Source: Brevundimonas subvibrioides
GTDB taxonomy: Bacteria; Pseudomonadota; Alphaproteobacteria; Caulobacterales; Caulobacteraceae
NCBI GenBank assembly: GCA_002280475.1
Contig: NCEB01000007.1
Coordinates: forward strand, 62,001 to 126,000
Direction: 5' to 3'
Length of the DNA stretch: 64,000 nucleotides
Part shown: one piece after another, positions 1-64,000 of the stretch
How positions within the stretch are numbered: position 1 is the first letter of the stretch
Layout of the letters: every line of letters begins with the position of its first letter
Made by a program: the position numbers and the translations under genes
The notes under the pieces: model-generated
What the model was told of the DNA's origin: nothing
Seen by the model: only the letters and a program-made list of their open reading frames with translations
Database searches by the model: none

Positions 1-484
1 GGCGAGGACCAGAAACAGCATCTGGAACTGACCCGCGACATCGCCCCTGCGCGACGGCGCGGCCAAGATGTCCAAGTCGGATCCTTCGGACCAGAGCCGC
101 ATCAACCTGACCGACGACGCCGACACCATCGCCGCCAAGATCAGGAAGTCCAAGACCGACATGGGCGTCATGCCCGACCCCGGCGAGAGCCTGGACGATC
201 GGCCCGAGGTGCGGAACCTGATCGCCATCTACGCCGCCCTGTCGGACACCACCCGCGACGCCGTCACGGCCCAGTTCGCGGGCCAGGGCTTCGGCGCCTT
301 CAAGCCCGCCCTGGCCGATCTCGCGGTCGCGGCCCTGGCCCCCGTCACCGCCGAGATGCGCCGCCTGATGGAAGACCCGGCCGAGATCGACCGAGTCCTC
401 CGCGACGGCGCCGAGCGCGCGACGGCCATCGCCGATCCGGTGGTCGACGAGGTCAAGCGCATCGTGGGTTTCTGGCGCGGCTGA
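1..484 (+). pseudogene. trpS: Tryptophanyl-tRNA synthetase, 3' part with internal out-of-frame deletion
   Basis: The gene enters from the left edge. Bases 1-45 read GEDQKQHLELTRDIA in frame 1, the conserved class I TrpRS segment. The family normally continues for roughly 27-30 residues to a SLRDG..KMSKS segment. Here that linker is absent and LRDGAAKMSKSDPSDQSRIN resumes at about base 47 in frame 2, running to the stop at 482-484. The KMSKS ATP-binding loop and C-terminal anticodon-binding helices (ending DEVKRIVGFWRG) are intact, but the two parts cannot be read together. The identity is certain from these motifs. TrpRS is normally essential and single-copy, so the break is either an assembly or sequencing fault or means another trpS exists elsewhere. 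The missing length is inferred from family knowledge. Confidence 0.85.
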
Positions 485-553
485 CGGCGACTTTCGGCCC
501 CGGCATCGTCGGGCCGGCTTCACCGTGACGATGTCCAGGCCTAGAAGCCGGGC

Positions 554-1243
554 ATGGATCACCCGCTCGACCGCCCGCTGTGGAACGCCCTGACCGGACG
601 GCTGTCCGAGGCCGCGCTCGGCGACGCGCACGCCGTGCGGATCGACCCGGAGGTCGGCGTCTTCGCGGCCGCCGCCGACGCCTCGCCCGACAGCGTCGCC
701 GCCCTAGCCGCCCTGTGCCGCGCCCACCCCGGCGCGGGTCTGGTCGAGCTGGAGGGTGGGCCGATGGACGGTGTCCTGCCGACCCGCGTCGAGATCATCA
801 GTCGCAACCCCTGCCTCCAGATGATCTGCGAAGCCCTGACCCCCGCGCCCGAGGACGACGGCCTCGAGGTGGTCGTCCTCGGCGACGCCGACGCCGCCGA
901 GATGCTGGCGCTCGCCACTTTGACCAAGCCCGGCCCGTTTCGCCCCCGCACCCATAGGCTCGGGGGCTTCATCGGCGTCCGGCGCGACGGTCGCCTCGCC
1001 GCCATGGCCGGGCGACGGCTGCGGGTCGAGGGCCACACCGAACTGTCCGGGGTCTGCACCCATCCCGACTTTCGCGGCCATGGCCTAGCCACGGCCCTGT
1101 CGCGCCGCGTCGTCGCCGCCATCCTGGCCGAGGGCGAGACCGCCTTCCTGCACGCCTATGCCACGCACGAGGCGACGGTCGCCCTGTACGAAAGCCTGGG
1201 CTTCCACGCCAGGGCCCGCGTGACCTATACCGTCTTGGCCTGA
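554..1243 (+). CDS. GNAT family N-acetyltransferase
   Basis: A 229-residue protein. The C-terminal half (about residues 105-229) carries the GCN5-related acetyltransferase fold. Motif A, the acetyl-CoA pyrophosphate loop, is GVCTHPDFRGHGLATAL at residues 166-182, followed by a typical final LYESLGF segment near 211-217. The N-terminal 100 residues resemble the less conserved first domain of FR47-like acetyltransferases. The substrate cannot be predicted. It stands 69 bp after the trpS stop and 14 bp before the OsmC gene, so it may be co-transcribed with the latter. The family call is secure, the specific role unknown. Confidence 0.85.
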   Translation: MDHPLDRPLWNALTGRLSEAALGDAHAVRIDPEVGVFAAAADASPDSVAALAALCRAHPGAGLVELEGGPMDGVLPTRVEIISRNPCLQMICEALTPAPEDDGLEVVVLGDADAAEMLALATLTKPGPFRPRTHRLGGFIGVRRDGRLAAMAGRRLRVEGHTELSGVCTHPDFRGHGLATALSRRVVAAILAEGETAFLHAYATHEATVALYESLGFHARARVTYTVLA

Positions 1244-1257
1244 CCGGAGCGCCCGCC

Positions 1258-1716
1258 ATGAGCGACCACACCGCCACCGTCGAATGGGTCCGGGGCGAAC
1301 AGCCCTTCACAGACAACCGCTATTCCCGCGCCCATGACTGGACCTTCGACGGCGGCGCCGTCGTTCGCGGCTCCTCGGCCCCGACCAGCGTCCCCGCGCC
1401 GATGTCGGACCCCGCGGCCGTGGACCCGGAGGAGGCGCTGGTGGCCGCGGTCAGCGCCTGCCACATGTTGTTCTTCCTGGCCCTCTCCGGAAAGGCCGGC
1501 TTCGTCATCGACCGCTATCGCGACGCCGCCTCGGGCACCCTGGCGCGCGACGACCGGGGCCGGATGTCGATGACCGAGATCGTCCTGCGTCCCGCCGTGA
1601 CCTGGGCGGGGGCCGAGCCCGACGCGGCGAAACTGGCGGACCTGCACGATCAGTCGCACCGCCTCTGCTACATCGCCAACTCCATCCGGGGCGAGGTGCG
1701 GATCGAACCGGCCTGA
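1258..1716 (+). CDS. OsmC family peroxiredoxin-like protein
   Basis: A 152-residue OsmC/Ohr-superfamily protein. These thiol peroxidases reduce organic hydroperoxides in the cytoplasm with a Cys pair. Cys68 (in VSACHMLFF) and Cys137 (in LCYIANSI) sit where the family has its peroxidatic and resolving cysteines, and the CYIANS signature is typical of the OsmC subgroup rather than Ohr. Length matches the family. It begins 14 bp after the GNAT stop and ends convergently with the hydrolase gene, leaving 3 bp between the stops. Substrate preference (fatty-acid versus simple hydroperoxides) cannot be read from the sequence. Confidence 0.88.
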   Translation: MSDHTATVEWVRGEQPFTDNRYSRAHDWTFDGGAVVRGSSAPTSVPAPMSDPAAVDPEEALVAAVSACHMLFFLALSGKAGFVIDRYRDAASGTLARDDRGRMSMTEIVLRPAVTWAGAEPDAAKLADLHDQSHRLCYIANSIRGEVRIEPA

Positions 1717-1719
1717 TTG

Positions 1720-2478
1720 TCAGACCGGAGGCGCGACCGCCGTGTCCTCCAGCAGGGCCGCGAACCGCCGGATCGCCTCGGCGCACAGGGCGTCGTCGTA
1801 ACGCATGGGCGGGGCCGTCATCGGCTCGTCGAAGCTGTGGGTGCCGTCCGCGATCCAGGTCTCGACCTCGGCTCCGCAATTCCTGACCATGGCATGCACC
1901 CGTTCGGCGTTGCGGACGGTGGTCAGATGATCCTTCGCCGCCACCACGGCCAGGGTCTTGGGGCAATGCCGCCAGGGCCGCATCCGGTTCAGGGCCGCGA
2001 CCCCGACGTAGGGGTAGGCCAGATAGGTCGCCTTGACCGCCTCCAGCGACACGGCCCCCGCATCGACCAGCCCCAAGGCGCCGGCCCGCTCCCGATCCGC
2101 GCTCATCGCCTCCATGATGCCCCAGCCCCCGTGGCTCCACCCCGCCAGCACCAGGGTCGAGGCGTCCACCTCGGGCCGGGCCGAGACGCCGTGGATCGTC
2201 GCCAGGATATCACCGGCCCGCTCCCATCCGCGCAGCAACAGACCGGTGCAGACCGTCGCCATGGCGAACTGCCGGCTCCATCCGCGCGGCGCATAGGAAT
2301 CCACGATGACCGCCCGCCAGCCCCGGGCCTTCGCCGCCGCCGCGTATCGCGGCAGATGCCCCCGCAGGCCCCCACACCCGTGAAACAGCAGCACCGCCGG
2401 CCTGGGCCGATCGTCGTCCGGCCCAACGATCGTGACGTGCGGCTCAAGCCGGGACCAGCGGGTGGCGAGGGTGTCCAT
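1720..2478 (-). CDS. Alpha/beta hydrolase (dienelactone hydrolase-like)
   Basis: A 252-residue alpha/beta hydrolase. The start at 2478 is chosen over an upstream ATG at 2499 because an AGGAGG lies about 7 nt before it. An HGCGG oxyanion segment is at residues 33-37. The nucleophile elbow GWSHG is at 113-117 with Ser115. The likely acid is Asp183 (AAKDH) and the base His214 (GTHSF), giving a complete Ser-Asp-His triad. The protein has no signal peptide, so it is probably cytoplasmic. The fold is dienelactone-hydrolase-like, but nothing in the neighbourhood indicates an aromatic degradation pathway. Substrate unknown. Confidence 0.8.
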   Translation of the reverse strand: MDTLATRWSRLEPHVTIVGPDDDRPRPAVLLFHGCGGLRGHLPRYAAAAKARGWRAVIVDSYAPRGWSRQFAMATVCTGLLLRGWERAGDILATIHGVSARPEVDASTLVLAGWSHGGWGIMEAMSADRERAGALGLVDAGAVSLEAVKATYLAYPYVGVAALNRMRPWRHCPKTLAVVAAKDHLTTVRNAERVHAMVRNCGAEVETWIADGTHSFDEPMTAPPMRYDDALCAEAIRRFAALLEDTAVAPPV

Positions 2479-2536
2479 CGGCGTCCTCCTAGCCCACATG
2501 GAGCGCTGCCTTAAATCTCTGTCATGTTTCGCCAGC

Positions 2537-2563
2537 TACCTTGCGACGCCAGATACCTTGCGA
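2537..2563. promoter_or_regulatory. Candidate PadR operator
   Basis: The decamer TACCTTGCGA occurs twice, at 2537-2546 and 2554-2563, 17 bp apart, 33-59 bp before the padR start. Bases 2537-2555 also form an imperfect palindrome (TACCTTGCG against the complement of CGCCAGATA, 7 of 9 matching). PadR-family proteins usually repress their own operon through such dyads close to the promoter, so this is a plausible autoregulatory site. Binding is inferred only. Confidence 0.35.
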
Positions 2564-2595
2564 TAGATCGTCATCTGTCAAAGGAGGTGATCGGC

Positions 2596-2952
2596 ATGCC
2601 CGAAACCATAGAGATCCAGCTGAAGAAGGGGGTGCTGACGCTGTGCGTTCTCGCCCTTCTCGCCCGGGGCGACAGCTACGCCTACGAGATCGCCAGCCGG
2701 CTGTCCGACGCCATCGACATGGGCGAGGGCACCATCTACCCGCTGATGCGGCGGATGCAGACCGACGGCCTGGTCGAGACCTATCTGGTCGAATCCAGCG
2801 CGGGCCCGTCGCGCAAATACTACCGGCTCAGCCCGGCCGGGCGCGACGCCCTCGCCGCCCAATCCGCCGAATGGACCCATTTCGCCCGCGCCGTCGACGC
2901 CATCGTGACGCCGAGCGCCGCAGACGCCCAAGCTCAGGGGGAGCCCGCATGA
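2596..2952 (+). CDS. PadR family transcriptional regulator
   Basis: A 118-residue PadR winged-helix repressor. The start at 2596 follows an AAGGAGGTGATC ribosome site. An upstream ATG at 2524 is rejected because it lies ahead of that site. The segment KKGVLTLCVLALLARGDSYA followed by YEIASRL and the recognition region EGTIYPLMRRMQTDGLVE is diagnostic. KYYRLSPAGRDAL forms the wing, and a short C-terminal helix serves for dimerisation. Its stop overlaps the start of the DUF1700 gene (ATGA), so the three genes 2596-4396 form one translationally coupled operon. The PadR-DUF1700-DUF4097/GIN arrangement recurs in bacteria and is thought to respond to envelope signals. The ligand is unknown. Confidence 0.92.
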   Translation: MPETIEIQLKKGVLTLCVLALLARGDSYAYEIASRLSDAIDMGEGTIYPLMRRMQTDGLVETYLVESSAGPSRKYYRLSPAGRDALAAQSAEWTHFARAVDAIVTPSAADAQAQGEPA

Positions 2953-3539
2953 CCCGTCAGGAATTTCTTCGCCGCTTGAAAGCCGGCCTCGTCGGCCTGC
3001 CGACGACCACCGCCGCCGAGATCGTCTCGGACTACGAGACCCACTTCGACGACGGCGTCGCGGCCGGTCGCTCCGAGGCCGAGGTGGCCGCCGCCCTCGG
3101 TGATCCCGACCGCCTGGCCCGCGAACTGCGCGCCGAGGCCGGGGCCCAGCGCTGGCACCAGGAGAAGAACCCGTCGGCCGCCGCCGCCGCCGTCTTCGCG
3201 GTTCTGGGGCTGGGCGCCATCGACATCCTGATCCTGCTGCCCATCCTGATGGGCGTGATCGGTACGATTTTCGGCTTCTTCATCGCCGCCATCGCCCTGT
3301 TCTTCTCGGGCGGCGCGGTCATGGTGGCCGGACCCTTCGCGGCGCCTCCGGGCGGACCGCTGGCGGCCATCCTGTTCGGCCTCGGCCTGATGGCGGCGGC
3401 GACCACGATCGCCGCCCTCCTGGCCATCGTCAGCGTCTGGCTGGTCAACGGCCTGGTCTGGTTCGCCCGTCTTCACTACCGGCTGCTGAAGCCGGCGCTT
3501 GAACCCTCCAACACCACGACTTCGGGAGCCTCGGCATGA
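2949..3539 (+). CDS. DUF1700 family membrane protein
   Basis: A 196-residue protein. The N-terminal 65 residues match the cytoplasmic DUF1700 helical region: MTRQEFLRRLKAGL, then ALGDPDRLARELRAE. The rest is hydrophobic, with segments at about 78-125 and 135-175 giving three or four membrane helices. The start overlaps the padR stop by 4 bp, and its stop overlaps the next start by 4 bp. Proteins of this family are regularly encoded between a PadR regulator and a DUF4097/GIN-domain protein. No biochemical function is established. Confidence 0.85.
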   Translation: MTRQEFLRRLKAGLVGLPTTTAAEIVSDYETHFDDGVAAGRSEAEVAAALGDPDRLARELRAEAGAQRWHQEKNPSAAAAAVFAVLGLGAIDILILLPILMGVIGTIFGFFIAAIALFFSGGAVMVAGPFAAPPGGPLAAILFGLGLMAAATTIAALLAIVSVWLVNGLVWFARLHYRLLKPALEPSNTTTSGASA

Positions 3540-4396
3540 TCCGCACCCTCTTCATCATCGCCGGCGCGGCGTTCGTTCTGTCGATCGCCACGATCGGCGG
3601 CGCCGCCGCCCTGGGCAGCCGCGATCTGGCCGCCAACGGCTGGTCCTGGACCTTCACCGAGGACGAGTGGGGCAACGGCCGCATCCAGCGCGCCGGCAAG
3701 GCCGAGGATCTCGGCCCTGACATCACCCGCTCGGTCGCCTTCGAGGGCGGCGAGCGTCTGGAGCTCGACCTGCCGGCGGACGTCACCTACGTCCAGGGCG
3801 ACGCCAACACCGTCGAGATCGTCGGCCCCCAGAGCGTCATCGACCGCATCCGCGTCCAGGGTTCGCGCATCTGGATGGACAACGGCCCCGAGCGCGTCAC
3901 CGTGCGCTGGGACAGCGACGGCATCGACGGCTGGTCCGATACCGAACGCGTCCGCATCACGGTCACGGCACCGTCGGTCACGACCTTCGATCTCGAAGGC
4001 TCCTCGGACGTCAAGATCCGCGACTACGACCACGACACCATGGCCATCGACCTGTCCGGCTCGGGCGAGATCGAGATCGACGGCCGGGCCACGGCGCTGG
4101 AGCTCGATATCTCCGGCTCGGGCGAGGCCGACCTGTCCCGCCTCATCCTGACCGACGCCAATGTCGCCATCGCCGGCTCGGGCGAGGCCCGCCTTGGCCC
4201 GACCGGCCGGGCGGATATCACCATCTCGGGTTCGGGCGACGTCGAGCTGACGCAGCAGCCCGCGACGCTGAACCAGTCGATCAGCGGGTCGGGCGACATC
4301 GACGTGGTCAGCGTCCGGTCCGAGCGGCGCGTGTCCGACACGCCGCCGGTCACCGTCTCGACGACCCGTTCGGTCGAGGTGACGGAAGGACGGTAG
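3536..4396 (+). CDS. GIN-domain (DUF2807/DUF4097-like) envelope protein
   Basis: A 286-residue protein with an N-terminal hydrophobic segment (residues 3-27, IRTLFIIAGAAFVLSIATIGGAAAL) that acts as a signal peptide or anchor. The region from about 60 to 265 is beta-rich with recurring S-G-S-G turns (DLSGSGEIEID, DISGSGEADLS, AIAGSGEARLG, TISGSGDVELT, SISGSGDID). This spacing is characteristic of the right-handed beta-helix GIN domain. Such proteins were once called putative autotransporter adhesins, but the function is unproven. It is the last gene of the padR operon and is probably periplasmic or surface-located. Confidence 0.82.
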   Translation: MIRTLFIIAGAAFVLSIATIGGAAALGSRDLAANGWSWTFTEDEWGNGRIQRAGKAEDLGPDITRSVAFEGGERLELDLPADVTYVQGDANTVEIVGPQSVIDRIRVQGSRIWMDNGPERVTVRWDSDGIDGWSDTERVRITVTAPSVTTFDLEGSSDVKIRDYDHDTMAIDLSGSGEIEIDGRATALELDISGSGEADLSRLILTDANVAIAGSGEARLGPTGRADITISGSGDVELTQQPATLNQSISGSGDIDVVSVRSERRVSDTPPVTVSTTRSVEVTEGR

Positions 4397-4405
4397 GGGC
4401 GGGGT

Positions 4406-4430
4406 CCCTTCTCCCCTTGCGAGAGAAGGG
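4406..4430. terminator. Hairpin after the padR operon
   Basis: CCCTTCTC (4406-4413) pairs perfectly with GAGAAGGG (4423-4430) around a 9-nt loop, 10 bp after the stop of the GIN-domain gene. There is no T-run, so it may be a Rho-dependent or processing hairpin, or a dispersed palindromic repeat, rather than a classical intrinsic terminator. Confidence 0.45.
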
Positions 4431-4447
4431 GCAGTCGGTTGGCCCTG

Positions 4448-4507
4448 GAGCATGATCGATTGAGGAGGACCCCCTGCGTGGGTCCGCCGAAAGCGTGAAT
4501 CATGCTC
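4448..4507 (+). repeat. 60-bp two-stem palindromic element, copy A
   Basis: Outer stem GAGCATGAT (4448-4456) pairs with ATCATGCTC (4499-4507). Inner stem GGACCC (4467-4472) pairs with GGGTCC (4480-4485). Between the stems are the bases TGAGGA on the left and GCCGA on the right, which are shared with copies B and C. It is 60 bp, exactly the length of the other two copies, although almost all paired bases differ. Copy B follows in opposite orientation after 13 bp. Confidence 0.7.
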
Positions 4508-4520
4508 TCGCTGGATCCTG

Positions 4521-4580
4521 GACCCTGATTCACGGCATCAGCGGAATCGCGAAGCGATTCCCCCTCAGCCGATCAGGGTC
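4521..4580 (-). repeat. 60-bp two-stem palindromic element, copy B
   Basis: Outer stem GACCCTGAT (4521-4529) pairs with ATCAGGGTC (4572-4580). The inner hairpin GGAATCGC/GCGATTCC is perfect with a 3-nt loop. Read on the minus strand, it aligns without gaps to copy C at 60256-60315. It differs at outer-stem positions where both partners changed together. It ends on the last base of the M16 peptidase stop codon. Confidence 0.72.
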
Positions 4581-7420
4581 TAGGGGATCGGCTGAACCTC
4601 GACCGTCATTCCCAGCGCCTCGAACTGCGGGCGCACCACCGAGGCGTCGCCCACCACGACCCAGACGAAGCGGTCCGGATCGATCGCGGCGCGGGCGGCG
4701 GCGTCCATCTCGGCCGGGGTCAGGGCGCGGGTGCGGCTGGCCACCGTCTCGGCGTAGTCGTCCGGACGATCGAACAGGGCGTTCGTCATCAGGGCGTTCA
4801 TCACCTGGGCCGAAGTCTCGTACTGGCCGGCGAGCGAGCGGGTGTTGCCGGCGACGGCGCGGTCGCGTTCGGCCGCCGTGACGCCCTCGGCTTCCAGGAA
4901 CCGCTCGTACTGGGCGATCAGGGCCGCGACCGAGTCGGCCGTGCGGTTGGCCTGGACCGGCGCGTTGATCAGATACGGCACCTGGTGCTCGACCAGATTC
5001 ACGTTGCCGCGCACGCCGTAGGACCAGCCCTTGGTCTCGCGCAGGTCGGCGTTGATCCGCGACAGGAAGTCCGCCCCCAGGATGGAGTTGGCGGCGTTCA
5101 GCGTCAGGGTGTCGTCCGTGCCCGACAGCGGCAGGATCTGCCCGCCCAGGATCAGCGACTGCGGCGACTGCGGCCGGTCGATCAGGACGATGCGCGGCTG
5201 GGCGGCCGGAACGGTGGCGGCGAACCGCTTCTCGCCCCTGGCGGCTGAGGGCGCGGACCAGTCGCCCAGGGCCCGGTTCAGCTCGGCCTGGACCTCGGCC
5301 AGGGGCCGGTCCGAAACCACGAACACGGTGGCGTTGTCCGGGCGGATCCAGGCGGCGTGCTCGCCGCGCAGGTCGGCGGCCGTCAGGGCCCGGACCGTGG
5401 CCTCGTCGCCCGTACCGGTGAAGCCACGGCCATAGGGGCTGTCGGGCCCGTAGAGCAGCGGCGGCAGGGCGCGCAGCGCGATGGCGTTGGGGTTGGTGCG
5501 TTCGTTGGCGATGGCCGACAGACGCTGTTGGCGCACCCGCTCGACCTCGGCCTCGGAGAAGGCCGGGTTGCGGATGACGTCGGCCAGCAACGTCAGCGAC
5601 GGGGCCAGGTTGGCGCTGGGGCTCGACAGGGTCGCGGTCGAGCGATCCATCGAGGCGCCGACGTTGATGTTGGCGCCCAGTCGTTCCTGCGCCTCGGCCA
5701 GATCGGTCGGGCCGCGCGTGGTGGTGGCCTCGTCCAGCAGGTCCAGCATCAGGCTGTGGGCCCCCAGGCGATCGGCCCGGTCGGCGGCATAGCCGGCGTC
5801 GAACTCGACCGCGACGCGGGTCACCGGCACGGTGTCGACCTGGACGTAGACGACCTCCATGCCGTTCGACAGGCGGGCGCGCTCGACGGCGGGGAAGTCG
5901 ATGTCCGGCACCTCGCCGATCTCGGGCATGGCCATGCGCTCGACGCGCTGGATCTCCTGTGCGGGGACAGGGGTGGCCCCCGGCGGGGCCGAGGCGGCCT
6001 CGACATAGGCCTCGCGCTCGCCCGGAGCGATGGTGATGGAGGCGACCGGCCGGGTCAGCCAGCGCTGCATGGCGTCGCGGACCTGGGCCGGGGTGACCGA
6101 GGCATAGGCCTCCAGCTCGCGCTTGTAATAGTCGGGATCGCCCGCATAGAGCTGGCCCTCGGCCAGGGTCGAGGCCTTGCCGTTGACCTGCTCCAGGCTC
6201 TGCAGCGTGCCGGCGACGTAGCGGGTGGCGACGCGGGCGACCTCTTCCTCGGTCGGGCCGTTCTGGATCAGGTCGGCCATGATGGCGTCGAGACGGGCAC
6301 CGACGGCCTCCGCGTCCTCGCCGGCCTTCACATTGGCCGAGACCTGGAAGATGCCGACGCGGTGATAGGCCTGCATGCCGGCCTGCACCGAAACGGCCGT
6401 CTCGTCGCCGCGAACCAGCTCATTGTCCAGCCGCGAACTGGCCAGTCCGCCCAGCACCGAGGCGCCGACCGCCAGGGGCACGGCGTCCTCGCTCAGCATG
6501 CCGGGGACGGCCCAGTTGCGGGTGATGCGGGTGTTGGCCACCCGGTCGTGGAGGGTGATCTCGACCGGCGCGTCCAGCGTCGGCACGTCGGCCTGGGCGG
6601 GTTCGTTCACCGGTCCGCGCGCGATCGGCCCGAAATAGCGCTCGGTCAGGGTGCGCGCCGTGGCTTCGTCGATGTCGCCCGACAGGACCAGGACCGCGTT
6701 GTTCGGACCATAGTTGTCGCGGAACCAGTTGCGCACCGTCTCCAGGCTGGCGGCGTCCAGATCGGCCATCGAGCCGATGGCCGAGTGGCGATAGGGATGT
6801 CCAACGGGGAACAGGGTGTCCTGCTGGGTGTAGGAGAACAGGCCGTAGGGCTGGTTGTCGCGCTGACGCTTCTCGTTCTGGACGACGCCGCGTTGCAGAT
6901 CGAGTACGTCCTGGCCGACCTCGCCCAGCAGATAGCCCATCCGGTCGCTTTCCAGGAACAGGGTCTGCTCCAGGGCCGGGGTGGGGACGGTCTGGAAATA
7001 GTTGGTGCGGTCGAACCAGGTGGTGCCGTTCAGATTGGTCGGCCCCAGCGCCCGCATGCGGCCCAGATAGCTGCCGGGCGCGTTCTCGGATCCGCCGAAC
7101 ATCAGGTGTTCGAACAGGTGGGCGAAGCCGGTCGAACCGGCCGGCTCGTCCTTGGAGCCGACGTTGTACCAGATCGACACCGCGACGACCGGGGCCTTGC
7201 GGTCCTCGTGGACCAGCACCGTCAGGCCGTTGTCCAGGGTGAAGCGCGACCACGGGATGTCGACCTCGGCCACCAGATCGGCGACCGGCGCGGCCTGCAG
7301 GTCCTGGGCCTGGGCGACGCTGGGGGCGCTCGCCACGGCGACGGCGGGGGCCTGGGCGAACGCCAGGGCGGGGGCCGTGGCGGCGAGGAGGGCGGCGAGC
7401 GATACGGCGCGAAGACGCAT
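4580..7420 (-). CDS. M16 family zinc metallopeptidase (two-domain, secreted)
   Basis: A 946-residue protein with a signal peptide (MRLRAVSLAALLAATAPALA, cleavage probably after AFA-Q, residues 1-23). The N-terminal M16 domain has the inverted zinc motif HLFEH at residues 101-105, with a downstream Glu in QNEKRQ as third ligand. The second half repeats the fold without the motif (from about 510), as in the processing-peptidase family. It probably acts in the periplasm on peptides. Two more proteins of the same length and plan lie at 42719 and 47562. It ends convergently with the padR operon and is divergent from the ku remnant. Confidence 0.9.
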   Translation of the reverse strand: MRLRAVSLAALLAATAPALAFAQAPAVAVASAPSVAQAQDLQAAPVADLVAEVDIPWSRFTLDNGLTVLVHEDRKAPVVAVSIWYNVGSKDEPAGSTGFAHLFEHLMFGGSENAPGSYLGRMRALGPTNLNGTTWFDRTNYFQTVPTPALEQTLFLESDRMGYLLGEVGQDVLDLQRGVVQNEKRQRDNQPYGLFSYTQQDTLFPVGHPYRHSAIGSMADLDAASLETVRNWFRDNYGPNNAVLVLSGDIDEATARTLTERYFGPIARGPVNEPAQADVPTLDAPVEITLHDRVANTRITRNWAVPGMLSEDAVPLAVGASVLGGLASSRLDNELVRGDETAVSVQAGMQAYHRVGIFQVSANVKAGEDAEAVGARLDAIMADLIQNGPTEEEVARVATRYVAGTLQSLEQVNGKASTLAEGQLYAGDPDYYKRELEAYASVTPAQVRDAMQRWLTRPVASITIAPGEREAYVEAASAPPGATPVPAQEIQRVERMAMPEIGEVPDIDFPAVERARLSNGMEVVYVQVDTVPVTRVAVEFDAGYAADRADRLGAHSLMLDLLDEATTTRGPTDLAEAQERLGANINVGASMDRSTATLSSPSANLAPSLTLLADVIRNPAFSEAEVERVRQQRLSAIANERTNPNAIALRALPPLLYGPDSPYGRGFTGTGDEATVRALTAADLRGEHAAWIRPDNATVFVVSDRPLAEVQAELNRALGDWSAPSAARGEKRFAATVPAAQPRIVLIDRPQSPQSLILGGQILPLSGTDDTLTLNAANSILGADFLSRINADLRETKGWSYGVRGNVNLVEHQVPYLINAPVQANRTADSVAALIAQYERFLEAEGVTAAERDRAVAGNTRSLAGQYETSAQVMNALMTNALFDRPDDYAETVASRTRALTPAEMDAAARAAIDPDRFVWVVVGDASVVRPQFEALGMTVEVQPIP

Positions 7421-7492
7421 AAAAACGGTCCTTTTCCTGAAAAGCGCCGGAACCTTAGTCAGGGATTACACGGACGCAATCGCCGGAGGCGG

Positions 7493-7514
7493 TTCATGAA
7501 CAAAGAGTCATGAA
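7493..7514. promoter_or_regulatory. Inverted repeat in the M16/ku divergent spacer
   Basis: TTCATGA (7493-7499) and TCATGAA (7508-7514) form a perfect 7-bp dyad with an 8-bp spacer, 71-92 bp before the ku start and 73-94 bp before the M16 start. The spacing suits a dimeric regulator. No regulator is identified, and a 7-bp dyad can arise by chance. Confidence 0.25.
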
Positions 7515-7584
7515 GCCGCTTCGACGCCCCGCTGTGCGAACGCAACGCTTCGTCGCGCATTCCGGGGGCTGAGGAGATTTCATC

Positions 7585-8287
7585 ATGGCCGCACGACCCA
7601 CCTGGCAGGGGCATCTGAAGCTGTCGCTGGTCACCTGTCCGGTGGCGCTGTTCACCGCGACCACCGCGACCAACGATGTGCGGTTCCACCTGATCAACCC
7701 GGACACCAACAACCGCATCCGCATGGTGCCGACCGATCCGGACACCGGCCCGGTCGAGCGCAGCGATCTGGTGCGCGGCTATGAGGTATCCAAGGACGAA
7801 TATGTCCTGTTCGACGACGCCGACTTCGACAAGGTCAGGCTGGAGAGCACCAAGACCATCTCGATCGACACGTTCGTCGACGAGAGCGAGATCGACCGGC
7901 TGTTCTGGGACGCCCCCTTCTTCGTCGTCCCCGACAAGGGCGCGGGTGTCGAGGCCTTCGCCGTCATCCGCGACGCCATGAAGAAGCAGGGCAAGGTGGC
8001 GCTACATGGTCGAGATCGCCGCCCGCATCATCGCCCAGAAGGAGGCCGACTTCGATCCGGCCGGCTTCACGGACCGCTACGACGACGCGCTGCGCGAGAT
8101 GATCAAGACCAAGACCAATGGCGGCAAAGGCACGGTCGATGTGACCGAGCCCGACGACACCAATGTCATCGACCTGATGGCCGCCCTGAAGAACAGCCTG
8201 AAGGGATCGGCCGCGCCGACGAACAAGGCCGCCCCGAAGAAGGCGACGTCCAGGAAGGCCCCGGCCAGGCGGAAGTCGGCGGCCTGA
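7585..8287 (+). pseudogene. ku: Non-homologous end-joining Ku protein, internally deleted and frameshifted
   Basis: Bases 7585 to about 8003 encode the Ku N-terminal part (MAARPTWQGHLKLSLVTCPV through FAVIRDAMKKQGKVAL), which normally forms the homodimeric DNA-encircling beta-barrel. The reading frame then shifts. MVEIAARIIAQKEADFDPAG and the Lys/Ala-rich C-terminal tail (ending ARRKSAA) continue in frame 2 from about 8006 to 8287. Bacterial Ku has about 50 further residues between these parts (strands following VALAR), and these are missing here. The product would be truncated and out of frame and probably non-functional. No ligD is present in the window. As with trpS, a sequence or assembly fault is a serious alternative. 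It ends convergently, 10 bp from nrdB. Confidence 0.85.
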
Positions 8288-8297
8288 CGCCGCTGCC

Positions 8298-9344
8298 TCA
8301 GCCCGCGACCATGCTCATGTCGCGACGGGCCATCAGCTTGTCGAACTCGCCCCAGACGCCGTCCGCGCCGTGCCAGGCGCCCTGGGTGGCGGCTTTGGAG
8401 TATTCGGTGGCGCGGGCCTCGAAGAAGTTGGCGTGTTCGACGCCGCTCAGCAGCGACTGCAGCCACGGCAGGGGGTTTTCCTTCACGCCGTAGAGCTCGG
8501 GCAGCTTGAGCTGACGCAGGCGCCAGTCGGCGATGAAGCGGATGTACTGCTTGATGTCCTCGGGCGTCATGCCCTGGACCTCCCCGGCCTCGAAGGCCAG
8601 GTCGATGAACTTGTCCTCCAGCTTCACCACGGTGCGGCAGCATTCGACGATGTCGTCCGCCACGGCCGGGGTGACGCAGCCGGTTTCCTTGTTGAAGGCG
8701 TGGTACAGCTTGATGATGCCATCGCAGTGCAGGCTCTCGTCGCGCACCGACCACGACACGATCTGGCCCATGCCCTTCATCTTGTTCTGGCGCGGGAAGT
8801 TCATCAGCATGGCAAAGCTGGCGAACAGCTGCAGCCCCTCGGTGAAGCCGCCGAACATGGCGAGCGTGCGGGCGATATCGGCCTCGGTCTCGACCCCGAA
8901 CTGGCCCATGTAGTCGTGCTTGTCCTTCATGGCCTCGTATTCCATGAAGGCCCCGAACTCGCTCTCGGGCATCCCGATGGTCTCGAGCAGCAGGGCGTAG
9001 GCCGCGATGTGGATGGTCTCCATGTTGGCGAAGGATGACAGCATCATCTTCACCTCGGTCGGTTTGAAGACCCGGCCGTACTTCTCCATGTAGTTGTCGG
9101 CGACCTCGATGTCGGACTGGGTGAAGAAGCGGAAGATCTGGGTCAGGAGGTTGCGCTCCTTGTCGTTCAGGTTCGCCGCCCAGTCCTTGCAGTCTTCGCC
9201 CAGCGGCACTTCCTCGGGCATCCAGTGGACCTGCTGCTGCTTCTTCCACATGTCGAAGGCCCACGGATAGCGGAACGGCTTGTAGGCCGCCGAGGGCGTC
9301 AACAGGCCGGCGGGGGCGGGCGTGATCGAGACGTGAGCGTTCAT
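8298..9344 (-). CDS. nrdB: Ribonucleoside-diphosphate reductase, class I beta subunit
   Basis: A 348-residue R2 subunit, which houses the di-iron/tyrosyl-radical cofactor for making deoxyribonucleotides with NrdA. Metal ligands are visible in QSDIEVADNY (probably Asp78), NMETIHIAAY (Glu109, His112) and RDESLHCDG. Tyr116, seven residues after Glu109, occupies the position of the radical Tyr122 of E. coli, so this looks like a canonical radical-bearing R2. The protein is full length, with the C-terminus ending DMSMVAG. It is the only RNR gene in the window. The 200-bp spacer upstream is shared divergently with a secreted-protein gene. Confidence 0.95.
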   Translation of the reverse strand: MNAHVSITPAPAGLLTPSAAYKPFRYPWAFDMWKKQQQVHWMPEEVPLGEDCKDWAANLNDKERNLLTQIFRFFTQSDIEVADNYMEKYGRVFKPTEVKMMLSSFANMETIHIAAYALLLETIGMPESEFGAFMEYEAMKDKHDYMGQFGVETEADIARTLAMFGGFTEGLQLFASFAMLMNFPRQNKMKGMGQIVSWSVRDESLHCDGIIKLYHAFNKETGCVTPAVADDIVECCRTVVKLEDKFIDLAFEAGEVQGMTPEDIKQYIRFIADWRLRQLKLPELYGVKENPLPWLQSLLSGVEHANFFEARATEYSKAATQGAWHGADGVWGEFDKLMARRDMSMVAG

Positions 9345-9546
9345 GGCGATGACCGAGGCGAACAGGGGTTGGAAGTGTCTGGACCATCCAAGCCCAGAAT
9401 TGTCGCCGACGCTACCGCTAGATGATTAACGATCCCCAGCATCAACATCTTGTGTGGACATGGGGACAATCCGTCGCGGAGTTGGGGCGTGAGAACGAAA
9501 GCCGCCGAACCGTGTTAACCTTTCCATCGACGCCATGGAGGACGGG

Positions 9547-10056
9547 ATGCGCGCAGTCTGGATGACGGGAGCCCTGATCGCGGGAATGCTGGCGTCCGCG
9601 GCGACGGCCCAGACGTGGGGCCAGCCTTACCACCGCGCGCCGGTGGTGACGTGGGGCCAGTCGCACGGCAGCTGGGGCGGCGGCCTGACCGAATGGGACG
9701 GCCGGGCCTATGCGGCGACGGGATATGCGGCGACCGGGCGCGTCAACGGGCCGGCACCGGCGCATGGCGGCGATGGCTACGGTGGCGACTACGGCTATGG
9801 ACAGGGTTATGGTGATCCGCGCGCCTATCGGCCGCCGAGCCGATACGGACAGGGATACGGCTATGGCCATGATCGCGGCGGGCGATATGGCTACAGCACG
9901 GGCAACCGCTGGACGCGGTGGTCGAGCCCGCCGGGGCGCGGCTATCACGACGCCTATGGCTACAACGACGATCGGGCGCCCCGGGGACCCGACCATCGAG
10001 GCGACTATCGGCGGGACTGCGACTGTGGGAGCGGGCCCTACCTCTACGACCGCTGA
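9547..10056 (+). CDS. Secreted Gly/Tyr-rich protein
   Basis: A 169-residue protein. The start at 9547 is preferred over 9535 because GGAGG lies 6 nt upstream of it. Residues 1-21 (MRAVWMTGALIAGMLASAATA) form a clear signal peptide with AxA cleavage before QTWGQ. The mature part is low complexity, rich in Gly, Tyr, Asp and Arg (YGGDYGYGQGYGD and YGQGYGYGHDRGGRYGY), with a C-terminal CDCGSGPYLYDR. There is no recognisable domain. It may be an envelope or surface-coat protein. The next gene encodes a similar, longer Gly-rich protein, which suggests a related pair. Confidence 0.7.
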   Translation: MRAVWMTGALIAGMLASAATAQTWGQPYHRAPVVTWGQSHGSWGGGLTEWDGRAYAATGYAATGRVNGPAPAHGGDGYGGDYGYGQGYGDPRAYRPPSRYGQGYGYGHDRGGRYGYSTGNRWTRWSSPPGRGYHDAYGYNDDRAPRGPDHRGDYRRDCDCGSGPYLYDR

Positions 10057-10188
10057 GGCCAGGCTTCACGCCATGAACGCGAAGTTTAACCACGTCTCGC
10101 GGGGATCTCTCGCGCCGGGGGAGCATCCGGAACCCAAGCGCGGATTCGGGACCTAGGGTGGCCTGTCGCCGCCTGTGGAGTGCCCCCC

Positions 10189-11058
10189 GTGTTCGACCGC
10201 TTTCCCTCTGTCGTGATCTCGTTCCTGGCCGCCCTGATGGTGCTGGCCGCCGCCCCTGTCTTCGCTGGAGAACGCCCGGGCGGCGGTGGACATCCCGGAG
10301 GCGGGCACGGAGGGGGTCATCCGGGCGGCGGGTGCCGGGGTGGCTGCGGTGGCGGGGGAGGCCACTATGGCGGCAACATCAATGTCAATGTGAATGCCAA
10401 CGCCAATGCGAACGCCAGCGCCTATGCCGGTGCGGGCGCCGGGGCCTCCATCAACGCACGCGCCTATGACGTCGGTGGCGTCTCGCGCACCTATGGCGGC
10501 GGCCATGGCGGCATGGTCGCGGTCGGGTCGGGCGGCGTCGATCCGGGCGGCTACGGCTATGGCGGAGGCTACGGCTACGTCTATGTCAGCGGACCCGGAT
10601 ACGGGCCCAGCCGGCCGTTCGGATATCGCGTCGCGGGCTTCGGACGTCGCTATGTCACTACCGACCGGTGCGGCGGCTGCGACCTGCCGCCAGCCCCGCC
10701 GCCGCCTTGCCGCGACCGGTGCGGCGGCTATGAGGGCCATCGTTACGGCGGCGGGTCTGGTTATGGCGGCGGTCATGGCTACGGCGCTTCGGGTTCGTCC
10801 TACAGCATGCGCGAAAGCTACAGCGAGAGCAGCGCCTATATCGGCGGCTACGCCGAGGCGCGGGGCGGATACTCGGGCGGCCACGATGCTGGATACGGCT
10901 ATTCGGCCCTGCCCGAGCCGCAGACCTATCCGCCCGCGCCGGTCCAGGTCGCGCCGCCCACCGGCTACTACGGCGACCTGCCGCCCGGAGACACCGGCGA
11001 GGGCATGCCCTATCGGCAGGAGATGCCGTACCGGCAGGAGTACGGCGAGCGGGGCTGA
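10189..11058 (+). CDS. Secreted Gly-rich protein with Asn/Ala repeat strand
   Basis: A 289-residue protein. I choose the GTG at 10189 because TGGAG lies 8 nt before it. The in-frame GTG at 10180 has no room for a ribosome site. Residues 1-27 are a signal peptide (ending APVFA-GERPG). Next come Gly/His repeats with CRGGCGGG, an alternating strand INVNVNANANANASAYAGAG near 62-81, then Tyr/Gly repeats, a Cys-containing segment (TDRCGGCDLPP, CRDRCGG) and a Pro/Tyr-rich tail with a doubled MPYRQE. The alternating N-V/N-A run resembles amyloid-like or beta-helical surface proteins, but no family is recognised. The four paired cysteines suggest disulfides outside the cytoplasm. Confidence 0.68.
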   Translation: MFDRFPSVVISFLAALMVLAAAPVFAGERPGGGGHPGGGHGGGHPGGGCRGGCGGGGGHYGGNINVNVNANANANASAYAGAGAGASINARAYDVGGVSRTYGGGHGGMVAVGSGGVDPGGYGYGGGYGYVYVSGPGYGPSRPFGYRVAGFGRRYVTTDRCGGCDLPPAPPPPCRDRCGGYEGHRYGGGSGYGGGHGYGASGSSYSMRESYSESSAYIGGYAEARGGYSGGHDAGYGYSALPEPQTYPPAPVQVAPPTGYYGDLPPGDTGEGMPYRQEMPYRQEYGERG

Positions 11059-11074
11059 AGCCGGGGGCCGGCCG

Positions 11075-11467
11075 TCAGGTCGGAACGCGGGCGATGACCT
11101 TGATCTCGAACTGGAAGCCGGCGAGCCATGTGACGCCCACGGCGGTGATGTTCGGATAGGGCGCTTCGCCCCAGTTCGCGACGTGGACCGGCCAGATGGT
11201 CTCGAAGATCGCGTCGGGATCGACCATGAACAGGGTCACGTCCACGACGTCGGCGAAGCTCGCGCCCGCGGCCGCCAGAACGCCGTTGAGGTTGTCATAG
11301 GCGAGCTGGACCTGGGCGGCGAGATCGGGTTCGGGAGAGCCGTCGGGGCGCGCGCCCACCTGGCCGGACACGAACAGCAGGTCGCCGCTGCGGATGGCGG
11401 GCGAATAGCGGTGGTGCTCATAAAGGGCATGCGGCGCGGCGGGGGAGACGACGGTTCTCTGAGCCAT
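11075..11467 (-). CDS. RidA family protein (YjgF/YER057c/UK114)
   Basis: A 130-residue RidA-superfamily protein. Canonical members are trimeric cytoplasmic enamine/imine deaminases that remove reactive 2-aminoacrylate. LLFVSGQVGARPDG, QVQLAYDNLNGVLAAAGA and VVDVTLFMVDPD are typical family segments. The canonical RidA catalytic arginine falls in a C-terminal R-x-A-V-x-V segment. Here the equivalent region reads NITAVGVTWLAGFQFEIK without that Arg, so this is more likely a divergent Rid subfamily member of uncertain activity. It lies between the secreted-protein gene (convergent) and pheS (divergent). Confidence 0.82.
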   Translation of the reverse strand: MAQRTVVSPAAPHALYEHHRYSPAIRSGDLLFVSGQVGARPDGSPEPDLAAQVQLAYDNLNGVLAAAGASFADVVDVTLFMVDPDAIFETIWPVHVANWGEAPYPNITAVGVTWLAGFQFEIKVIARVPT

Positions 11468-11587
11468 GACGGGCGGCCTTCTTTGGATGGGAGAGGCGCC
11501 ACAGATGGGGAAGCGACCCGCCGGGACCAGATCACCCCGTCGTCGGGGCTTTCTGAGCGGGCGATCACCCGCTAGACGATCCGCGAC

Positions 11588-12676
11588 ATGACCGACCTCG
11601 CCACACTCGAACTCGATCTGATCAACGCCATCGGCGCGGCCACGACCGTGGCCGAGGTGGAGGCGGTGCGCGTCGCGGCCCTGGGCAAGACGGGCGCGAT
11701 CTCGGGCCTGTTGAAGGGCATGGGAGCGATGAGCCCCGAGGAGCGGCGCGAGCAGGGACCGGTCATCAACGGCCTGCGCGACCGGGTCACCGCGGCGATC
11801 GGGGGCAAGAAGGCCGAGCTGGAGGCCGCCGAACTGGACGCGCGTCTGGCCGCCGAGCACGTCGACCTCACCTTGCCGGCCCGGCCGCGCAGGAAGGGCG
11901 GGGTTCATCCCACCATGCAGGTGATGGACGAGATGATCGCCGTCTTCGCCGGGATGGGCTTTGCCGTCGCGGAAGGCCCGGACATCGAGGACGACTTCCA
12001 CAACTTCACCGCCCTGAACTTTCCGCCCAAACACCCGGCGCGAGAGATGCACGACACCTTCTTCCTGAAGCCCGATCCCGAGACGGGCGAGAGGAAGGTG
12101 CTGCGGACCCACACGTCGCCGGTGCAGGTGCGCACCATGATGAGCCAGCAGCCGCCGATCCGGATCATCGCGCCGGGCCGGACCTTCCGAAAGGATTCCG
12201 ACGCCACCCACACCCCCATGTTCCACCAGATCGAAGGCCTGGTGATCGGCCGGGACATCCACATGGGTCATCTGAAGACGACCCTTAAGGAGTTCGTGGC
12301 GCGGTTCTTCGAGCTGGACGATGTGGATGCCCGGTTCCGCCCGCATCATTTCCCCTTCACCGAGCCCTCGGCCGAGATGGACATCCGCTGCGACCGGCCA
12401 AAGCCCGAGAATGGCGGCAAGCTGGTGCTGAACCAGGGCGACGACTGGCTGGAGATCCTGGGCTGCGGGATGGTGCATCCCAATGTGCTGCGGTCCTGCG
12501 GCATCGACCCGGACCAGTGGCAGGGCTTCGCCTTCGGCATGGGCGTCGACCGGCTGGCCATGCTGAAATACGGCGTGCCGGACCTGCGCCCCATGTTCGA
12601 GGCCGATGTGCGCTGGCTGGCGCACTACGGCTTCTCGGCGTTCTCCGCCCCCAACCCCGCCAGCGGACTGAGCTGA
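11588..12676 (+). CDS. pheS: Phenylalanyl-tRNA synthetase alpha subunit
   Basis: A 362-residue class II synthetase catalytic subunit. It has an N-terminal coiled-coil tRNA-binding region (residues 1-95) and a catalytic core from about 100. Motif 2 appears as [20 protein letters not shown]. Motif 3 appears as [20 protein letters not shown] near the C-terminus. It charges tRNA-Phe together with PheT, encoded at 13074. The length is standard. An unrelated small gene lies between the two, which is less usual than direct pheST adjacency. Expression regulation (for example by a leader peptide) is not evident in the 120-bp upstream spacer. Confidence 0.96.
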
Positions 12677-12679
12677 CCC

Positions 12680-13069
12680 ATGTATGATCTCGCCAACACG
12701 GGGCCGACGCCCGAAAACCTGGCCACGCGTGTGGTGTTCGAGAAGGTGCGCGTGCCCCTGTCGCGCCTGGCCGAGGCCGCGAACGCCAGCGGCCTGGGGG
12801 TCTCGGACCGGAGGTTCATCGATTGCGTGATCGTAGGGCCCTGCGTCGTCGCCCCGATGCAGGACACGCGTTTCGAGAACTGCAACATGGGCGACACCTC
12901 GGGCGACGTGCGCAACCTGTTCCTGCGGGCGGCCGGGCCGATGATGGCGGGCTGCATCGCCCTGCCGGGATGCTCGTTCGAAGGCTGTCTGTTCATGGGC
13001 GTCGGGTTCGCCGGGAACGACGCCTTTGTGGATGGCTTCACCGCCCTGCTGACCCGCCGGGAGTCCTGA
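12680..13069 (+). CDS. Hypothetical protein between pheS and pheT
   Basis: A 129-residue protein starting 3 bp after the pheS stop and ending 4 bp before the pheT start, so it is part of the operon. Cys/Phe-containing spaced segments ([27 protein letters not shown]) resemble a short pentapeptide-like beta-solenoid, but the repeats are irregular and no family assignment is safe. There is no signal peptide or membrane segment. Its placement suggests a conserved passenger of the pheST operon in this lineage. Function unknown. Confidence 0.65.
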
Positions 13070-13073
13070 GACC

Positions 13074-15518
13074 GTGAAGTTCACCCTGTCCTGGTTGAAG
13101 GACCATCTGGAAACCACCGCGACGGCCGCCGAAGTCGCCGACGCGATGACCATGGCCGGGCTGGAGGTCGAGCATGTCGCCGATCCGACGGTGGCCCTGG
13201 CCCCCTTCACCGTGGCCAGGATCGTCTCGGCCGAGCGCCATCCGAACGCCGACCGGCTGCAGGTCTGTCAGGTCGAGACGGTGGACGGGATGAAGGAGAT
13301 CGTCTGCGGCGCGCCCAACGCGCGGGCCGGACTGACGACAATCTATGCGCCGATCGGGGCCTGGGTGCCCGGCCTGGGCGTGACCCTGGTCGAGAAGCCG
13401 GTGCGGGGCGTGGTCTCGAACGGCATGCTGTGTTCGGCGTCGGAGCTGCAGCTGTCTGACGAGAGCGACGGCATCCAGGAACTGCCGCCGGAAATCCCGG
13501 TCGGCACGCCTGTGGCGCAGCTGTTCGGGGCCGAGCCGGTGATCGATTTCGAAGTGACGCCGAACCGGCCCGACTGGCTGGGCGTGGCCGGCATCGCGCG
13601 CGATCTGGCGGCGGCGGGCGTCGGCACGCTCAAGCATTTCGACATCGCGGTGGTGCGCGGGGCCTTCCCCTCGCCGATCACCGTGCGGATCGAGGCACCG
13701 GAGATGTGCCCGGTGTTCGCCGGGCGGGTGATCCGGGGCGTGAAGAACGGGCCGTCCCCGGCCTGGCTGCAGACGCGGCTGCAGGCCATCGGTCTGCGCT
13801 CGATCAACCGGCTGGTCGATGTGACGAATCTGATCGCCTATGACCGGGCGCGGCCACTGCACGTCTATGACGTCGCCAAGCTGGTCGGCACCGAGATCGT
13901 GGTGCGCGGCGGCCAGGTCTCGGCCGGGGCGGACCGTATCGCGGCCGGCACGGCCGAGCAGATCATCGCCCTGGACGGCAGGACCTATGCGGCCGAACCG
14001 GCCATGTGCGTCATCGCCGACGCGGGCGGGGAACGTCCCATCGGCCTGGGCGGCGTCATGGGCGGAGTCTCGACCGGGTGCGACGAGGACACGGTCGATG
14101 TCTTCCTGGAAAGCGCCTGGTTCGATCCGATCGTGACTGCCCAGACGGGCCGGACGCTGACGATCACCTCCGACGCCCAGTACCGGTTCGCGCGCGGGGT
14201 GGACCCCGCCTCGGTCGTGCCGGGACTGGAGCTGGCGACGCGGCTGATCCTGGACCTGTGCGGCGGCGAGCCGTCCGAAGTGGTTCTGGCGGGACAGGCC
14301 CCGGCCGACCCCACCCCCTTCGCCTTCGACCCCGCCTATGTGAAGCGGCTGTCTGGCCTTCAACTGGAGGACGACCGGATCGGGACGATCCTGGGTCAGC
14401 TGGGCTTCCATATCGCGGCGGCACCGGCGGGCGCGGCCGCGCCCTGGACCGTGACCCCGCCGTCGTGGCGGCGCGACGTGGAGGGCAAGGCCGACCTGGT
14501 CGAGGAGGTCGCGCGCATCCACGGCTACGATCACCTGCCCGACACCCCCCTGCCCGATCAGGGCGCCCCCAGCCGAGGCGTGCTGAACCCGCGTCAGGCC
14601 CGCGTGCGGATCGCGCGTCGGGCGCTGGCGGCCATGGGCTATGCCGAGGCCGTGACCTGGTCGTTCACGCGCCGGGACATCGCCACGATGTTCGGCGGCG
14701 GCGACGAGCGGCTGGTGGTCGACAACCCGATCGCGTCGGATCTGGACTGCATGCGGCCCTCGGCCCTGCCCAATCTCATCCAGGCGGCGGCGAGGAACGC
14801 GGCGCGCGGGCACGGCGACGTGGCCCTGTTCGAGATCGGGCCGATCTATCTGGGCGACGGGCCGAACGATCAGAGGACGGTGATCGCGGGCCTGATCAGC
14901 GCGCGTTCCACCCGCCACTGGGCGGGCACGGGCGACGACGCCCTGTTCACCCTGAAGGCGGATCTGATGACCCTGCTGGAACAGATCGGCGCGCCGGTCG
15001 CCGCGATGCAGCTGGCTCAGGGCCAGAACCTTGACTGGTGGCATCCGGGCCGGGCGGCGCGGCTGCAGCTGGGACCCAAGACCGTGGTGGCCGAGTTCGG
15101 CGCCGTGCATCCGCGCGTGCTGAAGGCGCTGGACGCCGATGGGCACATGCTGGCCTTCGAGATCGTGCTGGACGCCGTGCCCGAGCCCAAGGCCAAGACC
15201 GGGGCGACCAAGGCGCGCGGCAGCGCCGACCTGCCCAATCTGATGCCGCTGACGCGGGACTTCGCCTTCGTGGTCGAGGACGGCCGGGCGGCGGGCGACC
15301 TGGTCCGGGCCGTGGCCGGGGTCGACAAGGCGCTGATCGCGGAGGTCCGGGTGTTCGACGTCTATCGCGGCGCGGGCGTTCCGGAAGGATCGAAGTCGAT
15401 CGCCCTGGAAGTCGTGGTGCAGCCGCGCGAAGCCACCTTGACGGACGCCGATATCGAGGCACTGTCGGCCAAGGTCGTCGCCGCCGCGGACAAGCTGGGG
15501 GCGCGTCTGAGGGGGTAA
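13074..15518 (+). CDS. pheT: Phenylalanyl-tRNA synthetase beta subunit
   Basis: An 814-residue protein starting with GTG at 13074, matching the conserved [13 protein letters not shown]-terminus. Domains in order: an N-terminal B1 region; an EMAP-like tRNA-binding domain ([16 protein letters not shown], about 58-72); B3/B4 editing domains in the middle ([20 protein letters not shown] near 160-180); B5; the catalytic-like domain; and a C-terminal ferredoxin-fold anticodon-binding domain ([11 protein letters not shown] to the end). It forms the alpha2-beta2 enzyme with PheS. Full length for the family. Confidence 0.96.
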
Positions 15519-15522
15519 TCCG

Positions 15523-16065
15523 ATGGGCACCAAGCCGGGGATCGAGACCGCGTTCGAGCGGCTGCTGTTCCGCTCGCGCTGGCTGATGGCCCCCTTCTAT
15601 CTGGGACTGGCGTTGGCGCTGTTCATGCTGCTGGCGGTGTTCGTGACCGACCTGGTCTACTACCTGCCCCAGGCCTTCGTGATCGGCCAGCGGATGGACT
15701 CCAACGCCGCGATCCTGGCGGTGCTGACGTTGGTCGACCTGTCGCTGGCGGGCAATCTGCTGCTGATCGTCATGTTCTCGGGCTATGAGAACTTCGTGTC
15801 CAAGCTGGATCTGGACGGCGAGACCGACCGGCCGCCGTGGATGGGCACGGTCGACTTCTCGGGCCTGAAGATGAAGCTGATCGCCTCCATCGTGGCGATC
15901 TCGGGCATCCAGCTGCTCAAGACCTTCATGAACATTGGCAAGCCCGGCTATCCGCTGGACGAGCCGGCCATGATGTGGGGCGTGATCATCCATCTGACGT
16001 TCGTCGTCTCGGGCGTGCTGCTGGCGCTCATGGATTGGCTGACCGCCAAGACGGACAAGCATTGA
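15523..16065 (+). CDS. UPF0114 (YqhA-like) integral membrane protein
   Basis: A 180-residue membrane protein starting 4 bp after pheT. There are four predicted helices: about 20-42 (LMAPFYLGLALALFMLLAVF), 63-85, 122-140 and 155-173. The segments FERLLFRSRWLMAPFYLGL and GYENFVSK match the UPF0114/YqhA family of inner-membrane proteins. These occur in many proteobacteria and have no established function. It may be co-transcribed with pheST because of the tight spacing. Confidence 0.85.
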   Translation: MGTKPGIETAFERLLFRSRWLMAPFYLGLALALFMLLAVFVTDLVYYLPQAFVIGQRMDSNAAILAVLTLVDLSLAGNLLLIVMFSGYENFVSKLDLDGETDRPPWMGTVDFSGLKMKLIASIVAISGIQLLKTFMNIGKPGYPLDEPAMMWGVIIHLTFVVSGVLLALMDWLTAKTDKH

Positions 16066-16074
16066 AAGGGGGCG

Positions 16075-16190
16075 CTACCGCTCGCGCCGCGGGCGCTCGC
16101 TGCTCGAGCGCGGAAATCGGCGTGCGCTGCGAGCCCTCTCTGTCTGCTTCGCTGCGCTACGCATCCACCTCCCCCGACGGGGGAGGATTA
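16075..16190. repeat. GC-rich intergenic repeat ending in a CCTCCCCC/GGGGGAGG hairpin
   Basis: The 200-bp spacer before the EipA gene holds a GC-rich stretch with the perfect 8-bp hairpin CCTCCCCC (16168-16175) and GGGGGAGG (16179-16186). Its style, a short very strong palindrome next to a serine/leucine-box-like sequence, is that of dispersed intergenic repeats. It may also terminate the pheST operon, but no T-run follows. Confidence 0.45.
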
Positions 16191-16267
16191 GCGACCCGTT
16201 AACCTTGCCGCCGCAAGGCTGACTCAAAGGTCGCAGACCCTGTCGAGACGCGACCAGGAGACCTTTC

Positions 16268-16882
16268 ATGCACCGCCGCCAGCTGATCCAGACCGGCTTC
16301 GCCGCCACCGCCGCCGCCTCGCTGGGGGCCTGCGCGACCCAGCCGCGCCAGCCGGCCGAGCCGGCCTATCCGATCTCATCGGACGCCAACGCCCAGGCCT
16401 ATACCGCCGACGAACTGGTCGCGGCCGGATCGCGCGAACTGGGCATCGCCGCCGAGGCCATGGGGGCCGCGATCGAGCGGATCTTCGCCGACCAGGGCGA
16501 CCGCCCCACCGCCTACATCGCCGGCGAGGAAGCGGCCGGCGCCGCCGTCGTCGGCCTGCGCTATGGCCGGGGCGCCTTGCACATGAAGGACCTGTCGGCG
16601 TCCCAAGAGGTGTTCTGGCAGGGAATTTCGGTCGGCTGGGACGTGGGCGGGAACGCCAGCCGGGTCTTCACCCTGTGCTATGGCCTGTACGCGCCCGACG
16701 CCATCTATCGCCGCTATCCGGGGGTCGAGGGGTCGGCCTATCTGGTCGGCGGGGTGGGCGTGAACTACCAGCGCGCGGACGGCATCGTCCTGGCCCCGGT
16801 GCGGACGGGCGTGGGCCTGCGGCTGGGCGCCAATGTCGGCACCATGGCCTATAGCCGCCAGCGCAACCTGCTGCCGTTCTGA
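16268..16882 (+). CDS. eipA: EipA family envelope protein (DUF1134), lipoprotein-like
   Basis: A 204-residue protein whose mature part (IERIFADQGDRPTAYIAGEE, RYGRGALHMKD, SVGWDVGGNASRVFTLCYGL, GVEGSAYLVGGVGVNYQRAD) matches the DUF1134/EipA family. This periplasmic small beta-barrel is linked in Brucella and Caulobacter to cell-envelope integrity. The N-terminus MHRRQLIQTGFAATAAASLG followed by ACATQ combines a twin-arginine-like start with a lipobox (LGAC), so a lipidated form is likely here. The start follows AGGAG. Function is inferred from the family. Confidence 0.85.
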   Translation: MHRRQLIQTGFAATAAASLGACATQPRQPAEPAYPISSDANAQAYTADELVAAGSRELGIAAEAMGAAIERIFADQGDRPTAYIAGEEAAGAAVVGLRYGRGALHMKDLSASQEVFWQGISVGWDVGGNASRVFTLCYGLYAPDAIYRRYPGVEGSAYLVGGVGVNYQRADGIVLAPVRTGVGLRLGANVGTMAYSRQRNLLPF

Positions 16883-16990
16883 AAACGCCGGTTGGGACGT
16901 CGGAGAACCTTCCGGGCCGTTGACACCGGCCGTCCGGCCCGCCTATGTCGCGCCCTCTCCGTCACGCCGCGACCCCGGTCCGGTTGGCCA

Positions 16991-17066
<76 letters not shown>

Positions 17067-17117
17067 TCCTGCTTCGCGCCTGAAAGCGCTTCGCAGGACT
17101 TGGTCCGCTTCTTCACA

Positions 17118-17381
17118 TCAGTCCAGGCCGTCGTCGTTGACGACGAAGGCGCGGCCCTCGGTCATGGCCTGGCGGGCGAGTTCGTCCTGGACCAGATGCC
17201 AGCGACGCAGGCGCTCGAAGCCGATGGCGTGCTCGGGCGAGGAGTCCAGCCATTCGGTGAACTCGCGCTTCTTCCTGCGATAGTTCGGCTCGGTCGGGTC
17301 CGGGACCGGCGGCACCTGCGGCAGCCGGCTCGCCACGTCGGGCGGGATGGGGAAGTCTCCCGAGGACGTCGACAGGATCAT
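17118..17381 (-). CDS. Small hypothetical protein
   Basis: An 87-residue protein with a Pro-rich N-terminal third ([20 protein letters not shown]) and a charged helical remainder ([40 protein letters not shown]). It has no signal peptide or membrane helix. Coding statistics look plausible, but no clear ribosome site precedes the ATG and no family is recognised. It lies alone between tRNA-Ala and the NeuD-type gene. Confidence 0.5.
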
Positions 17382-17466
17382 GGGATCGCACGCTAGGAGA
17401 AGAATCGCCCGCCCGAAACCCCGATATGGCGAACATCATGCGGTTTCGACGACCGGAGGGCCGGGC

Positions 17467-18093
17467 TCAATGATCCAGGCGGCGGGCGGGCACGCCGACG
17501 ACGGTCAGGCCGTCAGCGACGGGCGCGACGACGGCGGCGCCGGCCCCGACGCGCACGTCGCGACCCAGTACCACGCCCGGGCGAACGACGGCCCCGGCCC
17601 CGATCCAGCCCCGCTCGCCCACGCGCACGCCCCCGGCCAGCACGGCGCCCGACGAGACATGGACGCCGTCGGCGAGGTCGTCGTCGTGCTCGATCGTGGC
17701 ATTGGTGTTGACGATCACGGCCTGACCCAGCCTTGCGCCGACGCCCACGCAGGCACCGGCCAGGACGACGGAGCCTTCCCCGACCTCGGCATGAGGGCTG
17801 ACGCTCGCGCGCGGGTGGATTAGGCCGACCATCCGGGCCCCCGCCTCGCTCAGTCGCCTGTGCCGGTCCAGACGTTCGGCATTGTCGCCGATGCCCACGA
17901 TGACGCCGTCGAACTCGGCGAGGCGCGCCATCAGGTCCGCCGGCGTGCCGACCAGGGGCCAGGGCCCGGGCGGCGGCGGCAGGTCGGAGCCGTCGAAGAA
18001 GACGATGCCGCTCCATCCCGCCTGTTCGGCGCAGTCGGCGACGACGCGGGCGTGACCACCGGCGCCCAGGATGGCCAGGGATCGGCCGCTCAT
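17467..18093 (-). CDS. NeuD-type sugar O-acyltransferase (hexapeptide repeat)
   Basis: A 208-residue protein. It has an N-terminal PglD/NeuD Rossmann-like domain (LAILGAGGHARVVADCAEQA, residues 6-25) and a C-terminal left-handed beta-helix of hexapeptide repeats (GEGSVVLAGACVGVGARLG, VHVSSGAVLAGGVRVGERG, ending VVGVPARRL). Such enzymes use acyl-CoA to acetylate an amino sugar or sialic-acid-like sugar for surface glycans. His residues in IVNTNATIEHDDDL fit the catalytic position. GGGAGAAGG precedes the start. No glycan cluster surrounds it, so the acceptor sugar is unknown. Confidence 0.85.
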   Translation of the reverse strand: MSGRSLAILGAGGHARVVADCAEQAGWSGIVFFDGSDLPPPPGPWPLVGTPADLMARLAEFDGVIVGIGDNAERLDRHRRLSEAGARMVGLIHPRASVSPHAEVGEGSVVLAGACVGVGARLGQAVIVNTNATIEHDDDLADGVHVSSGAVLAGGVRVGERGWIGAGAVVRPGVVLGRDVRVGAGAAVVAPVADGLTVVGVPARRLDH

Positions 18094-18284
18094 GTCGCCT
18101 TCTCCCTGCGGCTGTCCCGACCCCTCGCCACGTCCAGACCTCTCCGTCGTCCCGCGCGGCAGCCCGGCAGGTGAAGGAGGATTGCTAGGGCGCTTCGGCC
18201 GATCAGGGCAAGCGAGGGGCGCGACGGCACCGGAAGTTGAACCGCACGGTTGGGGTAAACCGTCCGCTCCTCTAAAAAGGCACC

Positions 18285-19100
18285 ATGCGCCAATGGACCG
18301 TCGATGCCTTCGCCGAACACCCCTTCATGGGCAATCCGGCCGCCGTTGTGGAACCGCTGGAGGCCTGGCCCGACGACGGATGGATGCAGGCGCTGGCGGC
18401 CGAGAACAACCACTCCGAGACCGCCTTCCTGAGGATCGGCCCCGATCAGGCGCGGTTCGATCTGCGGTGGTTCACCCCCGCCAAGGAGGTGCCTCTGTGC
18501 GGGCACGCGACCCTGGCGGCGGCCCATACGCTGTGGACCGAGCTCGGGAACCGGGCCGAGGTCCTGACCTTCGACACGGCGTCGGGACCGCTGACGATCC
18601 GGCGGCTGGGCGGCGGCTATGAGATGGATTTTCCGGCCGATCCCCTGAAGCAGGTCCCGGTCCCGGCGGGCCTGGCCGAGGCTTTGGGGGCCGAGCCGGT
18701 CGAGGCGTGGGAAAGCCGGTATCTGATCGCGGTCATGGCCGACGCCGGGACGGTGCGGAACCTGCGCCCGCGCGCCGGGGCGGTGCTGCCGTTCGGCGGC
18801 GGTTGTCTGGAGCAGGGGCAGGTGGTGGTGGCCGCCCGGACGTCGTCGGGCGAGGACCACGATGTGGTCGATCGCTTCTTCGGCCCCGGCTGCGGCGTCG
18901 AGGAGGACCCCGCGACGGGGTCCGCGCGGTGCGGGCTGGCGCCGCTGTTCTCGGACAAGCTGGGGCAGGCGACGCTGCGGTTCGTCCAGGCCTATCCGGG
19001 ACGCGGGGCGCGGTTCGAGACCGAGATGCGGGGCGATCGGGTGCTGATCCGAGGGTCGGCGGTGACGGTGATAGAGAGCCGGCTGCGGCTCTCCGTCTGA
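18285..19100 (+). CDS. PhzF family isomerase
   Basis: A 271-residue protein of the PhzF/diaminopimelate-epimerase fold. The N-terminal MRQWTVDAFAEHPFMGNPAA, the catalytic Glu in NNHSETAFL (about residue 46), LCGHATLAAAH and the C-terminal EDPATGSA motif are all family hallmarks. Members catalyse isomerisation or epimerisation of small acids. PhzF itself acts in phenazine synthesis, but no other phenazine genes are here, so the substrate is unknown. AAAAGG lies 5 nt before the start. Confidence 0.88.
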   Translation: MRQWTVDAFAEHPFMGNPAAVVEPLEAWPDDGWMQALAAENNHSETAFLRIGPDQARFDLRWFTPAKEVPLCGHATLAAAHTLWTELGNRAEVLTFDTASGPLTIRRLGGGYEMDFPADPLKQVPVPAGLAEALGAEPVEAWESRYLIAVMADAGTVRNLRPRAGAVLPFGGGCLEQGQVVVAARTSSGEDHDVVDRFFGPGCGVEEDPATGSARCGLAPLFSDKLGQATLRFVQAYPGRGARFETEMRGDRVLIRGSAVTVIESRLRLSV

Positions 19101-19119
19101 AGGCTGGGACATGAGAAAA

Positions 19120-19145
19120 GGGCGCGACCCTGGTGGATCGCGCCC
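19120..19145 (-). terminator. Intrinsic terminator between convergent genes
   Basis: GGGCGCGA (19120-19127) pairs perfectly with TCGCGCCC (19138-19145). On the minus strand the stem is followed directly by a T-rich run (TTTTCTC), as expected for the terminator of the gene at 19202-19561. It may also serve the phzF-like gene on the plus strand. Confidence 0.75.
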
Positions 19146-19201
19146 CTCTCACGGACGGCCGGCTGGGAGGGCTGTGTCATGGCCGCCCGAAGGCTTGAAA
19201 C

Positions 19202-19561
19202 CTAGTAGCGACGGTTGTCGCGGTCGCGACGCTCGACGCGGATCTGGGCCGAGAGACGATCGAAGCGACGGTCGAGATCGGCGCGCTCCCAGGCGGTCAG
19301 TCCGCCCCGGCGATAGTTGGCCTCGAGCCGCAGCAGGCTGTTGAATTCACCGCGAAGGCGAACCGCCTCGCGCCGGCTGAGCTGGCCGTTGCGGAGGCCC
19401 TGGTCGATGCGGCGGTCCAGATTGGTCTGGCGCACATTGATCGGCTGCCAATAGCCCTGGGCCTGAACCTGGGCGCGGGGACCATAAGACTGGGCGGCGG
19501 CGGGCAGGGCGACGGCGGATGCCGCGGCCAGGACGAGGGCGGGGACGAGCAGCTCTTTCAT
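19202..19561 (-). CDS. Small periplasmic hypothetical protein
   Basis: A 119-residue protein with a signal peptide (MKELLVPALVLAAASAVALP, cleavage after AAA-QSYGP near 23). The mature part has a short Gln-rich linker and a helical, highly charged domain (LDRRIDQGLRNGQLSRREAV, RGGLTAWERADLDRRFDRLS). This pairing of Q/R-L-S/T-x-x-E helices occurs in many small alphaproteobacterial periplasmic proteins of unknown role. AAGGAG precedes the ATG. Confidence 0.75.
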   Translation of the reverse strand: MKELLVPALVLAAASAVALPAAAQSYGPRAQVQAQGYWQPINVRQTNLDRRIDQGLRNGQLSRREAVRLRGEFNSLLRLEANYRRGGLTAWERADLDRRFDRLSAQIRVERRDRDNRRY

Positions 19562-19762
19562 CGGAACACTCCTTCACTTCGGCAGGCCGCAACCGGATCG
19601 GCTGCGTTGACCCGATAGGAGCCGATCCCGGCTGAGCCCGATCTGAACACCGCGCGTCAGCCCCCGTTCATCGGCGGGGCGAGCCGGATTTCCAGTCAGG
19701 TTAAACCTCTCTAAGGTCCGCGTTCAGCCGCTGTTCACGGCCGCTCCGCCTATAAGACCCCC

Positions 19763-20110
19763 ATGTCCCGCCCGATCGTCCTCACCCTCGCCGCCCTGAT
19801 CGCCGCCGCTCCCTTGGGCGTGGCGCAAGCCCAGGCGCGCGGTCCGCTGGACCTGCGCAGCGACGCGCTGGCGGCCGTCGGCCTGGCGGGAGGATCCTTG
19901 TTGCAGGATCGCGGGTCGCGGGGTGGCCGCGACCGGGGCGAGGCCGAACGGCCGCGCCTGATGAGCGAAGCCCAGGCCCAGTCGATCGCCCAGAGCCGGG
20001 CCCGCGGCGCGCGCTTCGTCGGATCGCTGGGGCTGCGCGGCACCACCTATGTGTTCCGTTTCGAGCGCGACGGGCAGATCATCGACATCGCCGTCGACGC
20101 GCGCCTCTGA
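19763..20110 (+). CDS. PepSY-like periplasmic protein
   Basis: A 115-residue protein with a signal peptide (MSRPIVLTLAALIAAAPLGV, cleavage near AQA-QARGP). The C-terminal half (MSEAQAQSIAQSRARGARFV, then YVFRFERDGQIIDIAVDARL) has the helix plus beta-hairpin outline of PepSY-type inhibitory domains. Its stop is 16 bp before the response regulator start, so it is probably the first gene of the operon and could supply or modulate the signal for the sensor kinase. The domain call is tentative. Confidence 0.65.
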   Translation: MSRPIVLTLAALIAAAPLGVAQAQARGPLDLRSDALAAVGLAGGSLLQDRGSRGGRDRGEAERPRLMSEAQAQSIAQSRARGARFVGSLGLRGTTYVFRFERDGQIIDIAVDARL

Positions 20111-20126
20111 GGAAAGAAGACCAACG

Positions 20127-20807
20127 ATGCGAGTTCTGCTCGTCGAGGATGACGCCGACCTCTCGCGCCAGCTGAAACAGGCGCTGGGCGACGCCGGCTA
20201 TGCCGTGGATCATGCGCCCGACGGCGAGGAGGCCCACTTCCTGGGCGACACCGAGCCCTATGACGTGGTGGTGCTGGACCTCGGCCTGCCCAAGATCGAC
20301 GGGGTGTCGGTCCTGGAACGCTGGCGGCGCGACGGCAAGACCACGCCGGTGCTGATCCTGACGGCGCGCGGCGCCTGGTCGGACAAGGTCTCCGGCTTCG
20401 ACGCCGGGGCCGACGACTATCTGACCAAGCCGTTCCACACCGAGGAGCTGCTGGCGCGGCTGCGGGCCCTTCTGCGGCGGTCGGCGGGCATCGCCTCGGC
20501 GACCCTGTCTTGCGGGGGCTTGCGGCTGGATCCCAAGGCGGCGCGGGCGACGGTGAACGGCGAGCCGCTGAGGCTGACGTCGCTGGAGTACCGGCTGCTG
20601 CACTATATGATGATGCATCAGGGCCGGGTCATCAGCCGCACCGAACTGGTCGAGCATCTCTACGATCAGGACTTTGACCGGGATTCCAACACCATCGAGG
20701 TCTTCATCGGGCGATTGAGGAAGAAGGTCGGGTCCGAGCGGATCGAGACGGTGCGGGGTCTGGGCTATCGCCTGACGCCGCTGGCGGGCGAGACCGAGGC
20801 GGCGTGA
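20127..20807 (+). CDS. OmpR/PhoP-type response regulator
   Basis: A 226-residue two-domain regulator. The receiver domain (1-115) has the acidic pair EDD at 8-10, the phosphoacceptor Asp in VVVLDLGLP (about 51), Thr in LILTARG and Lys in LTKPF. The C-terminal OmpR-type winged helix (125-220) includes LTSLEYRLLHYMM and DRDSNTIEVFIGRLRKKVG. The latter resembles PhoP. GAGGAAAG precedes the ATG at 20127. It overlaps the kinase gene by 4 bp (GTGA), marking a cognate pair. Confidence 0.92.
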   Translation: MRVLLVEDDADLSRQLKQALGDAGYAVDHAPDGEEAHFLGDTEPYDVVVLDLGLPKIDGVSVLERWRRDGKTTPVLILTARGAWSDKVSGFDAGADDYLTKPFHTEELLARLRALLRRSAGIASATLSCGGLRLDPKAARATVNGEPLRLTSLEYRLLHYMMMHQGRVISRTELVEHLYDQDFDRDSNTIEVFIGRLRKKVGSERIETVRGLGYRLTPLAGETEAA

Positions 20808-22231
20808 CCGACGAGGCCGGCGCCGGCTGGGGCCGCTACATCGGCCGACCGGGCCGCAGCCTGACACGTCGCCTGATCTGGCTGGCCTCGGCCTGGATCG
20901 TCGTGGCCCTGGCGGCCACCGGCTGGATCCTGACCACCCAGTATCAGGAGAGCGCCTTTCGCCGGCTGGGCGACATGCTGGGCGACACCATCGACGAGGT
21001 GGTGATCGCCACCTCTGTGACCCCGGAGGGCGTCACCGTGGCCGAGATCAAGGACGCCCCGACCCTGCGCGGCCTGTCGGGCAAATACTGGATGGTCGGC
21101 GAGATCACGACGGGCGGTCAGGTGCGGATGATCGCCCGATCGCCCTCTCTGGCGGGCGAGACCTTGTTCATCGCGCCAGAGTTGCCCGCCCGGCTGGAAG
21201 GCAGCGACGGGGCGCTGATCACCTACAACGACCCCGGCATCCTGGACGCGCCCCAGCGCCAGCCGCTGCGCATCGCCGCCAGTCTGAAGACCCTGCCCGG
21301 CCGGGCCCAGCCCCTGGTCTTCATGGCAGGGATCGACCGGTCCGACATCGAGGCCGACACCCGCGAGTTCGCCACCTATGTCTGGATCGCGCTTCTGGCG
21401 CTGGGCGTCGGCCTGGTCATCGCGGTCTTCCTGCAGGTGCAGGTGGGACTGCGGCCGCTGTTCGGGCTGAGGAACGAGATCGCCAACGTCCGCAAGGGCC
21501 GGGCCGCCCGGATCGAACAGGCCTATCCGATCGAGATTCAGCCCCTGGCCCAGCAGGTGAACCGCCTGCTGGACCACAATCAGGAAGTGGTCGATCGCCA
21601 GCGGACCCATGTCGGCAACCTGGCCCATGCGCTGAAGACGCCCCTGTCGGTCATGCTGGCCGAGGCGGAGGGGCAGACGGGGCCGCTGGCCGATATCGTC
21701 CGCAGGCAGACGGAGATCATGAAAGGCCAGGTGGATCACCACCTGCGTCGCGCCCGCGCCGCGGCCCGGGCCGCCCACGGTCTGGGCGAGCGGACCCCGG
21801 TGGGCGAGGTCGTCGACGAGCTGGCGGTCATGCTGGAGCGGGTTTTCCAGTCCAAGGACGTAGAGATCGACTGGCGCGCGCCCGACGATCTGGCCTTCCT
21901 GGGCGAGCGGCAGGACCTGCAGGAGATCCTGGGCAATCTGATGGAGAACGCCTGCAAATGGTCGACGCGCCGGGTGCGGGTCTCGGCGGGGGCCAGCGGC
22001 CTGGGCCAGATGATCGCCGTGGTCGAGGACGACGGACCGGGTCTCCCCGAGGATCAGCGCGCGGCGGTGCTGCAGCGGGGGACGCGACTGGACGAGGACG
22101 CGCCGGGGTCCGGCCTCGGCCTGTCGATCGTGGAGGACCTGACGCGCGCCTATGGCGGGCGGCTGACGCTGGCGGCCAGCGATCTGGGAGGGCTGAAGGC
22201 CATGCTGGAGCTGCCGGCGGCCGAGGCGTGA
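20804..22231 (+). CDS. PhoQ-like sensor histidine kinase
   Basis: A 475-residue kinase starting with GTG inside the regulator's stop. Two membrane helices (about 24-45 and 189-210) frame a periplasmic sensor region of about 140 residues. The phosphoacceptor His lies in VGNLAHALKTPLSVML, a PhoQ-type H-box. The N-box is LMENACKWS, then DDGPGLPEDQ and SGLGLSIVED. All catalytic motifs are intact. It pairs with the regulator at 20127. The signal is unknown; by analogy with PhoQ it may be divalent cations or envelope stress, perhaps through the PepSY-like protein upstream. Confidence 0.9.
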   Translation: MTDEAGAGWGRYIGRPGRSLTRRLIWLASAWIVVALAATGWILTTQYQESAFRRLGDMLGDTIDEVVIATSVTPEGVTVAEIKDAPTLRGLSGKYWMVGEITTGGQVRMIARSPSLAGETLFIAPELPARLEGSDGALITYNDPGILDAPQRQPLRIAASLKTLPGRAQPLVFMAGIDRSDIEADTREFATYVWIALLALGVGLVIAVFLQVQVGLRPLFGLRNEIANVRKGRAARIEQAYPIEIQPLAQQVNRLLDHNQEVVDRQRTHVGNLAHALKTPLSVMLAEAEGQTGPLADIVRRQTEIMKGQVDHHLRRARAAARAAHGLGERTPVGEVVDELAVMLERVFQSKDVEIDWRAPDDLAFLGERQDLQEILGNLMENACKWSTRRVRVSAGASGLGQMIAVVEDDGPGLPEDQRAAVLQRGTRLDEDAPGSGLGLSIVEDLTRAYGGRLTLAASDLGGLKAMLELPAAEA

Positions 22232-22296
22232 CCCGGATCGGCCACGCTTGGAAACCGGTGTCAATGCTGTAAGGTCGAGGCTGGCTTACGCTTCTT

Positions 22297-22428
22297 TTCC
22301 GCTCATCCTCGCGAAAGCGGGGACCCAGTTCTTTCGCGAGGCACGGTGTCTGGGATGAACCGATCGACCCTCTTGGAGGGCTCATCTTCCAAAACACTGG
22401 ATCCCCGCTTTCGCGGGGATGAGCGGAA
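22297..22428. repeat. 132-bp inverted repeat with nested hairpins, copy 1
   Basis: Arms at 22297-22330 and 22394-22428 are near-complementary, and each contains a smaller palindrome (CGCGAAAGCGGGG type). A second copy with perfect arms is at 30122-30255. It fills the spacer between the sensor kinase and the pectate lyase and ends 23 bp before the latter's chosen start. This type is a known dispersed intergenic repeat in high-GC alphaproteobacteria. Confidence 0.75.
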
Positions 22429-22450
22429 GGGAGGGCGTGTTGGGTTCTCG

Positions 22451-24115
22451 TTGGATCGACGAGTGTTTCTGGCCTCGACGGTGGCCTTCGCAGCGACGCC
22501 GGCCGTCGCTCAGTCCACGCCCGACCGCGCGGCCATCCTAGCGACGATGAAGCGGGCGGCGGCCTTCATGACCGACGAGGCGGCGGTCGAGGGTGGATAT
22601 GTCTGGACCTATCTGCCGGACTTTTCGCGCCGCTGGGGCGAGTTGGAGGCGGCCCCGACCATGATCTGGGTCCAGCCCCCCGGCACCGGCACCATGGGTC
22701 ACGCCTTTCTCGACGCCTATCACGCCACGGGCGACCGGCAGTTCCTGGAAGCGGCCAAGTCGGCGGCCGACGCCCTGGTGCGGGGTCAGCATCCGGCCGG
22801 CGGATGGAACTATGTCATCGACACGGCCGGCGAGGACAGTCTGCGCCAGTGGTACGAGACCTATGGCCAGAACGCCTGGCGGATGGAGGAATTCCACCGC
22901 GACTACGGCAACGCCACCTTCGACGACGCCGGGACCTCCGAGGCGTCGCAACTGATGCTGAGGCTCGTGCTGGAGGGCGAGCGGACCTATCTGGCGCCGC
23001 TGCAAAGGGCCGTGCGGTTCGTGCTGGACAGCCAGTACGAGAACGGCGGCTGGCCCCAGCGCTTTCCCTTCATCGAGGATGGGGGGGTACACGGACAGGC
23101 GGACTACACGCGGCTGATCACCTTCAACGACGATGTGGCCGGGGAGAACCTGGAGTTCCTGATCTTCGTCCATCAGACGATGGGAAATCGGCTGGCGCCC
23201 CTCTCCCTGAATTCTGGCCGCGAGGGACGGGGGTTGACCCGCGACCGGGTGCTGTCGACGATCCGCAGGGGCATGGACATCGTGCTGCAAACCCAGCAGC
23301 CCGCGCCCCAGGCCGGATGGGGGCTGCAGCATTACCCCGACAGTTTGAAACCGTCGGCGGCGCGGACCTATGAGCCCGAGGCCCTGACGACCCACACCAC
23401 GGCGAACAATGTCCAGCAGCTGCTCAACTTCTATCGCCTGACCGGCGACCGGAGATACATCGCGCGCGTGCCGGAGGCGCTGGACTGGCTGGACTCGGTC
23501 GCCCTGCCGCCCGAGTTGCGCCTGAACGGACGGACCCACCCGACCTTCATCGAGCCGGGCACGAACCAGCCATGGTATATCCACCGGCGCGGCTCGAACG
23601 TCGTCAACGGCGAATACTATGCCGACCGGAATCCCAACGACACCCTGGTCCACTATGGATCATTCCGTACACTGAACGTCGCTGGTCTGCGTGAGCAGTA
23701 CGCGACCCTGGCGGCCCAGACGCCGGAACAGGTCAGCGCCGGATCGCCCCTGCTGGCGCGTGCCGGCACCCGGACCCTGCCGAAATACTTTACCCTGAGG
23801 GACGTGTCCTGGCAGGACATGGGCACGGCCACGCGGCGCGCCCGGCCGCCCGCCGCGCGCCGGGCCGGAGAGCTGGTCGCGGCCCTGAACACGCGGGGGT
23901 ATTGGCCGACGCCCCTGAGGGCGACGTCCAACCCCTATATCGGCCCGGGACCGGCCACGCCGGTGGGCGGCGAATACAGGATCACCCGCGTCGGCGACCT
24001 GCACGACACCTCACCGTGGAACACCGACTATCCCGTGGAGGGCGTCTCGACCGAGGCCTTCGTGCGGAACATGGGCGATCTGATCGAGGCGCTGGAAGGG
24101 TCGGCCGCGCCATGA
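22451..24115 (+). CDS. Pectate lyase, polysaccharide lyase family 10-like
   Basis: A 554-residue protein. Upstream ATGs fall inside the intergenic repeat, so I take the TTG at 22451, which begins LDRRVFLASTVAFAATPAVA. This is a Tat-like signal peptide with GGAGGG further upstream, though a start a few codons away is possible. The body shows the alpha/alpha-toroid features of pectic acid lyases: ENGGWPQRFPFIEDGG, LITFNDDVAGENL, HTTANNVQQLLNFYRLTGD and the C-terminal NGRTHPTFIEPG. It would cleave polygalacturonate by beta-elimination outside the cytoplasm. The LamG lipoprotein gene overlaps its stop by 4 bp. Confidence 0.8.
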   Translation: MDRRVFLASTVAFAATPAVAQSTPDRAAILATMKRAAAFMTDEAAVEGGYVWTYLPDFSRRWGELEAAPTMIWVQPPGTGTMGHAFLDAYHATGDRQFLEAAKSAADALVRGQHPAGGWNYVIDTAGEDSLRQWYETYGQNAWRMEEFHRDYGNATFDDAGTSEASQLMLRLVLEGERTYLAPLQRAVRFVLDSQYENGGWPQRFPFIEDGGVHGQADYTRLITFNDDVAGENLEFLIFVHQTMGNRLAPLSLNSGREGRGLTRDRVLSTIRRGMDIVLQTQQPAPQAGWGLQHYPDSLKPSAARTYEPEALTTHTTANNVQQLLNFYRLTGDRRYIARVPEALDWLDSVALPPELRLNGRTHPTFIEPGTNQPWYIHRRGSNVVNGEYYADRNPNDTLVHYGSFRTLNVAGLREQYATLAAQTPEQVSAGSPLLARAGTRTLPKYFTLRDVSWQDMGTATRRARPPAARRAGELVAALNTRGYWPTPLRATSNPYIGPGPATPVGGEYRITRVGDLHDTSPWNTDYPVEGVSTEAFVRNMGDLIEALEGSAAP

Positions 24116-24813
24116 CGCCGGATCGCCGCGCCGTGACCCTGGGGCTGGCAGGTCTGCCTCTGGCCGGGTGCGCGACCTGGCAGGACGCGGCGGCCGGACA
24201 GACCGTTTGGCGGTTCGGCGATCTGGACAGCATCGCCGCGCCCCTGACGATCGAGGGCGCGCCGGAGCGGATCGAGGGGCCGACCCCGCACGGGGCGATG
24301 CGGTTCGACGGCGTCGACGACGCCCTGTTCATCGGGGCCCATCCTCTGGCGGGGGCGGCCACCTTCGCCTTCGAGGCCGTGTTCCGGCCGGACGGCGGAG
24401 CCTTCGAGCAACGCTGGCTGCATCTGCAATCCGACGAGGTCGTCGCGCCGGGCGAAACCCCGGTCGGCACCCGCTTCCTGTTCGAGATCCGCGTCTATGG
24501 CGACCAGTGGGCGCTGGACACCTTCGTGAAGGGGCCGACCTACAACCAGACCCTGCTGTTTCCAGAGAAGCGGCATCCGGTCGGCCGCTGGTATCACGTC
24601 GCCCAGACCTGTGACGGGACGACCTATCGGGCGTTCGTCGATGGGGAATTGCAGGGCGAGGCCGGGATCGCCTTCACGCCCCAGGGGCCCGGGCGGGCGT
24701 CGGTCGGCACACGGATCAACCGGGTTAACTATTTCAATGGTGCGATCGCCGAAGCGCGGTTCACGCGGAGACACCTGCGCCCGGATCAGTTCACGGGTGT
24801 ACGGCCTCGATAG
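24112..24813 (+). CDS. LamG-domain lipoprotein
   Basis: A 233-residue protein with a lipoprotein signal (TLGLAGLPLAGCATW, lipid-modified Cys20). A concanavalin/LamG-like jelly-roll domain spans about 35-225. Typical elements are GAMRFDGVDDALFIGAHPL, FAFEAVFRPDGGAFEQ, RWYHVAQTCDGTTYRAFVDG and YFNGAIAEARFTRR. It is translationally coupled to the pectate lyase (ATGA overlap) and probably binds or presents the polysaccharide at the cell surface. No catalytic residues are evident. Confidence 0.82.
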   Translation: MTPDRRAVTLGLAGLPLAGCATWQDAAAGQTVWRFGDLDSIAAPLTIEGAPERIEGPTPHGAMRFDGVDDALFIGAHPLAGAATFAFEAVFRPDGGAFEQRWLHLQSDEVVAPGETPVGTRFLFEIRVYGDQWALDTFVKGPTYNQTLLFPEKRHPVGRWYHVAQTCDGTTYRAFVDGELQGEAGIAFTPQGPGRASVGTRINRVNYFNGAIAEARFTRRHLRPDQFTGVRPR

Positions 24814-24842
24814 AAAAAGGCCCCGACGTTTCCGCCGGGGCC
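24814..24842 (-). terminator. Intrinsic terminator of trmD-rplS
   Basis: Read on the minus strand, GGCCCCG pairs with CGGGGCC (24836-24842 with 24819-24825) and is followed by TTTTT, a textbook intrinsic terminator 48 bp after the rplS stop. It also lies just after the LamG gene on the other strand. Confidence 0.88.
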
Positions 24843-24889
24843 CGATTTCCGATGGGCTCAAGTAGCCCGAAGGGCGGTAGCCCCAAGCA

Positions 24890-25321
24890 TCATGCCTCGT
24901 CGGTCGCCGGGACTTCGGCCTTGCCGGTTTCCGGCACGACGACGCCCTTGGCGGGGCGCACGGTCTGGCGCTCGGCGATGCGGGCCGACTTGCCGCGACG
25001 ATCGCGCAGGTAATAGAGCTTGGCGCGACGGACGACGCCGCGACGCTTGACCTCGATGGACTCGATGTTGGGCGACAGGATCGGGAAGACGCGCTCGACG
25101 CCCTCGCCGAAGCTGATCTTCCGGACCGTGAAGTTCTCGTTCACGCCGCCGCCGGCGCGGGCGATGCAGACGCCCTCGAAGGCCTGGATGCGTTCACGCT
25201 CGCCTTCCTTGATGCGGACGTTGACGCGCAGGGTGTCGCCGGGCTGGAAGTCGGGGATCGAACGCTTTTCGATCAACCGCGCCTTCTCTTCGGCCTCCAG
25301 GGTCTGAAGGATGTTGGCCAT
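24890..25321 (-). CDS. rplS: 50S ribosomal protein L19
   Basis: A 143-residue bL19. The conserved segments [57 protein letters not shown] and [20 protein letters not shown] are all present. There is a lineage-typical C-terminal extension ([16 protein letters not shown]). It starts 3 bp after the trmD stop, the usual trmD-rplS order, and ends before the intrinsic terminator at 24814-24842. Confidence 0.97.
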
Positions 25322-25324
25322 GGT

Positions 25325-26074
25325 CTATTCTCCTCGAGCTTTTTTGCTCTTTAGCTGTGATTTGGCGGAGGGTTCCGCGGGTCTTTGATCCAGATGCGCC
25401 GCCCAGAGGTCTGGCCGTCGTTCCCGGGTCGTCTCTTCCCTCTGGGCCTGACGCCAGGCGGCCACGCGCTTGTGGTCGCCGGACAGGAGGACCTCCGGAA
25501 TATCGATCCCCTCGAACGTCCGCGGTCGGGTGAACTGCGGATGCTCCAGAAGACCATCCTCGAAGCTCTCGGAACTCAGGCTCATCGCCTGGCCCAGAAC
25601 ACCGGGGATCAGTCGTACGCACGCCTCGATCAGCACCATCGCCGCCGCCTCGCCACCGGCGAGAACCGCGTCTCCGACGCTGACCTCCTCGAACCCCCGG
25701 GCGTCGAGCACCCGCTGGTCCACCCCCTCGAACCGGCCGCACAGGACGACGATGCCGTCCGTCTTGGCCCACTCTTTCACTCGCGCCTGCGTCAGGGGTC
25801 GACCGCGTGCGCTCATGTACAAAAGCGGCCGGGGCGGACCTGAAAGGCTGTCGAGAGCCCGGGCCACCACGTCCGCTTTCAGCACCTGTCCGGGGCCGCC
25901 ACCCGCGGGGGTGTCGTCCAGGAAGCCGCGCTTATCTTCGGAAAAGTTCCGAATGTCCACTGTTTCCAGGCCCCACAGCCCCCGCTCGCGCCAGGCCGTG
26001 CCGATGAGGGACACGCCGAGCGGGCCCGGAAAGGCCTCGGGGAACATGGTCAGGACGGTCACGGTGAACGGCAT
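25325..26074 (-). CDS. trmD: tRNA (guanine-N1)-methyltransferase
   Basis: A 249-residue SPOUT-class enzyme making m1G37 in tRNA from S-adenosylmethionine. TVLTMFPEAFPGPLGVSLIG, DTPAGGGPGQVLKADVV, CGRFEGVDQRV and EEVSVGDAVLAGGEAAAMVL (trefoil-knot SAM site) are diagnostic. Its ATG begins one base after the TGA of the NYN-domain gene, with no clear Shine-Dalgarno, so translation appears coupled to that gene. In related genomes trmD is commonly preceded by rpsP and rimM instead. Confidence 0.96.
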   Translation of the reverse strand: MPFTVTVLTMFPEAFPGPLGVSLIGTAWRERGLWGLETVDIRNFSEDKRGFLDDTPAGGGPGQVLKADVVARALDSLSGPPRPLLYMSARGRPLTQARVKEWAKTDGIVVLCGRFEGVDQRVLDARGFEEVSVGDAVLAGGEAAAMVLIEACVRLIPGVLGQAMSLSSESFEDGLLEHPQFTRPRTFEGIDIPEVLLSGDHKRVAAWRQAQREETTRERRPDLWAAHLDQRPAEPSAKSQLKSKKARGE

Positions 26075-26075
26075 A

Positions 26076-26753
26076 TCACCAAGTATTTGGCTTGGTGATC
26101 AGTCCCACAGCATCTTGCAGGACATCGGCAAACTGTGAGGCTGCCAAGTGATGGGGACGGATGTCACGTTTGAAGTTAGCCATCCGCTTGAGCTCCGCGC
26201 TTCCCTGAGGCCGAGGAGGCACAAGGCCCACGACGATCCCTCCGTCAATCTGCGCCATGTGGACCGGCATGAGGAGATCGGAGTCGTTCGACACCACGAC
26301 TGCACACGGCACTACGCCTTTGAGGGCATCTCGCAGCAGATGGGCGGCGAGATTGACGTCAGACCCTTTCTCCTCGGTCTTGTGAACCCATTCCATCTGG
26401 ACGGCGCCGTTCGGTTTTCGTTTCACGACGAGTTTCCCGTTCTGCCGGATGGGCTTTCCGTTCGCATCGCACTCCAAGACTGGTGCCCGCACGGGAGACG
26501 CCAAGAACGTCCCGTAATGAACTCGAACTCGCGGCAAAGTAGAGAGCGCACGCAGATAGGTCGCCTGCCTCACTGCCACATCTGGGTCGTTCGGTCGGGC
26601 TTCCACGCGAGCAGTGAAATAGTGGATGCACTCAATGGTGTTGTTCGGCAAAACCCGGTCAAAGAGCGCTTCAAGGTCCAACCACTTATGCGGCGTGCCC
26701 TTGAGACATCCGTAGTAGAGATTGAAGCCATCGACGTAGACATTAGTCCGCAT
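26076..26753 (-). CDS. NYN-domain protein (PIN-like nuclease fold), directly upstream of trmD
   Basis: A 225-residue protein. MRTNVYVDGFNLYYGCLKGT has the first acidic residue of the NYN/PIN-like active site. Further acidic residues follow in KGSDVNLAAHLLRDA and VVVSNDSDLLMPV, the classic NYN pattern for a metal-dependent RNase. The start at 26753 is preferred over 26774 for the family N-terminus. The gene and the 240 bp before it are clearly less GC-rich than their neighbours, suggesting acquisition. Its stop is one base from trmD. RNA target unknown. Related LabA/DUF88 proteins are found in stress or defence settings. Confidence 0.82.
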   Translation of the reverse strand: MRTNVYVDGFNLYYGCLKGTPHKWLDLEALFDRVLPNNTIECIHYFTARVEARPNDPDVAVRQATYLRALSTLPRVRVHYGTFLASPVRAPVLECDANGKPIRQNGKLVVKRKPNGAVQMEWVHKTEEKGSDVNLAAHLLRDALKGVVPCAVVVSNDSDLLMPVHMAQIDGGIVVGLVPPRPQGSAELKRMANFKRDIRPHHLAASQFADVLQDAVGLITKPNTW

Positions 26754-26992
26754 GCCGCCCGCCAGAAAATGCAACGGCGGACCCCATAAGGGCCCGCCGT
26801 GCGTCCGGTCGCCGAGGCAGCCGGAGGGGTGATGGATCGCATAGATGCGATCTGCCCGCCCAAGGTCAAGAGTCAGCGTGATTAAAGTCTGGGACCGAGT
26901 CTCTGAGGCAACACAATCTCAGGCTCAATACGACGGCAACTTCTTTGAATGCCAGCCGTCCTTATCAAGCATAACTCACATGGTGGACTTGC

Positions 26993-28831
26993 CTACTGCG
27001 GTGCCCCGCCCCCGGCCGCGATCCAGGCGTCGACCTGTTCCTCCAGCACGTCCAGCGGCACCGCGCCGGAGCCCAGGACCACGGTGTGGAAGTCGCGGAT
27101 GTCGAAGCGGTCGCCGAGCGCCGCGCGGGCCCGTTCGCGCAGCTCCAGAATCTTCAGCTCGCCGATCTTGTAGCTGGTCGCCTGACCGGGGCCGGAGATG
27201 TAGCGGTTCACCTCCAGGCGGATGTCGCGCTCGCTGAGCAGGGAGTTCTGGCGGAAGTAGTCGGCGGCCTGATCGCGCGACCAGCGTTTGGCGTGGATGC
27301 CGGTGTCCAGCACCAGCCGCACCGCCCGCCACAGCTCGGTCGAGAGCCGGCCGAAGTCGGAATAGGGGTCCTGATAGAAGCCCATCTCCTTGCCCAGTTT
27401 CTCGGCATACAGGCCCCAGCCTTCCGAATAGACGCCATAGCCGCCGAAGCGACGGAAGCGCGGCAGGCCATCCAGCTCCTGGGCATAGGCGATCTGGAAG
27501 TGATGGCCGGGCGCGCCCTCGTGATAGGCGATGCCCTCGGTCTGTGGGCGCAGAACCTGACCCATGTCGGACAGGTTGACGTAGTAGATGCCCGGCCGCG
27601 AGCCGTCGGCGGCGGGCTGGTTGTAGAAGGCGATGCCGCTGGACTGTTCGCGCCATTCCTCGACGGCGCGGACCTCCAGCTCGGCCTCGGGCAGGTCGCT
27701 GAACCACTGTGGCGCGATGGCCATGACCTGGGCGATGAAGGCGCGGCTGTCGGCCAGATACCGGGCCTTGCCCTCGTCGGTGTTCGGATACTGGAACCGG
27801 GGGTCGGTCTTCAGGTGGGTGAAGAACTCCTGCAGCGTGCCGTCAAAGCCCACGGCGGTCTTGATGACCTCCATCTCGGCCTGGATGCGGGCGACCTCGG
27901 CCAGGCCGATCTGGTGGATCTGGTCGGCGGTCAGGTCGGTGGTGGTCGAGGCGCGCAGGCGGTGCTCGTAATAGGCCTCGCCGTTCGGCAGACGCCAGAC
28001 GCCGTCGGTGCTGTCCGACAGGGGCTGAACCTCGATCAGGGTCGCCAGATAGGCGTCGTAGCCGCGCTTGAACGGGCCGGTCAGGGCCTCGCGCGCCGAC
28101 GCGATCAGCCGGTCCTTCTCGGCTTGGGGGATGTCGAGACGGCCGACCTTGGCCTGGATGTCGGCCCAGATCGCCACGTCCGGCCCGTCGGTGAAGGGGG
28201 CGCCGTTCGTCACGTTGCGGATCGCGCCCAGCGCCGGCTCCCAGACGAAGGTCGGGGGCGTGATGCCGGCGGCGACGCGGGTGCGGATCGTTGTGGACGC
28301 CTCGCCCAGCACGCGCTCGACCTCGATCAGGCGCGCGACATAGGCCTGCGCGTCCGACACCGTGTCGATGCGGTGATTGTTGATCATGAAGACCGGCAGG
28401 GAGCCGCCCGCCCCGCCGCTGGACGAGACGGGATAGCCGCTGTCGCGCCAGCGGAAGCTCTCGCGCTGCTGGACCACGCCGTGCTCGAACAGGCGCCAGG
28501 ACATGCGCGACTGGGCGCTCAGGGTCGCCGGGTCGAACTGGGCCTGCATGGCCGCCAGCTGCCGCTCGGCCAGGGCCAGGGACCGCTCCTGAGCGGCGGG
28601 GGTGTAGTCGTCCAGCTTGTCGTAGTCGGTCTTGAGACCCAGCGAGGTCATCTGCTGGGGGCTGAGCGCGATCCGCTCGGCATAGGCGTCCTCGAAGAAG
28701 GCGGCGAGCCGGGCGTCGGCCTCGGCGGTCTGTTCGGCCTGGGGGAAGGGCGCGGGCGCGAAGGCCGCGACGCCCAGACCGCCCGCCGCGATCAGGGTGG
28801 CGGCGGCGCAGGACACGAGAAGACGACGCAT
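26993..28831 (-). CDS. DUF885 family secreted metallopeptidase-like protein
   Basis: A 612-residue protein. The start at 28831 has GGGAG 6 nt upstream, whereas the ATG at 28852 has no site. It carries a signal peptide ([20 protein letters not shown], then VAAFAPAPF). DUF885 features include [20 protein letters not shown], the zinc-binding-like [15 protein letters not shown] and [17 protein letters not shown]. The HExxH-like HEGAPGHH with the downstream Glu in SEGW suggests a gluzincin-type peptidase. The substrate is unknown; it is probably periplasmic. About 240 bp before the NYN gene it ends without an obvious terminator. Confidence 0.85.
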
Positions 28832-28926
28832 CGGAAACTCCCGGAGAAACAAGAACCCGGGACCGTCCCCGATGCGGACGGCTTAGGCAAGCATGAAGCT
28901 GTCAGGGTCTGGGGTTGGGTGCCGAG

Positions 28927-29153
28927 AGAGGTTCATCACAACGAGCACAGCGGAGGCACAACGGACACGACGGGACCGGACGGGCGGACCCGTCGCCGAT
29001 CGGTCTCGTCGGCATCGGTGTCTCATCAAGGGGTGGCGGCGAAGCCGCAGTTCCTCATGCGCAACAGGCCGGGTGAACGATCGGCGATCCCTAAGACCGC
29101 TCGGTCCCGTCGTGTTCGTTGTGCCTCCGCTGTGCTCGTTGTGATGAACCTCT
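28927..29153. repeat. 227-bp long inverted repeat
   Basis: Arms 28927-28978 and 29102-29153 are 52 bp each and complementary at 51 positions. A second inner pair (28992-29002 with 29078-29088) continues the symmetry, leaving a short central loop with a GGCGGC..GCCGC mini-hairpin. It fills most of the 338-bp gap between trxA and the DUF885 gene and contains no credible gene. The near-perfect arms suggest recent origin or maintained pairing. It may be a MITE-like or dispersed hairpin element. Confidence 0.85.
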
Positions 29154-29190
29154 TCGGACCGCCCAATACGACGCAGCAGACTACCCTAGA

Positions 29191-29529
29191 TCAGCCGATC
29201 TTGGCCTGGATGCCGGTTTCGGCCAGCCATTCCAGGATCTTGCCCTTGGGCATGGCGCCGACCTTCAGCGAGGCCATCTGGCCGTCCTTGAACAGCATCA
29301 GGGTGGGGATGCCCTTCACGCCCAGCTTGGACGGAATCAGGGGGCTGTCGTCGATGTTGATCTTGGCGATGGTGACCTGGCCGGCCAGTTCGTCGGCGAT
29401 CTGTTCCAGCGCCGGGCCGATCTGCTTGCAGGGGCCGCACCACTCCGCCCAGAAGTCCACCAGGACGGGGGTGGAGGATTTCAGCACGTCGGCGTCGAAG
29501 CTGTCGTCGGTGACCTTGACGGTGGCCAT
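29191..29529 (-). CDS. trxA: Thioredoxin
   Basis: A 112-residue cytoplasmic thioredoxin with the active site [15 protein letters not shown] (Cys-Gly-Pro-Cys) and the cis-Pro loop [14 protein letters not shown]. It reduces disulfides in target proteins, including ribonucleotide reductase. The ATG at 29529 is chosen because GGAG lies 8 nt upstream. An ATG two codons earlier is too close to that site. Full length for the family. Confidence 0.96.
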
Positions 29530-29639
29530 GGGCATATCTCCGTGAGGGCGCACGGCGCGCGCCCGTCTGTTGTTCAGGCGAGATGTGGGGCGATTCTGGG
29601 GGATTGCAACGGAGGGGTGTGGTTGACGGCTCCTTGCCC

Positions 29640-30065
29640 TCAGGCGACAAATCGGTTCCACAGCCAAAGGCTAAACAGGACGACAGGAACTACAAACATC
29701 ATCTGGTTCACGCGGATGTCCCAACGCACTGTCGGTAAATCATGCGGAGGGTATTGGACCGGCCAGTGCTTTCCGTCGATGGCCTCGACCATCAGGTCAG
29801 GCGTGATCGGCATACGCTGCACACGTCGATACGGCGGCTTGAAGAACCAGCCGCCGATGTTCATGCCCTCCTCGGCGTGATGGAAATACCATCGGTAGCC
29901 GTCGACTTCTACGTCGAAGCGATTGACGAAAGCGTCCATGAACTCAAAAGCGTCATCGCCTTCGATTCCGTACAGCGCGAACAGGTCTGCTTCGCCATCA
30001 AGTGTCAGCGTCTCGCGCGAGAAGTCCGCGAACCAGGCCGACAATTCACGACGTGTTTCGCTCAT
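29640..30065 (-). CDS. DUF1493-like protein with C-terminal membrane helix
   Basis: A 141-residue protein. The first 75 residues ([40 protein letters not shown]) match DUF1493, a small acyl-carrier-like family found next to diverse genes. There is one hydrophobic helix at the end ([18 protein letters not shown]). The gene is visibly lower in GC than its neighbours, which hints at acquisition. There is no canonical carrier serine motif that I can assign. Function unknown. Confidence 0.65.
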
Positions 30066-30121
30066 TCGCCCCTACAATCTCCTCCTCGGTTACGCGTATC
30101 CCGCACGACACTCGTTGAACA

Positions 30122-30255
30122 CTCCGCTCATCCCCGCGAAAGCGGGGACCCAGTTCTGAAGTGAGGCAGAGCGGTTGGGGACAACGACCGCGCACAGTCG
30201 CACGCAATCATCGCCCAAAGCACTGGGTCCCCGCTTTCGCGGGGATGAGCGGAAG
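30122..30255. repeat. 134-bp inverted repeat with nested hairpins, copy 2
   Basis: TCCGCTCATCCCCGCGAAAG onward (30123-30154) is the perfect 32-bp complement of 30222-30253, and each arm contains the palindrome CCCCGCGAAAGCGGGG. It is the same family as 22297-22428 but with intact arms. It occupies the spacer between the DUF1493 gene start and the addA stop. Confidence 0.85.
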
Positions 30256-30295
30256 AATGGTATCAGAGCCCTCACCCAAGCGGCGGCCTCGGTGA

Positions 30296-33200
30296 TCACC
30301 TGAGCCCCGCCAACGCCTCCGCCATCATCCCCTCCGGCACGGCCATCAACCTCGGCCCATCCGTCCAGACCAGCGCCGCCTCGACCGGGCGGTCGGGGTA
30401 TAGCGTCCGCAGCACCGCGACATAGACCGCCATCTGGGTGACGTAGGCGGGATCGGCGTCCTCGATGCGGTCGGGGGCGGGGCGGTTGGTCTTGTAGTCG
30501 ACGACGAGAATGCGCTCGGGCGTGACGACCAGGCGGTCGATGCGGCCGTTGATCGAGACGCCGGGGGCGAGTTCGGGCGCGGAGCCGACCAGGGCGACCT
30601 CGGCGCGGGAGCCGGGGCCGAAGACGGGGGCGAAGCGGGGGTCGTCCAGCACGCGATGCGCGGCCGCGATCATCTCGCTACGCTGGACGTCGGACAGGCC
30701 GCGCTCGCGGGCCAGCAGGCGGCGGGCGGCCTCGGGGCGGGCGTCGGGCGCGATCTCGGGCAGGCGTTCCAGCAACAGATGGATCAGGTCGCCGCGCCGG
30801 AAGCGACCCAGAGGGGCACCCTCCCCGCCCGACGCCACGGCGAGCGGCGACGGGGCGGCGGCGCGGGTGGGGCCCTTGGCCTGCGACGGCGAGACGTAGC
30901 GGGCGGAGGGGTCCACCGGAGGGACGTGGCGGGCCCAGTCGGGGACGACGGTCGCGGGCGCGGCGACGGCGGCCGAGCCCCGGCCCAGCACCTGCGGGTC
31001 GTGGCCGAAGCGGCGGCGGTCGTCGCCGATGTCGCGCACCTGCTCGCCCAGCCGGTCGAACGTCTCGGTCAGGATCGACCACCAGCTGCCCGGCTCGAAG
31101 CCGTCCTTCTGGTTGCCGACGCCGCGACCCATGACGATGATCCGGTCCCGCGCGCGGGTCAGGGCGACGTAGAGCAGGCGCAGGCTCTCATCCACCGCCC
31201 GCTGTTCGCGCGCGGCGCGGGCGCCCGCTGCGGCCTCGCAGTCCTCTTCCTTGCGCCCCAGGCACATCAGCCAGCCCTCGCCGCCGTCATCGAGCGCGAC
31301 CGGCATCAGGGCCGGGCCCATGCCCTTCGCCCTGGACGTGGTGTCGGGCAGGATCACCACCGGCGCCTCCAGCCCCTTGGCGCCGTGGACGGTCATGACG
31401 CGGACCTCTCCGCGCGCGCCCTCCAGCTCGCGCTTCACCTCGACGTCCGCCTGTTCCAGCATGGACAGGGCGGTCTCCAGATCGAGCCCGCCGCGATCCT
31501 CGGCCGCCAGGACCTGGTTGAGGGTCTCGTCCAGCGCCTCCTCGGCCTCGCGCCCCAGCCGGGCCAGGACGCGGGCGCGGCCGCCGAGGCCCGTCTCGTC
31601 CACGCCGTTCAGCAGGCCGGAGAAGAAGGCGAACGGATCGCGGCCCCGCGTGTCGATCGCGAAGGTCAGCAGATCGCGGGCACGGGCCCACTCCGGCCGT
31701 TCGGCGGCGCGGTCGCGCAGTTCGCGCCACAGCCGGCCGCGCTTTTCCCTGGCCCCCGCGAGGTCGAACAGACCGTCCTCGTCCACGTCGCAGAAGGGGC
31801 TGCGCAGCACCTCGGCCAGGCTGAGGTCGTCGTCGGGATACAGCGCGAACCGGGCCAGCGAGATCAGGTCGGAGAAGGCGATGTGGGTCGACAGCTTCAG
31901 CCGATCGGCCCCGGCCACGGGCACCCCGGCCGATTTCAGGGCGCGGATGATCTCCTCGAAGGTGGCGTCGCGGCGGCGCACCAGGATCAGGAAGTCGCCG
32001 TATCCGGCGGGGCGGAGTTCGCCGTCGGTCTTGTTCTGGACGGCGACGCCGGTCTCGACCTGGCGCTTGATCTCCTGCGCGAGGGCGGCGGCCATGCGTT
32101 TCCTGGCGCCGGTGACGGGTTCCTCGTCCACGGGATCGTCCCAGGCGTCGCGCTCGGGTGCCTTCTCGTCCTGATAGAGGGGCCACAGATCGACACAGCC
32201 CTGGTCGAGCGCACGCATCGCCTTGTGCTCGGGGATGGCCGCGACCTGTTCGCCGACCAGGGCGCGGGTGCGCTCCGGCCCGTCGAACACGGCGTCGACG
32301 AAGCCCAGCACCTCGGGCGTCGAACGGAAGGAGGTGGCCAGTTCCACCGCCTTGAAGGCGAAGCCCGCCCCGCGAACCATCAGGTCATAGCGTTGCGCCT
32401 CCTGGTTCAGCCGCTCGGGTCGGGCCCCCTGGAAGGAATAGATCGACTGTTTCTCGTCGCCCACGGCGAAGACGGTGCGCTCGACTGTGCCGGCCCCGAA
32501 GCGGCGCGAGCCCACCCCGGCGAAGAAGCCCTCGGTCAGCGCCGAGACGATCGCCCATTGCTCGGGTGCCGTGTCCTGGGCCTCGTCGATCAGGACGTGC
32601 TCGATGCCGCCGTCCAGCTTGTAGAGCACCCAGGCGGCGCTGGTCCGCTGCGTCAGGAGCTCGACCGTGCGGGCCACCAGGTCGCCGAAATCGAGCGCGC
32701 CCTTGGCCGCCTTTCGCTGGTCGTAGAGAGCGCCGTGGGCCTGGGCCAGGGTCAGGACGTGGAGGGTGTCTTCGGCCAGACGCGCCTTTCGCACCTCGCC
32801 CAGGGTGGCCATCACCTTGTCCTGCAGGGTCGTCAGCCAGTCGCGGGCGAAAGGCGGGGCCTTGGACGTGGCGATCCGGGCGCGCGGCTTGCCGCCGGTC
32901 AGGAAGACCGAGGACACGCCCTCGAAGGTCCAGTCGGCCTGCCACATCCGGTCGGCGCATTTGGTGTCGTCGGAGCCGCCGGTCGCCATCTGCTCGGCGA
33001 CCGACAGCCAGGCGGCGCGGTCGAGATAGCGCATGAACTCGGCCTCGATCGTCGCGGCGTCGCGGCCCTCCTCTGCCCCCGCAAGCATCCACGGACCGGG
33101 CGCGCGGCCGTCCTGCCAGCGGGCGACATAGTCCAGCAGCTTGGCCCGGTCCTGCTCGATGCGGGCCAGCAGCGCCTCGAAATCGGCGAAGGCCAGGGCG

Positions 33201-33787
33201 ACGGCGAAATGAGCATAGGCCCGGCCGATCGCGCCGTCGGGGTTGTCCAGGGCCCGGCGAGCCAGATCCTCGCGGGCGGCGCGGCTGAGGGCGACGGCGG
33301 CCTGATCCTCCAGCACCTTGAAGCCGGGGGTGACGCCGGCCTCGAGCGGGAAGCGACGCAGCAGCTTTTCGCAGAAGGCGTGCAGCGTCTGGATCTTCAG
33401 CCCGCCCGGCGTGTCGAGGGCCTGAGCGAACAGCTTTCGCGCCTGACGCAGATCGTCGGCCGACAGGCGCTCGGGATCGCGGTTGTCGAGGTCGGCGAGC
33501 GACTGGCGCAGCTTGGCGTCGTCTTCCACGGCCCAGGCCCCGAGCCGCTGATACAGGCGCGCCTGCATCTCGGCGGCGGCGGCCTTGGTATAGGTGACGC
33601 ACAGGATCTCGGCGGCGCTGACCTTGGCCAGCAGCAGCCGGGCCACCCGGTCCACCAGGGTCGAGGTCTTGCCCGAGCCGGCGTTGGCGGTGACGAACAC
33701 CGACTGGCGCGGATCGGCGGCGTCGATCTGGGCCGGATCGGGCAGGATGCGGCCAAGATCGAGAGAGAGGGAGGCGTCGGCGCTCAT
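30296..33787 (-). CDS. addA: Helicase-nuclease subunit AddA
   Basis: A 1163-residue UvrD-like superfamily 1A helicase with a C-terminal RecB-family nuclease. Its ATG overlaps the addB stop (ATGA). Walker A is TANAGSGKTST (residues 33-43). Walker B is VLIDEAQDTAPEQW, with later helicase motifs (VMTVHGAKGLEAPVVILPDT, LRLLYVALTRARDRIIV). The nuclease motif ILVVDYKTNRP is intact near the C-terminus. With AddB it resects double-strand ends for recombination and is the RecBCD counterpart in alphaproteobacteria. Length fits. With ku broken, this is the intact double-strand-break pathway in the window. Confidence 0.95.
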   Translation of the reverse strand: MSADASLSLDLGRILPDPAQIDAADPRQSVFVTANAGSGKTSTLVDRVARLLLAKVSAAEILCVTYTKAAAAEMQARLYQRLGAWAVEDDAKLRQSLADLDNRDPERLSADDLRQARKLFAQALDTPGGLKIQTLHAFCEKLLRRFPLEAGVTPGFKVLEDQAAVALSRAAREDLARRALDNPDGAIGRAYAHFAVALAFADFEALLARIEQDRAKLLDYVARWQDGRAPGPWMLAGAEEGRDAATIEAEFMRYLDRAAWLSVAEQMATGGSDDTKCADRMWQADWTFEGVSSVFLTGGKPRARIATSKAPPFARDWLTTLQDKVMATLGEVRKARLAEDTLHVLTLAQAHGALYDQRKAAKGALDFGDLVARTVELLTQRTSAAWVLYKLDGGIEHVLIDEAQDTAPEQWAIVSALTEGFFAGVGSRRFGAGTVERTVFAVGDEKQSIYSFQGARPERLNQEAQRYDLMVRGAGFAFKAVELATSFRSTPEVLGFVDAVFDGPERTRALVGEQVAAIPEHKAMRALDQGCVDLWPLYQDEKAPERDAWDDPVDEEPVTGARKRMAAALAQEIKRQVETGVAVQNKTDGELRPAGYGDFLILVRRRDATFEEIIRALKSAGVPVAGADRLKLSTHIAFSDLISLARFALYPDDDLSLAEVLRSPFCDVDEDGLFDLAGAREKRGRLWRELRDRAAERPEWARARDLLTFAIDTRGRDPFAFFSGLLNGVDETGLGGRARVLARLGREAEEALDETLNQVLAAEDRGGLDLETALSMLEQADVEVKRELEGARGEVRVMTVHGAKGLEAPVVILPDTTSRAKGMGPALMPVALDDGGEGWLMCLGRKEEDCEAAAGARAAREQRAVDESLRLLYVALTRARDRIIVMGRGVGNQKDGFEPGSWWSILTETFDRLGEQVRDIGDDRRRFGHDPQVLGRGSAAVAAPATVVPDWARHVPPVDPSARYVSPSQAKGPTRAAAPSPLAVASGGEGAPLGRFRRGDLIHLLLERLPEIAPDARPEAARRLLARERGLSDVQRSEMIAAAHRVLDDPRFAPVFGPGSRAEVALVGSAPELAPGVSINGRIDRLVVTPERILVVDYKTNRPAPDRIEDADPAYVTQMAVYVAVLRTLYPDRPVEAALVWTDGPRLMAVPEGMMAEALAGLR

Positions 33788-36700
33788 TCCGCACCCTCCT
33801 CGCCGCCGATGACGGACCATTCCCAGACGCGGGCCAGCCGGTCGTAGTTGCCGCCGAAGGTGCCCATGAACTGAGGCGCCACCCAGCTGAGATAGGGGGT
33901 CATGGGATCGTCGAAGCGGGCGACGCGGGCCTTCAGCCCCGCCAGCGCCGCCTCGGACAGGGCTTCGGCCTCTGCCCCCTCGCCGCGCGTGGCGACCTCG
34001 CCGGCGACCTTGCGGCCCACGACGCGGACATAGGTCAGTTCCTCGGGCGTCACCGGACCGGTATCTTTCAGGCCCGCCTCGGCCAGGATGGCTCCGGTCA
34101 GGGTCAGCTGCGGTGCGAACCCGGCCTTGACCTGTTTGGCGGTGGGGGCGGCCCCGGTCTTGAAGTCCAGGATGGCCGCGCCGGTGGCCGACAGCTCGAT
34201 GCGGTCGGCCTTGGCGGTGACGGTGAAGGGGCCGACGGGCGCGGCGAAGGTCAGGGCGACCTCCTCCTCCACGCGGATCTCGATGCCCCTCGCGCGGCGG
34301 CGGGTCTCGAAGCCGGTCAGCCAGCGGGCGCAGTTCCGGGCCAGGGGCGTCTCGCGCGCCATGGCGGCGTCCTCGAAGCCGTGGGCGGTCAGCTCCTCGT
34401 GCAGCAGGGCCGTCAGCTGGGCCTCGCAGTCGTCGGGCAGGACGTCGGGCCAGGACAGGGTCAGGCGCTCGACCGCCTTGTGGATGGCCGAGCCGCGCGC
34501 CATCGCCTCGGCGGACTGACCCGGCCGGTCCATCTCGCGCAGGCCCAGAATGTAGCGGGCGTGGATGGAATAGGGATCACGCACCCAGCGTTCGACGCCA
34601 GTGACGGGCAGTTGACGCGGGCGGCGTTCGACCGGGGGGCGGGGGGCCGGGCGCCTGGCCAGCCGGGCCGGACCGGTCGGGGCGTCGAGCGCGCGCACGA
34701 GGTCGACGGCGGGGCATGACCGGTCGATCTTGATCCTGGTGTGTTCGCCGTGCGCGCCGCCGGTCAGCATCTGCAGCCGCCACAGCCAGCGGCTCTGCAC
34801 GGCGGGCTGGCCGCCCAGACGCTCGCGGTGGATCAGGATGGCCTCGGGGTTCGACGCCGCCTGGACGAAGTCCTGCGCCGTCTGGCCGACGCGGCGCTCG
34901 GGCGGCGGCAGACCGAGCGTCTGGCGCATGGGGCGCGACAGGAAGGGGTCGGTGGGCGCGGCGGCGGGCCAGACCGTCTCCTCCAGCCCGGCCAGGATCA
35001 TCCGGTCGGCCCGCGCCAGCCGCGCCTCGATGGCGCCCAGAATCCGGAGGGACGGATGGGTCGCTCCGCCGGTGCGGACGGTGGTCTCGCGCAGCAGGGC
35101 ATGGATCAGTTCCGCGAAGGCCTCGGGATCGATCGGGCCGAGCGACGCACCGCCCTCGATCAGCTGGGACAACAGGGCGGCTGCGGCCTCGCCGTCCGGG
35201 CCGGACCAGACGTCGGCGCCGGCGAGCGACTCGATCAGGGCGGTCAGGGCGCGGGCGGCCTGATCCAGCGGGGCTTCGGGGGAGAAGGGGGCGCGGGCGG
35301 TTTCGGACAGGACACGCAGTCGCTCGGCGAGGGCGGCGGCTTCGGCGAGCGCAGACTTCGCGGACTCGGAAACGACATCGCCATCGCGCCGGGGTTGGCC
35401 CGACCGGTCAAGGCGTTCGGCGATCCGGGTCCAGCGACGCGGCGCCGGGCCACGCAGGGCGGATGTCTCCAGCGCGCGGACGGCGATCATGGTCGCTTCC
35501 GGCAGGGTGATCGCCGGGGTCTTGAGCAGGCCCAGCAGGGTCTGGGGGTTGAGCGGATCGGCAACAAACCGCGCGGCCAGGTCGACCAGGGTCCCGACCG
35601 GCATCCGCTCCAGCGTCGCGCCCGAAGAGCTGTCGGCGACGATGCCCCAGCGCTCCAGCCGCGCGGCGACGCGGCGACCGAGCGCGAGGTCCGGCGTGAC
35701 CAGCGCACAGGTCCGACCCGGCGTTTCCAGCGTCTCGCGCATCAGAAGGGCGATGGTCTGGGCGGCCTCCTCCTCTGCGCGACAGGCGACGACGGACAGG
35801 CCCTGGAGGCCCAGGGCGACAGGATCGGCGGACTGGCCTCTGGCAGCGGTCTCGGCTCGGATGCGGGCGATCTCGGTGCGCCAGTCGGCGGTGGCGTCGG
35901 CGGGACGCAGCGCCTCGTTCAGCAAGCGGGCGCGGGCCTGGCCGCTGGCTTCCTCGGCAACGGCGACCACGCCCCGGAACCACGGCCGGACGGCGGCGCG
36001 CTCGACCTCGGCGCGGTCGAGCAGCCGTTTCAGCGCGCCTTGAGGATGAGGTTCGTCGACGGCCGCCCAGGCGTCTTCGGCGAGGTCGTGGTCGAGGCCG
36101 GGCAGCACGACGCAGCCTTGGGGCGCGTTCGCGACGGCCCTCAGCACATCGGCGGCGGCCTTGACCGTTCCGGTCGATCCGGCGGCGATGACCGGGCCGG
36201 TCGGCGGGGCCTCGGCCCAGCGGCGGGCCAGCAGCCGCAGCAGCCGGGTGCGCCGCCAGCTGGAATCGACCAGTCCCATGGCCTCCAGCCGCCGGGGCCA
36301 GGCCTCGACCGCGAGACCCAGGAATTCGGCCGAGGCCTGCCAGTGTTCGGCCAGGTCTTCGGGGGCCAGCGTCGCCACCCGCTCGGGGGCCTCGACCTCC
36401 TCGATGTGGCAGGAATCGAGAAAACGGCCGAGGCTGTCGGCCAGCTCCAATGCGCGCAGCGGCGGGTGGCCGGGCAGGAAGTCCTCCACGATCATCCGCG
36501 CCATCTCGAAGCGACGGGTCAGAGGCGCGATGGCGGGCGGCAGATCGAGGCCCAGCTCGCCGGGTCCGAACGGCGGCTCGTCCTCTTCCAGATCGCCCAG
36601 CGGCCGGACCTGGGGCAGGAGCACCGGCCGACCCTGCGCCTGGGTGGCGAGCGCCGCGCCGAACGCTCGCGCCGCGCGGCGGTTAGGCAGCAGGATCACG

Positions 36701-36837
36701 GCATCCGACAAGGCCTCGGGCGGCCGGTCCCCCAGCCAGTCCAGCACGCCGGCGGCGAGATCGTCGAGGAACGGCCGGTGCGCCGGGATGGCGAACCAGC
36801 GGGGCGCAGTATGCGGAAATGGATCGAATGCGGTCAC
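33784..36837 (-). CDS. addB: AddB subunit of the AddAB helicase-nuclease
   Basis: A 1017-residue protein starting at GTG 36837 (VTAFDPFPHTAPRWFAIPAH), which overlaps the murU stop by 4 bp (GTGA). Longer open frame upstream is antisense-like and is rejected. This is the alphaproteobacterial AddB type, with an inactivated helicase fold and a C-terminal PD-(D/E)XK nuclease (AILDFKTGAAPTAKQVKAGF). The RecB-like second nuclease cuts the opposite strand to AddA. No iron-sulfur Cys cluster is apparent, as usual for this lineage. It is coupled to addA by a 4-bp overlap. Confidence 0.92.
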   Translation of the reverse strand: MTAFDPFPHTAPRWFAIPAHRPFLDDLAAGVLDWLGDRPPEALSDAVILLPNRRAARAFGAALATQAQGRPVLLPQVRPLGDLEEDEPPFGPGELGLDLPPAIAPLTRRFEMARMIVEDFLPGHPPLRALELADSLGRFLDSCHIEEVEAPERVATLAPEDLAEHWQASAEFLGLAVEAWPRRLEAMGLVDSSWRRTRLLRLLARRWAEAPPTGPVIAAGSTGTVKAAADVLRAVANAPQGCVVLPGLDHDLAEDAWAAVDEPHPQGALKRLLDRAEVERAAVRPWFRGVVAVAEEASGQARARLLNEALRPADATADWRTEIARIRAETAARGQSADPVALGLQGLSVVACRAEEEAAQTIALLMRETLETPGRTCALVTPDLALGRRVAARLERWGIVADSSSGATLERMPVGTLVDLAARFVADPLNPQTLLGLLKTPAITLPEATMIAVRALETSALRGPAPRRWTRIAERLDRSGQPRRDGDVVSESAKSALAEAAALAERLRVLSETARAPFSPEAPLDQAARALTALIESLAGADVWSGPDGEAAAALLSQLIEGGASLGPIDPEAFAELIHALLRETTVRTGGATHPSLRILGAIEARLARADRMILAGLEETVWPAAAPTDPFLSRPMRQTLGLPPPERRVGQTAQDFVQAASNPEAILIHRERLGGQPAVQSRWLWRLQMLTGGAHGEHTRIKIDRSCPAVDLVRALDAPTGPARLARRPAPRPPVERRPRQLPVTGVERWVRDPYSIHARYILGLREMDRPGQSAEAMARGSAIHKAVERLTLSWPDVLPDDCEAQLTALLHEELTAHGFEDAAMARETPLARNCARWLTGFETRRRARGIEIRVEEEVALTFAAPVGPFTVTAKADRIELSATGAAILDFKTGAAPTAKQVKAGFAPQLTLTGAILAEAGLKDTGPVTPEELTYVRVVGRKVAGEVATRGEGAEAEALSEAALAGLKARVARFDDPMTPYLSWVAPQFMGTFGGNYDRLARVWEWSVIGGEEGAE

Positions 36838-37556
36838 GAACCCGCCAGCCGCGCCTCGGCCTCGTCCCGGGCCTGGGGGTCGCCGACGTGCATCCAGTCG
36901 CCGTCCAGCACGCAGCCGAAGAGCCGCCCCGCCGCCGCCGAGGCGCGCCACAGCGGGCTCAGCGAGAACGGCCCGTCCGGCCCGCCGTCCGCGTAATCGG
37001 GCCGGGTGATGTGCAGGCCCATATAGGCGAAGGGGGCGGAAGGCGCGTCTCCCCGAAACGTCAGCCGCCCATCGTCGGCCAGGAAGAAGTCCCCCTCGCC
37101 TTCGAAGCCGATGGAGCCTTCGCGGCGGGCCAGCAGCAGGCAGGCGTCCATCTTCGTCGGGTCCCACTGGCGGGCGAGATCGGCGATGGCGTCGCCCCGG
37201 TCGATCCAGACGCTGTCAATGTTGGCAACGAAGACGGGATCGTCGCCGAGCAGCGCCTTCGCCTTCTTCAGGCCGCCGCCGGTCTCCAGCAGAGCCTCGC
37301 GTTCGTCGGAGATCAGGATGCGCGGGCGGGTCCGTCCAGCCAGATGACCCTCCAGCCGGTCGGCGAACCAGTGGACGTTGACCACCGCCGTCGTCACGCC
37401 CGCCTCGGCAAGCCTGTCGAGCACATGGTCGATCAGGGCCCGGCCGCCGACCTCGACCAGGGCCTTGGGGCGGTCGTCGGTCAGGGGGCGCATGCGGGTG
37501 CCCAGCCCGGCGGCCAGCACCATGGCGGTCTTCGGCGCGTTCGGCGGCATCGTCAT
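36834..37556 (-). CDS. murU: N-acetylmuramate alpha-1-phosphate uridylyltransferase
   Basis: A 240-residue nucleotidyltransferase. The start at 37556 overlaps the amgK stop (ATGA). MVLAAGLGTRMRPLTDDRPK and ALVEVGGRALIDHVLDRLAE form the sugar-nucleotidyltransferase N-terminus, and LLETGGGLKKAKALLGDDPV with the metal-binding VANIDSVW follow. With AmgK it converts anhydro-recycled MurNAc to UDP-MurNAc, bypassing de novo synthesis and thereby conferring fosfomycin tolerance in bacteria with this route. Adjacency to amgK makes the call firm. Confidence 0.92.
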   Translation of the reverse strand: MTMPPNAPKTAMVLAAGLGTRMRPLTDDRPKALVEVGGRALIDHVLDRLAEAGVTTAVVNVHWFADRLEGHLAGRTRPRILISDEREALLETGGGLKKAKALLGDDPVFVANIDSVWIDRGDAIADLARQWDPTKMDACLLLARREGSIGFEGEGDFFLADDGRLTFRGDAPSAPFAYMGLHITRPDYADGGPDGPFSLSPLWRASAAAGRLFGCVLDGDWMHVGDPQARDEAEARLAGS

Positions 37557-38653
37557 CGGCGCGTCTCGGCGGGGACATGGCGGTCGAACCAGCGGGCGAC
37601 GCCTTCCAGCCCGGGCTTTTCGAGATTGCGGTTCAGATGGGCCCACATGCGCGGCATGAACGACGCATACCGGGGCTTGCCGTCGCGGGCGATCAGCCGG
37701 GCGAAGACGCCGAGGATGCGCGCCTCGTTCAGCGCCGCCAGCCCCGCGTAACCGCGCAGGAAGGCGGCGCGATCCGACACCTCGGCGACCGCGAAGTAGC
37801 GATCCAGCGCCTCGGCCTCCAGCTCCCGCGAGACGTCGCGGCGGGCGTCCTGGAGCAGGGAATGCAGGTCCCACGAGGGATGGGCCAGCACCGCGTCCTG
37901 GAAGTCGATCATGCCGACCCGGGCCGGGCCCTCCCGCTCGGGCAGCCAGATCAGGTTCTCGGCGTGATAGTCGCGATGGGCCATCACCGACGCGCCCCCC
38001 GCGCCCTCGGCCACCACCGGAGCCCAGGCCTCGCGCCACGCGGCGATCGCGGCCTCATCGAAAGACAGATCAGGCCGCAGCCGGGGCAGCCATTCCACGA
38101 ACAGGTCCGCCCCGCCCTGGAGCGCGGTCTGGTCATAGGTCTGGAGCGGCCAGTCGCCCGCCGGGCCGCTGAGCGTGGACGGCGCGCCCGCCGCATGCAG
38201 CCGTGCCAAGGCCTCGACGGCGGCGAGATAGAGGGGCGTCTCGTCCTGACCGTCCTCGATCACGCGGGCGAAGACGGTCTCTCCGAAGTCCTCCAGCACC
38301 GCCAGACCGGTGGGCGCATCGACCGCCTTCATGTCCGGGGCCGACAGGCCGACCGCGCGCAGATGGGCCGCGACCGCCACGAAGGCCTCGATACGGCCGG
38401 CCGACAGGCGGGCCACCGCGTTCCAGCCCTCGGCGCGACGCCGTTCGGGCGACCAGGTCGGATCGGCGGGCGGGCTCTCGGCCGCAGCCACCTGGTCCAT
38501 CAGCATCAGGGAGGGGCCGTCGGCCGGAAACAGCCGCTCGTACCGGCGCGTGGAGGCGTCGCCCGGCAGGGGCGCGCGTCGCGCATCGGCCAGTCCGGCC
38601 GAGGCGAGGAAGGCCCGCCGCTCGGCTTCGCGATCGGTGTTCGTCTCAGTCAT
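37553..38653 (-). CDS. amgK: Anomeric MurNAc/GlcNAc kinase
   Basis: A 366-residue aminoglycoside-phosphotransferase-fold kinase. Landmarks are LPGDASTRRYERLFPADGPS (substrate/Gly-rich region), the catalytic loop VMAHRDYHAENLIWL and GMIDFQDAVLAHPSWDLHSL (metal-binding Asp). It phosphorylates the anomeric hydroxyl of N-acetylmuramate, the first step of the AmgK-MurU cell-wall recycling route, and MurU is encoded directly downstream. It overlaps tsaE by 8 bp. Length is as expected. Confidence 0.93.
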   Translation of the reverse strand: MTETNTDREAERRAFLASAGLADARRAPLPGDASTRRYERLFPADGPSLMLMDQVAAAESPPADPTWSPERRRAEGWNAVARLSAGRIEAFVAVAAHLRAVGLSAPDMKAVDAPTGLAVLEDFGETVFARVIEDGQDETPLYLAAVEALARLHAAGAPSTLSGPAGDWPLQTYDQTALQGGADLFVEWLPRLRPDLSFDEAAIAAWREAWAPVVAEGAGGASVMAHRDYHAENLIWLPEREGPARVGMIDFQDAVLAHPSWDLHSLLQDARRDVSRELEAEALDRYFAVAEVSDRAAFLRGYAGLAALNEARILGVFARLIARDGKPRYASFMPRMWAHLNRNLEKPGLEGVARWFDRHVPAETRR

Positions 38654-39119
38654 GCCCGCCTTCGACCAGTCGTTCGATCTTCTCTGCCCATGTCCCTACG
38701 CCAGAAACGGTCGCATCGCGTCCGTCGCCGGCCTCGGAAAGCGAAATCGTCAGCCGGTCGGGGCCAAGAACCCGCGCGAGGTCGCCGCCCAGCCGCCCGG
38801 GCCATTCGATCAGCACCGCCCCGACGTCCATCGCCTCGTCCAGCCCGATCTCACGCGCTTCTTCCGGCCGCTCCAGCCGATAGAGGTCGAAATGGGCGAT
38901 GGGGGGGTCGGTCTCGTAGAACTGGACCAGGGTGAAGGTGGGGCTGGGCACGTCCTCGTCCGGTCCGGCGAGCGCCCGGATCAGGCCGCGCGCCAGGGTC
39001 GACTTGCCCATGCCCAGGGGCCCTTCCAGCAGCACGGCCTCGCCCGGCGCGAGCCGGGGCGCGATCGCCTGACCCAGGCGCGTCGTCGCCGCCTCGTCCT
39101 CCAGCCGGACCGTCGTCAC
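38646..39119 (-). CDS. tsaE: tRNA threonylcarbamoyladenosine biosynthesis ATPase TsaE
   Basis: A 157-residue P-loop protein. Walker A is VLLEGPLGMGKSTLARGLIR, followed by VPSPTFTLVQFYE, HFDLYRL and VLIEWPGRL, the standard TsaE motifs. It drives t6A37 formation with TsaB and TsaD. It starts at GTG 39119, overlapping the acyltransferase stop by 4 bp (GTGA), and its own end overlaps amgK. A tsaE-amgK-murU order recurs in alpha- and gammaproteobacteria. Confidence 0.93.
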   Translation of the reverse strand: MTTVRLEDEAATTRLGQAIAPRLAPGEAVLLEGPLGMGKSTLARGLIRALAGPDEDVPSPTFTLVQFYETDPPIAHFDLYRLERPEEAREIGLDEAMDVGAVLIEWPGRLGGDLARVLGPDRLTISLSEAGDGRDATVSGVGTWAEKIERLVEGGHD

Positions 39120-40000
39120 GCGAAATCCGCATCGGGCTGGGTCGGCAGGACCCGTTCGGTGAAGGCCTTCAGGGCGTAGGTCGCCTTCGCCGCGTCGATG
39201 TCCAGCCGCGACGGCGGTATGGGCTTTCCGACGCTCAGGCGGAACGGCTTCTTCCGCTTGTTCAGCAGCTCGTGGAACAGGGTTACGTCCCGCAGTTCCT
39301 TCGACACCCTGTCGAACAGATGAAACAGGGTCGAGGTCGGGCCGGTGACGTGGACCGGGATGATGGGCGCCTGATATTTCCGGGCAAGGGACGCCGCGGT
39401 GGGGGCCCAGTCGGGATCGGTCAGCTGGCCGTCCCTGCCGACGCGGGCCAGGCGGCCGGCGGGAAACATGACCACGCACCGCTCGGCCTCGAAGGCGGCG
39501 CGGGCGGCGTCGAGGGTGGCGCGGGTCTTGTCGCGCGTGCGCTTGTCGACCACCCATTCGACCGGGATGACAACCTCGGCCAGGCGAGGCGAGACGCGGA
39601 TGGCGTCGGCGTTGGCGAAATAGATGGCGTCGGCCCGGCGCGTGCGGATGGCGTCATAGACGGCGATCCCGTCGGCGATGCCGGTCGGGTGATTGGCCAC
39701 GACGACGCAGCGGCCGGTCGCGGGCAGCCGGTCGAGGTTCAGGCTCGACACCTTCAGGTCCAGCAGGTCCGACACATGATCCAGCGCCGCCTGGCCCGAC
39801 AGCATGGCGATGGCGTCGGCCATGCGCCGCGCCTTGCCATAGCCCAGGAGCGCGTAGAGTCCCGGCCGCGCCAGGGGCCACAGCGCCGAGCCGGTCAACC
39901 GGGGCGCGCGCTCGGCGATCAGGACGTCGACGATGTGCCGCCGGCTCCGCTGAGCGGGCACGGCGCGAGCGTCCGAAAGGGAGGGATCGGCGATGGTCAT
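39116..40000 (-). CDS. 1-acylglycerol-3-phosphate acyltransferase-like (PlsC fold)
   Basis: A 294-residue acyltransferase. The active-site block CVVVANHPTGIADGIAVYDA is the NHxxxxD variant of the PlsC HX4D motif. VVMFPAGRLARVGRD corresponds to the FPEGxR substrate motif, and PIIPVHVTGPTS follows. Members of this hemolysin-like subgroup may acylate lysophospholipids or ornithine lipids (OlsA type). No olsB partner is next to it. It is the first gene of the six-gene minus-strand operon and is divergent from the thioesterase gene. Confidence 0.82.
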   Translation of the reverse strand: MTIADPSLSDARAVPAQRSRRHIVDVLIAERAPRLTGSALWPLARPGLYALLGYGKARRMADAIAMLSGQAALDHVSDLLDLKVSSLNLDRLPATGRCVVVANHPTGIADGIAVYDAIRTRRADAIYFANADAIRVSPRLAEVVIPVEWVVDKRTRDKTRATLDAARAAFEAERCVVMFPAGRLARVGRDGQLTDPDWAPTAASLARKYQAPIIPVHVTGPTSTLFHLFDRVSKELRDVTLFHELLNKRKKPFRLSVGKPIPPSRLDIDAAKATYALKAFTERVLPTQPDADFA

Positions 40001-40129
40001 GGGTGACCACTTGTCGCCGCTCGCCGGGAGACAGGCAAGCGATGGGTTCGGACGCCGCAGCCCGTGCCCGGGTTCCGCTGCGCCCGCGCCGATGGTAGGC
40101 CCGCGGCCCGCCCGTTTCCGGAGCCAGAC

Positions 40130-40570
40130 ATGAAACCCGAGACCCCGTCCTCCGCCGGCGAAGACACGGCGGCACCGCCCGCGTCACCCGATGGCCAACT
40201 GGTCGGCCGGGTCATCGCCATGCCCGCCGACACCAATCCTGAGGGCGACATCTTCGGCGGCTGGCTGCTGGCCCAGATGGACCTCGCCGGCTCGACCCCG
40301 GCCTTCGATCTCGCCCACGGCCGCTGCGCCACCGTGGCGGTCGACGCCATGGTGTTCCACCAGCCGGTCTCGGTCGGGGACGAGGTCTCCCTGTACGCCA
40401 CGGTGCTGAAGGCCGGCCGGACCTCGGTGCGCGTCCGGGTCGAGGCGTGGAAGCGGCCCCGCTCGTCCGAACAGGTCACCCGCGTGACCGAGGGCGTCTT
40501 CACCTATGTGGCGATCGACGCGGACCGGAAGCCCAGGCCGCTTCCCCCCTTCAATAGCCAGCAAACTTGA
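40130..40570 (+). CDS. YciA-type acyl-CoA thioesterase
   Basis: A 146-residue single hotdog-domain protein. [20 protein letters not shown], with its catalytic Asp, and [20 protein letters not shown] are characteristic of YciA/BACH thioesterases, which hydrolyse medium and long acyl-CoA esters. The ATG at 40130 has GGAG 7 nt upstream. Longer starts lie in shadow sequence. Hexameric in the family. It lies 31 bp before def and divergent from the acyltransferase. Confidence 0.88.
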
Positions 40571-40601
40571 CCCAAACGTAAGCCGAGCCTACCTGACCAC
40601 C

Positions 40602-41174
40602 ATGGCCATTCGTCGAATCCTGACCATCGACAACGCCGCCGACCTGGGCGTCCTGAAGCAGGTATCGAAGCCCGTCGACGCGGTCGACGACGGCGTGCGC
40701 GCCCTGATGGATGACATGCTGGAGACCATGTACGACGCGCCGGGTATCGGCCTGGCGGCCGTGCAGATCGGCGACCTGCGCCGGGTTGTCGTCATGGACC
40801 TGGGCGACGGCCCGCCCCCGGCCGACGTCGATCCCGCCGCCGACGGCGAGGAAGTCCGCGTCCCCAATCCGCGCTTCTTCGTCAATCCCGAGGTCCTGTG
40901 GGCCTCGGACGAGACCTATTGCTACGAGGAAGGCTGCCTCTCGATCCCCGAATATTTCGACGAGGTCGAGCGCCCGGCCCGGGTGCGCGTCGCCTATCTG
41001 GACCGCGAGGGTCAGCGGATCGAGGAGGAGATCGAGGGCCTGTACGCCGTCTGTTTCCAGCACGAACTGGACCATCTGAACGGCGTTCTGTTCATCGACC
41101 ACCTGTCGCGGCTGCGCCGCGACCGGGCGATGTCCAAGGTCAGGAAGACCATGCGCCTGAGAGAGGACGCCTGA
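40602..41174 (+). CDS. def: Peptide deformylase
   Basis: A 190-residue iron/zinc peptide deformylase that removes N-formyl groups from nascent proteins. Motif 1 is [11 protein letters not shown], motif 2 EEGCLSIPE (metal Cys) and motif 3 [14 protein letters not shown] (metal His pair with catalytic Glu). An insertion rich in Pro/Asp ([19 protein letters not shown]) lies between motifs 1 and 2, longer than in E. coli but seen in some alphaproteobacteria. Its TGA overlaps the next ATG by one base. Confidence 0.95.
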
Positions 41175-41392
41175 TGGCCCGCCGCAAGTCCTATGTCATC
41201 GACCCCCAGGGTCGCCGTCGCCTGACGCGGTCCGAGAAGATCGGGCTGGGCTCGGTCGCGACCCTGGTCGGGGTGGCGGTGCTGGGCGTGATCGCGGGCG
41301 TCGTGCTGGACCGACTGCTCGACTTCGACGACGCCCTGGACGCCGGTGGCGAATGGGACGAGGGCGGCGGCGTGGGGACGCGCTGGCAGTAG
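41174..41392 (+). CDS. Small single-helix membrane protein
   Basis: A 72-residue protein whose ATG shares a base with the def stop. It has a basic N-terminal part ([20 protein letters not shown]), one hydrophobic helix (about residues 27-46, VATLVGVAVLGVIAGVVLDR) and an acidic Gly-rich tail. The layout suggests a bitopic inner-membrane protein with its N-terminus inside. No known family. It is translationally coupled to def. Confidence 0.65.
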   Translation: MARRKSYVIDPQGRRRLTRSEKIGLGSVATLVGVAVLGVIAGVVLDRLLDFDDALDAGGEWDEGGGVGTRWQ

Positions 41393-41435
41393 GCCGATTT
41401 CGACAGGCTCGAGCTCTCATGCTAGATTGCCGAGC

Positions 41436-41654
41436 ATGGGCCAGGTTGATCCTGAATATGTTCCATTGCTGCTCCGCCCCGATCTGATCGAAGAGGTCAA
41501 TCGGATGGCGGCGCATTATCGCTCGCCCCAGGGCCAGGCCGAGATCGCGGCCATGGCGAAGGCATTGCGCGAAAGCCCCGAGGACCGGCAACTCCAGGAG
41601 GACTGGGAGTCCATTGCTGACACCACGGGCTGGGAATGGAACGAGGACAGATAG
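41436..41654 (+). CDS. Putative antitoxin of a type II toxin-antitoxin pair
   Basis: A 72-residue acidic protein (MGQVDPEYVPLLLRPDLIEE, ending IADTTGWEWNEDR) whose last 19 bases overlap the downstream MazF/PemK-like gene. Small, acidic and overlapping the toxin start is the usual antitoxin layout. It lacks a recognisable DNA-binding motif, so it is a guess from context. The antitoxin-type Trp/Glu C-terminus fits toxin wrapping. Confidence 0.65.
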   Translation: MGQVDPEYVPLLLRPDLIEEVNRMAAHYRSPQGQAEIAAMAKALRESPEDRQLQEDWESIADTTGWEWNEDR

Positions 41655-41959
41655 TCGTCGCGGTCTTCCCGCGAGACTTCGGCAAGCCGCGGCCCGGTTT
41701 GGTGATTCAGGCCGATGCCTTTGGCCACCTGGACAGCCTGACTCTCTTGCCTTTGACCACGGACCTGCGGACTCGGACCTCATTCCGGCTGAATCTCTTT
41801 CCCGCCGCCATGAACGGGCTGAAGCAGCGGTGCCAAGTGATGGTCGACAAATCGCAGACCGTCTATGCGGACAAGATCGGCCAGACGATCGGCAGGTTGG
41901 AGCGGTCCTCGCTTGATCGCGTGGACGCTGCGCTCGCGGTGTTCCTCGGCCTCGCCTGA
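41636..41959 (+). CDS. MazF/PemK-type toxin (endoribonuclease family)
   Basis: A 107-residue protein. MERGQIVVAVFPRDFGKPRP and GLVIQADAFGHLDSLTLLPL match the PemK/MazF/CcdB-like beta-barrel. Conserved elements include the N-terminal Gly-x-(I/V)-V strand, the P-R-P-G-L-V-I loop and LTTDLRTRTSFRLNL. It overlaps its upstream antitoxin by 19 bp. MazF proteins cleave mRNA. Whether this one is an RNase or gyrase poison is not certain. GC of the pair is lower than in neighbouring genes. Confidence 0.78.
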   Translation: MERGQIVVAVFPRDFGKPRPGLVIQADAFGHLDSLTLLPLTTDLRTRTSFRLNLFPAAMNGLKQRCQVMVDKSQTVYADKIGQTIGRLERSSLDRVDAALAVFLGLA

Positions 41960-42034
41960 GCATCGGCCCGCGAGCCGCCCCTTGACGCGGCGGCACCCAC
42001 GTCCGATTCCGGGCGGACCTGATCGGAGCCACCC

Positions 42035-42706
42035 ATGCCGCACGACCGCCTATCCGTCCTGACCGCGCTCCAGACCCAGGGCGTCTGCCCGGTCTTCTAC
42101 CATTCCGATCCCGAGACCTCGCTGAACGTCATCCGCGCCTGCGCGCGGGGCGGGGCGCCGGTGATCGAGTTCACCAACCGGGGCGATTTTGCTGTCGATC
42201 TGTTCGGCGAGATCGCGCGCGAGCTGGGCCGGACCGATCCGGACATCGTGCTGGGCATCGGCTCGGTGCTGGACGCGGGCACGGCGGCGATGTTCCTGAA
42301 CCGGGCGGCGCGGTTCGTGGTGTCGCCGGCCCTGGTCCCCGAGGTCGCAACGGTCTGCAACCGCCGGATGGTGGCCTATTTCCCGGGCTGCGGGTCGGTC
42401 ACCGACATCTCCAACGCCCAGGCGCTGGGCTGCGAGATCGTCAAGCTGTTCCCGGGCGCGAGCGTCGGCGGGCCCGATTTCGTCAAGGCCGTGCTGGGCC
42501 CCATGCCCTGGACCAAGATCATGCCGACGGGCGGCGTCGACCCCGACCCGGCCTCCATCGCCAAATGGTTCGGTTCGGGCATCGTCGCGGCCGGGATGGG
42601 CTCCAGGCTGATCACCGACGCGGCCGTGCGCGACGGCGACTGGGCCGGGATCGAGGCTTCGGTGCGGACCGCCGTCCAGGCGGTCGGCGCCTTCCGCGCC
42701 GGCTGA
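42035..42706 (+). CDS. eda: KDPG/KHG aldolase family protein
   Basis: A 223-residue class I aldolase of the Eda family (Entner-Doudoroff pathway: 2-keto-3-deoxy-6-phosphogluconate to pyruvate and glyceraldehyde-3-phosphate). The catalytic Glu is in VIEFTNRGDF and the Schiff-base Lys in CEIVKLFPGASVGGPDFVKA. TGGVDPDPASI follows as usual. It differs from canonical Eda in having VVSPALVPEVATVCNRR and an N-terminal VCPVFYHSDPETS. It may therefore act on a related keto acid, so the symbol is tentative. It ends convergently with the M16 gene. Confidence 0.8.
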   Translation: MPHDRLSVLTALQTQGVCPVFYHSDPETSLNVIRACARGGAPVIEFTNRGDFAVDLFGEIARELGRTDPDIVLGIGSVLDAGTAAMFLNRAARFVVSPALVPEVATVCNRRMVAYFPGCGSVTDISNAQALGCEIVKLFPGASVGGPDFVKAVLGPMPWTKIMPTGGVDPDPASIAKWFGSGIVAAGMGSRLITDAAVRDGDWAGIEASVRTAVQAVGAFRAG

Positions 42707-42718
42707 CCGCCCCTCGGC

Positions 42719-45559
42719 CTAAAGACCCAGCGTCGGGTCCAGCAGGTCCAGTTCGGCGGCCGGGATCACCACCAGGTCCGGATGGGCCGCGCGCATGGCT
42801 TCCACGAAGAACTGGCCGTCGCCGACCACCACCACATAGGCCTGGTCCGGATCCAGCCGGACCGCCGCCGCCCGCAGGGTCTCCGGCGTCGTGGCGCGGA
42901 TACGCTCGGCATAGCGTTCGGACTCGTCCAGCGGCAGCCCCAGGGTGACGGCGTCGGCCAGGAAGCCGCCCAGGCCCCCCGTCGTCTCGATGGCGCGCGA
43001 GAAGCCGCCGGCCAGATAGGTCTCCCGGTCGGACAGGGCCTGTTCGGCGATGGCCTCGGTGCGGACGCGCTCCATCTGGGCCAGGACCAGGTCGACGACC
43101 TCCAGCGCGCTCTCGTTCTTGGTCTGGGTCGTGGCCGTCAGAAGGCCGCTTTCCGCCCGCCCGGGAAGGGACGAATTGGCCCCGTAACTGAGGCCGCGCT
43201 TGGCCCGCACCTCCTGGAACAGATGGCCGTTCTGACCTCCGCCCAGGACCGCGTTGGCCACGGCCAGGGGATAGAAGTCGGGATCTGAGCGCGCCGGACC
43301 GCGCACCCCCGCGGCGATGGCGGCCTGGCCGGCACCCGGCAGATCGACGACGACGATGCGGGGCGGACGGACCTCGCCCGCACGCGTCTCGGTCCGGGGC
43401 ATAAGATCAGCCGGCCGGGTCCAGTCGCCCAGGGTGCGTTCGGCGAAGGCGAAGCCCTCCTCGGCGCTCATGCCGCCGGTGATGATCAGGGCGGCGTTGT
43501 CGGGCCGCCACCAGCGGTCGTGGTGCGCCTGGACGTCGCCTCGGCTGATCTGGCGCACCGAGGCGGGCAGGCCCGACGACGACGCGCCATAGGGGGCGTC
43601 ACCGAACGCGACGCGCTGCAGCACCAGACTGGCCAGGGGGCCGGGCTGGCGCAGGGCCACGGTCAGGGCGTTGACCGTGCGGGTGCGCGACCGCTCCAGC
43701 TCGGCCTCGGCGAAGGTCGGGCGCTCGACGATATCGGACAGGATGTCGCCGACCGGTCCGGCCGAGGCGATCGGGGCCGAGACGCTGAGGGTGGTCGAGT
43801 CCGCGCCCGCCCCCCCGCCGACGACGGCGCCGGCCGCCTCCAGTGAACGGGCGATCTCGGGGGCCGAACGATCGCCGGCGCCCTGGGTCGCCAGACCCGC
43901 GGTGAAGTCCGCCAGGCCCGCGCGGTCGGCAGGGTCGGAGGCGGCCCCGCCCGCGATCACCAGCTGGGCGTTCATGATCGGCAGGTCGGTCGAGCGCGCC
44001 ACGATCACCCGCAGGCCGTTCGACAGGGTCCGTTCGACGATCTCGGGCGCGGCCTTGACCCTGGGCTCGCCGGGGGCCGGAGGAGCCTCGCGCTCGCCTT
44101 CGGCCCGCAGTTCGTTGGCCGGCAGGATGGCGGGCGGCACGCTCAGGAAGGTCGGCATCGGGGCCGGGTTCTTCCAGCTGTCCTCGGCCACGCCCTCGGG
44201 CCTCTGGCTTTCGTCCAGATAGCGGATCGAGACGCGGGCGTTCTCATCCAGATACCGGCGGGCCACGCGCTGGACATCGGCGGCGGTGACGGCGCGGATC
44301 TGTTGCACCCGACGGTCCGGCGCGCGCGGATCGTTCTCGGCGACGACGGCATTGCCCAGCATGAAGGCCCGGCCGGACGCGGTCTCGCGCTGGCGCAGGT
44401 CGGCGGCCAGGAGCTCGGTCTGGGCCTCGATCAGTTCGGCGTCGGTGATCGGTTCGTCACGGATGCGGGCGAGCTCGGCGTTCAGGGCCGCCTCGGCCTC
44501 CTCGATCTCGCGACCGGCGGCGACGGTGACGTTGGCGGTGAGGGTGCCGCCTTCCTCGTCCGCATTGGCACCGAGGCCCGCCGACGCCGCGACCTGACTG
44601 CCGTAGACCAGAGACTGGAACAGGCGCGAGCTCTGGCCGCGCGACATGACCGCGCTCATCACGTCCAGGGCGGCGCTGTCCCCGGAGCGCGCGTCCACGC
44701 CGGGAAAGACGGCGGCGATGGCGGGCAGCGGCACATTGGGGGCATAGGCGATGACCGAGCGGGGCTGGGTCCGGGGCGTCGGCACCGGACGCTCCAGCAC
44801 CGGCACCGGCCGGTCCGGGTTGCGGATGTCGCCGAAATACTGGTCAACCAGCCGGTCGAGCTCGGCCGGATCGAAATTGCCCGACACGATCATGGTCGCC
44901 GTGGCCGGGCGGTAATAAGCCTCGTGGAAGGCACGGGCGTCATCGATGCCGGCGGCGTCCAGCTCCTCCAGCGAGCCGATCACGCTGCGGCGATAGACGT
45001 GCTCGTCATAGGCGTTGTCGCCGATGACGAACCGCTGCAGCCGACCGTAGGGCGGGGCGTAGACGCGCTGGCGCAGTTCTTCCTGCACGATCGACCGCTC
45101 GGCGTCGAACACCGCCTGATCGACCACCGGCCGGGCCATGCGCTCAGCGTGGGTCCACAGCATGGTCTCCAGATACTGGGGCGGGACGGTCTCGTAGTAG
45201 TTGGTGAAGTCCTGGCCGGTGGAGGCGTTGCGCGCCCCGCCCGCGTTCTCGACCATGGTCGAGATGCCGCCGTAGGGGATGTTCACCGTCTTGCGGCTGA
45301 GGATGTGCTCGAACAGATGGGCGAAGCCCGAGCGGCCCTGCGGGTCGTCCTTGCCGCCCACGTCGTACCACAGCTGGACCGTGACCGTGCCGGCGGTGGC
45401 GTCGGGCATGGCATAGACGTCCAGGCCGTTCGACAGTTCACGGTGGGTGAACTCCAGCGGCGGCGGCGCGATGTCGGGCGCGACCTGGGCCGCGACGGTC
45501 ATCGGCGCGGCCGAAATCAGGACGGCGAGAGAAGAACCCAGCAGGAGCGAACGCAGCAT
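42719..45559 (-). CDS. M16 family zinc metallopeptidase (two-domain, secreted), second paralog
   Basis: A 946-residue protein with a signal peptide (MLRSLLLGSSLAVLISAAPM, then TVAAQ). The active N-domain has HLFEH in SGFAHLFEHILSRKTV and a downstream EEL/R ligand region (QEELRQ). The C-half (SNGLRVIVARSTDLPIMNAQ onward) is the inactive domain. Family and length match the proteins at 4580 and 47562. All three would be periplasmic peptidases. It is convergent with eda and has an inverted-repeat element upstream of its start. Confidence 0.9.
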   Translation of the reverse strand: MLRSLLLGSSLAVLISAAPMTVAAQVAPDIAPPPLEFTHRELSNGLDVYAMPDATAGTVTVQLWYDVGGKDDPQGRSGFAHLFEHILSRKTVNIPYGGISTMVENAGGARNASTGQDFTNYYETVPPQYLETMLWTHAERMARPVVDQAVFDAERSIVQEELRQRVYAPPYGRLQRFVIGDNAYDEHVYRRSVIGSLEELDAAGIDDARAFHEAYYRPATATMIVSGNFDPAELDRLVDQYFGDIRNPDRPVPVLERPVPTPRTQPRSVIAYAPNVPLPAIAAVFPGVDARSGDSAALDVMSAVMSRGQSSRLFQSLVYGSQVAASAGLGANADEEGGTLTANVTVAAGREIEEAEAALNAELARIRDEPITDAELIEAQTELLAADLRQRETASGRAFMLGNAVVAENDPRAPDRRVQQIRAVTAADVQRVARRYLDENARVSIRYLDESQRPEGVAEDSWKNPAPMPTFLSVPPAILPANELRAEGEREAPPAPGEPRVKAAPEIVERTLSNGLRVIVARSTDLPIMNAQLVIAGGAASDPADRAGLADFTAGLATQGAGDRSAPEIARSLEAAGAVVGGGAGADSTTLSVSAPIASAGPVGDILSDIVERPTFAEAELERSRTRTVNALTVALRQPGPLASLVLQRVAFGDAPYGASSSGLPASVRQISRGDVQAHHDRWWRPDNAALIITGGMSAEEGFAFAERTLGDWTRPADLMPRTETRAGEVRPPRIVVVDLPGAGQAAIAAGVRGPARSDPDFYPLAVANAVLGGGQNGHLFQEVRAKRGLSYGANSSLPGRAESGLLTATTQTKNESALEVVDLVLAQMERVRTEAIAEQALSDRETYLAGGFSRAIETTGGLGGFLADAVTLGLPLDESERYAERIRATTPETLRAAAVRLDPDQAYVVVVGDGQFFVEAMRAAHPDLVVIPAAELDLLDPTLGL

Positions 45560-45642
45560 GACGGCCTCGGAGGACGGACAAATGTTGCCCGACCCTAGGC
45601 CCGCCGCCGCGCCGCCTCAAAGTTACGACGGGTTAATGTCGG

Positions 45643-45775
45643 TCTCCCTCCCCTTCATGGGGAGGGACCGTGAGCGAAAGCGAGCGAGGGTGGGGCCGTG
45701 TCGTCCATGCGCACGATCTGAACGTCCCCACCCGGACCGCTTCGCGGTCGTCCCTCCCCACGAAGGGGAGGGAGA
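45643..45775. repeat. Inverted repeat with nested CCCTCCCC/GGGGAGGG hairpins
   Basis: Two hairpins, around 45644-45667 and 45750-45774, each of the form CCCTCCCC-loop-GGGGAGGG, are also complementary to each other as left and right arms. They are separated by about 80 bp, giving a cruciform-capable element between the M16 gene start and the stop of the OmpA-like gene. It has no gene content. Confidence 0.7.
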
Positions 45776-45781
45776 GACGCC

Positions 45782-46330
45782 CTAGCTCAGGACGACGATC
45801 GCCACGCGCCGGTTCTGGGCGCGGCCTTCGGGGGTGGCGTTGTCGGCGACCGGAGCCTCTTCGCCATAGGAGATGGTCGCCATGCGGTTCAGCGCGATGC
45901 CCTGACGGCTGAGCGAGCGACGCACGGCCTCGGCCCGGGCGGCGCCGAGGGCGTCGTTGTAGGCTTCCGGCCCCGAGGAGTCGGTGTGGCCCTGGATTTC
46001 CAGATAGACGTTGACGTTCTCGGCCTTCAGCCGGTTGGCCAGTTCGGTCAGCCGCGCCTCGGCTTCGGGCGACAGGGCGTCGCGATCGGTGGGGAACTTC
46101 ACCGAGTCGTCCGACAGCACGACCTCGTACATGAACTTGCCTTCAGCCAGCACATAGGCCGCGTTGGCGCGGTCGAGCGCCTGGCCGGCGGTGCCTTCCA
46201 CGCCGGTCACGCGGGTGTCGACCACGGCGACCTGGTCGCGCACGAAATTGCGGGTGGCGCAGCCGCTGGCGAGCAGGCCGAGCGCCAGCACGGCCCCGGT
46301 CATCAGCACGGGACGGGCGGGAGATTTCAT
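45782..46330 (-). CDS. OmpA-family outer-membrane lipoprotein
   Basis: A 182-residue protein. The lipoprotein signal is VLMTGAVLALGLLASGCATR (lipobox ASGC). A short linker precedes a C-terminal OmpA-like peptidoglycan-binding domain (YLEIQGHTDSSGPEAYNDAL, ISYGEEAPVADNATPEGRAQ, then NRRVAIVVLS). It should anchor the outer membrane to the cell wall. The start at 46330 gives a compact signal. An in-frame ATG at 46354 would add 8 residues and cannot be excluded. It is transcribed away from the TonB-like gene. Confidence 0.85.
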   Translation of the reverse strand: MKSPARPVLMTGAVLALGLLASGCATRNFVRDQVAVVDTRVTGVEGTAGQALDRANAAYVLAEGKFMYEVVLSDDSVKFPTDRDALSPEAEARLTELANRLKAENVNVYLEIQGHTDSSGPEAYNDALGAARAEAVRRSLSRQGIALNRMATISYGEEAPVADNATPEGRAQNRRVAIVVLS

Positions 46331-46569
46331 CTGAGAGAGGATCAAGGGGAGCATCCTGAGCGGCCGGGTGCGCGAGCCCGAAACATTACGCGCTTGTCAT
46401 TGGACGGGGCCAAAGGGCCATCGCATGGCCCGTTCTGGGCCTGAATTCGGCAGCTTGACCGTGGGCGTGGGCCGTCCGGCCGCCCCGCCGCCGCCCCAAA
46501 GCTGACGCGCCCGAGTGGTCTTGAAAGGGGTCACCCGGCGCCCTCGCGCGTCGCCGCCGGACCGCCGAC

Positions 46570-47478
46570 GTGCCGCCAACCGACGAAAGACAAAGCCGAA
46601 ATCCCGATGCCTTGGTCGATCGCCCGGCGAGGCGGCACCGCCGGGGCGGGGTCTGGGGCGCAGGCGTCGCGCTCAGTCTCGCGGCCCATCTGGCGGCCCT
46701 GATCGCCTTTCTGTCGATCCGGCCACCGGCGGACGTTTTTTCTCTGCCGGACCCTCCGGAGGCGGTCGTTGTCGACCTGACCCCTCCCCCGATCCCGTCA
46801 CCCCCGCCGAAACCGGAGCCTGAACCCACGAACGAAGCGGCGCAGACTGAGGCTTCGGCCGCCGCGCCGGAGCCGGAGCCACCCGCGCCTTCCACGGTCG
46901 CGAGGCCCGCGCCTCCGCGTCCGGCCGCCCGGCTTCGGCCCGCGCGCCTGCCCCCGCCGCCCGAGGTCGAGACCGTGGCCGCCTCGCCCGCGCCGCCCAC
47001 CCCCGCCCCGCCCGCGCCCCCGGCCGGACTGACGGCGTCGCAACTGGCCGGCGCGGCGACCGCGGGATCCGGCACCGGCGGCGGTTCGGGCTCCGGCACG
47101 GGATCAGGCGCCGGCGGCGGAAGCGGCGGAGGCGGCGGTTCGGGCCGCTGCGACATGATCCAACGGGTTCAGGACGCCTTGAGGGAAAACACGGGCGTGG
47201 TCGCGGCCACCCGACGGGCCCAGGCCCTGCTGCCCAGCGATCGCCGCGCTCTGCTGGTCTGGGACGGCGACTGGGTGATGAACCCCGGAGAGGCGGGTCG
47301 CGGCCTGGCGGGGCTGAGGCAGGCCATCGCCGTCGAGATCGCCTTCGCCCCGGCCGAGTGCCGGCGCCAGGCCGAGCGCGGACTGGTGCTGCTGACCCTG
47401 GCCGAGGGGCCGGGTGCCGCCCGGCTGGCCCTCGGCACCGGAAGCTGGCGCTGGTCGGATCTGACCGGGGTTCGCTGA
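46570..47478 (+). CDS. TonB-like anchored protein with an unfamiliar C-terminal domain
   Basis: A 302-residue protein. The N-terminal membrane helix (about residues 30-50, VALSLAAHLAALIAFLSIRP) and long Pro/Glu/Ala-rich stalk (50-160, many PxPxPxP runs), then Gly/Ser-rich linkers (165-195), are built like TonB. The last 105 residues (CDMIQRVQDALRENTGVVAA, LLVWDGDWVMNPGEAGRGLA) are not a TonB C-domain. There is one Cys at the start of this domain. It could be a TonB-like energy or contact protein with a novel receptor end. No ExbB/D genes are near. Two M16 genes flank this region. Confidence 0.7.
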   Translation: MPPTDERQSRNPDALVDRPARRHRRGGVWGAGVALSLAAHLAALIAFLSIRPPADVFSLPDPPEAVVVDLTPPPIPSPPPKPEPEPTNEAAQTEASAAAPEPEPPAPSTVARPAPPRPAARLRPARLPPPPEVETVAASPAPPTPAPPAPPAGLTASQLAGAATAGSGTGGGSGSGTGSGAGGGSGGGGGSGRCDMIQRVQDALRENTGVVAATRRAQALLPSDRRALLVWDGDWVMNPGEAGRGLAGLRQAIAVEIAFAPAECRRQAERGLVLLTLAEGPGAARLALGTGSWRWSDLTGVR

Positions 47479-47561
47479 ACGGTCACATTACGGGCCTGTA
47501 ACGTGCGCGCGGCCAGCCGGCCCGATACGGTCCCCGCTCCTGTCCGCCGGAGCCCCCTCCC

Positions 47562-50408
47562 ATGATGCCGTCCATCAAGTCGCGCCTGAAGTCCGCCGCC
47601 GCCGCCCTGGCCCTGATCACCGCCTTCGGAGCGTCGGCCCCGGCGCTGGCCCAGACAGCGCCCGCCGCCATCGAGGTTCCGCCCCTCGGCTTCCAGAAGC
47701 GGACCCTGCCGAACGGCATGGACGTCTATACCTCGCGCGATACGACGACCTCGAACGTCACCGTCCAGGTCTGGTACCGGGTCGGCGGCAAGGACGATCC
47801 GGAGGGCCGCTCGGGCTTCGCCCACCTGTTCGAACACCTGATGTTCAAGGCCACCAAGGACTTTCCCGACGAGACCTTCGATCGCCTGACCGAGGACGTG
47901 GGCGGCAACAACAACGCCTTCACCGGCGACGACGTCACCGGCTACTACCAGACCATTCCGGCCAACCACCTGGAGCGGCTGATCTTCGCCGAGGCCAGCC
48001 GCCTGTCGTCCCTGGTGGTCGACGAGGCCGTGTTCGAAAGCGAGCGCGACGTCGTCAAGGAAGAGTATCGCCAGGGCATCCTTGCCAGCCCCTACGGCCG
48101 GCTGTTCGGCCTGTTCATGGCCGCGACGGTCTATGAGGAGAGCCCCTATCGCCGGGGCGTGATCGGCTCGCTGGAGAACCTGGACGCGGCGACCATCGAG
48201 GACGTGCGCCGCTTCCACGCCACCTACTATCGGCCGGACAACGCCTTCCTGATCGTGGCCGGCAATTTCGACCAGGCCCAGCTGGACGGCTGGATCGACC
48301 AGTATCTGGCGCCGATCCCGAACCCCGATCGTCCCCTGCCCGAGAACAACGTCGTCGAGCCCGAGCCGACCGGCCCGCGCGAGGCGACCTTCCATGCCCC
48401 CAACGTGCCCCTGCCGGCGGTGGTGCTGGCCTGGCCGACGGTGGCCTACCGCGAGGCCGACCGGATCCCGCTGACGGTTCTGGACGGCATCCTGTCGACC
48501 GGCGAGAGCTCGCGCCTGTATCGCTCGCTGGTCTATGAGCAGCAGATCGCGGCCCAGGCCGCGTCCAATCCCGAGTTCCTGCAACAGGCCGGCTATCTGT
48601 CGGCCTATGCCATCATGGCGGGCGGCGAGACGCCCGAGACCGGCATCGCCGCGATCCGCGCCGAGATCGCCCGCCTGCGCGACGAACCCGTCACCGAAGC
48701 CGAACTGACCGAGGCCAAGAACGAACTGGTCGCCAACGCCCTGCGTGGCCGAGAAACCGTAGAGGACCGCGCCACGGTCCTGGGCCAGGTGCTGATCGCC
48801 ACCGGCGACGCCTCCGTCGCCGACCGCGAGATCGCCCTGATCCAGGCCGTCACCGCCGCCGACATCCAGCGCGTGGCCCGCGAATATCTGACCGACCAGC
48901 GCGCCCTGACCGTCCGCTATCTGAATGCCGACGACGCCAATCCGCCGACCGCCCAGGTCACCGAGGTCAGCGCGCCGGTCACGGTCGAGGAACTGGCCCC
49001 GGTCGGCGAGATCTTCACCCTGCTGCCCGAAGATCAGCGCGCCGCCCTGCCCGAACCGGGCGAGCCGGTGTCGCCGACCACGCCGCCGGTCGCCGACTTC
49101 CGGCTGGACAACGGCCTGCGCGTGCTGGTGGTCGAGAAGGAGGGCCTGCCGCTGGTGTCGGCCCGGCTGAACTTCGATGCCGGTTCCGCCCATGAGGCGC
49201 CGGGCAAGGCGGGCCTGGCCTCCATGACCGCCGGGCTGCTGACGCAGGGCACGGCCACGCGAACGGCGCCCCAGATCGCCACCGAGATCGAGCAACTGGG
49301 GGCCCAGATCGGCGCCGGCGCGGGCCCGGACTTCACCAACGTCTATGCCAACGCTCCGGCCGACGTCTTTCCGCAGGCGGTCGCCCTGATGGCCGATCTG
49401 GTCAGGAACCCCGCCTTCGCCGCCGAGGAGCTGGAACGCCAGCGCACCCAGACGCTGGACGCGTTGCGCATCAGCCTGTCGACGCCCGGACCGGTCGCCG
49501 CCCAGGCCGCCGCCCGGGTGGTCTATGGCGAGGCCCCCTACGGCGCGCCGGGCTCGGGCACCTTGACGACCCTGCCCGCCCTGACGCGCGAGGACGTCGC
49601 CGCCTTCCACGCCGCCCGGTATCGCCCGTCGGACGCCACCGTGGTCTTCTCCGGGGCCATTGACGAAGCCGAGGCCCGGGCCCTGGCCCAGACAGCGTTC
49701 GGCGACTGGCGCGGGGCCGGTCCGGCGACCGAGGCGGTCCAGCCGGCCGGTGAGCGCCTGCCCACCCGGATCGTCGTCATCGACCAGCCCGGCGCGGGCC
49801 AGGCCGCCGTGGTCGCCGCCCTGCGGGGCGTGTCGCGCACCGATGCCGACTACTTCCCCCTGACGCTGGGCAACACCCTTTTGGGCGGCAGCTTCACCTC
49901 GCGCCTGAACCAGGAGATCCGCATCAAGCGCGGCCTCAGCTATGGCACCCGCTCGTCGCTGGGCGCGCGCGCCGACCCGGGTCTGTTCACCGCCAGCGCC
50001 CAGACCCGCAACGACGCCGCCGTCGAGGTCGCCGGGCTGATCCTGGCCGAGATCGAGCGCCTGTCGACGACGCAGCCGACCGCCAGCGAATTGACCACCC
50101 GCCAGGCCATCCTGACGGGGGCCTTCGGAGGCCAGCTGGAGACGGTCGACGGCCTGGGCGGCCTGGTCGCCGGCCTGGCTCTCTACGACCTGCCGATGAG
50201 CGAGCTGGCGGACTATGTCGGCAAGGTCGAGGCCATCGACGGCCCGGCGGTGCAGGCCGCCTTCGCCGAACATTTGCCGGTCGACCGGGCCAGCCTGGTC
50301 ATCGTCGGTGACGCGGCGCAATTCATCGACGCGCTGCGCGCCCGTTACCCGCAGGTGGAGGTCATCCCCCTGACGGCGCTGAACCTCGATCGGGCGGCGT
50401 TGCAATAG
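47562..50408 (+). CDS. M16 family zinc metallopeptidase (two-domain, secreted), third paralog
   Basis: A 948-residue protein. The signal peptide (IKSRLKSAAAALALITAFGA, then SAPALAQ) follows an MM start. The zinc motif HLFEH lies in SGFAHLFEHLMFKATKDFPD, and the third ligand Glu in VVKEEYRQGI. The inactive C-domain begins near LDNGLRVLVVEKEGLPLVSA. It is the same family as those at 4580 and 42719. It is separated from tRNA-Gly by about 90 bp. Confidence 0.92.
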   Translation: MMPSIKSRLKSAAAALALITAFGASAPALAQTAPAAIEVPPLGFQKRTLPNGMDVYTSRDTTTSNVTVQVWYRVGGKDDPEGRSGFAHLFEHLMFKATKDFPDETFDRLTEDVGGNNNAFTGDDVTGYYQTIPANHLERLIFAEASRLSSLVVDEAVFESERDVVKEEYRQGILASPYGRLFGLFMAATVYEESPYRRGVIGSLENLDAATIEDVRRFHATYYRPDNAFLIVAGNFDQAQLDGWIDQYLAPIPNPDRPLPENNVVEPEPTGPREATFHAPNVPLPAVVLAWPTVAYREADRIPLTVLDGILSTGESSRLYRSLVYEQQIAAQAASNPEFLQQAGYLSAYAIMAGGETPETGIAAIRAEIARLRDEPVTEAELTEAKNELVANALRGRETVEDRATVLGQVLIATGDASVADREIALIQAVTAADIQRVAREYLTDQRALTVRYLNADDANPPTAQVTEVSAPVTVEELAPVGEIFTLLPEDQRAALPEPGEPVSPTTPPVADFRLDNGLRVLVVEKEGLPLVSARLNFDAGSAHEAPGKAGLASMTAGLLTQGTATRTAPQIATEIEQLGAQIGAGAGPDFTNVYANAPADVFPQAVALMADLVRNPAFAAEELERQRTQTLDALRISLSTPGPVAAQAAARVVYGEAPYGAPGSGTLTTLPALTREDVAAFHAARYRPSDATVVFSGAIDEAEARALAQTAFGDWRGAGPATEAVQPAGERLPTRIVVIDQPGAGQAAVVAALRGVSRTDADYFPLTLGNTLLGGSFTSRLNQEIRIKRGLSYGTRSSLGARADPGLFTASAQTRNDAAVEVAGLILAEIERLSTTQPTASELTTRQAILTGAFGGQLETVDGLGGLVAGLALYDLPMSELADYVGKVEAIDGPAVQAAFAEHLPVDRASLVIVGDAAQFIDALRARYPQVEVIPLTALNLDRAALQ

Positions 50409-50496
50409 GCGGGTCCGGGCGGAATCGGCGCGACATGCATTTTCGGCTTGCGAGCCTGTCGCGCCCTCCGCTATAGGCCCCGCTCTCGACTGAGAC

Positions 50497-50571
50497 GCGG
50501 GCGTAGCTCAGGGGTAGAGCATCACCTTGCCAAGGTGAGGGTCGGGCGTTCGAATCGCCTCGCCCGCTCCA
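50497..50571 (+). tRNA. tRNA-Gly(GCC)
   Basis: A 75-nt cloverleaf with encoded CCA. The acceptor is GCGGGCG/CGCCCGC, the D arm GCTC/GAGC, the anticodon stem TCACC/GGTGA with loop TTGCCAA (anticodon GCC), and the T arm GGGCG-TTCGAAT-CGCCT. It reads GGC and GGT glycine codons. Two copies of its 3' half follow at 50640 and 50754. Confidence 0.95.
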
Positions 50572-50586
50572 GTCAGAGACCAAGAA

Positions 50587-50610
50587 GGCCCGGCGGCGAT
50601 GCCGGGCCTT
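50587..50610 (+). terminator. Intrinsic terminator after tRNA-Gly
   Basis: GGCCCGGC (50587-50594) pairs with GCCGGGCC (50601-50608) and is followed by TTTCTG. A second copy of the same hairpin follows the next tRNA fragment at 50701-50722. Confidence 0.8.
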
Positions 50611-50639
50611 TCTGTCATCCGCCCAGGGGCGCGGCCAGA

Positions 50640-50685
50640 TTGCCAAGGTGAGGGTCGGGCGTTCGATCAGCCATCGCCCGCTCCA
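50640..50685 (+). repeat. 3' tRNA-Gly fragment, first tandem copy
   Basis: This stretch repeats the anticodon loop, variable region and 3' acceptor of tRNA-Gly: TTGCCAAGGTGAGGGTCGGG, then CGTTCGATCAGCCATCGCCC and GCTCCA. The 5' half is missing, and the T-loop/T-stem is changed (TTCGATCAGCCAT for TTCGAATCGCCT), so it cannot fold as a tRNA. It is part of a 113-114-bp unit that includes a terminator copy. Confidence 0.8.
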
Positions 50686-50700
50686 GTCAGAGACCAAGAA

Positions 50701-50724
50701 GGCCCGGCGGCGATGCCGGGCCTT
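50701..50724 (+). terminator. Duplicated intrinsic terminator
   Basis: GGCCCGGCGGCGATGCCGGG with CCTTTCTG (50701-50728) repeats the terminator of the preceding tRNA unit. It is identical in stem and loop. Confidence 0.7.
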
Positions 50725-50753
50725 TCTGTCATCCGCCCATGGGCGCGGCCAGA

Positions 50754-50799
50754 TTGCCAAGGTGAGGGTCGGGCGTTCGATCAGCCATCGCCCGCTCCA
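50754..50799 (+). repeat. 3' tRNA-Gly fragment, second tandem copy
   Basis: Identical over its length to the fragment at 50640-50685 and offset by 114 bp, so this is a tandem duplication. It carries the same altered T-loop and again ends with CCA. The two fragments are more like each other than like the intact tRNA, which means the altered form was itself duplicated. Confidence 0.8.
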
Positions 50800-50815
50800 G
50801 TCGAAGAACGGAAAA

Positions 50816-50837
50816 GGCCCGGTCGCGAGACCGGGCC
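50816..50837. terminator. Hairpin between the tRNA array and the phytase gene
   Basis: GGCCCGGTC (50816-50824) pairs with GACCGGGCC (50829-50837), a 9-bp stem with a GCGA tetraloop. On the minus strand it is followed by a T-run (TTTTCCG), so it probably terminates the phytase gene 26 bp away. On the plus strand TTCCTGCGTTTT follows. Confidence 0.75.
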
Positions 50838-50862
50838 TTCCTGCGTTTTCTGCCTGTCGGGT

Positions 50863-51960
50863 CTAAAGGCCCAGCGCCGCCCTGATGTCGCGCCAGTCGA
50901 TGTATTTGAAGTTCTGCGTGCCGATGTCATTGACGTCGTCCTGGACCACGACGAGGCCTTCAGGGAAGGGGCCGACCGGTCCGCCGAGCGCCGCCAGACC
51001 GTCGGTGCCGGTCACGGCGTCCACCGCGCCGGCCTCGACCACGAACCGGCCGACATAGGCCGGCGCCGCGCCGTCGATGCGCCAGACGGGGAAGGCCGAA
51101 TCGCCCTGGCTGGACCCGATCAGATAGCGGGCCTCGCCGTCGGCGATGATCGTCAGACCCTCGGCATCCGCCACCAGAACGTCCGGCGCGATGCCCTGCA
51201 CCTGGGTCCGTGCGTCGCCCGAGGCGGGGTCCAGACCATAACGCCAGACGCCGACGTTCTCCTCGCCGAGATAGAGGGCCCCGGTCGCCTCGTCGGCGGC
51301 GCAGCCCTCCGAGATGGTGCCGATGTCGAAGCGGCGGACCTCGCGCGCGGCGGGCCGACCGTCCGCGTCGACGCTGAGGACCCACTGTCGCACCTCGCCC
51401 TCATGCCCGACCAGGATGGCGTGGACCTCGGACCCGCGACGGGCGAAGCAGAAGCCGTAGGGCTCGACCACGTCGGTCGCGATCGCGCCCCACGGCCGCA
51501 CGCCGTTGTCGGGCCCGCCGGCGGGATCGAAACGGTAGAGCGACACGCCCGTCCGGCCGGGCGTCCGGTCGCTGGCCCCCAGCACCAGCTGCGGCCGACC
51601 GTCGATGGACAGACCATCCACCGCGTCGACGTTGTTCAGCAGTCCCTCGGGCAGGAACTGCAGCACCGCGCCGTCGAAACCATAGACATACAGCCCCGCC
51701 TTCTTGTCGGTGCCGACCACGAAGCCCGGCGTGGCGACCGCACCGACCCGGACCGGCGCGTCGAACACCCAGATGGCCGGATCGTCGGCCGCGTCTTCGC
51801 CGCCGCCCGTGCCGACAGACGGAGTTTCCAGCCGCGCCTGAACCCGAACACCCGGGCCGACGAAACCCTCGCCCTCACCCTGATAATCGACCTCGGTGGT
51901 GGCGCAGGCGGCAACCAGAAGCGCGCTCGCGGCGGCAAGGCAGAAGCGGTCGAAGCGCAT
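50863..51960 (-). CDS. Beta-propeller phytase-like lipoprotein
   Basis: A 365-residue protein with a lipoprotein signal (AAASALLVAACATTE, Cys19). The body matches the 3-phytase beta-propeller family: DDPAIWVFDAPVRVGAVATP, GTDKKAGLYVYGFDGAVLQF, NNVDAVDGLSIDGRPQLVLG and VAAIADAEGL-like repeats ending FKYIDWRDIRAALGL. Such calcium-dependent enzymes dephosphorylate inositol phosphates at the cell surface. It is divergent from a TonB receptor gene with a shared 243-bp spacer, which suggests joint phosphate-scavenging use. Confidence 0.85.
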   Translation of the reverse strand: MRFDRFCLAAASALLVAACATTEVDYQGEGEGFVGPGVRVQARLETPSVGTGGGEDAADDPAIWVFDAPVRVGAVATPGFVVGTDKKAGLYVYGFDGAVLQFLPEGLLNNVDAVDGLSIDGRPQLVLGASDRTPGRTGVSLYRFDPAGGPDNGVRPWGAIATDVVEPYGFCFARRGSEVHAILVGHEGEVRQWVLSVDADGRPAAREVRRFDIGTISEGCAADEATGALYLGEENVGVWRYGLDPASGDARTQVQGIAPDVLVADAEGLTIIADGEARYLIGSSQGDSAFPVWRIDGAAPAYVGRFVVEAGAVDAVTGTDGLAALGGPVGPFPEGLVVVQDDVNDIGTQNFKYIDWRDIRAALGL

Positions 51961-52203
51961 GGAATTCCCCCGATGGCGTGCGGCGTTCGAGGCCGCAGAC
52001 CACGGTGCGACGAAGGCGTCAAGCCGCCGCCTGGGCCCGTCCCGGGCTCGAATGAACCGCGCTCTGATGAAGCGTCACCGTTGCGTCGGGAATCGGACAT
52101 TCAGCGTTCGCCGAAGCGTCGCAGGCGCGTCGCCGCCCAGGCTTAGCAGCAGCCTTCAGAGCCGGCGGCCGGGGGGTCGACCGAGCCATCGGGGATGCCA
52201 AAA

Positions 52204-54426
52204 ATGAAACTCGCTCTTCTCGTCGGGGCCGCCGTCGCGCCGCTTCTGTTCGCCCAGCCCGCGCTGGCCCAGTCCGCTCAGGAGACGCCGACCACGGCTC
52301 TGGACGAAGTCATCGTCACCGGCAGCCCGGTGTTCCGCAATCGCACCGACGACGTCGTGCCGACCCTGTCCTATGACCTCGAGTATTTCCAGCGGTTCGA
52401 GCCGCTGACCGTCGGTGACGCCCTGCGCCGCGTGCCCAGCGTGACCTTCCTGTCGGACGTGCTGGAATCGGACGGCGTGCGCCTGCGCGGCCTGGATCCT
52501 GGCTACACCCAGATCCTGATCAATGGCGAGCGCGTCCCCGGGGGCGACGACGACCGTTCGTTCTTCGTCGACCGCATTCCCGCCGAGTTGATCGAGCGGG
52601 TCGAAGTGGTGCGAGCCTCTTCGGCCAACCGCTCGGGCGACGCGGTCGCCGGCGCGATCAACATCGTGCTGCGTGACGCCTATACGCTGGATGGTGGATA
52701 CATCCGCGGCGGCGCGATCCTGTTCCCCGACGACGAGGTCGGCGGGACCTTCGGCGCGGTCTACGGCGGCGAGGCTCTCGGCGGCCGGCTGCTGGTGGGC
52801 GCGAGCGTGCAGGACCGTCGCAATCCCAAGGACAAGTTCAGCCAGCGCTTCGACCGGCCGGGCGGCACCCTGGACAACACCGAGATCCAGACCGACGTCC
52901 GCGACGGCACCGACTATTCGTTCAACGCCGACTATTCGGTCGAGGTCGGCGGCGGCACCCTGGACCTGTCGGGTGTGTTCGTCCGGACCGATCGCATCCA
53001 GGACGAGGATTCCATCGAGTACCGCGGCGGCCGGGTCCAGAATGCGGACCTGTTGACCATCAACGACAACGACGTCGACATCCAGACCGACAACCTGTCC
53101 CTGCGGGGCCGCTACGAGGTCGAGATGCTGGGCGGCGAGACCCGGTTCAAGCTGGGCTATGCCTCTTTCGACGACGAGCAGACCGAGTTCGAGAACGAGG
53201 CCGAGTATCTGCGCGACGCCATCGCCTTCCCCGACGAAGACCGGTTCACGGCTGACTTCGAGATCCGCGACCTGCAGGATGAGGAGTGGTCGGGCGCCCT
53301 GGAGCATACCCGTCCCCTGAGCGACACCACCGAGATCGAGTTCGGTATCCAGGCCGTGCAGAAAGACCGGGATTCGGTCACCCGCGTCGCCGATCGCGTC
53401 CGCTTCAATGTGCCCAACGCCCCGGCCCCGCGCCCGGCCCAGCCGCCGTTCGTGTTCAGCACCAGCACCTATGTCATCGAGGAAACCCGCATCGACCCCT
53501 ACGTCATGCTGTCGGGCGAACAGGGCGCGCTGAAGTGGGAGGCGGGTCTGCGCTATGAGACCACCGACACCACCATCGCCGGTGTCGACAACGACTATGC
53601 CGAACTGCTGCCGTCGCTCAGCCTGCGCTACACCTTGAACGAGACCGATCGTCTGATCGCCTCGGCCGGGCGAACCATCCGCCGTCCGCGCTTCAACGAT
53701 CTGGCCCCGGTCACCCTGGAAGAGGAACGCGGCGACAATGATTTCCGCGGCAACCCGCTGCTGGAGCCGGAAACCGCGTGGGGCATCGACGTCGGCTTCG
53801 AACGCCGCCTGGGCCGCCGGGGCATCGTCGGGCTGAACGTCTTCTACCGGGACGTCACCGACCTGATCGAGGACGTGAACACCGGGCTGCAGGGCTCGGG
53901 CGGGGCCGGGACCTTCATCGAGTCGATCGACAACGTCGGCGACGGTCAGGTGTACGGCGTCGAGTTCGACCTTTCCACGCCGTTGACCGTCTTCGGACTC
54001 GAGAACACCGGCGTGTTCCTGAACGCCTCCTGGCTGGACAGCCAGGTGGAGGACGCGCTGGGCGAGCGTCGTTTCAACGACCAGTCGGACTATGTCGTGA
54101 ACCTTGGCTTCACCCATGACATCCCGTCCTGGCAGGCCGCCTTCGGCGCGACCTATCGCAAGCAGGGCGACGCCTTCGGCCGCGTGTTCGCCGAGGAAGT
54201 CACCACCCGCTACGGCGCCGACCTGGAAGTCTTCCTGGAGAAGCGCATCTTCTCGAACGCGGTCCTGCGCCTGACCGGCATCAACCTGCTGGACAGCTCC
54301 AAGGACGAGGTGTTCGACAAGTTCGACGATCAGGCCGACCAGATCGCCCGGGACTACGACGAGTTCGAGCTGGAGACCGAGAGCGCCGGACCGGTGTTCC
54401 AGCTGGTCATGCGCGTCGCCTTCTGA
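52204..54426 (+). CDS. TonB-dependent outer-membrane receptor
   Basis: A 740-residue receptor. The ATG at 52204 is preferred because GGGG ends 9 nt before it. An ATG at 52195 is too close to that site. The signal peptide (ALLVGAAVAPLLFAQPALAQ) is followed by a TonB box-like DEVIVTGS, an N-terminal plug (VGDALRRVPSVTF, RGLDPGYTQILINGERVPGG, RIPAELIERVEVVRASSANR) and a 22-strand-type barrel with many D/N-rich loops. It ends in FQLVMRVAF, with terminal Phe. The ligand is unknown; with the divergent phytase, a phosphate-containing compound is a reasonable guess. Confidence 0.9.
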   Translation: MKLALLVGAAVAPLLFAQPALAQSAQETPTTALDEVIVTGSPVFRNRTDDVVPTLSYDLEYFQRFEPLTVGDALRRVPSVTFLSDVLESDGVRLRGLDPGYTQILINGERVPGGDDDRSFFVDRIPAELIERVEVVRASSANRSGDAVAGAINIVLRDAYTLDGGYIRGGAILFPDDEVGGTFGAVYGGEALGGRLLVGASVQDRRNPKDKFSQRFDRPGGTLDNTEIQTDVRDGTDYSFNADYSVEVGGGTLDLSGVFVRTDRIQDEDSIEYRGGRVQNADLLTINDNDVDIQTDNLSLRGRYEVEMLGGETRFKLGYASFDDEQTEFENEAEYLRDAIAFPDEDRFTADFEIRDLQDEEWSGALEHTRPLSDTTEIEFGIQAVQKDRDSVTRVADRVRFNVPNAPAPRPAQPPFVFSTSTYVIEETRIDPYVMLSGEQGALKWEAGLRYETTDTTIAGVDNDYAELLPSLSLRYTLNETDRLIASAGRTIRRPRFNDLAPVTLEEERGDNDFRGNPLLEPETAWGIDVGFERRLGRRGIVGLNVFYRDVTDLIEDVNTGLQGSGGAGTFIESIDNVGDGQVYGVEFDLSTPLTVFGLENTGVFLNASWLDSQVEDALGERRFNDQSDYVVNLGFTHDIPSWQAAFGATYRKQGDAFGRVFAEEVTTRYGADLEVFLEKRIFSNAVLRLTGINLLDSSKDEVFDKFDDQADQIARDYDEFELETESAGPVFQLVMRVAF

Positions 54427-54451
54427 TCCCGACGCCGTGTCGAAACGGAAA

Positions 54452-54477
54452 GGCCGGGCGGCGACGTCCGGCCTTTT
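54452..54477 (+). terminator. Intrinsic terminator of the TonB-receptor gene
   Basis: GGCCGG (54452-54457) pairs with CCGGCC (54468-54473) around GCGGCGACGT and is followed by TTTT, 26 bp after the receptor's stop. Confidence 0.8.
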
Positions 54478-54637
54478 CCATGGGCGCGGTGTCGGCCGAT
54501 GCGGCCTCGCGCGATTGCGACTGGACCGGACGCGCCCCGCGTCCTAACGGCCAAGGCGGCCCCGATCCGGCGCGCCCCTTGCTGGGACAGGGGCGAACGC
54601 CGCTCCCACGGCGCCATATCGGGAAGAGTGCTGCGTC

Positions 54638-56434
54638 ATGTTCATGGAAGGCGATGTCGACTGGGTCCTGGTGCTGGGGCTGACGGCGGCCGTCACCAGC
54701 GTTCTGGCGGTGATGTCGCTGGTCTTCGCCTGGACCAACCGCACCCGCCACGTCTCGACCAGCGACGAGCTGACGGCGGTGTCCCGGGCCCGTCAGGAGG
54801 CCGAGACCCGCCTCTACGAAACCCTGAACGCCATCCCCGTCGCCCTGGTCCAGACTGATCGGGGCGGAAAGTTCATCTTCGCCAACCGGGCCGCGCACCA
54901 ACTGCTCGGCAGGAAGGACAACGAGCTGATCGGCTTGCGATTCCACTCGGCGACCTGGGGCATCACCTATCCGGACGGTCGGCCCGTGCCGCCGGACCTG
55001 CTGCCCAGCGCGCGGGCGCTGCGCGGTCAGACGGTCAAGGGATTTCAGCACATCCTGGCCAACCCCGCGACCCGACGGAAAATGCTGGTCTCGGTCACCG
55101 CGATGCCGGTCGAGGACAGCCTGGGCCAGGTCATCGGCTCGACCGCCGCGATCGTCGAGACCGAGGGGCTGACGACACCCGAGGTGTCCGACCTTGAACC
55201 ACCGGCGCCTCCGCCCGACCCCAACGAGACCACGCGCCGGGTGTTCGAAGCCGCCTCCAGCGCCCTGATCGTCGTCGCTCCCAACGGCGTGATCAAGGAG
55301 GCGAACCGCATGGCGCTGAGCCTGTTCGGCCGCGCGCCCGACGTCGTCGGGAATGATTTCGCCGACCATTTCCTCGCCGAGGACGAGCGGGTCGAGGGTC
55401 GACAGACCCTGCGCGCCGCGGCCGTCGGCGCAGAGGGGGCCGATGCGATCGTGTCGGCCCTGGGCGGGCCGCGCGGCATGGTCTGGCGGCTGCTGCCCCT
55501 CGTCGGGACCGATGACGGGGTCGACGCCCTGATCCTGGCGGGAGATCCCGTGCCGGAACCGGTCGAGGTCGCGCCGGAGCCGGTGCCCGAACCGGAAGCC
55601 TCCGTCGGCCCCACGCCGTCCGAGATCGAGGCCGAAATGGCCGCCATGCGCGAGGCCGCCGCCGCGCGCGAGGCGGTCCTGGTCGCCGAACGTGACGCCG
55701 CCCTGTCGGCCACCGAGGCCGCTCGCGCCGAGGTCCTGCGCGCTCTTGAACGCGGCGAGGGGGCTCAGAGGCTGGAAAGCGTCGGTCGCCTGACCGGCGG
55801 CGTGGCCCAGGACTTCAACGCCCTGCTGGCCGTCATGACCAGCGCGCTCGACATGATGCTGAAGACCGCCGACGACCCCGCGCGGGTGCGCCGTCTGGGC
55901 CAGGCCGCCCTGGCGGCGGGACAGCGGGGCGAAGCCCTGACCCGTCGCCTGGCGGCTTTCTCCCAGGGCGAGGACGCCGAGGCGCAGATCCTCGACGCCG
56001 GCATCCTGTTGCGCGCCATGGAGAGTAGGCTGCGCGCCCTGGCCGGGCCCGGGGTCGATCTGATGATCGAGGCCCCCCAGGTCGAGGCACCCGTGCGGGT
56101 CGATCCCGTCGGGTTCGAAGGCGCGGTGACGGCCCTGGTGCGCAACGCAATCGACGCAGTCGAGGGCGCGGGAGCCGTGGCCGTCCGGCTGGAACCCCTG
56201 GACACCGGCGAAGTCCGGCTGACCGTGCGCGACACCGGGCCCGGACTGGACGAGGCGACCGCCGCTCGCGCGCTCGAGCCCTTCTTCACCACCCGACCCG
56301 GCGCGGCGGGTCTGGGTCTGCCCCAGGCCCACGCCTTCGCCCGCCTGTCGCGCGGCAGCCTGTTCCTGACGGGCGAGCGGGGCCAGGGCGCCGAGGCCAC
56401 ACTGACCCTGCCTCGCGCGGCCCCGGACGCCTGA
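54638..56434 (+). CDS. PAS-domain histidine-kinase-like protein lacking the phosphoacceptor His
   Basis: A 598-residue protein. It has an N-terminal membrane helix (about 8-32), two PAS-like regions (about 58-170 and 205-310), a coiled-coil-rich stretch (about 325-375) and an HATPase domain. The H-box reads ESVGRLTGGVAQDFNALLAV, where the family has H-D-F-N-N-L-L. Gln391 (codon CAG at 55808-55810) replaces the histidine. The ATP-binding boxes are intact (ALVRNAIDAVEGAG, VRDTGPGLDEATA, EPFFTTRPGAAGLGL). It therefore looks like a pseudo-kinase or partner of another sensor. No response regulator is adjacent. Confidence 0.88.
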   Translation: MFMEGDVDWVLVLGLTAAVTSVLAVMSLVFAWTNRTRHVSTSDELTAVSRARQEAETRLYETLNAIPVALVQTDRGGKFIFANRAAHQLLGRKDNELIGLRFHSATWGITYPDGRPVPPDLLPSARALRGQTVKGFQHILANPATRRKMLVSVTAMPVEDSLGQVIGSTAAIVETEGLTTPEVSDLEPPAPPPDPNETTRRVFEAASSALIVVAPNGVIKEANRMALSLFGRAPDVVGNDFADHFLAEDERVEGRQTLRAAAVGAEGADAIVSALGGPRGMVWRLLPLVGTDDGVDALILAGDPVPEPVEVAPEPVPEPEASVGPTPSEIEAEMAAMREAAAAREAVLVAERDAALSATEAARAEVLRALERGEGAQRLESVGRLTGGVAQDFNALLAVMTSALDMMLKTADDPARVRRLGQAALAAGQRGEALTRRLAAFSQGEDAEAQILDAGILLRAMESRLRALAGPGVDLMIEAPQVEAPVRVDPVGFEGAVTALVRNAIDAVEGAGAVAVRLEPLDTGEVRLTVRDTGPGLDEATAARALEPFFTTRPGAAGLGLPQAHAFARLSRGSLFLTGERGQGAEATLTLPRAAPDA

Positions 56435-56502
56435 TCGACGACCGCCCCCTCGCCCGACGACCGTCGTTCTGCTAGGCGTTAACCTTCCACGGAGGGGTGC
56501 CG

Positions 56503-56994
56503 ATGGTCTGGGTGTTTCGGGTGTGTCTGGGTTTGCTGATCGCGGCCTATGCGAGCTGGCTGGCGTCTCCCTTGCTGGTCCCGCTGACGGCGGGAGGGTC
56601 CATGGCGGACGCGATCGCCGCGACGACCGCCGAGGCCGGGCGTCTGGGGTGGACGCTGCCCTCCCTCTGGCTCGGCTCGGTGGTCCTGTATCTGATCGCC
56701 GCCGTCCTGACAGCCGGAGGGATCGGGGCCGCTCCCGGCGCCTATTTCCTGGCCTTCGGCGCCGAGGTGATCCAGCGCCTGCTGCTCCAGACCACGCCCG
56801 ACGCGGTCCTGGCCGACACCCCCACCCGGATCGCCGCGGCTCTGGAGCCCTTGAACCTGACCGTCGATCCGGGACCTCTTGCCCTCGCCGCCGCCCTTGC
56901 GGTCGGTCTGCTGGTGCTCATGACCGGGGTCTGGCGCGGCCAGAAGGGACAGGCCCTGACGCGGCACTGGACCCGGCCGCCGATCTACGCCTGA
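56503..56994 (+). CDS. Small multi-helix membrane protein, paralog 1
   Basis: A 163-residue protein (start at 56503, with GGAGG 7 nt upstream). Hydrophobic segments lie at about 3-25, 50-75 and 120-142. The pattern FRVCLGLLIAAYASWLASPL, LWLGSVVLYLIAAVLTAGG and YFLAFGAEVIQRLLLQ recurs in the next gene. The family is unknown. It could be a small transporter-like or assembly protein. Confidence 0.7.
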   Translation: MVWVFRVCLGLLIAAYASWLASPLLVPLTAGGSMADAIAATTAEAGRLGWTLPSLWLGSVVLYLIAAVLTAGGIGAAPGAYFLAFGAEVIQRLLLQTTPDAVLADTPTRIAAALEPLNLTVDPGPLALAAALAVGLLVLMTGVWRGQKGQALTRHWTRPPIYA

Positions 56995-57019
56995 TCCTTC
57001 CACCGTTCGCGAGGCACAG

Positions 57020-57526
57020 ATGAAGTTCGTGCGCATCCTGCTGGTCCTGGCTGTGATCGCCTATGCCGGGTGGCTCGCCTGGCCGTTCCTGACACCTTTT
57101 TTCGAGGGTGCCCCGTTCGACGTGGCTCTGGAGCGGGCCCGGGGTCTGATCGAGGCGGGCGCCGGGGTTTCGGGCGCGGCCCTGTGGGTCGGAGCGGTGC
57201 TGCTGTATCTGATCGCCGCCGTGATGCTGGGGGCGGGCAATCCGCGCGCGGCCGTCGCCTATTTCCTGGGGTTCCTGGCCGACGCGGTCCTCAGGCTGGC
57301 GATCGATCGCTCCGGAGGCGCAGGGCCGGCCGAGGCCTCCCTTCAGGCCGACAGCTATGCCGGTGGCGAACTGGCCCAACGCTCGGCCGAGGCCATGGCC
57401 CCCACAGGCCTGCCGATCGACCCGACCTGGCTGATCCTGGGGGTTCTTCTGGTGGTCGGCCTGATCATCGTCGCCGTATCGCGACGGAGGGGTCGACGGC
57501 GCCTCCCCGGCCAGCTCGCCGGCTGA
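57020..57526 (+). CDS. Small multi-helix membrane protein, paralog 2
   Basis: A 168-residue protein with GAGG upstream of its ATG. Its layout and several segments (RILLVLAVIAYAGWLAWPFL, LWVGAVLLYLIAAVMLGAGN, YFLGFLADAVLRLAIDR, and the final LILGVLLVVGLIIVAVSRRR) align with the preceding gene, 26 bp upstream. This points to an old tandem duplication with divergence. It has a basic cytoplasmic C-terminus (SRRRGRRRLPGQ). Function unknown. Confidence 0.7.
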   Translation: MKFVRILLVLAVIAYAGWLAWPFLTPFFEGAPFDVALERARGLIEAGAGVSGAALWVGAVLLYLIAAVMLGAGNPRAAVAYFLGFLADAVLRLAIDRSGGAGPAEASLQADSYAGGELAQRSAEAMAPTGLPIDPTWLILGVLLVVGLIIVAVSRRRGRRRLPGQLAG

Positions 57527-57607
57527 GACCGAAGCGCTCCTGCGTCCGAAACTGACGCAGCGTCCTGCTACACGTTCCTCTTCGGTCCAAGGGGTCTCTG
57601 CCGCTAC

Positions 57608-57684
57608 TTGGAGTCTCCAACCAGGGACTCCAAACGAACTCGAGGAAAATCAATCGTCTGACATGGGAGTGAGAGTCACTCCCA
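57608..57684. other. Two small hairpins in the leader before lpdA
   Basis: TTGGAGTC (57608-57615) is the complement of GACTCCAA (57626-57633), and GGGAGTGA with TCACTCCC (about 57666-57684) forms a triloop hairpin. Both lie in the 292-bp spacer before lpdA. They may be transcript leader structures or parts of a regulator site. The spacer otherwise shows no gene. Confidence 0.35.
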
Positions 57685-57818
57685 CCCCTGCTGCGCCACG
57701 CTCGACCCCGGGCGGAGGCATCCCCATATCGGTCGCGGCGGTTGACCCCGCCGGGTCAGGCGCTAGGACACCCAGCACCGATCCCCTCCCCCTGACCGCG
57801 CCTACCCCCGAGGTTTCC

Positions 57819-59249
57819 ATGGCCGAACCCGCAACCGCCCCCGCTCAATACGATGTCGTCATCATCGGCGGCGGGCCGGGCGGCTACAACGCCGCCATCC
57901 GCGCGGGCCAGCTGGGCCTCAAGGTCGCCTGCGTCGAGATGCGCGAGACCCTGGGCGGCACCTGCCTGAACGTCGGGTGCATGCCGTCCAAGGCCCTGCT
58001 GCACGCGTCGGAACTGTTCGAGGCGGCGTCCAGGGACTTCGCGGGCATCGGCATCGAGGTGACGCCCAGGCTGAACCTGCCGGTCATGATGAAGCAGAAG
58101 CAGGACAGCGTGACCGCCCTGACCAAGGGCATCGAGTTCCTGTTCAAGAAGAACAAGGCCGACTGGATCAAGGGACGCGGCCGCATCGCCGGGCCGGGCA
58201 CGGTCGAGGTCGAGGCCGCCGACGGGTCGAAGACGACACTCAAGGCCAGGGACATCGTCATCGCCACGGGCTCGGAGCCCACGCCCCTGCCCGGCGTCGA
58301 CTTCGTCGAGGGCAAGGTGGTCGACTCGACCGGCGCCCTGGCCCTGCCCGCCGTGCCCGGGAAGCTGATCGTCGTCGGCGCCGGCATCATCGGTCTGGAG
58401 CTCGGCTCGGTCTGGCGGCGTCTCGGGGCCGAGGTGACGGTGGTCGAGTACCTGCCGCGCATCACCCCGGGCATGGACTCAGATCTGGCGACCGCCTTCC
58501 AGCGCGCCCTGACCAAACAGGGCATGACCTTCAAGCTGGGCTCGAAGGTGACGGGGTCCAAGGTCACGGACAAGGGCGTCGAACTGACCGTCGAACCGGC
58601 TGTTTCAGGCAAGGATGGGGGAGGCGCGGCCGAGACCCTGACCGGCGACGTCGTCCTGGTCGCCATCGGCCGTCGCCCCTATACGGCGGGCCTGGGGCTG
58701 GAGACCGTGGGGGTCGAGGTCGACAAGCGCGGCTTCGTCGTCGGCGACCACTTCAAGGTGGCTGACGGCGTCTGGGTCATCGGCGACGTGACCACCGGCC
58801 CCATGCTGGCGCACAAGGCCGAAGAGGACGCCGTCGCCGCCATCGAACTGATCGCGGGCAAGGCGGGTCACGTCGACTACAATCTGGTGCCCAGCGTGGT
58901 CTACACCTTCCCCGAGGTCGCCTGGGTCGGCAAGACCGAGGACCAGCTGAAGGCCGACGGCGTCGCCTACAAGTCGGGCAAATTCCCCTTCACCGCCAAC
59001 AGCCGCGCCAAGATCAACCACGAGACCGACGGCTATGCCAAGGTCCTGGCCGACGCCACGACCGACCGTATCCTGGGCGTCCACATCATGGGGCCCCAGG
59101 CCGGCGAGATGATCGGCGAGGCTTGCGTGGCCATGGCCTTCGGTGGCGCTTCGGAAGACCTGGCGCGCACCAGCCACGCCCACCCCACCCGCTCCGAGGC
59201 CGTCAAACAGGCGGCCATGGGCGTCGAGGGCTGGACGATGCAGGCCTAA
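57819..59249 (+). CDS. lpdA: Dihydrolipoyl dehydrogenase (E3)
   Basis: A 476-residue flavoenzyme. MAEPATAPAQYDVVIIGGGP (FAD-binding GxGxxG region), the redox disulfide in LGGTCLNVGCMPSKALLHAS, the NAD-binding VVGAGIIGLELGSVWRRLGA and the C-terminal His-Glu pair in ARTSHAHPTRSEAVKQA complete the active site. It oxidises dihydrolipoamide in 2-oxoacid dehydrogenase complexes. The ATG at 57819 is preferred over further upstream codons. Its stop overlaps that of the convergent protease gene (59246). No E1/E2 genes are adjacent. Confidence 0.95.
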   Translation: MAEPATAPAQYDVVIIGGGPGGYNAAIRAGQLGLKVACVEMRETLGGTCLNVGCMPSKALLHASELFEAASRDFAGIGIEVTPRLNLPVMMKQKQDSVTALTKGIEFLFKKNKADWIKGRGRIAGPGTVEVEAADGSKTTLKARDIVIATGSEPTPLPGVDFVEGKVVDSTGALALPAVPGKLIVVGAGIIGLELGSVWRRLGAEVTVVEYLPRITPGMDSDLATAFQRALTKQGMTFKLGSKVTGSKVTDKGVELTVEPAVSGKDGGGAAETLTGDVVLVAIGRRPYTAGLGLETVGVEVDKRGFVVGDHFKVADGVWVIGDVTTGPMLAHKAEEDAVAAIELIAGKAGHVDYNLVPSVVYTFPEVAWVGKTEDQLKADGVAYKSGKFPFTANSRAKINHETDGYAKVLADATTDRILGVHIMGPQAGEMIGEACVAMAFGGASEDLARTSHAHPTRSEAVKQAAMGVEGWTMQA

Positions 59250-60196
59250 CCCACCGCGGGAGGAGGCGCGAAGGCGGGACGGACCGGCCCGAAGGCGACG
59301 CGTTGCCGCCCATAGTCCAGCGTCACTCGCTGGAACCGGTAGAGCACGTCCGCGCCCAGAAGGATCGCGGGACGATCGCTGAGTCCCAGGGCGCCGAAGG
59401 CGTGCAGGTCGGCGAAAAGAAGAGGCGTCGCGCCCAGCTCACGTCCTCCGATGCTCAAGTCGCGAACCCGTCCCAGCCGCGCCCGAAGGGTCTGGCCGGT
59501 GACGCCGAACACATCGATCGAGCCGGCCGCGACCGCGACGCCCAGAGCGCTCAGAAGAGCCGGATTGCCGATCGAATACTGGGCACCGGAATCGACGAAG
59601 GCCTCGACCGGTCGCCCGTCGATCACCACGTTCAGCAGGATCAGCTGGCCGAAGCGACCGGCTCGCGCTCCCACCCGGATCTCCAGCCGGGTCGACGGCA
59701 CGAAGGTCACCAGGCCGGGCGTCGAGCCATGGATCCGCACAGTGCGCCGAACCAGATCGAGTTCGAGGCGAAACCGCGACAGGATATCCAGCCCGATCAA
59801 CCCGTCCGCGGCCAGATCGCCGCGCTGGAACACCGGCGCGACGACCTCATCGAAACGACGCCCTCCAAACGTCAGGCGGGGAATGACGACCGAGGATACC
59901 CCGTGCGCCGCCGTGACGCCGTGAACGATCAGCGGAGGGCCGGGCGAAAGCCTCAGGGATTGAGCCAGGTCCGCCGCGATGGCGCTGCGTTCGGCGCCGG
60001 TGTCCAGAACGAAGACCGCGCGTCGACTCCCCAGCCGAACCTCGGCGGCCATCCGGGTCAGGATGTTGACGGTCAGGGCCTCGGCCCCGGGCTCGGTCTG
60101 GGCGCGGGCGGTTGGCGCGAACAGCCCCGCGGTCGCAAGGCCCGCGATGGCCGAGCGACGGTGGATCGTGGCAGGGCCTGCGTCCCGTTCGCCCAC
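59246..60196 (-). CDS. Retropepsin-like protein with two aspartic-protease domains
   Basis: A 316-residue protein with a signal-like N-terminus (RRSAIAGLATAGLFAPTARA). There are two retropepsin-fold units, each with a catalytic D-(T/S)-G: VFVLDTGAERSAI (Asp65) and AFVDSGAQYSIGN (Asp202). Each is followed by the second conserved motif (DGLIGLDIL, ILLGADVLYR). Retroviral-type enzymes are homodimers with one Asp per chain, so here both halves appear fused. It is probably periplasmic. The substrate is unknown; bacterial single-chain retropepsin-like proteins are little studied. Confidence 0.78.
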   Translation of the reverse strand: MGERDAGPATIHRRSAIAGLATAGLFAPTARAQTEPGAEALTVNILTRMAAEVRLGSRRAVFVLDTGAERSAIAADLAQSLRLSPGPPLIVHGVTAAHGVSSVVIPRLTFGGRRFDEVVAPVFQRGDLAADGLIGLDILSRFRLELDLVRRTVRIHGSTPGLVTFVPSTRLEIRVGARAGRFGQLILLNVVIDGRPVEAFVDSGAQYSIGNPALLSALGVAVAAGSIDVFGVTGQTLRARLGRVRDLSIGGRELGATPLLFADLHAFGALGLSDRPAILLGADVLYRFQRVTLDYGRQRVAFGPVRPAFAPPPAVG

Positions 60197-60255
60197 GTTC
60201 GCTCCCTCCCTGGAGCCGTCGGGCCCAGGTTATCCCTGTGTCGCCGGGCCGCCTA

Positions 60256-60315
60256 GACCTTGATCAGCTGAGGAGGAATCGCTTCGCGATTCCGCCGATG
60301 CTGTGAATCAAGGTC
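60256..60315 (+). repeat. 60-bp two-stem palindromic element, copy C
   Basis: The outer stem is GACCTTGAT/ATCAAGGTC, the second stem CAGC (60265-60268) with GCTG (60300-60303), and the inner hairpin GGAATCGC/GCGATTCC with TTC loop. It aligns without gaps to copy B (minus strand) and to copy A at internal-loop bases. It lies in the 314-bp spacer between the retropepsin-like gene and the alpha/beta hydrolase. The rest of that spacer (60316-60510) shows no convincing gene. Confidence 0.72.
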
Positions 60316-60510
60316 CAGCGGTTTCCTGGGGCCTGATCCGACCGGAAAAAGGCGTGACAGGCTATCGGCTCAGGACAGGAGGCGTCGATGCTCTCTCTTC
60401 TTGTGCGTGCCGCCGCGCTTCAAGCCGCGCCCGCGTCGACCCTTCTGGCGGAACGGGCGGGTCGAAACCTCGGGGCTCAGCCGCCCGGGTGCGACGACGG
60501 GACTGAACAC

Positions 60511-61398
60511 CTAGACCGCCGCGTCGAACAGGGCGTCGCGCACCAGGTCGGCCCGGACCATGGGAAACAGGTGGTGGGTGCCGGGCACGGCCTCGGCGGT
60601 GACGTTGGCCAGGCCGCGCGGCCGGTCGGGCACCTGGCTGATGGATCCCGTCTCGGCCTTCAGGACCCGGACCGGGCCGCCGTAGTCCCGCATCGCCCGC
60701 CAGGGATCGTGGGCCTGGGACATATAGTTCGACGCCTCCCACTCCGGCGCGCAGGCGAGGCGAAAGCCGCCGTCCGGCGTGTCCAGCAAACCGTCGGACA
60801 GATAGTCGATCAGCACGGGATCGGGCCATCCCCGAAACGCCCCGCGCCCGCGATAGGCCTCCAGCGCCTGCTCGCGGCTGTCGAACAGCGCCCGGCGGCG
60901 GCGCGACGCGCGAACCAGCGGATACCGCTCGCTCAGCCGCCTCAACCCCGGCGCGCGCAGGACGATCGACGTCAGCCCGCCCCAGATGACCGGGTCGAAC
61001 AGCACCAGCCGCGAGACCCGCTCCGGCGCGCGCGCCGCCGCCAGCAGCGAGGCCGTGCCCCCCATCGAATGCCCCGCCAGAACGACAGGCGGCCCGGGAA
61101 AGGCCTCCAGCAGGGCCAGCAGGTCGTCGCGATGATCGCTCCAGTCCCGGCGACCCACCGTCCGGGTCGGCAGCCGTGTGTGGCCATGGCCCCTCAGGTC
61201 CGGGGCCAGGATACGGAACGAGGCGGCCAGCGGGGCCAGGATGGAGCGATAGGTCGCCGCGTTGAAGCCGTTGGCGTGACTGAACACCAGATCGACAGGC
61301 CGCTTGTTGTCGCCGAAGTCCAGCACGGCCATCTCGCCGCCCCGCTGGGTCAGCGGCACCATCAGGCGGCGGGGCGGAAAAAGCCGGGCGGCGTCCAT
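60511..61398 (-). CDS. Alpha/beta hydrolase
   Basis: A 295-residue alpha/beta hydrolase. SHANGFNAATY and RILAPDLRGHGHTRLP lead to the nucleophile elbow VVLAGHSMGGTASLL (GHSMG, Ser). The likely base is His in GTHHLFPM near the C-terminus. It has no signal peptide and is probably cytoplasmic. A ribosome site is weak (GGAG directly before the ATG at 61398). Specificity is unknown; the fold is haloalkane-dehalogenase/esterase-like. Confidence 0.82.
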   Translation of the reverse strand: MDAARLFPPRRLMVPLTQRGGEMAVLDFGDNKRPVDLVFSHANGFNAATYRSILAPLAASFRILAPDLRGHGHTRLPTRTVGRRDWSDHRDDLLALLEAFPGPPVVLAGHSMGGTASLLAAARAPERVSRLVLFDPVIWGGLTSIVLRAPGLRRLSERYPLVRASRRRRALFDSREQALEAYRGRGAFRGWPDPVLIDYLSDGLLDTPDGGFRLACAPEWEASNYMSQAHDPWRAMRDYGGPVRVLKAETGSISQVPDRPRGLANVTAEAVPGTHHLFPMVRADLVRDALFDAAV

Positions 61399-61444
61399 GC
61401 TCCAATCTAGGCGGCCCCGGCTCCGGCCGCCACCTCGCAGCGGC

Positions 61445-61930
61445 CTATGCGGCGATCCGGCAGGCGGCGCAGCGCCCGTGACCCTCGATCGTGGTCCGCT
61501 CCAGCGCATAGCCCGCCGTCTCGGCGGCCCGGCGCAGGGCCTCGCCCTCGGGCGGCGTGACCTCGACCGTCGCCCCGCAGCAATCACAGATCAGGAAGGC
61601 GGCGGCATGAGCCCGGTCCCCCACCGAACAGGCCACATAGGCGCTGATCGAGGCGATGCGGTGGGCCAGACCATTGCGCTCCAGGAACTCCAGCGCGCGA
61701 TAGACGGTCGGCGGCTTGGCGGCGACGCCGTCGGGGCCATAGCGGGCGATCAGGTCGTAGGCCTTCACCGCCTCGCCCGCCTCCAGCAGCAGCTCCAGCA
61801 CCCGGCGGCGCGGGGCCGTCAGCCGTTCGCCGCCCGAGACGCAGCGGCTCTCGGCTTCGTCCAGGGCCCGCACGATCTGTCCGGGGCTCATCCCGGGCTC
61901 GGCGTGGGCATGTCCGCAGGCGTTCGACAT
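61445..61930 (-). CDS. zur: Fur-family regulator, Zur-like
   Basis: A 161-residue Fur-superfamily metalloregulator. The winged helix (RLTAPRRRVLELLLEAGEAV, PPTVYRALEFLERNGLAHRI) is typical. Structural-zinc Cys pairs are present at FLICDCCGATVE and GRCAACRIA, plus N-terminal His/Cys (CGHAHAEPG). These features and the final CxxC fit Zur, the zinc-responsive repressor of zinc-uptake genes, rather than iron-Fur. No znuABC is in the window. The symbol is moderately certain. Confidence 0.8.
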   Translation of the reverse strand: MSNACGHAHAEPGMSPGQIVRALDEAESRCVSGGERLTAPRRRVLELLLEAGEAVKAYDLIARYGPDGVAAKPPTVYRALEFLERNGLAHRIASISAYVACSVGDRAHAAAFLICDCCGATVEVTPPEGEALRRAAETAGYALERTTIEGHGRCAACRIAA

Positions 61931-62048
61931 GCCCCAGAGCTAGGCTCTGCGGCGCCGTCCCGCAACCTGTTGGAGACCCCGTTTGCGACGCCTGCCCGGT
62001 TCGGCTAAGACGCCCCCCTTTCCCGACAACCCAGAGCGCTTTCGCCCC

Positions 62049-62852
62049 ATGACCGACACCACCGCCGCCGCCAACGACCAGGCGCAGCTGGACGGCAACG
62101 TCCTGTTCTATTCCAAGCCCGAGCCGCTGTCGGCCGAGATGCACGGCGCGCTGGGCGTCAATCCGGTCGACAAGCCCTATGCCTTCGTCGGCAGCTCGCA
62201 CGTCGTGCCGATGACCGTGACCGAGTTCGCGCCCGCCGCCCTGTCCTATCCGGTCGTCTTCCTGGGCGACAACAAGCTGCCCGTCGCCGTCATGGGCCTG
62301 CGCCAGGGTGAGAACCTGTACATCACCCCGTCGGGCGACTTCCGCCCCGAGGCCTATATCCCCGCCTATGTCCGCCGTTATCCGTTCGTCTTCGCCAACG
62401 ATCAGCAGCAGCAGCGCATGATCCTGTGCATCGACCGCGGCGCCCCCTTCATCACCGAGGGCGGCCAGGCCCCGCTGTTCGTGGATGGCAAGCCTTCGGA
62501 CTACGTCAACCAGGCGATGGAGTTCTGCAACAATTTCGAGCAGGAACGCGTCCGCACCGAGAGCTTCGTCAAGCTCTTGACCGATCTGGACCTGTTCGAC
62601 GTCCGCGAGGCCGTGTTCACGCCGCGCGACGAGAACGGCAACGCCGGCGCGCCCCAGAAGCTGGCCGACTATTTCGCCGTCTCGGAAGAGAAGCTGAAGG
62701 CCCTGCCGGCCGAGAAGCTGGCCGAACTGCGCGACAACGGCGCCCTGGGCCAGATTTACGCCCACCTGATCTCGCTGCTGGGCTGGGACCGCCTGATCGC
62801 CCTGGCCTTCGACCGCGCCCGCACCACCGGCGAAGTCGCCGGCAACGCCTGA
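62049..62852 (+). CDS. sapC: SapC-like protein
   Basis: A 267-residue protein. VLFYSKPEPLSAEMHGALGV, PMTVTEFAPAALSYPVVFLG, YIPAYVRRYPFVFANDQQQQ and RMILCIDRGAPFITEGG are the signature of the SapC family. This was first described near S-layer genes and occurs widely in proteobacteria and Caulobacter relatives, often near carbohydrate- or iron-related receptors. Its precise function is unclear. Upstream codons from 61983 are rejected because the family starts near MTDTT. It carries no signal peptide. Confidence 0.82.
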   Translation: MTDTTAAANDQAQLDGNVLFYSKPEPLSAEMHGALGVNPVDKPYAFVGSSHVVPMTVTEFAPAALSYPVVFLGDNKLPVAVMGLRQGENLYITPSGDFRPEAYIPAYVRRYPFVFANDQQQQRMILCIDRGAPFITEGGQAPLFVDGKPSDYVNQAMEFCNNFEQERVRTESFVKLLTDLDLFDVREAVFTPRDENGNAGAPQKLADYFAVSEEKLKALPAEKLAELRDNGALGQIYAHLISLLGWDRLIALAFDRARTTGEVAGNA

Positions 62853-62865
62853 TCCGAGGGTCTGG

Positions 62866-62910
62866 GGTCGAGGGTCGAGGGTCGAAGACGGTCTGCCTCG
62901 ACCCTCGACC
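62866..62910. terminator. GGTCGA-repeat hairpin between convergent genes
   Basis: GGTCGAGGGTCGAGG (62866-62880) is the perfect 15-bp complement of CCTCGACCCTCGACC (62896-62910). It is built of tandem GGGTCGA heptamers, lies 14 bp after the SapC stop and 15 bp before the MaoC-like stop, and has no T-run. It is a possible bidirectional transcript end or repeat element. Confidence 0.5.
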
Positions 62911-62924
62911 CTCGCATCTCGACC

Positions 62925-63332
62925 CTACCTCCTGACGAACAACCCCCGCGTCAGGCACGAGAAGACCAGCCGGCCGCCCTCGTCCAGCATGTCGTGCTGG
63001 GCGATGACGATGCCCTTCTCGTCGCCCACGGGGTCCTTGCCCATCACCGTCATCCGACCGCGCAGCAGCTCGCCCGCGGGCGGATTGCGCATGAAGCGCA
63101 GGCCGTCGACGGCCAGGACCTTGGACTGGGCCCAGCCCGCCGACTTGTCCGACGCCAGCCGGCTCCACAGCGCATAGGTCAGGGCGTCGGGGGCCCCATA
63201 GGCGCTGTCCCAGCCGGGCGCGAAATGCTCCACGAACAAGCCGATCGCCGTCTCGTCGACGGCGCAGGCCCCCAGCTGCAGGACCTGGCCGACCTCGAGA
63301 TCCTCGAAATGGACGTGCAGCGGATCGCTCAT
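62925..63332 (-). CDS. MaoC-like hotdog-fold protein
   Basis: A 135-residue hotdog protein. MSDPLHVHFEDLEVGQVLQL and ETAIGLFVEHFAPGWDSAYG match MaoC/acyl-dehydratase domains, which hydrate or dehydrate 2-enoyl thioesters in fatty-acid metabolism. The usual catalytic Asp/His pair is not obvious in VEHFAPGWD..., so activity is uncertain. GAGGAG precedes the ATG. It is 35 bp downstream of the oxidoreductase on the same strand, so a shared transcript is likely. Confidence 0.78.
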   Translation of the reverse strand: MSDPLHVHFEDLEVGQVLQLGACAVDETAIGLFVEHFAPGWDSAYGAPDALTYALWSRLASDKSAGWAQSKVLAVDGLRFMRNPPAGELLRGRMTVMGKDPVGDEKGIVIAQHDMLDEGGRLVFSCLTRGLFVRR

Positions 63333-63367
63333 GGGATCTCCTCGGGCGGACGGATCGCCCTTCGGCT

Positions 63368-64000
63368 TTACGGCTCCTCGGACACGCGCACCAGAAGCTT
63401 GCCGTCGTGGTCGCCCGTGAACAGCCGGTTCAGCGAGGTGACCGCGCCCTCCAGGCCGTTGTCGACATGGACCTTCCACTGCACCTTGCCCTCGGCCAGC
63501 CATGGCCCGACCTCGGCGACGAATTCCCTGGCGCGGGGGCTGTAGTCCATGACCAGGAAGCCCCGCACCGTCATCCGGTGGGTGATCAGACGGCTGAGGT
63601 CGGGCGAGGGCGGGCGCTTGGTGGCGTTATAGGCCGAGACCATGCCGCACACGGCCATGCGCGCGCCGATGTTCAGCCGGTTCCAGACCGCGATCATGAT
63701 GTCGCCACCGACGTTCTCGAAATTCAGGTCGATGCCGTTCGGGGCCAGCCGGTCCAGCGCCGCGCCGACGTCCTCGTTCTTGTAGTCGACGGCCGCGTCG
63801 AACCCGAGCTCGCCCGTCAGCCAGGCGCATTTCTCGGGCCCGCCGGCGATGCCGATGACGCGCGCGCCCCTCTGCCTGGCGATCTGGCCGGCGATGGAGC
63901 CCACCGCCCCTGCGGCGGCCGACACCACCATCGTCTGGCCCGGCTGGGGCGCCAGCACATCGGTGACCCCGGCCCAGGCGGTCAGGCCGGTCATGCCCAG
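63368..64000 (-). CDS. NADP-dependent oxidoreductase, MDR superfamily (5' end beyond window)
   Basis: At least 210 residues are visible, running off the right edge. The cofactor loop VVSAAAGAVGSIAGQIARQR is the AxGxxG(A)-type Rossmann motif of zinc-independent medium-chain reductases. The family is leukotriene-B4-dehydrogenase/CurA-like (GVTDVLAPQPGQTMV, NGIDLNFENVGGDIM, VRGFLVMDYSPRAREFVAEV). It would reduce alpha,beta-enones with NADPH. The N-terminal catalytic half lies outside the window. Probably co-transcribed with the MaoC-like gene. Confidence 0.88.
   Translation of the reverse strand: MGMTGLTAWAGVTDVLAPQPGQTMVVSAAAGAVGSIAGQIARQRGARVIGIAGGPEKCAWLTGELGFDAAVDYKNEDVGAALDRLAPNGIDLNFENVGGDIMIAVWNRLNIGARMAVCGMVSAYNATKRPPSPDLSRLITHRMTVRGFLVMDYSPRAREFVAEVGPWLAEGKVQWKVHVDNGLEGAVTSLNRLFTGDHDGKLLVRVSEEP

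What the first reader, a model, noticed from the sequence alone, without database searches (positions are those of the whole stretch)
4448..4580. A family of covarying 60-bp two-stem elements, two copies side by side in opposite orientation
Copies A (4448-4507, plus) and B (4521-4580, read on minus) and copy C (60256-60315) are each exactly 60 bp and align without gaps. Internal-loop bases are the same (TGAGGA/G left, GCCGA or GCTGA right, GTGAATC near the end). The outer stem changes from GAGCATGAT/ATCATGCTC to GACCCTGAT/ATCAGGGTC to GACCTTGAT/ATCAAGGTC. The inner stem changes from GGACCC/GGGTCC to GGAATCGC/GCGATTCC. Pairing is kept while the sequence differs, so the structure seems to be under selection. 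The A/B head-to-head layout after convergent genes resembles bacterial REP/BIME arrays, but I know of no matching published element.
Basis: partly seen in the sequence, partly recalled or inferred. Interest (0 to 1): 0.7.

Follow-up and report, generated by a model that had tools for sequence, protein, structure and literature searches.

The report
Jumping-gene relics carrying methylation marks
The paired hairpins are the two halves of one small, gene-less jumping element whose ends resemble a known transposon family (IS630) and carry a conserved cluster of the DNA sites that the bacterium's cell-cycle methylation enzyme marks, which suggests that jumping may be tied to DNA replication.

Summary
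In detail: A, B and C are 60-bp covarying hairpins of a dispersed family. The interpretation needs changing. A and B are the right and left halves of one 133-bp element (4448-4580), found 7 times in this genome; its hairpin is found in 46 of 61 sampled genomes of the genus. It sits at CTAG with a duplicated TA, shown by empty sites in relatives. Its ends resemble those of ~1,045-bp IS630-family transposons of the genus: a matrix trained only on the small element finds the IS630 ends. So it is an IS630-type MITE, with the architecture published for Caulobacter "CIR" repeats, whose mobility was unexplained. Beyond the finding: left ends of alphaproteobacterial GAGC-type IS630s carry GANTC (the CcrM methylation site) at position 21 in 30 of 34, right ends in 0 of 34; the small elements mirror this (90 of 100 copies at one end, 2 of 100 at the other). 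I infer that CcrM methylation gates transposition or transposase expression, as Dam does for IS10. That step is untested. No RAYT transposase is linked. The covariation is real, but arm-to-arm templating may explain part of it. No IS630 gene was found in this draft genome itself.

The parts
4448..4580 (-). One 133-bp IS630-type MITE (subtype II): left half B, linker, inverted right half A; left terminus at 4580
   Evidence: same order and linker in 7 copies of this genome; same layout in relatives
4521..4580 (-). Hairpin B = left-end half (GANTC at element positions 21, 33, 50)
4508..4520 (-). 13-bp linker between the two halves
4448..4507 (+). Hairpin A = right-end half (no GANTC at position 21)
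4580..4583 (.). CTAG at the left terminus; TA at 4581-4582 is the target dinucleotide; on the minus strand TAG is the stop codon of the ORF 4580-7420
4446..4447 (.). TG in place of the duplicated TA at the right terminus (decayed)
   Evidence: compared with the TA of other copies
4497..4560 (.). Four GANTC (CcrM) sites, starting at 4497, 4527, 4544 and 4556
60256..60349 (+). Copy C: subtype I element, left-end hairpin 60256-60315 plus linker and first half of the second hairpin, ending at GGAAAA without a right terminus
60254..60255 (.). TA at the left terminus of C (CTAG 60253-60256)
60276..60309 (.). Three GANTC sites in C, starting at 60276, 60288 and 60305

Best explanation
A+B is one miniature, non-autonomous transposon (MITE) of the IS630/Tc1-mariner type, and C is the left part of a sister subtype. 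SHOWN: each unit is CTA-[left-end hairpin]-linker-[inverted right-end hairpin]-TAG; it sits at CTAG with a duplicated TA; its ends resemble the terminal repeats of complete IS630-family elements of the same genus (up to 23 of 26 bases; end for end in the G121/G078 type, not clearly so in the other groups). SHOWN: the left end of alphaproteobacterial GAGC-type IS630s, on the promoter side of the transposase gene, carries GANTC at position 21 and usually again near 32 and 55, while the right end lacks the position-21 site; the MITE keeps this asymmetry. INFERRED: an IS630 transposase, present now or lost, moved the MITE in trans by binding both ends and inserting it at TA. INFERRED: CcrM methylation of the left-end GANTC cluster gates transposase binding and/or transposase transcription, so that movement or expression is favoured when the sites are hemimethylated or unmethylated after the fork passes, as Dam does for IS10. 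INFERRED: each half became a hairpin by inverted duplication of a terminal repeat; arm-to-arm templating plus some constraint then keeps the stems paired. Because the element starts with G after TA, insertion into a TAG stop codon restores the stop on both sides, which makes such sites harmless and helps explain the 3'-end location.
For: Dispersed copies: 18 left-type hairpins here, 7 with the A-type partner, 10 of subtype I, 1 solo; a GTDB scan with one motif gave 75 loci, named Brevundimonas, Phenylobacterium, Peiella or only to a higher taxon; the model hits 46 of 61 genus genomes. TA duplication: of 29 relative sequences aligned across the join of five copies, 22 by my count have one TA there. 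Target: of 100 deduplicated copies, left flank CTA in 71, right flank TAG in 58, TA on both sides in 51. IS630 ends: 24 of 29 IS630 loci gave TA-flanked ends starting GAGC; a matrix from 74 MITE ends ranks both ends first and second of about 6,750 positions in 5 of 9 distinct pairs, worst rank 13. GANTC: Brevundimonas IS630s raised the idea; the test sets were collected afterwards. Position 21: left 30 of 34, right 0 of 34, middle base variable (A 24, G 3, T 2, C 1); second site 24, third site 28, all three 19 of 34; 23 bp between second and third in 21. MITE: 90 of 100 copies at one end, 2 of 100 at the other. CcrM-type RAMA domain: 16 of 18 array-bearing genomes outside the genus, 2 of 11 alphaproteobacteria with other IS630s, 7 of 7 genus genomes tested, this one included.
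Against: No IS630 gene is found in this genome (draft, 95% complete), and some element-rich genomes (59 hits in G004, 42 in G064) lack one. Four of eight IS630-bearing genomes have 0-2 hits. Only about half of the copies keep TA on both sides. TIR identity is modest: best pairs 21-23 of 26 for the G121/G078 type, 15-21 of 26 for other groups, and in two groups (L205, L210) the IS right end is closer to the MITE left end. RAMA co-occurrence is confounded by lineage and IS subgroup; two array-bearing genomes (92% and 80% complete) lack a RAMA hit. 4 of 34 left ends lack the position-21 site, among them Methylobacterium with no GANTC at all. 9 of 34 right ends have a GANTC elsewhere, at position 1, 6 or 7. 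The total number of GANTC per Brevundimonas IS is not above expectation (2-4 against 3.3-3.5): position is unusual, not number. Which MITE end I call left was set by resemblance to a consensus that holds the site, so the split is partly circular; the asymmetry itself is not. Word searches of three papers on the CcrM regulon gave no mention of transposases in the main text. No expression, methylation or transposition was measured.
Confidence: 0.85

Rival explanations
1. The position-21 G-A-N-T-C is simply part of the transposase recognition sequence, and its match to the CcrM site is incidental; methylation plays no role.
For: G21 and C25 are common to both ends (left 34 and 33, right 29 and 33 of 34), so the transposase probably reads this place in any case. 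9 of 34 right ends have a GANTC elsewhere.
Against: Inside the left site only the N varies freely; A22 (31 of 34) and T24 (33 of 34) are near-fixed at the left end but not at the right (11 and 19), and the complete site is absent at this place from 34 of 34 right ends. Further GANTC sites recur downstream, with a 23-bp spacing in 21 of 34. Of 13 resolved non-alphaproteobacterial IS630s, 1 has two or more GANTC in the first 70 bp; 2 plasmid controls have none in the first 60.
Confidence: 0.3
2. REP/BIME: palindromic units spread by a Y1 tyrosine transposase (RAYT).
For: Short imperfect hairpins in inverted pairs, here between convergent ORFs; one of four Y1-bearing genomes (G114) is rich in copies.
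Against: No Y1_Tnp in this genome, 4 of 131 in the genus, none beside a copy. TA duplication and IS630-like ends fit a DDE enzyme. The tetranucleotide is CTAG, a target, not the recalled GTAG/GGAG of REPs.
Confidence: 0.03
3. A conserved structured RNA or 3'-end element, kept by selection on the transcript (mRNA stability, anti-read-through).
For: Strong covariation; 49 of 91 copies with two testable ends sit on a TAG stop of a coding-like frame.
Against: No Rfam family, no terminator-like or promoter-like site in 4300-4750. Stop-codon siting follows partly from target choice: background CTAG sites are stops in 53 of 182. Empty orthologous sites show that relatives manage without it. Three hairpins were rewritten to near-perfect palindromes, so pairing can be restored by mutation alone.
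Confidence: 0.08
4. A host-domesticated CcrM platform: the host keeps the elements for their GANTC sites (the published speculation for CIRs, PMC2229807).
For: GANTC at 2.25 per hairpin against 0.20 expected; sites at 21, 33 and 50 in 82, 79 and 109 of 120.
Against: Similar sites exist in the parent transposon ends, so inheritance can explain them. Hits range from 0 to 69 between congeners, and five copies tested are absent from the same place in relatives.
Confidence: 0.08

Closest known systems
CIR (Caulobacter CcrM-associated intergenic repeats; Chen and Shapiro 2003)
   Same: Two inverted-repeat arms joined by a linker, roughly 110 bp, TA at the termini, conserved GANTC, intergenic, Caulobacter and other alphaproteobacteria (passages of PMC2229807; PMC10969869)
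   Different: Direct sequence homology with CIR1-4 not tested (paper not held). Here terminal inverted repeats, TA duplication and an IS630 kinship are shown, which the 2007 review lists as '-' or '?' for CIR
IS630-type MITEs such as RUP of Streptococcus pneumoniae
   Same: About 110-135 bp, no transposase gene, TIRs similar to an IS630 element, TA target (RUP as described in PMC2229807)
   Different: Each end is itself a 60-bp two-stem hairpin, so the unit is bipartite; GANTC at position 21 of one end only
Alphaproteobacterial IS630 elements (e.g. ISRm10-1, ISRm2011-2)
   Same: TA-GAGC ends in CTAG targets; GANTC at left position 21
   Different: The parent type is about 1,045 bp with a DDE_3 transposase
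Dam-regulated IS10, IS50, IS903
   Same: Methylation sites at a transposon end or transposase promoter (PMC9296519 and PMC10073500, passages)
   Different: Different transposase family, methyltransferase (CcrM, GANTC) and host class; regulation here only inferred
REP/BIME
   Same: Paired inverted imperfect hairpins
   Different: No linked RAYT; TA duplication and IS630-like ends

Membership tests
MITE (IS630 type) | Short, without a transposase gene, dispersed in multiple copies | tested here: met
   133 bp; 18 left-type hairpin copies in this genome
MITE (IS630 type) | Terminal inverted repeats | tested here: met
   CTAGACCCTGATCGG / CTAGAGCATGATCGG and equivalents, imperfect
MITE (IS630 type) | TA target-site duplication | tested here: met
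   Empty sites with one TA, 22 of 29 alignments at five loci; TA on both sides in 51 of 100 copies
MITE (IS630 type) | Ends shared with an autonomous element | tested here: met
   Matrix from MITE ends finds IS630 ends, ranks 1-13 of about 6,750; best identity 23 of 26, lower in most groups; no such element found in this genome
MITE (IS630 type) | Mobilised in trans by that transposase | not testable with these tools
   Needs a transposition assay
CIR | Two hairpin arms plus linker, TA at termini, conserved GANTC | tested here: met
   against the description
CIR | Sequence homology to CIR1-CIR4 of C. crescentus | not tested
   CIR sequences not available; family-wide search hit 3 of 22 unnamed genera with strict filters
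REP/BIME | Linked RAYT (Y1_Tnp) transposase | tested here: not met
REP/BIME | GTAG/GGAG tetranucleotide at the hairpin foot (recalled) | tested here: not met
   CTAG, with TA-duplicated target
Structured RNA family | Match to a known Rfam family | tested here: not met
   two tRNAs only in the window
Structured RNA family | Covarying base pairs | tested here: met
   but templating between arms is an alternative cause
Methylation-regulated transposon (IS10-like logic) | Methylase sites at fixed places in one end | tested here: met
   position 21: 30 of 34 left, 0 of 34 right; other right-end sites in 9 of 34
Methylation-regulated transposon (IS10-like logic) | Transposition or transposase expression changes with methylation | not testable with these tools
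   No such data seen in the papers searched

The most novel reading that the evidence does not exclude
A whole branch of IS630-family transposons across Alphaproteobacteria is wired to the host cell cycle: CcrM methylation of a left-end GANTC cluster, whose position-21 site is missing from the right end, licenses transposition or transposase expression after the replication fork passes, and the CcrM-site-bearing intergenic repeats known as CIRs are relics of these transposon ends rather than host regulatory elements.
Probability: 0.5. Interest if true: 0.78.

Novelty: new variant of a known kind. Interest (0 to 1): 0.64.

Why it matters
It gives a likely mechanism of mobility (IS630-type TA insertion) to a class of CcrM-associated repeats described in 2003 and said in a 2007 review to need more information on mobility. 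It also explains their GANTC sites as inherited. If the left-end GANTC cluster is functional, it would be an alphaproteobacterial, CcrM-based counterpart of Dam control of IS10/IS50; a review's table lists IS10 transposition for Dam and 'unknown' in the same column for CcrM (passage). It is directly testable in Caulobacter, Brevundimonas or Sinorhizobium laboratory strains. It also warns that covariation in palindromic mobile elements need not mean RNA selection.

Tried and rejected
REP/RAYT: rejected. Rfam: no family. Terminator or promoter inside 4300-4750: none by consensus scan. R1 model hits beside IS630 genes: 0 in 29 loci, so the IS ends are related to the MITE ends but are not themselves scored as its hairpins. 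Correlation of IS630 presence with copy number: weak. In the 61-genome sample 2 of 4 IS630-bearing genomes have 15 or more hits against 8 of 57 others (my tally). CIR sequence comparison: paper not held. CcrM papers PMC11514494, PMC3973325, PMC7987155: main text searched by word only, no passage on transposases. Searches for print on CcrM/GANTC and IS630, or MITEs of Brevundimonas: (listings seen); nothing making the link was seen in them.

Rows dropped before counts: of nine copies whose flanks were searched, five had join-spanning alignments among the 30 loci held; other matches were not aligned. One search left 12 of 41 alphaproteobacterial and 3 of 16 other IS630 loci unresolved; of the 29 resolved alphaproteobacterial ones, 11 are not GAGC-type and are not in the 34 (L307, L318, L320 and L330 are weak end calls). 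3 of 14 alphaproteobacterial plasmid loci (R. leguminosarum, Sulfitobacter, Microvirga) had no reliable ends and were left out. The Brevundimonas IS set is 5 groups from 24 of 29 loci. One search counted some elements twice; one search replaces it. A first count of MITE ends (37 of 49 left, 0 of 29 right) had dropped 18 end sequences seen on both sides, 9 of them with the site; one search recounts by copy. The two right ends with the site look like miscalled or decayed ends.

Full report
What is there. Searching the window's own genome (3.13 Mb, 75 contigs, 95% complete) with C gave 18 copies of the left-type hairpin. Printing their surroundings showed a larger unit. In 7 copies hairpin B is followed by a 13-bp linker of nearly the same sequence and by hairpin A in inverted orientation; the whole is 133 bp and in its intact form runs from CTAG to CTAG. 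In 10 copies (subtype I, which includes C) the left hairpin is followed by a different second hairpin; 7 of these reach a right terminus (CTAG, once CTGG, once GTAG) and 3, including C, stop at GGAAAA inside the second hairpin. One copy is solo. So A and B are two halves of one element. At the A/B site the left TA is intact and is part of the stop codon TAG of the minus-strand ORF 4580-7420; the right TA has become TG.

Distribution. A scan of the named GTDB species genomes with one 27-base motif gave 75 loci; those named to genus are Brevundimonas, Phenylobacterium or Peiella, the rest only to a higher taxon. A covariance model of 20 hairpins of this genome hit 46 of 61 genomes of the genus, with up to 69 hits; hits overcount elements, because both halves and some reverse strands score. 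In a stricter family-wide search 32 of 199 genomes and 3 of 22 genera had hits. The second hairpin differs between species while the layout stays.

Insertion. I joined the flanks of nine copies and searched 131 genus genomes. For five copies, 29 relative sequences among the loci held aligned across the join; in 22 of these, by my count, a single TA stands where the element sits here between two; the other 7 have another sequence or a gap there. Over 100 deduplicated copies the left flank is CTA in 71 and the right flank TAG in 58; TA is on both sides in 51; the first element base is G in 95. In the larger, not deduplicated set the flanks beyond about four bases look random. This is a TA duplication in a preferred CTAG target. 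CTAG is rare here (22 against 179 expected in the window). A coding-like frame runs in register to the element's terminal triplet at 69 of 191 ends (63 of them with TAG intact), against 3 and 4 in the other two frames; 49 of 91 copies with two testable ends have at least one such stop, 11 have two. Background CTAG sites are stops in 53 of 182 (loci) and 3 of 20 (window); 49/91 against 53/182 gives P = 1e-4. Since the element begins with G, TA+G restores the stop codon on both sides.

The parent. Y1 transposases (RAYT), expected for REP/BIME, are absent from this genome and present in 4 of 131 genus genomes, none within about 1.5 kb of a copy, though one of the four (G114) is rich in copies. 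DDE_3 (IS630) transposases are present in 8 of 131, not in this genome. In 24 of 29 loci their elements could be bounded: 1,040-1,051 bp, flanked by TA, beginning and ending with GAGC; the transposase reads away from the left end and matches DDE_3 and an IS630-type helix-turn-helix. A position matrix built only from 74 MITE ends, applied to the IS630 loci, ranked both true ends first and second of about 6,750 positions in 5 of 9 distinct pairs; the worst rank was 13. Base by base the likeness is 21 of 26 (left to left) and 22-23 of 26 (right to right) for the G121/G078 type, where each IS end is also closer to the matching MITE end than to the other (19 and 20). For the other groups the best values are 15-21 and the end-for-end match is absent or, for L205 and L210, reversed at the right end. 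So kinship of the ends is shown, the exact parent is not. Against a simple current parent: several element-rich genomes have no IS630 gene, and four of eight IS630-bearing genomes have 0-2 hits.

GANTC. In the five Brevundimonas IS630 groups every GANTC of the element (2-4 per ~1,045 bp) lies in the first 60 bases of the left end, at 21, 28-33 and 51-56, with a constant 23 bp between the last two, except one site at position 7 from the right end in one group; one group lacks the site at 21. The number per element is as expected by composition; only the position is special. I then tested fresh material. Plasmid-borne IS630s: of 11 alphaproteobacterial elements with reliable ends, 8 have GANTC at position 21; Paracoccus and Komagataeibacter have only later sites, Methylobacterium none; two non-alphaproteobacterial controls have none in the first 60 bases. 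Genome samples of class and phylum, with ends called without regard to GANTC: 18 of 29 resolved alphaproteobacterial elements and 1 of 13 others have two or more GANTC in the first 70 bases; these 18 are exactly the GAGC/GAGT/AAGC-type ones, and all 18 have a site at exactly 21. Pooled: left 30 of 34, right 0 of 34 at position 21, with the middle base variable; second site (27-36) in 24, third (50-58) in 28, all three in 19, the 23-bp spacing in 21; 9 right ends have a GANTC at position 1, 6 or 7. The MITE shows the same asymmetry: of 100 copies, 90 have the site at 21 in one end and 2 in the other, the left end being defined as the one closer to the left consensus. RAMA, the domain that rings in Caulobacter vibrioides alone among 14 control genomes and that I take as the mark of CcrM (recalled), is present in this genome, in 7 of 7 genus genomes tested, in 16 of 18 array-bearing genomes outside the genus, and in 2 of 11 alphaproteobacteria with other IS630 types. 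Lineage is a confounder: the array-free genomes may be an AT-rich branch.

Structure. Covariation is strong. But 3 of 120 hairpins (L017, L083, L278) have their left loop replaced by the complement of the right arm, and one right half of G121 (L238) looks the same by eye. This is what template switching in a quasi-palindrome produces, so pairing can be restored by mutation. RNA-level selection is therefore not shown. There is no terminator or promoter match in 4300-4750 and no Rfam family.

How it probably works. Shown: anatomy, target, duplication, kinship of the ends with IS630, asymmetric GANTC. Inferred: mobilisation by an IS630 transposase in trans; gating by CcrM through the left end and the transposase promoter, as for Dam and IS10/IS50/IS903 (precedent seen in passages of PMC9296519 and PMC10073500). 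Of the two inferences the first is likely; the second I put at about one in two.

Relation to the known. The 2007 review PMC2229807 (passages read) describes CIRs as two arms with a linker, about 110 bp, conserved GANTC, TA at the termini, target duplication unknown, mobility unexplained. The present elements fit this description, and I regard them as CIR-like, but I could not compare sequences. RUP of pneumococcus, in the same review, is the nearest precedent for an IS630-driven MITE. What appears new is the kinship and target shown for this class, and the left-end GANTC cluster of alphaproteobacterial IS630s; my searches listed no paper making that link, within an open-access library only.

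Noticed in passing
60256-60349; also L022 and L029 (G000 C71 near 42545, C72 near 40425): Three subtype I copies end at the same base (GGAAAA) at the loop edge of the second hairpin, with no right terminus; in two of them the next gene (YchF-like and MoxR-like by eye) seems to lack its usual start. Could be hairpin-loop cleavage with deletion, or an assembly fault.
   Followed up: partly
L003/L023 (G000:C25:29507-29569) and G000:C25:30935-31216: One copy lies about 1.4 kb from this genome's own RAMA-domain (CcrM-like) gene.
   Followed up: no
window, whole: CTAG is about eightfold under-represented (22 found, 179 expected by base composition).
   Followed up: no
L017, L083, L278, and right half of L238: Internal loops rewritten into near-perfect palindromes, i.e. 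probable natural template-switch events inside hairpins.
   Followed up: partly
L241 and L242 (G121 at 0.65 Mb and 2.90 Mb): Two copies with identical sequence and identical near flanks in opposite orientation, so a larger inverted duplication of that genome probably carries the element.
   Followed up: no
L207; plasmid loci L285, L287, L289-L296: Ten annotated transposase CDS of 943-964 nt, none divisible by three, and two overlapping ORFs in L207 suggest programmed frameshifting in these IS630s.
   Followed up: no
right ends of 34 IS630s: The right end mostly keeps G21 and C25 but never makes a full GANTC at 21, as if a methylatable site were avoided there.
   Followed up: no
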